This document shows, in pieces, positions 1 through 11,441 of a DNA stretch of 11,441 nucleotides. Both the position numbers and the translations under genes were made by a program. The notes under the pieces are model-generated. The model was not told where the DNA came from. It saw nothing but the letters and a program-made list of their open reading frames with translations, and searched no databases. Position 1 is the first letter of the stretch; each line of letters begins with the position of its first letter. This DNA is from Candidatus Cloacimonadota bacterium (GTDB taxonomy: Bacteria > Cloacimonadota > Cloacimonadia > JGIOTU-2 > B8-G9): the NCBI GenBank assembly GCA_003647765.1, contig QMNM01000018.1:1-11441 (forward strand), given 5' to 3'.

Positions 1-123
1 AAGACAGATATAGTATGGGATGGCAGAGATGAACAGGGAAAGGCAGTTCCAAGTGGAGTGTATTTTTATAGGTTAAGTTATGGTGAACATTATTTGACAA
101 AGAAGATGCTGTTGATGAGGTAA
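1..123 (+). CDS. C-terminal end of an exported protein with an SGVY-type sorting/FlgD-Ig tail (5' partial)
   Basis: The first 40 codons are open from the window edge and end in TAA at 121-123. The peptide contains WDGRDEQGKAVPSGVYFYRL and finishes with TKKMLLMR. The order W-D-G-x-D...G...V-x-S-G-V-Y-F-Y-R-L...K-K-M-x-L-x-R is the signature of the last strands of FlgD-Ig-like / type IX sorting-like C-terminal domains in FCB-group exported proteins, where the domain acts as a secretion or surface-anchoring signal. The function of the missing N-terminal part cannot be known. A strong terminator starts 20 bases after the stop, so this is the last gene of its transcription unit. The family assignment of the tail is fairly secure; use of a true type IX system is inference. 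Confidence 0.8.
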   Translation, partial: KTDIVWDGRDEQGKAVPSGVYFYRLSYGEHYLTKKMLLMR

Positions 124-142
124 TAAAAATTGTAATAGATAT

Positions 143-182
143 AAAGAATGCCCGGGGGACTTAGCTCTCCTGGGCATTCTTT
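143..182 (+). terminator. Rho-independent terminator
   Basis: Bases 143-159 pair with 166-182 to give a 17-bp stem, including two G-U pairs, closed by a 6-base loop (160-165). The core arms are AAAGAATGCCC and GGGCATTCTTT, far more GC-rich than the surroundings. The right arm runs into TTCTTTGCTTT, a T-rich tail. The A-rich foot of the left arm could let it work in both directions. It lies just after the stop codon of the upstream partial gene. Confidence 0.88.
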
Positions 183-240
183 GCTTTGGATTATTAAATA
201 ATAGACAATAAAAAAGATAGAAATATAGATGAATAATTAT

Positions 241-269
241 TTGACAATCTATCTCTTAAAGATTGTAGA
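241..269 (+). promoter_or_regulatory. Possible -35 element with an overlapping inverted repeat
   Basis: TTGACA at 241-246 is followed 17 bases later by TGTAGA, a weak -10. Overlapping it is a perfect 7-bp inverted repeat, ACAATCT (244-250) and AGATTGT (260-266), with a 9-base spacer. This arrangement could be an operator over a promoter or a small hairpin. The -10 match is poor and AT-rich DNA gives such matches by chance. Confidence 0.25.
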
Positions 270-365
270 TGTGGTTTTATGAAATATACGATTAAGTTGA
301 GAAATCAATCAAAAAATATAGAGGAAACATTGCAACATAAATGAATAAACAAACGTTTTTGTAAC

Positions 366-396
366 TTGACAAAGTAAAAGTAAGAAATCCTTAATT
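366..396 (+). promoter_or_regulatory. Possible promoter for the membrane protein-lipM pair
   Basis: A perfect TTGACA (366-371) is followed by TTAATT at 391-396, a spacing of 19 bases with a weak -10. It is the nearest -35-like hexamer to the start at 470. No TAnnTTTG element accompanies it. Confidence 0.25.
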
Positions 397-469
397 AAAA
401 AAGGGCTTGCTCAAAAAATTTTACTACTTTGGGAAACTAGCAATTATTTAAAAATAAGTAGGACTAAAA

Positions 470-673
470 ATGTCAGAATTTACTGATGAATACAAAAGAA
501 GAAGGAATAGACGAAATAAGAAATTACTCTCTATTCCAAAATTAATCCTGCATATTCTGGCTTTAATTCTTGTGCTTCTTTTAATAAAGTTCTTTTCTAA
601 TAATGGAATTGGCAATTTTTTTGATTTGTTAACAGGTACAGGACAGACAAAAACAAGTGTTATAAAAAAATAA
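470..673 (+). CDS. Small single-span membrane protein of unknown function
   Basis: A 67-residue protein that I do not recognise. Residues 1-8 are polar, residues 9-18 (KRRRNRRNKK) are strongly basic, and residues 20-42 are an uninterrupted hydrophobic run (around LILHILALILVLLLIKFF) long enough to cross a membrane once. The tail (43-67) is polar, Gly/Thr/Lys-rich. The basic block before the span predicts the N-terminus inside the cytoplasm. The ATG is supported by TAGGA at 459-463, six bases upstream. Only 16 bases separate its stop from the lipM ATG, so the two are probably co-transcribed. Coding status rests on the start signal, the membrane-protein composition and the tight spacing; no functional role can be assigned. 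Confidence 0.65.
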   Translation: MSEFTDEYKRRRNRRNKKLLSIPKLILHILALILVLLLIKFFSNNGIGNFFDLLTGTGQTKTSVIKK

Positions 674-689
674 TTTAGTGGGTAAAAAT

Positions 690-1514
690 ATGGAAAAGTG
701 GAGATTCCTTAATTCAGGCAAATGTAGTGCAGAAAAAAATATGGCAATAGATGAAACAATTATGGTTGGAGTGCAGAAAGGGATTTCACCACCTACGATT
801 CGTGTCTATGATTGGCAACCTCCTACAATTTCATTAGGTTATCATCAGCAAATAGAACAAGAAATTGATATAGAAAAAACGAGACAGATGGGTTTTGCTA
901 TAGTTCGGCGTCCTACAGGTGGAAGAGCAGTCCTACATTATGATGAACTTACCTATGCTGTCATCGGAAGAATAGATGGAATTTTAGCCGGTTCCACTCT
1001 ACAAGCATATCAAACAATAAGTAAAGCGTTAATAAGAGGATTGAGTTATGCAGGCATTGACCTGTCATTAGAAAAGAAAGAATTGTCTTTACATAAGCAT
1101 CATGAAAAAAAGAATCCTTGTTTTTCCAGTAGTGCAAAATATGAATTGATATATAAATCCTGTTCTGAAAACAGTAAATGGAAAAAAGTTGTTGGTAGTG
1201 CACAGTTTAGAAAAAATGGGGTTTTACTTCAACACGGGTCTATTTTACTGAATCATAATCAAGAATTGCTAGCTGAGTTAATGTATGGATTATCAGAGAA
1301 AAAAAGGGAATTTCTGAAAAAACTTTTGGCTCAAAATACAATTTCTATAAATCAAATCTTGACAAGAAAAATCAGTTTTTCTCTATTGGCAGAAAAAATT
1401 TTTCAGGGATTCAAGCAAGAGTGGGATATAGATTTAATAAAAGAAGCTGATTTAAATAATGAAGAGAGAAAAATATACCCACATATCTTTTATAAATACA
1501 AAAATAAAGAGTAA
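690..1514 (+). CDS. lipM: LipM-type octanoyltransferase (BPL/LplA/LipB family)
   Basis: A cytoplasmic enzyme of 274 residues that should move octanoyl groups from acyl carrier protein to lipoyl-domain proteins (GcvH in the well-studied LipM pathway), the first step of lipoate assembly. Visible hallmarks: WRFLNSG at residues 4-10, the N-M-A-I-D-E segment at 17-22, the ligand loop RRPTGGRAVLH at 73-83, the presumed acyl-accepting cysteine at 144 in NPCFSSSAKYEL, the lysine 165 motif KVVGSAQ, then GVLLQHGSILL. The Cys in this position and the length match Bacillus LipM (about 278 aa) better than LplA ligase or LipB. I chose ATG 690 over the in-frame GTG at 678 because AGTGGG lies just upstream of the ATG and the GTG has no ribosome binding site. 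A lipoate ligase or LipL-like amidotransferase role is the main alternative. No lipA or gcvH is nearby. Confidence 0.85.
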   Translation: MEKWRFLNSGKCSAEKNMAIDETIMVGVQKGISPPTIRVYDWQPPTISLGYHQQIEQEIDIEKTRQMGFAIVRRPTGGRAVLHYDELTYAVIGRIDGILAGSTLQAYQTISKALIRGLSYAGIDLSLEKKELSLHKHHEKKNPCFSSSAKYELIYKSCSENSKWKKVVGSAQFRKNGVLLQHGSILLNHNQELLAELMYGLSEKKREFLKKLLAQNTISINQILTRKISFSLLAEKIFQGFKQEWDIDLIKEADLNNEERKIYPHIFYKYKNKE

Positions 1515-1617
1515 CAAATTTACAACAACAGTTTAAGAATAAGATGCTGATGCTGTTCAATAGAAATTTATGTTTTTTGTAGCTAACAAGGATTTTATAA
1601 AAAACAAGAAAGAAAAA

Positions 1618-1650
1618 TTTGACACATAATTTTTAGGAAAAATAGTTTTG
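1618..1650 (+). promoter_or_regulatory. Bacteroidota-style promoter (TTTG / TAnnTTTG) before the receptor gene
   Basis: TTTG at 1618-1621 lies 21 bases upstream of TAGTTTTG at 1643-1650, an exact match to the Bacteroidota -7 consensus TAnnTTTG. The TTTG is part of TTTGACA, so it also reads as a perfect sigma-70 -35, with TAGTTT as a weak -10. It lies 30 bases before the receptor ATG. It is the best promoter candidate for the whole downstream cluster. Pattern match only. Confidence 0.5.
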
Positions 1651-1679
1651 AGATGAAAAATATTGGGGGTGCATGAATT

Positions 1680-4589
1680 ATGAAAAGATTATTAGTTATA
1701 ATAACAATTTTATGGTTATTAATATATTTTACTGTAACTTTTGCTGGTACTACTGGTAAATTAGTTGGTCGTGTAATTGATGCTGATACCAAGGAGCCAA
1801 TTGCTAATGCTAGTGTTATATTATTAGGCACAGAAATGGGCGGTCCAACAGATAATAAAGGCCGATATATGATTATTAATATTCCACCTGGTACATATGA
1901 TGTAAAATCCTTGCAAATGGGCTATGCACCTATGACAGTAAAAGGTGTAAAAATCAGTCTTGACTTAACAACAACAATAAATTTTGAGCTTCATAAAGAA
2001 GCAATTGGTGTTAAGGGTATTGAGGTAAAAGCGAAAAAGAAATTGGTAGATAAAGATATAACCGGCAGTGTAAATATTGTTTCCACAGAAGATGTCAAGG
2101 CAATGCCAATTGAGAATATACAGGAGGTCGTAGCTCTTGAAGCTGGTGCAGTTGGCTCTGGAGAAAGTATGCATATTCGTGGAGGTCGTTCTGGTGAAGT
2201 TGTTTATACTGTTGACGGAATGTCTGTATCTAATCCTGTGTATGGTGGATTTGGACTTAATCTTGATATGGATGCTGTAAAGGATATGTCTATTCAAACT
2301 GGTGGATTTACTGCTGAATTTGGTAATGCTCAATCTGCAATTATAAATCTGGTTACAAAGTCAGGTGGACCTGAATATTCTGGGAAAATTGAATATCGCA
2401 CAGACCACCTTATAGGAGAGGGTAATAATAGTGATCAAGTTAAATTTAATTTTGGCGGTCCTGTATTATTCGGGAAAATGAAAGACAAGTTCACATTTTT
2501 TATAAATGCATCCGGCTCCTGGACTGATACAAGATATAAAGATTATTATCATATTGATAAAGATGATGCAATGTATTCATACTTAAGCAAAGTGCAGATA
2601 GATGAAATAAATTCACTCGGTTCTGGACGAGATAAATTTTTAGGTATAGAACTTGGAGACCGTTTTCTTAATAATTATCAGTTTCGTTTTAAGACAAAAT
2701 ATAAAATAGACCCTAAGAGAAAAATTTACTTTTCTTATACTGGTGATAAAGAAACATATCGTCCTTATAGTCATTCCTGGCGTTATGCATTAGAGCATTA
2801 TCAACATCAAGAAACAACCCATAATCGGCAATCTTTTACTTTTGATCATTCTATTAACCCGAAAATGTTCTATACTATTAAAGGAAGTCGTTTTGTAACT
2901 AATGTTAAAATTGATCCAGGTGTTGATAGGGACTGGTATTTTACAGGTAGCACAAAGATTAACGAAGTACCTCTTAAAGTTGTAGGAGACCAGCAGGTTC
3001 AAAATCCTGAATATCCTACACGAGGTTGGACACTAAATTTTGTCTATTATGATGAATTAGGAAATCCAGAAAATGCTAGTTTTATTGCACCAGGAACTTA
3101 TGATGGTACTAATTTGGATGACAAAACTACTACTTATAATTTAAGAAGTGACTTTACATATCAAATAAATGAGGTTCACAGTGCTAAAACTGGTTTTGAA
3201 TTTATGTACCACAATATTGAGAAAGATGTATTAGGTAGTCCATGGTATATTTATGAAAGTAGAAGGCAAGAATACTTGGGAAAAGTTGAGCCAGTTCGTA
3301 TTGATACTTTGGAAGAAGATGGCACTATAACCATATATGAGGTGTATTCTCATGAGGATTCATTAGCTGCTATTAAATATTCAGCTGGTAAATTAGATGG
3401 ATATAAAGCAAAACCGTGGCAGGGTGCATTCTATGTACAAGATAAGATGGAATGGGAAGGAATGATTGTAAATATGGGTATTCGTTTTGATGTATGGTAT
3501 CTAAAAGATTGGCTCTTTGGTAAAGAATATGAAATTCTAAAATCTGACGGTACTTATGAAGTAAAGAAGTTTGCAAAAAATTTACAAATAATGGTCAGCC
3601 CTCGTCTTGGTGTGTCCCATCCTATTACTGAAAAGGATGTGCTACATTTTGCATATAATTATCAAAGTCAATTACCTGCTATGCAGTATGTATTCACAAG
3701 TGCTACACCAGAGGTAGGAGAAAGTGGTTCATTAGTTGGCAATCCTAATCTAAAGCCAGAAACAACAATTACTTACGAAGTTGGTATAGGACATCAGATT
3801 GGAGAAGATTATCTTATAGATATTACTACTTATTATAAAAATATTTATAATCTTGTAAGTACTGAACTAGTTAGAAGTAAGATAGAAGCTGCTCGGGAAT
3901 ATAATCAATATGTAAGTAAAGATTATGGTAGCGTTAAAGGTATAGATTTCTCTTTTAGTAAACGGTTTAGTAATTTCTGGGGTTTAAAATTGAACTATTC
4001 ATATTCTTGGGCAATGGGCACTAATTCTGGAGCTCATGATGTTGTTAATAGTGAAATAAGAAACTTACGAGAGTTCCCGCTTAGTTGGGATGTGAGACAT
4101 AATGCTAATGTTAATTGTGAGTTCAATATACCGAAAGATGAGGAATTTAGATTATTTGGGTTAAAATTGCCAGATCAATTAGGTTTTACTTTTTTATGGA
4201 GAATCAATTCTGGACTTCCATACACACCTATTACTGAATATGATAAAGTTTTAGATACTAATTCTGAAAGGATGCCATGGACAAGCACAGCGAACTTAAA
4301 ATTCACCAAAAAATTTGATTTGATAAAAAAATCAAAAGTTGAATTATACTGCCAGATAAATAATTTATTTGATAAAAGGAATGTACGCAGTATATACCCA
4401 AAGACAGGCACTCCTCTTGATGAAGTCAAAATTGATGAGTATCTAAAAGAAGCGGAATTAGAAGCGCATATGCATGGAACTGAAATAGATCAAAACTATT
4501 ACAAGATATGGAAAGAACTTGTGCCTGGGAATCCGGGAATACGAAGTTCTGGCAGAAGAATTGAGTTTGGCTTTGTTTATAGATGGTAG
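1680..4589 (+). CDS. TonB-dependent outer-membrane receptor with carboxypeptidase-like regulatory domain
   Basis: A 969-residue outer-membrane importer. Residues 1-22 form a signal peptide (basic start, long hydrophobic core, cleavage likely near TFAG). Residues 25-104 are a carboxypeptidase-D-regulatory-like domain (GKLVGRVIDADTKEPIANA, later PPGTYDVKSLQMGY). A short linker with GIEVKAKK (113-120) sits where the TonB box is expected. The plug runs roughly 128-230 (VNIVSTEDVKAMP, HIRGGRSGEVVYTVDG, IINLVTKSGG). The rest is a beta-barrel with alternating aromatic strands, including NPNLKPETTITYEVG, a common late-barrel motif, and it ends in VYRW, a typical C-terminal aromatic. The start is preceded by a GGGGGTG-like site. 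No SusD-type lipoprotein follows, so this is an Oar/CarbopepD-type receptor rather than a SusC/SusD pair. The motor genes are 121 bases downstream. The substrate is unknown. Confidence 0.93.
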   Translation: MKRLLVIITILWLLIYFTVTFAGTTGKLVGRVIDADTKEPIANASVILLGTEMGGPTDNKGRYMIINIPPGTYDVKSLQMGYAPMTVKGVKISLDLTTTINFELHKEAIGVKGIEVKAKKKLVDKDITGSVNIVSTEDVKAMPIENIQEVVALEAGAVGSGESMHIRGGRSGEVVYTVDGMSVSNPVYGGFGLNLDMDAVKDMSIQTGGFTAEFGNAQSAIINLVTKSGGPEYSGKIEYRTDHLIGEGNNSDQVKFNFGGPVLFGKMKDKFTFFINASGSWTDTRYKDYYHIDKDDAMYSYLSKVQIDEINSLGSGRDKFLGIELGDRFLNNYQFRFKTKYKIDPKRKIYFSYTGDKETYRPYSHSWRYALEHYQHQETTHNRQSFTFDHSINPKMFYTIKGSRFVTNVKIDPGVDRDWYFTGSTKINEVPLKVVGDQQVQNPEYPTRGWTLNFVYYDELGNPENASFIAPGTYDGTNLDDKTTTYNLRSDFTYQINEVHSAKTGFEFMYHNIEKDVLGSPWYIYESRRQEYLGKVEPVRIDTLEEDGTITIYEVYSHEDSLAAIKYSAGKLDGYKAKPWQGAFYVQDKMEWEGMIVNMGIRFDVWYLKDWLFGKEYEILKSDGTYEVKKFAKNLQIMVSPRLGVSHPITEKDVLHFAYNYQSQLPAMQYVFTSATPEVGESGSLVGNPNLKPETTITYEVGIGHQIGEDYLIDITTYYKNIYNLVSTELVRSKIEAAREYNQYVSKDYGSVKGIDFSFSKRFSNFWGLKLNYSYSWAMGTNSGAHDVVNSEIRNLREFPLSWDVRHNANVNCEFNIPKDEEFRLFGLKLPDQLGFTFLWRINSGLPYTPITEYDKVLDTNSERMPWTSTANLKFTKKFDLIKKSKVELYCQINNLFDKRNVRSIYPKTGTPLDEVKIDEYLKEAELEAHMHGTEIDQNYYKIWKELVPGNPGIRSSGRRIEFGFVYRW

Positions 4590-4595
4590 ACAACA

Positions 4596-4644
4596 TGCGT
4601 AATGCGTAATGCGTAATGCGTAGTGTGTAATGCGTAGTGCGTAA
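4596..4644. repeat. Seven tandem heptamers (TGCGTAA) in the receptor-exbB spacer
   Basis: Seven consecutive 7-bp units: TGCGTAA three times, then TGCGTAG, TGTGTAA, TGCGTAG and TGCGTAA. The array starts six bases after the receptor stop codon. A 7-bp unit is not a multiple of three, so on the minus strand it yields a spurious peptide of repeating ALRITHY. It is richer in GC than its flanks, is too short-unit for CRISPR, and has no spacers. Confidence 0.95.
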
Positions 4645-4648
4645 GAAA

Positions 4649-4662
4649 ACAAGAAATTCTTG
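4649..4662. repeat. Near-palindromic 14-mer ACAAGAAATTCTTG, copy 1
   Basis: CAAGAA-A-TTCTTG is a perfect 6-1-6 inverted repeat. Including the leading A, it matches 13 of 14 bases of a second copy at 7207-7220, also in a spacer beside a tandem repeat. No T-run follows it, so it is not an obvious terminator. It could be a protein-binding site or the remnant of a repeat element. Confidence 0.6.
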
Positions 4663-4694
4663 GCTTCTTAATTATCTTGTGAAAGTAATGAAAT

Positions 4695-4702
4695 AAGGAG
4701 GA
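4695..4702 (+). promoter_or_regulatory. Strong ribosome binding site fixing the GTG start of exbB
   Basis: AAGGAGGA lies eight bases before GTG 4711. No in-frame ATG is near the site and the signal sequence begins exactly at the GTG, so the non-ATG start is well supported. Confidence 0.8.
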
Positions 4703-4710
4703 ATATAAAA

Positions 4711-5523
4711 GTGAGAATTAAAAAGAAGATAATTATATTGGCACTAATGGTCTTTTTATTGAGTAGTATATGTGCTGTTGTTGTTATGGCTCAGGCAGAT
4801 ACTGGAGATGTACAAGTTGATAGTGTAAAAAAACAAGCAGTGGAACCAACTGAAACAGCAAAAGCTTCTGGAATTAGTGGATTTGAAAGTTTTGCTCGTC
4901 AAATTGTTGGCAGTGGCTTGGTTGATTTATATATTCAAGGTGGCTTTGTAATGTGGCCTATGTTGATCTTGGTTATTTGGGCAGTTGCCACAATTATCTG
5001 GCGTATTGTTGCTTTGAGGTATGCAAAAATAAATGTGAATAATTTGTTAGAGAAAATTACTCCATATATTGAAGAAAATAATATTGATGAAGCTATTGAG
5101 ATATGCGCAAAGACCAGAGGTCCAGTAGCAAATATTTTACATGCTGGTTTATTAAAGGCGGATCAAGGTATAGAAGCTGTAGAGAAGGCAATAGAAGGTG
5201 CTGGTATTTTAGAGATGTCTTTCCTGGAAAAAGGATTAGTTGCTTTGGCTACTACAATCAATTTAGCTCCAATGTTGGGATTCCTTGGAACAGTGGTTGG
5301 TATGATACGAGCGTTTCAATCTATTGCTGCTGCTGGAGAGGTTGAACCGACTATTGTTGCTTCCGGTATCTCAGAAGCATTGATTACAACTGCTGCTGGT
5401 TTAGCTGTAGCCATTCCAGTACAACTATGCAATAACTTATTTGTATCTATGATTGATGGAATGGTTATTGATATGCAAAAAGGCTCAGAAAAATTGATTG
5501 AAACTTTAGTAGCTAAAAAATAA
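4711..5523 (+). CDS. exbB: ExbB proton-channel subunit (MotA/TolQ/ExbB family)
   Basis: A 270-residue inner-membrane protein; in this family a pentamer around ExbD uses the proton gradient to energise TonB. Residues 7-27 are a hydrophobic leader (signal-peptide-like), followed by a polar linker (28-70). Three membrane spans follow: about 79-100, 175-200 and 216-240. The two hallmark helices are intact: APMLGFLGTVVGMIRAF (186-202), with Thr194, and SEALITTAAGLAVAIP (221-236), with Thr227; these align with the two conserved pore threonines of E. coli ExbB (148 and 181). The cytoplasmic domain lies between spans one and two. The N-terminal leader and linker make it longer than the 244-residue E. 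coli protein. It uses a GTG start. The stop is 29 bases before exbD, in the canonical exbB-exbD order. TolQ or MotA is excluded by the neighbouring receptor and tonB. Confidence 0.95.
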   Translation: MRIKKKIIILALMVFLLSSICAVVVMAQADTGDVQVDSVKKQAVEPTETAKASGISGFESFARQIVGSGLVDLYIQGGFVMWPMLILVIWAVATIIWRIVALRYAKINVNNLLEKITPYIEENNIDEAIEICAKTRGPVANILHAGLLKADQGIEAVEKAIEGAGILEMSFLEKGLVALATTINLAPMLGFLGTVVGMIRAFQSIAAAGEVEPTIVASGISEALITTAAGLAVAIPVQLCNNLFVSMIDGMVIDMQKGSEKLIETLVAKK

Positions 5524-5531
5524 AAGAATTC

Positions 5532-5548
5532 TCCTCTAATTTGGAGGA
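5532..5548 (+). promoter_or_regulatory. Small hairpin covering the exbD ribosome binding site
   Basis: TCCTC (5532-5536) is complementary to GAGGA (5544-5548), with a 7-base loop. The right arm is the Shine-Dalgarno core for ATG 5553, so folding would hide it. With only five base pairs it is weak, and ribosomes finishing exbB just upstream (stop at 5523) would open it. This is the arrangement expected for translational coupling or ExbB:ExbD ratio tuning. Inference from complementarity only. Confidence 0.3.
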
Positions 5549-5552
5549 TAAA

Positions 5553-5966
5553 ATGAATTTAATGAAAGAGAAGAAAAAACATTTGAGCTCTACTATTCCT
5601 ACTTCTTCTATGGCTGATGTAGCGTTTCTTTTGCTCGTATTTTTCCTTGTAACAACAAAGTTCGATACTAAAAAAGGACTTGGTTTAACACTGCCACCGT
5701 ATACAGAGGCAGGAGGAAAAAAAGTTAAAATAAAGAAAGAAAACTTAACACAAGTATGGGTTAATGCAAAAGGTGAAGTAGCAGTAGATGAACAGGTTGT
5801 CTCATTGACAGAATTAGAAAATATTATTAGAGAGAAGATTACTGGTAACACAAATATGGTGATAGCATTAACAACGGACAGGAAAGCAAAATATTATATG
5901 ATGGTTAGAGTATTAGATAGAATACAAAAAGTAGGTGCAAAGAAAATATCATTATCTACAAGGTAA
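5553..5966 (+). CDS. exbD: ExbD/TolR-family biopolymer transport protein, first copy
   Basis: A 137-residue protein: a short basic cytoplasmic N-terminus (KEKKKH at 5-10), one membrane span (about 21-39) and a periplasmic domain. The motif SSMADVAFLLLVFFLVTT carries Asp22, the equivalent of the essential proton-carrying aspartate of ExbD (Asp25 in E. coli). The GLGLTLPP segment follows the span, and the domain ends in the family pattern of VIALTTDRKAKYYMMVRVLD...GAKKISLSTR. I chose ATG 5553, five to eight bases after GGAGGA, over the in-frame TTG at 5541, which would overlap that site. It partners ExbB in the motor. A second exbD follows 75 bases later. Confidence 0.93.
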   Translation: MNLMKEKKKHLSSTIPTSSMADVAFLLLVFFLVTTKFDTKKGLGLTLPPYTEAGGKKVKIKKENLTQVWVNAKGEVAVDEQVVSLTELENIIREKITGNTNMVIALTTDRKAKYYMMVRVLDRIQKVGAKKISLSTR

Positions 5967-5967
5967 T

Positions 5968-6010
5968 CAGTCGGGAATTCATCGTACACTAGCAATATAC
6001 TGCACTAATA
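5968..6010. repeat. Spacer element CAGTCGGGAAT...CACTAATA, copy 1
   Basis: The 75-base gap between the two exbD genes begins with CAGTCGGGAAT (5968-5978) and holds CACTAATA at 6003-6010. The same two blocks, 10 of 11 and 8 of 8 bases identical, occur in the same order at 10228-10250 with a shorter interval. This suggests two members of a dispersed intergenic repeat with different internal lengths. The number of copies elsewhere cannot be seen from here. Confidence 0.45.
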
Positions 6011-6041
6011 ATTGGAGATAGGATTGACCTAAGAGGTAACT

Positions 6042-6449
6042 ATGGCAAAGATAAAGCGAAAAACTAGATTATCAACTCAGATTCCAAATGCTTCTATGTC
6101 TGATATTGCATTTCTTTTACTTATATTCTTTATGGTTTCCACGACTTTTGTTAAAGAAAAGGGATTATCCGTAACATTACCACAAGCATTTGCTATTCAA
6201 AAAATAAACAGACGCAATGCTTCTACAATCTATGTTAGTCAGTCCGGTATTATATCTATTGATGATTTCAGTATTCAGGTTGATCAAGTTAAATATATAA
6301 TGATGGAGAAACTATCTGATAATCCGTCAATGGTAGTATCATTTCGGACAGACAGAAATGCTGATTATGGATTAATGGTTGATATAATGAATGAATTAAA
6401 AAAGGCAGGAGCATTACGAGTATCATTTGAAGCAAAAAGAAGAATATAA
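6042..6449 (+). CDS. exbD: ExbD/TolR-family biopolymer transport protein, second copy
   Basis: A 135-residue paralogue of the preceding gene. Basic N-terminus (KIKRKTR at 3-9), then NASMSDIAFLLLIFFMVSTT with the conserved Asp21 at the start of the only membrane span (about 20-38), GLSVTLPQ, and a periplasmic domain ending MVVSFRTDRNADYGLMVDIM...GALRVSFEAKRRI. Both copies keep the aspartate, so both should be able to act in proton transfer. Their periplasmic domains differ considerably (for example NLTQVWVNAKGEV against ASTIYVSQSGIIS), which fits an ancient duplication and either a mixed dimer or separate roles. Tandem exbD genes are common in FCB-group TonB loci. The ribosome binding site is AAGAGG at 6031-6036. 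Confidence 0.92.
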   Translation: MAKIKRKTRLSTQIPNASMSDIAFLLLIFFMVSTTFVKEKGLSVTLPQAFAIQKINRRNASTIYVSQSGIISIDDFSIQVDQVKYIMMEKLSDNPSMVVSFRTDRNADYGLMVDIMNELKKAGALRVSFEAKRRI

Positions 6450-6516
6450 CATATATTTAGCCATTAACAATACATTAAGTTAAAATAATTTATTGTAATT
6501 TTTGGCAGGTATTATA

Positions 6517-7194
6517 ATGGATGAAAAGGACAATAGGATAACTAAAATGAAAGCAAATATAGATATTATAAGTGATTGGAAGGATGATGTAGAGAGTTAT
6601 TATGAGAAAGCTGTAAGTTTAGCTCTTTTACTTATCCTTTTTACTTTTATTGTCTTCCCAAAAATAGAAGTCAAGCCATATAAAAAAGAGATAAAAGAGA
6701 TGAAGACGATTGATCTCCCACCTGAAATTAGACAAAAGATTAAGCCCCCAGAAGAAGTTAAGCCAATTATTCCACTTACAGTTGAAATATCTGGTGATGC
6801 TGGGGATGAAGACGCAGAAGTTGTTGAAACTATTGGTGAAACTTCTTTAGATTTGACAAAACCTCCTCCTCCTATGGAAGAAGGCGGTTATGGTAAAACA
6901 CCAAAATTTGTGATACACGATGAAAATCCAATTCCTATTAAGAAAGTGCCTCCCAAATATCCCGCATTTGCGAAAGAAAGCGGAATTGAAGGTACTGTTA
7001 TAATAGAAGCAGAAGTTTTTAAAGATGGTTCTGTTGGAGCTGTAGTTGTAGTAAAATCTCTACAATCAGGACCAGGAGGTCTAGATGCAGCAGCAATAGA
7101 AGCAGTAAAAAAGTGGAAATTTATCCCAGCAAAGAATAATAATCAACCTGTAGCTGTCTGGGTTAGATTACCAATTACATTTTCTCTTGATTAA
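6517..7194 (+). CDS. tonB: TonB energy-transducing protein
   Basis: A 225-residue protein linking the ExbB/ExbD motor to the outer-membrane receptor. A cytoplasmic segment of about 30 residues precedes one span (about 33-47, SLALLLILFTFIVFP). The periplasmic linker (48-140) is acidic and proline-bearing (LPPEIRQKIKPPEEVKP, TKPPPPMEEGG) but lacks the long Pro-Lys repeats of E. coli TonB. The C-terminal domain (145-225) is clear: PPKYPAFAKESGIEGTVIIE, FKDGSVGAVVVVKS, LDAAAIEAVKKWKFIPAK, VWVRLPITFSLD. Oddly, the span contains no histidine, whereas E. coli TonB has His20, and the cytoplasmic segment is long and charged. I chose ATG 6517 because GGCAGG sits seven bases upstream; the in-frame TTG at 6502 has no ribosome site. 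It lies 67 bases after exbD and 71 bases before the large exported protein. Confidence 0.9.
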   Translation: MDEKDNRITKMKANIDIISDWKDDVESYYEKAVSLALLLILFTFIVFPKIEVKPYKKEIKEMKTIDLPPEIRQKIKPPEEVKPIIPLTVEISGDAGDEDAEVVETIGETSLDLTKPPPPMEEGGYGKTPKFVIHDENPIPIKKVPPKYPAFAKESGIEGTVIIEAEVFKDGSVGAVVVVKSLQSGPGGLDAAAIEAVKKWKFIPAKNNNQPVAVWVRLPITFSLD

Positions 7195-7206
7195 GAGAAC
7201 AAGATG

Positions 7207-7220
7207 ACAAGAAACTCTTG
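7207..7220. repeat. Near-palindromic 14-mer ACAAGAAACTCTTG, copy 2
   Basis: CAAGA-AAC-TCTTG is an inverted repeat and matches 13 of 14 bases of the copy at 4649-4662. Its right half, AACTCTTG, is the unit that is then repeated in tandem at 7213-7244, which suggests that the array grew from this half. Confidence 0.55.
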
Positions 7221-7244
7221 AACTCTTGAACTCTTGAACTCTTT
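7213..7244. repeat. Four tandem octamers (AACTCTTG) in the tonB-exported protein spacer
   Basis: AACTCTTG occurs three times in a row and is followed by AACTCTTT. The array fills almost half of the 71-base spacer and ends eight bases before the GGAGGT ribosome binding site (7253-7258) of the next gene. Unit length and sequence differ from the heptamer array at 4596-4644. Confidence 0.93.
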
Positions 7245-7265
7245 TAAAGATTGGAGGTTAGATAG

Positions 7266-10211
7266 ATGGCAAAATTTAGTAAGGGCTTATTCATTCTGAT
7301 ATTAGTGATTCTATTTTTATGTTCTACTATTGTAATAGCACGAATGGCTGATGAAACTAATAATAGTAAAAAATTGGATATATTTAATTATCATTATGTT
7401 GGGAATATCTGGTTAAGAGTAAGTAATTATGGATTTTTTGGTGCAGGAGACGATATAACGCCAAAATGGCCGTCATTAGAGTATCCAGGTGGTTCTGCAA
7501 TTGACTATCTTTATCAAGGTGCATTATGGTTTGGAGCAAAAAAATATAGAAGAGGCGATGATGGTAGAATAGTGTATGAAGTAGACCCTGTATCAGGTGA
7601 TTCCATTGCAATTATTGACACATTAGTATCTATAGGTTTTGATGGATATCACGATGTTATGGAATTTCTTCCTGCATATAACCCATTAGAGGAAAACCCA
7701 TTAGGTGGACAATATACTGCATATAATTTGAAAGACAAAATATTAGAAAGTTCAATTCGTACACAAAAAACTGGTAATGATGATGATGGTGATGGAATGA
7801 TAGATGAAGACCCACCAGGATTTGCTTTACCTTTCAGAGTAACTGAAGAGATGCCAGGGGTGTTTTCTATTTTTGGTGGACAATTTATGCACGAATTAGA
7901 CCCTGATCAAACAGTTGCAATTATTACTGATGAAAGAAATAGTTTGATATGGTTTCCATTAGGTTTTGTTGATTTATCCTATATTGACCCTGACAGTATC
8001 TATTGCTTTTCTGAAGAAGAAGATGATGATGATGATGGACTATCAGATGAAGATGGATTCCCTACTTCTGAACAAGATTTCCTATCTTATTATTATGATT
8101 ACAGCCCTTTTGGCACAGCTGGTAATAGAGATTGGGGCAGCTGGAGAAATTCTAATAATCATGTCCCATTAAACATTCGTGTCAGACAGATAAGTTTTCA
8201 ATGGAGTTATGAGTATATTAAGAATTTATGTTATATAGAATTTGATATTACTAATATGAATCCAAATGATACCCTATATGATTGTGCAATGGGTATATAT
8301 ATGGATAGTGATATAGGTCCACAGGCATGGGGGGGCAGAACAATATCTACTGATGATATTAGTAGTTATGTAAAAGGATCTAGTTACGAATTCGCTTATT
8401 CTTATGATTCTGATGGTGATGGTGGTTTAACAACTGGTATGATAGGAGCTCGTGTGTGTACGCCTGACCCTGACCAATTAGATTTTGAATGCTGGTCTTA
8501 CTCTTTAGATGTTGACCCGCCTGATGATTTTGACCCTCTAAGCGACCCATCTGGTGGCAAGCTAACAGCAAATGAAAAATACTGGCTACTTACCGGACGA
8601 AATCCTGGTCCAGATAGGTTTGTTTCATTAAGACAGGAGCCAGATAATCAGATAGGTGATCCTTGTGATACACGATATCTCTTTGCATTCTATGGAGATA
8701 TGAAAGGAGCATCTGCACCAACAGACTCATCATGGAACCTTGCACCAGGCAAAACAATGAAAATTGTAATTGCTCTATTTCCAGGAGAAAATCTTACAGA
8801 GTTAAAATCCACAGCATTATGGGCAAAATCAATATATGGTGAAGCACAAACATTGACTACTGTTGTTTTACCAGATACTTTTGACCATTACAATGCTCCT
8901 GGTCCACCAGATATTCCTAAAATGACACTGGAACAATCTCATAATGGCGATTCTATCTTTGTTTATTGGGATAATGGCTCAGAATTTACTTATGACCCTA
9001 TGACTGTTGATGAAGGATTAGTTGGCTACCAAAATTTAATACCATATTGGCCCAGTTATGATCCTGATATTCAGCCCGGCGATTCTGATTACAATGAAAA
9101 CGCTATAGTTCCTCGTGATATTGCTGATCGTCTTAGACACGATTTTCAGGGATATACTGTATGGCATGCTTCTGGTAGTGGCGAACAAGATGCTTATGAA
9201 ATGGTGGCAAGATGGGATAAAATAGATACTAAACAAGATCTTGAGGACTATGACTGTTGTATGTACGGCAGCATTCCAGAAGATGAATGGATGGATTTTG
9301 GCGGTCAATTAGGCAATGATACTGGATTGCCTGATTCTCATAGAGTAAAAGAAAAAGATATTGTATATATCTCTGATAACGATACAATCTATTGGACTGA
9401 CTATTATCAATTAGATGATCTTTATGAGATAGATTCTATTGCAGTAGGGGATACTATCTATGGAATGCCACTTTATGCCGCTGATGTGGATTCTTCTGTT
9501 TCTACTATTGGATTATCCCTAGACCAAGAACAATTGCTATTCAAAAATCCCAATGTGCCTGATGATGTGTATTTAGCTTTATGTGATGACAAATTAATTC
9601 CTCTGCCTGGACATCTTGGACAGAATCATCCTGGATTTGATGACTTTGCTGAAATGAGAAAATACCGCTTGGCACGAAGGCTCTATAAATATACTATTAA
9701 ATATCCAGAAAAAGGTGTAGAGAATTACATATCAGTAACAGCATTTGACCGTGGTATGCCATCCAAACCATTGATGGCTCTGGAATCTGGTAGAGATGCT
9801 AATAGAATTACTGTTTTCCCTGGTCCAACTGCAACATCTAATATGGATAATATTTATGTAGTACCTAATCCTTATTTAGGACAGAGCAAATTTGATGGTC
9901 GTAAAGAGGGTGATGAAAAAGGTGATAGAAGTAAAAGAATTTGGTTTGTTAATTTACCATTGAATTGTAAGGTTAAGATATTCACTCTTGCTGGTGATTT
10001 GGTTGATGAATTTGAGCATCATGGAGAACATTACGCAGAAGTATTAAATCCAAGTAAAGCCGCACCAACTGGAATAACTTCTGGTGGAATTCACGAATGG
10101 AATATGTTATCAAAATATGACCAGATTATTGCAAGTGGCGTATATCTATATTCAGTGAAAAATATTGATACTGGCGATGTAAAAGTTGATAAATTTGTAA
10201 TTATTAAGTAA
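7266..10211 (+). CDS. Large exported protein with acidic calcium-loop motifs and SGVY-type C-terminal sorting domain
   Basis: A 981-residue exported protein of unknown function. Residues 1-26 are a signal peptide (LFILILVILFLCSTIVIA). The N-terminal region carries FFGAG...PSLEYPGGSAIDYLYQGALWFGAKK (57-93), a segment I associate with large exported proteins of uncultured FCB-related phyla. Acidic Asp/Gly loops resembling thrombospondin-3/dockerin calcium sites occur at 171-182 (NDDDGDGMIDED), 250-264 (EEEDDDDDGLSDEDG) and 381-386 (DSDGDG). The tail, about 861-981, begins with IYVVPNPYLGQS, continues through VKIFTLAGDLVDEF and ends with ASGVYLYSV...KVDKFVIIK; this is the C-terminal sorting/FlgD-Ig-like domain of surface or secreted proteins. 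No catalytic motif is recognisable. A GGAGGT site precedes the ATG. It lies between tonB and a PorV-like barrel, which suggests surface display linked to the transport locus. A binding or structural role is more likely than an enzyme, but this is inference. Confidence 0.85.
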   Translation: MAKFSKGLFILILVILFLCSTIVIARMADETNNSKKLDIFNYHYVGNIWLRVSNYGFFGAGDDITPKWPSLEYPGGSAIDYLYQGALWFGAKKYRRGDDGRIVYEVDPVSGDSIAIIDTLVSIGFDGYHDVMEFLPAYNPLEENPLGGQYTAYNLKDKILESSIRTQKTGNDDDGDGMIDEDPPGFALPFRVTEEMPGVFSIFGGQFMHELDPDQTVAIITDERNSLIWFPLGFVDLSYIDPDSIYCFSEEEDDDDDGLSDEDGFPTSEQDFLSYYYDYSPFGTAGNRDWGSWRNSNNHVPLNIRVRQISFQWSYEYIKNLCYIEFDITNMNPNDTLYDCAMGIYMDSDIGPQAWGGRTISTDDISSYVKGSSYEFAYSYDSDGDGGLTTGMIGARVCTPDPDQLDFECWSYSLDVDPPDDFDPLSDPSGGKLTANEKYWLLTGRNPGPDRFVSLRQEPDNQIGDPCDTRYLFAFYGDMKGASAPTDSSWNLAPGKTMKIVIALFPGENLTELKSTALWAKSIYGEAQTLTTVVLPDTFDHYNAPGPPDIPKMTLEQSHNGDSIFVYWDNGSEFTYDPMTVDEGLVGYQNLIPYWPSYDPDIQPGDSDYNENAIVPRDIADRLRHDFQGYTVWHASGSGEQDAYEMVARWDKIDTKQDLEDYDCCMYGSIPEDEWMDFGGQLGNDTGLPDSHRVKEKDIVYISDNDTIYWTDYYQLDDLYEIDSIAVGDTIYGMPLYAADVDSSVSTIGLSLDQEQLLFKNPNVPDDVYLALCDDKLIPLPGHLGQNHPGFDDFAEMRKYRLARRLYKYTIKYPEKGVENYISVTAFDRGMPSKPLMALESGRDANRITVFPGPTATSNMDNIYVVPNPYLGQSKFDGRKEGDEKGDRSKRIWFVNLPLNCKVKIFTLAGDLVDEFEHHGEHYAEVLNPSKAAPTGITSGGIHEWNMLSKYDQIIASGVYLYSVKNIDTGDVKVDKFVIIK

Positions 10212-10227
10212 AGAAATAAACTACAAA

Positions 10228-10250
10228 CAGTCGCGAATCAGACACTAATA
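10228..10250. repeat. Spacer element CAGTCGCGAAT...CACTAATA, copy 2
   Basis: The 82-base gap before the barrel gene contains CAGTCGCGAAT (10228-10238) and CACTAATA (10243-10250), the two blocks seen at 5968-6010 but with 4 instead of 24 bases between them. This looks like a shorter member of the same intergenic family. Confidence 0.45.
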
Positions 10251-10293
10251 CATTTTGGATTGTTTGTTGGAAAAATAGATAGGAGAATTCCAC

Positions 10294-11319
10294 ATGAAGA
10301 AAATCTTTATTCTAATATTAGTTCTGGCTTTGATTCAATCAGCTTTGTTCGCTGACATCTTTCCAAAGGCTGGGACTGCTGGACTACAATTTTTGAAATT
10401 AGGCATTGATGCTCGTGCTGTTGGTATGGGGCAAGCTTATACAGCCTATACTAATGATGCTTCATCTTCTTATTGGAATCCAGCTGGTCTAGCTCTTTTG
10501 AGAAGGAATGAATTATTTATCAATCATATCAGCTGGCCAGCAAATATTAACTATGAGTATGCAACTTATGCGTATGTAACAACAATGGGAACTTTTGCTA
10601 TTAGCTCTGGCATTCTACATATGGATTATATGGATATTACTGATGAAGATACATTCGGGCCAACTGGCGAAGAATTTACCTGCGGAGATGCTATGGTCGG
10701 TGCTTCTTATGCTGTGAGCTTAACTGATAAGTTCTCATTCGGTGGAACTGTAAAATATCTAAGAGAATATCTTTACGAGTATGATGTCAATGGCTGGTCT
10801 GTGGATGTGGGAACATTATATAATACAGGTTGGAAAAACTTGACAATTGGAATGTCTTTGAGGAACTTTGGTCCCAATCTACGCTATAAAGTAGATAATG
10901 ATGAAGATGGTGAATATGATGAAGATCCTTATGACTGGCTGGATAATGACGGTGACGGAAAAATTGATGAAGATGGTGAAGAGCTCTTATTTCCTATTCC
11001 AATGAATTTCTCGCTCGGTGTAGCTATAGACATTATAAAAGAGCAAAATCAAGGACTAAATGCAGTTCTTCAACTTGACAATTGTATAGATAGACAAGAG
11101 ACCTGGAATATTGGTGCAGAATATCGGTACAAAAATCTCTTCTTGCGCTCTGGATACCAATTTGAATATGATACTAATGGATTGTCCTTTGGTGTAGGAG
11201 TAAAAATTCCTACATCCTTTGCCATCCTAAAAATTGACTATGCCTATACTGATATGGGCGATTTAGTAGAAACATTCTTGAAAGGTGCTCATCGCCTTTC
11301 ATTGAAATTTAGCTTCTAA
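10294..11319 (+). CDS. PorV/PorQ-family outer-membrane beta-barrel protein
   Basis: A 341-residue FadL-like barrel of the PorV/PorQ (UPF0164-related) family. Residues 1-20 are a signal peptide. The family signature is at 26-67: AGTAGLQFLKLGIDARAVGM, then AYTAYTNDASSSYWNPAGLA. Alternating strands continue to the end (RLSLKFSF), with a C-terminal Phe typical of outer-membrane proteins. PorV in Bacteroidota carries type IX cargo from the translocon to the attachment complex; many relatives in other phyla have no proven role. An unusual insert at 201-230 (DNDEDGEYDED and DNDGDGKIDEDGEE) resembles paired calcium loops, and the same style of motif occurs in the exported protein encoded just upstream. 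The start has AGGAG at 10281-10285. The barrel assignment is firm; a shuttle role for the neighbouring protein is inference. Confidence 0.88.
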   Translation: MKKIFILILVLALIQSALFADIFPKAGTAGLQFLKLGIDARAVGMGQAYTAYTNDASSSYWNPAGLALLRRNELFINHISWPANINYEYATYAYVTTMGTFAISSGILHMDYMDITDEDTFGPTGEEFTCGDAMVGASYAVSLTDKFSFGGTVKYLREYLYEYDVNGWSVDVGTLYNTGWKNLTIGMSLRNFGPNLRYKVDNDEDGEYDEDPYDWLDNDGDGKIDEDGEELLFPIPMNFSLGVAIDIIKEQNQGLNAVLQLDNCIDRQETWNIGAEYRYKNLFLRSGYQFEYDTNGLSFGVGVKIPTSFAILKIDYAYTDMGDLVETFLKGAHRLSLKFSF

Positions 11320-11339
11320 ACAAAATTAAGGAGGAAATG

Positions 11340-11441
11340 ATGAAAAAAGTAATGATAATTAGCATCCTTATGATGCTAATCGCGTCCCTAACATTTGGTG
11401 AATTGCAACAGCAAGTGCGCACATTTATTCCTATTGAAACA
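11340..11441 (+). CDS. Start of another exported protein (3' partial)
   Basis: The frame is open to the window edge for 34 codons. It begins MKKVMIISILMMLIASLTFG followed by ELQQQVRTFIPIET, a clear signal peptide with likely cleavage near Gly20. AAGGAGG (11328-11334) is five bases before ATG 11340; an ATG directly before it (11337) is in frame but too close to the ribosome site. It starts 20 bases after the barrel gene, so it belongs to the same operon. The mature part is too short to identify. Confidence 0.75.
   Translation, partial: MKKVMIISILMMLIASLTFGELQQQVRTFIPIET

Follow-up and report, generated by a model that had tools for sequence, protein, structure and literature searches.

In the attachment complex of P. 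gingivalis, the surface proteins PorZ and PorU retain their type A-like C-terminal domains (CTDs) uncleaved and are held by the barrels PorQ and PorV, respectively (PMC8545088). In F. johnsoniae, genes for type B CTD cargo are followed directly by those of their cognate shuttles (PMC12618676), which are PorP/SprF-like barrels. A TonB-dependent receptor is co-encoded with a surface-exposed partner in SusC-SusD, RagA-RagB and BtuB-BtuG, the last of which provides the precedent for a receptor-lid complex (PMC10404256). The Oar-Ton system of Myxococcus xanthus combines a receptor that has an N-terminal extension and a plug with tonB, exbB and two exbD genes, and Oar is needed for the secretion of PopC (PMC6434023). 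The Cloacimonadota have been counted among the phyla possibly having a type IX secretion system (T9SS) (PMC11285876).

The locus compared with these systems lies in the window, that is, the whole stretch of DNA analyzed (11,441 bases). The window is the entire contig C18 of a Candidatus Cloacimonadota genome of 1.97 Mb that is 89% complete, so neither flank could be read further. The name P981 is used for the 981-aa exported protein encoded at 7266-10211, and d1 for the downstream proteins of ~700 aa. Like PorZ-PorQ and PorU-PorV, P981 and the adjacent barrel appear to pair a surface protein bearing an uncleaved type A-like CTD with a barrel of the PorV/PorQ kind; unlike them, P981 shows no propellers in its model, is encoded among the genes of a TonB motor and receptor, and shares paired acidic loops with its partner. 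As in the SusC, RagA and BtuB systems, a TonB-dependent receptor is encoded together with a putative surface-exposed partner, and SusC shares the CarboxypepD-type extension of the receptor. In contrast to SusD and BtuG, P981 is T9SS-tailed, has a signal peptide with no lipobox seen, is unrelated to them by family search, and would need an anchor barrel of its own. The receptor and motor genes are of the same kinds as those of Oar-Ton, for which, however, no PorV or T9SS cargo has been described. A cargo gene followed by its own shuttle-barrel gene also recalls the type B arrangement, but the barrel here is PorV-type rather than PorP-type, the P981 CTD is PorZ-like, and the genes belong to a TonB operon.

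A description of this operon was not found in a literature search. Each part is of a known kind, but their linkage throughout the phylum, with a TonB motor and receptor joined to a conserved surface protein that has a PorV-type anchor of its own, points to an outer-membrane complex not described so far. The best explanation of the whole, held tentatively at a probability of about 0.42, is that the TonB-energized receptor, P981 and the barrel would together form a surface complex for uptake, P981 being delivered by the T9SS.

Results

Gene content of the window

The features of the window are collected in Table 1. The original prediction had listed a receptor, exbB, two exbD copies, tonB, a large exported protein, a barrel and a further exported protein; all were found at the positions given for them, with clear family matches for the listed genes. 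ExbB, both ExbD copies, TonB_C and the receptor Plug all scored above their Pfam cut-offs (PF01618, PF02472, PF03544 and PF07715). ExbB has a signal-like N-terminal extension. The receptor consists of an N-terminal CarboxypepD_reg-like extension followed by a Plug at aa 125-217 (Pfam), and between the two a conserved xxVxVxA-like stretch (GIEVKA in the window), a candidate TonB box, was seen in the alignment. The intergenic gaps of the window operon are 17-121 nt, and no strong terminator-like hairpin was found on the + strand between the receptor and the contig end.

Table 1. Features of the 11,441-base window.
Feature	Position	Strand	Remarks
End of another exported protein	first 123 bases		
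Strong hairpin terminator	142-183	+	only strong terminator-like hairpin on the + strand; upstream of all operon genes
lplA	678-1514		precedes receptor gene
TonB-dependent receptor (TBDR)	1680-4589	+	first operon gene; PF13620/PF13715/PF07715
exbB (MotA/TolQ/ExbB proton channel)	4711-5523	+	PF01618 (MotA_ExbB), E 7.5e-30
exbD, copy 1	5553-5966	+	PF02472, E 6.7e-26; alternative TTG start 5541
exbD, copy 2	6042-6449	+	PF02472, E 3.9e-23
tonB	6517-7194	+	PF03544 (TonB_C), E 4.6e-21; alternative TTG start 6502
P981, exported protein	7266-10211	+	981 aa; signal peptide; without Pfam family
P981 DxDxD..DED loop 1	7779-7811	+	aa 172-182
P981 DxDxD..DED loop 2	8022-8054	+	aa 253-263
P981 T9SS CTD	9837-10208	+	aa 858-981; PNP motif aa 867-869; conserved terminal lysine
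PorV/PorQ-family 14-strand barrel	10294-11319	+	NF033709, 212 bits vs cut-off 90
Barrel tandem DxDxD..DED loops	10894-10974	+	aa 201-211 and aa 217-227, between strands 7 and 8
Further exported protein, start	11337-11441	+	first 35 codons; signal peptide; ended by contig edge

Conservation of the operon

Genome searches were confined to the Cloacimonadota, and in the scan for P981 across named genomes only Candidatus Cloacimonadota appeared among the matches listed. Counted over Cloacimonadota genomes at least 80% complete, P981 was present in 97 of 103 genomes and 42 of 44 genera, mostly at full length and with ~50-65% identity. Where both genes were readable, P981 directly followed tonB in 64/65 loci and PorV directly followed P981 in 60/61, in each case on one strand, and a receptor orthologue lay upstream of exbB in all 31 loci holding both; these are counts of loci, some from the same genome and hence not independent events. 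The median gaps were short (exbB-exbD, 9; exbD-exbD, 9; exbD-tonB, 8; tonB-P981, 18; P981-PorV, 10 nt). The co-location of tonB, P981 and PorV is far above chance. The earlier proposal of one probable operon without a terminator was thus upheld, as the gene order is kept through the Cloacimonadota and no strong + strand hairpin lies within, and the locus is probably a single unit, the core TonB operon of the phylum. The genes upstream of the receptor differ between loci (lplA, purM, pfkB and aspC), from which the unit was deduced to start at the receptor.

Downstream of PorV, relatives encode one to three d1 proteins with a T9SS type A tail, which at locus L068 matched both Por_Secre_tail and FlgD_ig. 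The fragment starting at 11337 matched the N terminus of the d1 family only weakly (8 bits) and probably represents the beginning of a conserved T9SS-tailed protein of this kind.

The neighborhood comparison proposed with the original prediction showed that relatives of P981 are not mostly away from tonB, since nearly every genome has its main copy at the tonB locus. A second copy of P981 occurs in about nine genomes; in those of them whose main locus was read, the main copy was at the TonB operon. In one genome (G028, locus L101) it is paired with PorV in the absence of TonB genes and has d1 proteins on its flanks, and in about eight genomes the extra P981 is alone. Both arrangements count against the complex. 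Two nearly complete genomes (G029 and G031) were without a full P981 and also had no TonB found, which is consistent with the operon having been lost, or being missing from the assembly, as a unit.

Two other identities were considered for the operon. A SusCD operon was rejected because P981 is not SusD-like. It matched neither SusD nor any Pfam family, and no SusD-like gene was recognized in the loci read, as had been predicted, where neighbors were read as ORFs and the SusD scan covered only some. A Tol-Pal operon was rejected because TonB_C fitted far better than TolA and the gene order is without Pal or TolB.

CTD and fold of P981

The sorting-type tail predicted for P981 was recognized as a PorZ-type CTD by both HMM and fold. 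Residues 856-981 matched the NCBIfam PorZ model NF052228 with an E value of 1.6e-7, below the cut-off of that whole-protein model; over the whole length the score was 30 bits, from the CTD region alone, against a cut-off of 260, which does not correspond to PorZ proper. In the AlphaFold model, the best Foldseek match was again PorZ (5m11; E 1.6e-5), and VIA-align superposed the two with Z 11.2 and 2.4 A over 87 residues at 29% identity. Since the generic Por_Secre_tail models gave no match to P981, its CTD was considered atypical. From sequence and model, the C terminus is assigned as a T9SS sorting domain, type A-like and Ig-like, with a PNP motif and a basic end, and closest to PorZ.

The AlphaFold model of the entire protein was weak (mean pLDDT 55.9). 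Residues ~545-852 are FN3-like in the model, and the two propellers of PorZ were not seen. Residues 43-542 resemble the beta-sandwich of GH94/GH116 (Z about 10-11), a resemblance kept as a lead only because the pLDDT of this region is mostly <50. When a P981 profile was run against PDB sequences, no credible match appeared (best E 0.55). According to the original prediction, P981 would capture or process what the receptor imports; as to a substrate, no enzyme family was found with Pfam and NCBIfam, and a riboswitch search found none.

P981 is highly conserved, with a mean column identity of 56% in an alignment of 23 sequences (A1). The mean identity to the window protein was 57.8% for P981, 58.9% for PorV, 57.2% for ExbB, 52.5% for TonB, 47.4% for LplA and 45.1% for the receptor. 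A partner better conserved than its receptor would be unusual for a lid, and this argues against such a role.

The PorV-type barrel and shared acidic loops

The neighbor of P981 was confirmed as a FadL-like barrel of the PorV/PorQ family, as predicted, by its NF033709 score (Table 1). Against the equivalog models it gave 111 bits for PorQ (cut-off, 220) and 78 bits for PorV (cut-off, 250), PorQ being the best and both scores being below cut-off. In the PDB, the one relative recognized by sequence was F. johnsoniae PorV, at E 1.2e-20. The barrel model, with a pLDDT of 79, matched PorV in the SprA complex (8gl6_F/6h3i_F) with Z ~30. About 6-17 PorV-family matches occur per genome. The operon PorVs form a separate group, scoring 580+ bits versus <=114 for paralogues, and by sequence the operon barrel is a distinct PorV orthologue. 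Several other PorV paralogues also adjoin large T9SS-tailed proteins, from which barrel-cargo pairing was deduced to be a wider habit in the Cloacimonadota, similar to that of type B cargo and PorP-like shuttles in F. johnsoniae (PMC12618676).

Paired DxDxD..DED loops were found in all 50 operon PorVs (two each) and, as at least two, in 27 of 28 P981 orthologues. No such pair, and no single loop of this kind, was present in the 16 PorV paralogues, 28 receptors, 26 SprA, 20 PorU and 37 d1 proteins searched. At the level of sequence, the loop pair is the most specific evidence linking P981 and the barrel. In the 14-strand model, all long loops lie on the odd-to-even side; with the C terminus taken as periplasmic, the acidic loops, being on this long-loop side, are predicted to be extracellular. 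They resemble calcium sites.

Export of P981 by the T9SS and anchoring by its cognate PorV are well supported by the predicted anatomy of the two proteins. The display of P981 by the adjacent barrel, part of the original prediction, stands as far as anchoring is concerned, being supported by the T9SS tail, the cognate PorV and the shared loops; the retention itself is deduced.

The TonB motor and rate covariation

In 14 of the 30 genomes searched, no TonB_C protein was found besides the operon TonB, although these genomes have 2-7 plug-domain receptors each. Likewise, four genomes (G002, G003, G006 and G009) showed no MotA/TolQ/ExbB member apart from the operon ExbB. Other ExbB-ExbD operons are present in many Cloacimonadota genomes. 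In the window's own genome (89% complete), the one plug receptor seen was that of the operon. From the sole TonB_C and the sole ExbB the motor was deduced to be the general one, and, judging from gene content, the operon TonB must serve other receptors in those 14 genomes. A motor private to the operon receptor was rejected on the same TonB count, and the self-contained uptake module originally envisaged was not supported.

In a first pass of rate covariation, the receptor grouped with P981 and the barrel (partial r 0.67-0.81), separately from a block of motor genes. In the controls, the unlinked SprA (0.57-0.86) and PorU were as strong, and a second receptor gave the same pattern, though weaker. 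Since the controls were equally strong, the grouping was taken to reflect outer versus inner membrane and to be no evidence for a specific complex. Rate covariation was therefore rejected as support for the complex: the test did not DISCRIMINATE, and the readings of P981 as an uptake partner and as part of the T9SS were not separated by it.

The generality of the motor and the dependence of rate covariation on compartment rather than operon are both in line with another explanation, namely, that the surface pair makes no contact with the receptor and has only its expression in common with the TonB genes, being common envelope proteins required at the same time. The genome with P981-PorV lacking TonB genes and those with P981 alone fit this as well. 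Against it, adjacency is near-universal across the phylum and the median gaps are 10-18 nt, a tighter linkage than chance co-expression usually shows. We consider this explanation unlikely.

Type IX secretion

SprA passed its cut-off in 36 of 40 genomes; in the genome of the window it is encoded on contig C80 (2025 aa, with pieces matching at up to E 4.6e-66). PorU was above cut-off in 21 of 30 genomes, with weaker matches in the remainder. GldL, GldM and GldN (TIGR03513, TIGR03517 and TIGR03523) were found in 0/40 genomes, and control genomes likewise gave no match.

Because GldL, GldM and GldN were not found, the main rival to the uptake complex is that P981 and the barrel are T9SS machinery, corresponding to the PorZ-PorQ pair of the attachment complex, with ExbB-ExbD-TonB rather than GldL-GldM powering or helping the T9SS, which would explain the shared operon. 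The resemblance of the P981 CTD to PorZ and the ranking of PorQ as the barrel's best equivalog, albeit below cut-off, are as such a counterpart would have them, whereas the two PorZ propellers are missing from the P981 model. The machinery-like conservation of P981 and the tracking of SprA and PorU rates by the receptor and barrel would also be expected of it, and SprA and PorU themselves are present. SprA is present in all four genomes that showed no PF01618 member besides the operon ExbB, but many Cloacimonadota genomes have further ExbB-ExbD operons, the operon receptor has an ordinary plug, and the GldLMN negatives are without a positive control. This rival was judged unlikely.

A combined form was also considered, in which the T9SS of the Cloacimonadota would run without GldLM-GldN, it or its surface assembly would be energized by the operon TonB motor, and P981 and the barrel would link both systems. 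We regard this as distinctly less probable.

The likeness of the receptor and its partner genes to Oar-Ton allows for a reversed direction of transport: the receptor could be an Oar-like TonB-driven exporter of P981 or of the downstream tailed proteins, which the barrel would catch at the surface. Exporting and importing receptors are not known to differ in any sequence feature (PMC6434023). With a T9SS tail on P981 and SprA present, however, another exporter is already available, and an Oar-like function appears very unlikely.

Discussion

The uptake complex remains the preferred reading. In the proposed mechanism, P981 would be exported by Sec and would then cross the outer membrane via SprA, using its PorZ-like tail. 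The adjacent PorV-type barrel would retain P981 by its CTD, as PorQ and PorV retain PorZ and PorU; this binding would probably be helped by the acidic loops and perhaps by calcium. At the surface, the receptor, P981 and the barrel may contact one another and act jointly in import. P981 would serve as an outside receptor or lid, so that the job done in Bacteroidota by lipoproteins of the SusD and BtuG type would here be done by a T9SS-delivered protein. The motor would also serve other receptors and would not be private to the complex. Counted in support of this proposal were the order and spacing of the operon, the occurrence of P981 in 97 of 103 genomes, the PorZ-like CTD, SprA and PorU, the separate PorV orthologue, the loop pair, and the precedents of PorZ and PorU, of the shuttles and of BtuB-BtuG.

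TonB and type IX secretion, usually studied apart, are tied together in one operon that almost the entire uncultured phylum has kept. Should P981 prove to be a partner that the T9SS delivers to a TonB receptor, lids made of surface lipoproteins would not be the sole solution. If the TonB motor instead powers secretion, it would be clear how a T9SS can run in the absence of GldLM. In both cases, P981 is a core protein of the phylum without a Pfam family, and P981 and its barrel are a concrete pair for purification.

Repeats and upstream features

The receptor-exbB and tonB-P981 gaps, which flank genes of the TonB operon and in the window are filled with short tandem repeats (perfect or near-perfect), were found to be far shorter in most relatives. 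The tail at the upstream end of the window (SGVYFYRL...KKMLLMR) is FlgD/T9SS-tail-like and is followed on its 3' side by a hairpin terminator.

Related loci

In several same-order relatives, sprA is divergent and only ~7 kb from the operon, with housekeeping genes in between. Paralogues of P981, the 981-aa exported protein, at L070, L069 and L077 were observed to retain only its N-terminal parts, plus a type A tail, and one contains a lamin tail domain. In G028 (L101, L049), a P981-PorV pair without TonB genes is surrounded by four proteins of the T9SS-tailed d1 type; its PorV is diverged (37% identity), yet both acidic loops are kept. At L076 and L096 the PorU2-like gene has its own PorV paralogue directly on its 3' side. 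Many, not all, of these genomes carry a separate ExbB-ExbD-ExbD operon, possibly another envelope motor, adjoining a very large protein.

Coordinates of the features
Feature	Location	Detail
Exported-protein tail	window 1-123	C-terminal
Terminator	window 142-183	18 pairs
Small ORF	window 470-672	~67 aa; single transmembrane stretch; 5' of lplA
Receptor-exbB repeat	window 4595-4644	ATGCGTA x7
tonB-P981 repeat	window 7213-7243	AACTCTTG x4
sprA near operon	L067:3301-16609 (G004); G003:C25; G005:C1; G013:C191	
P981 paralogues	L070:10092-14324; L069:17870-19852; L077:9448-11124	558-1,410 aa
Second C25 sortase-like protein	L074:5374-10509 (own genome, C26); L076:6662-12812; L096:2535-8584	~1,700 aa; PorU2-like
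Separate ExbB-ExbD-ExbD operon	L078:282-7328; L081:6025-13999	neighbour 1,505-1,941 aa
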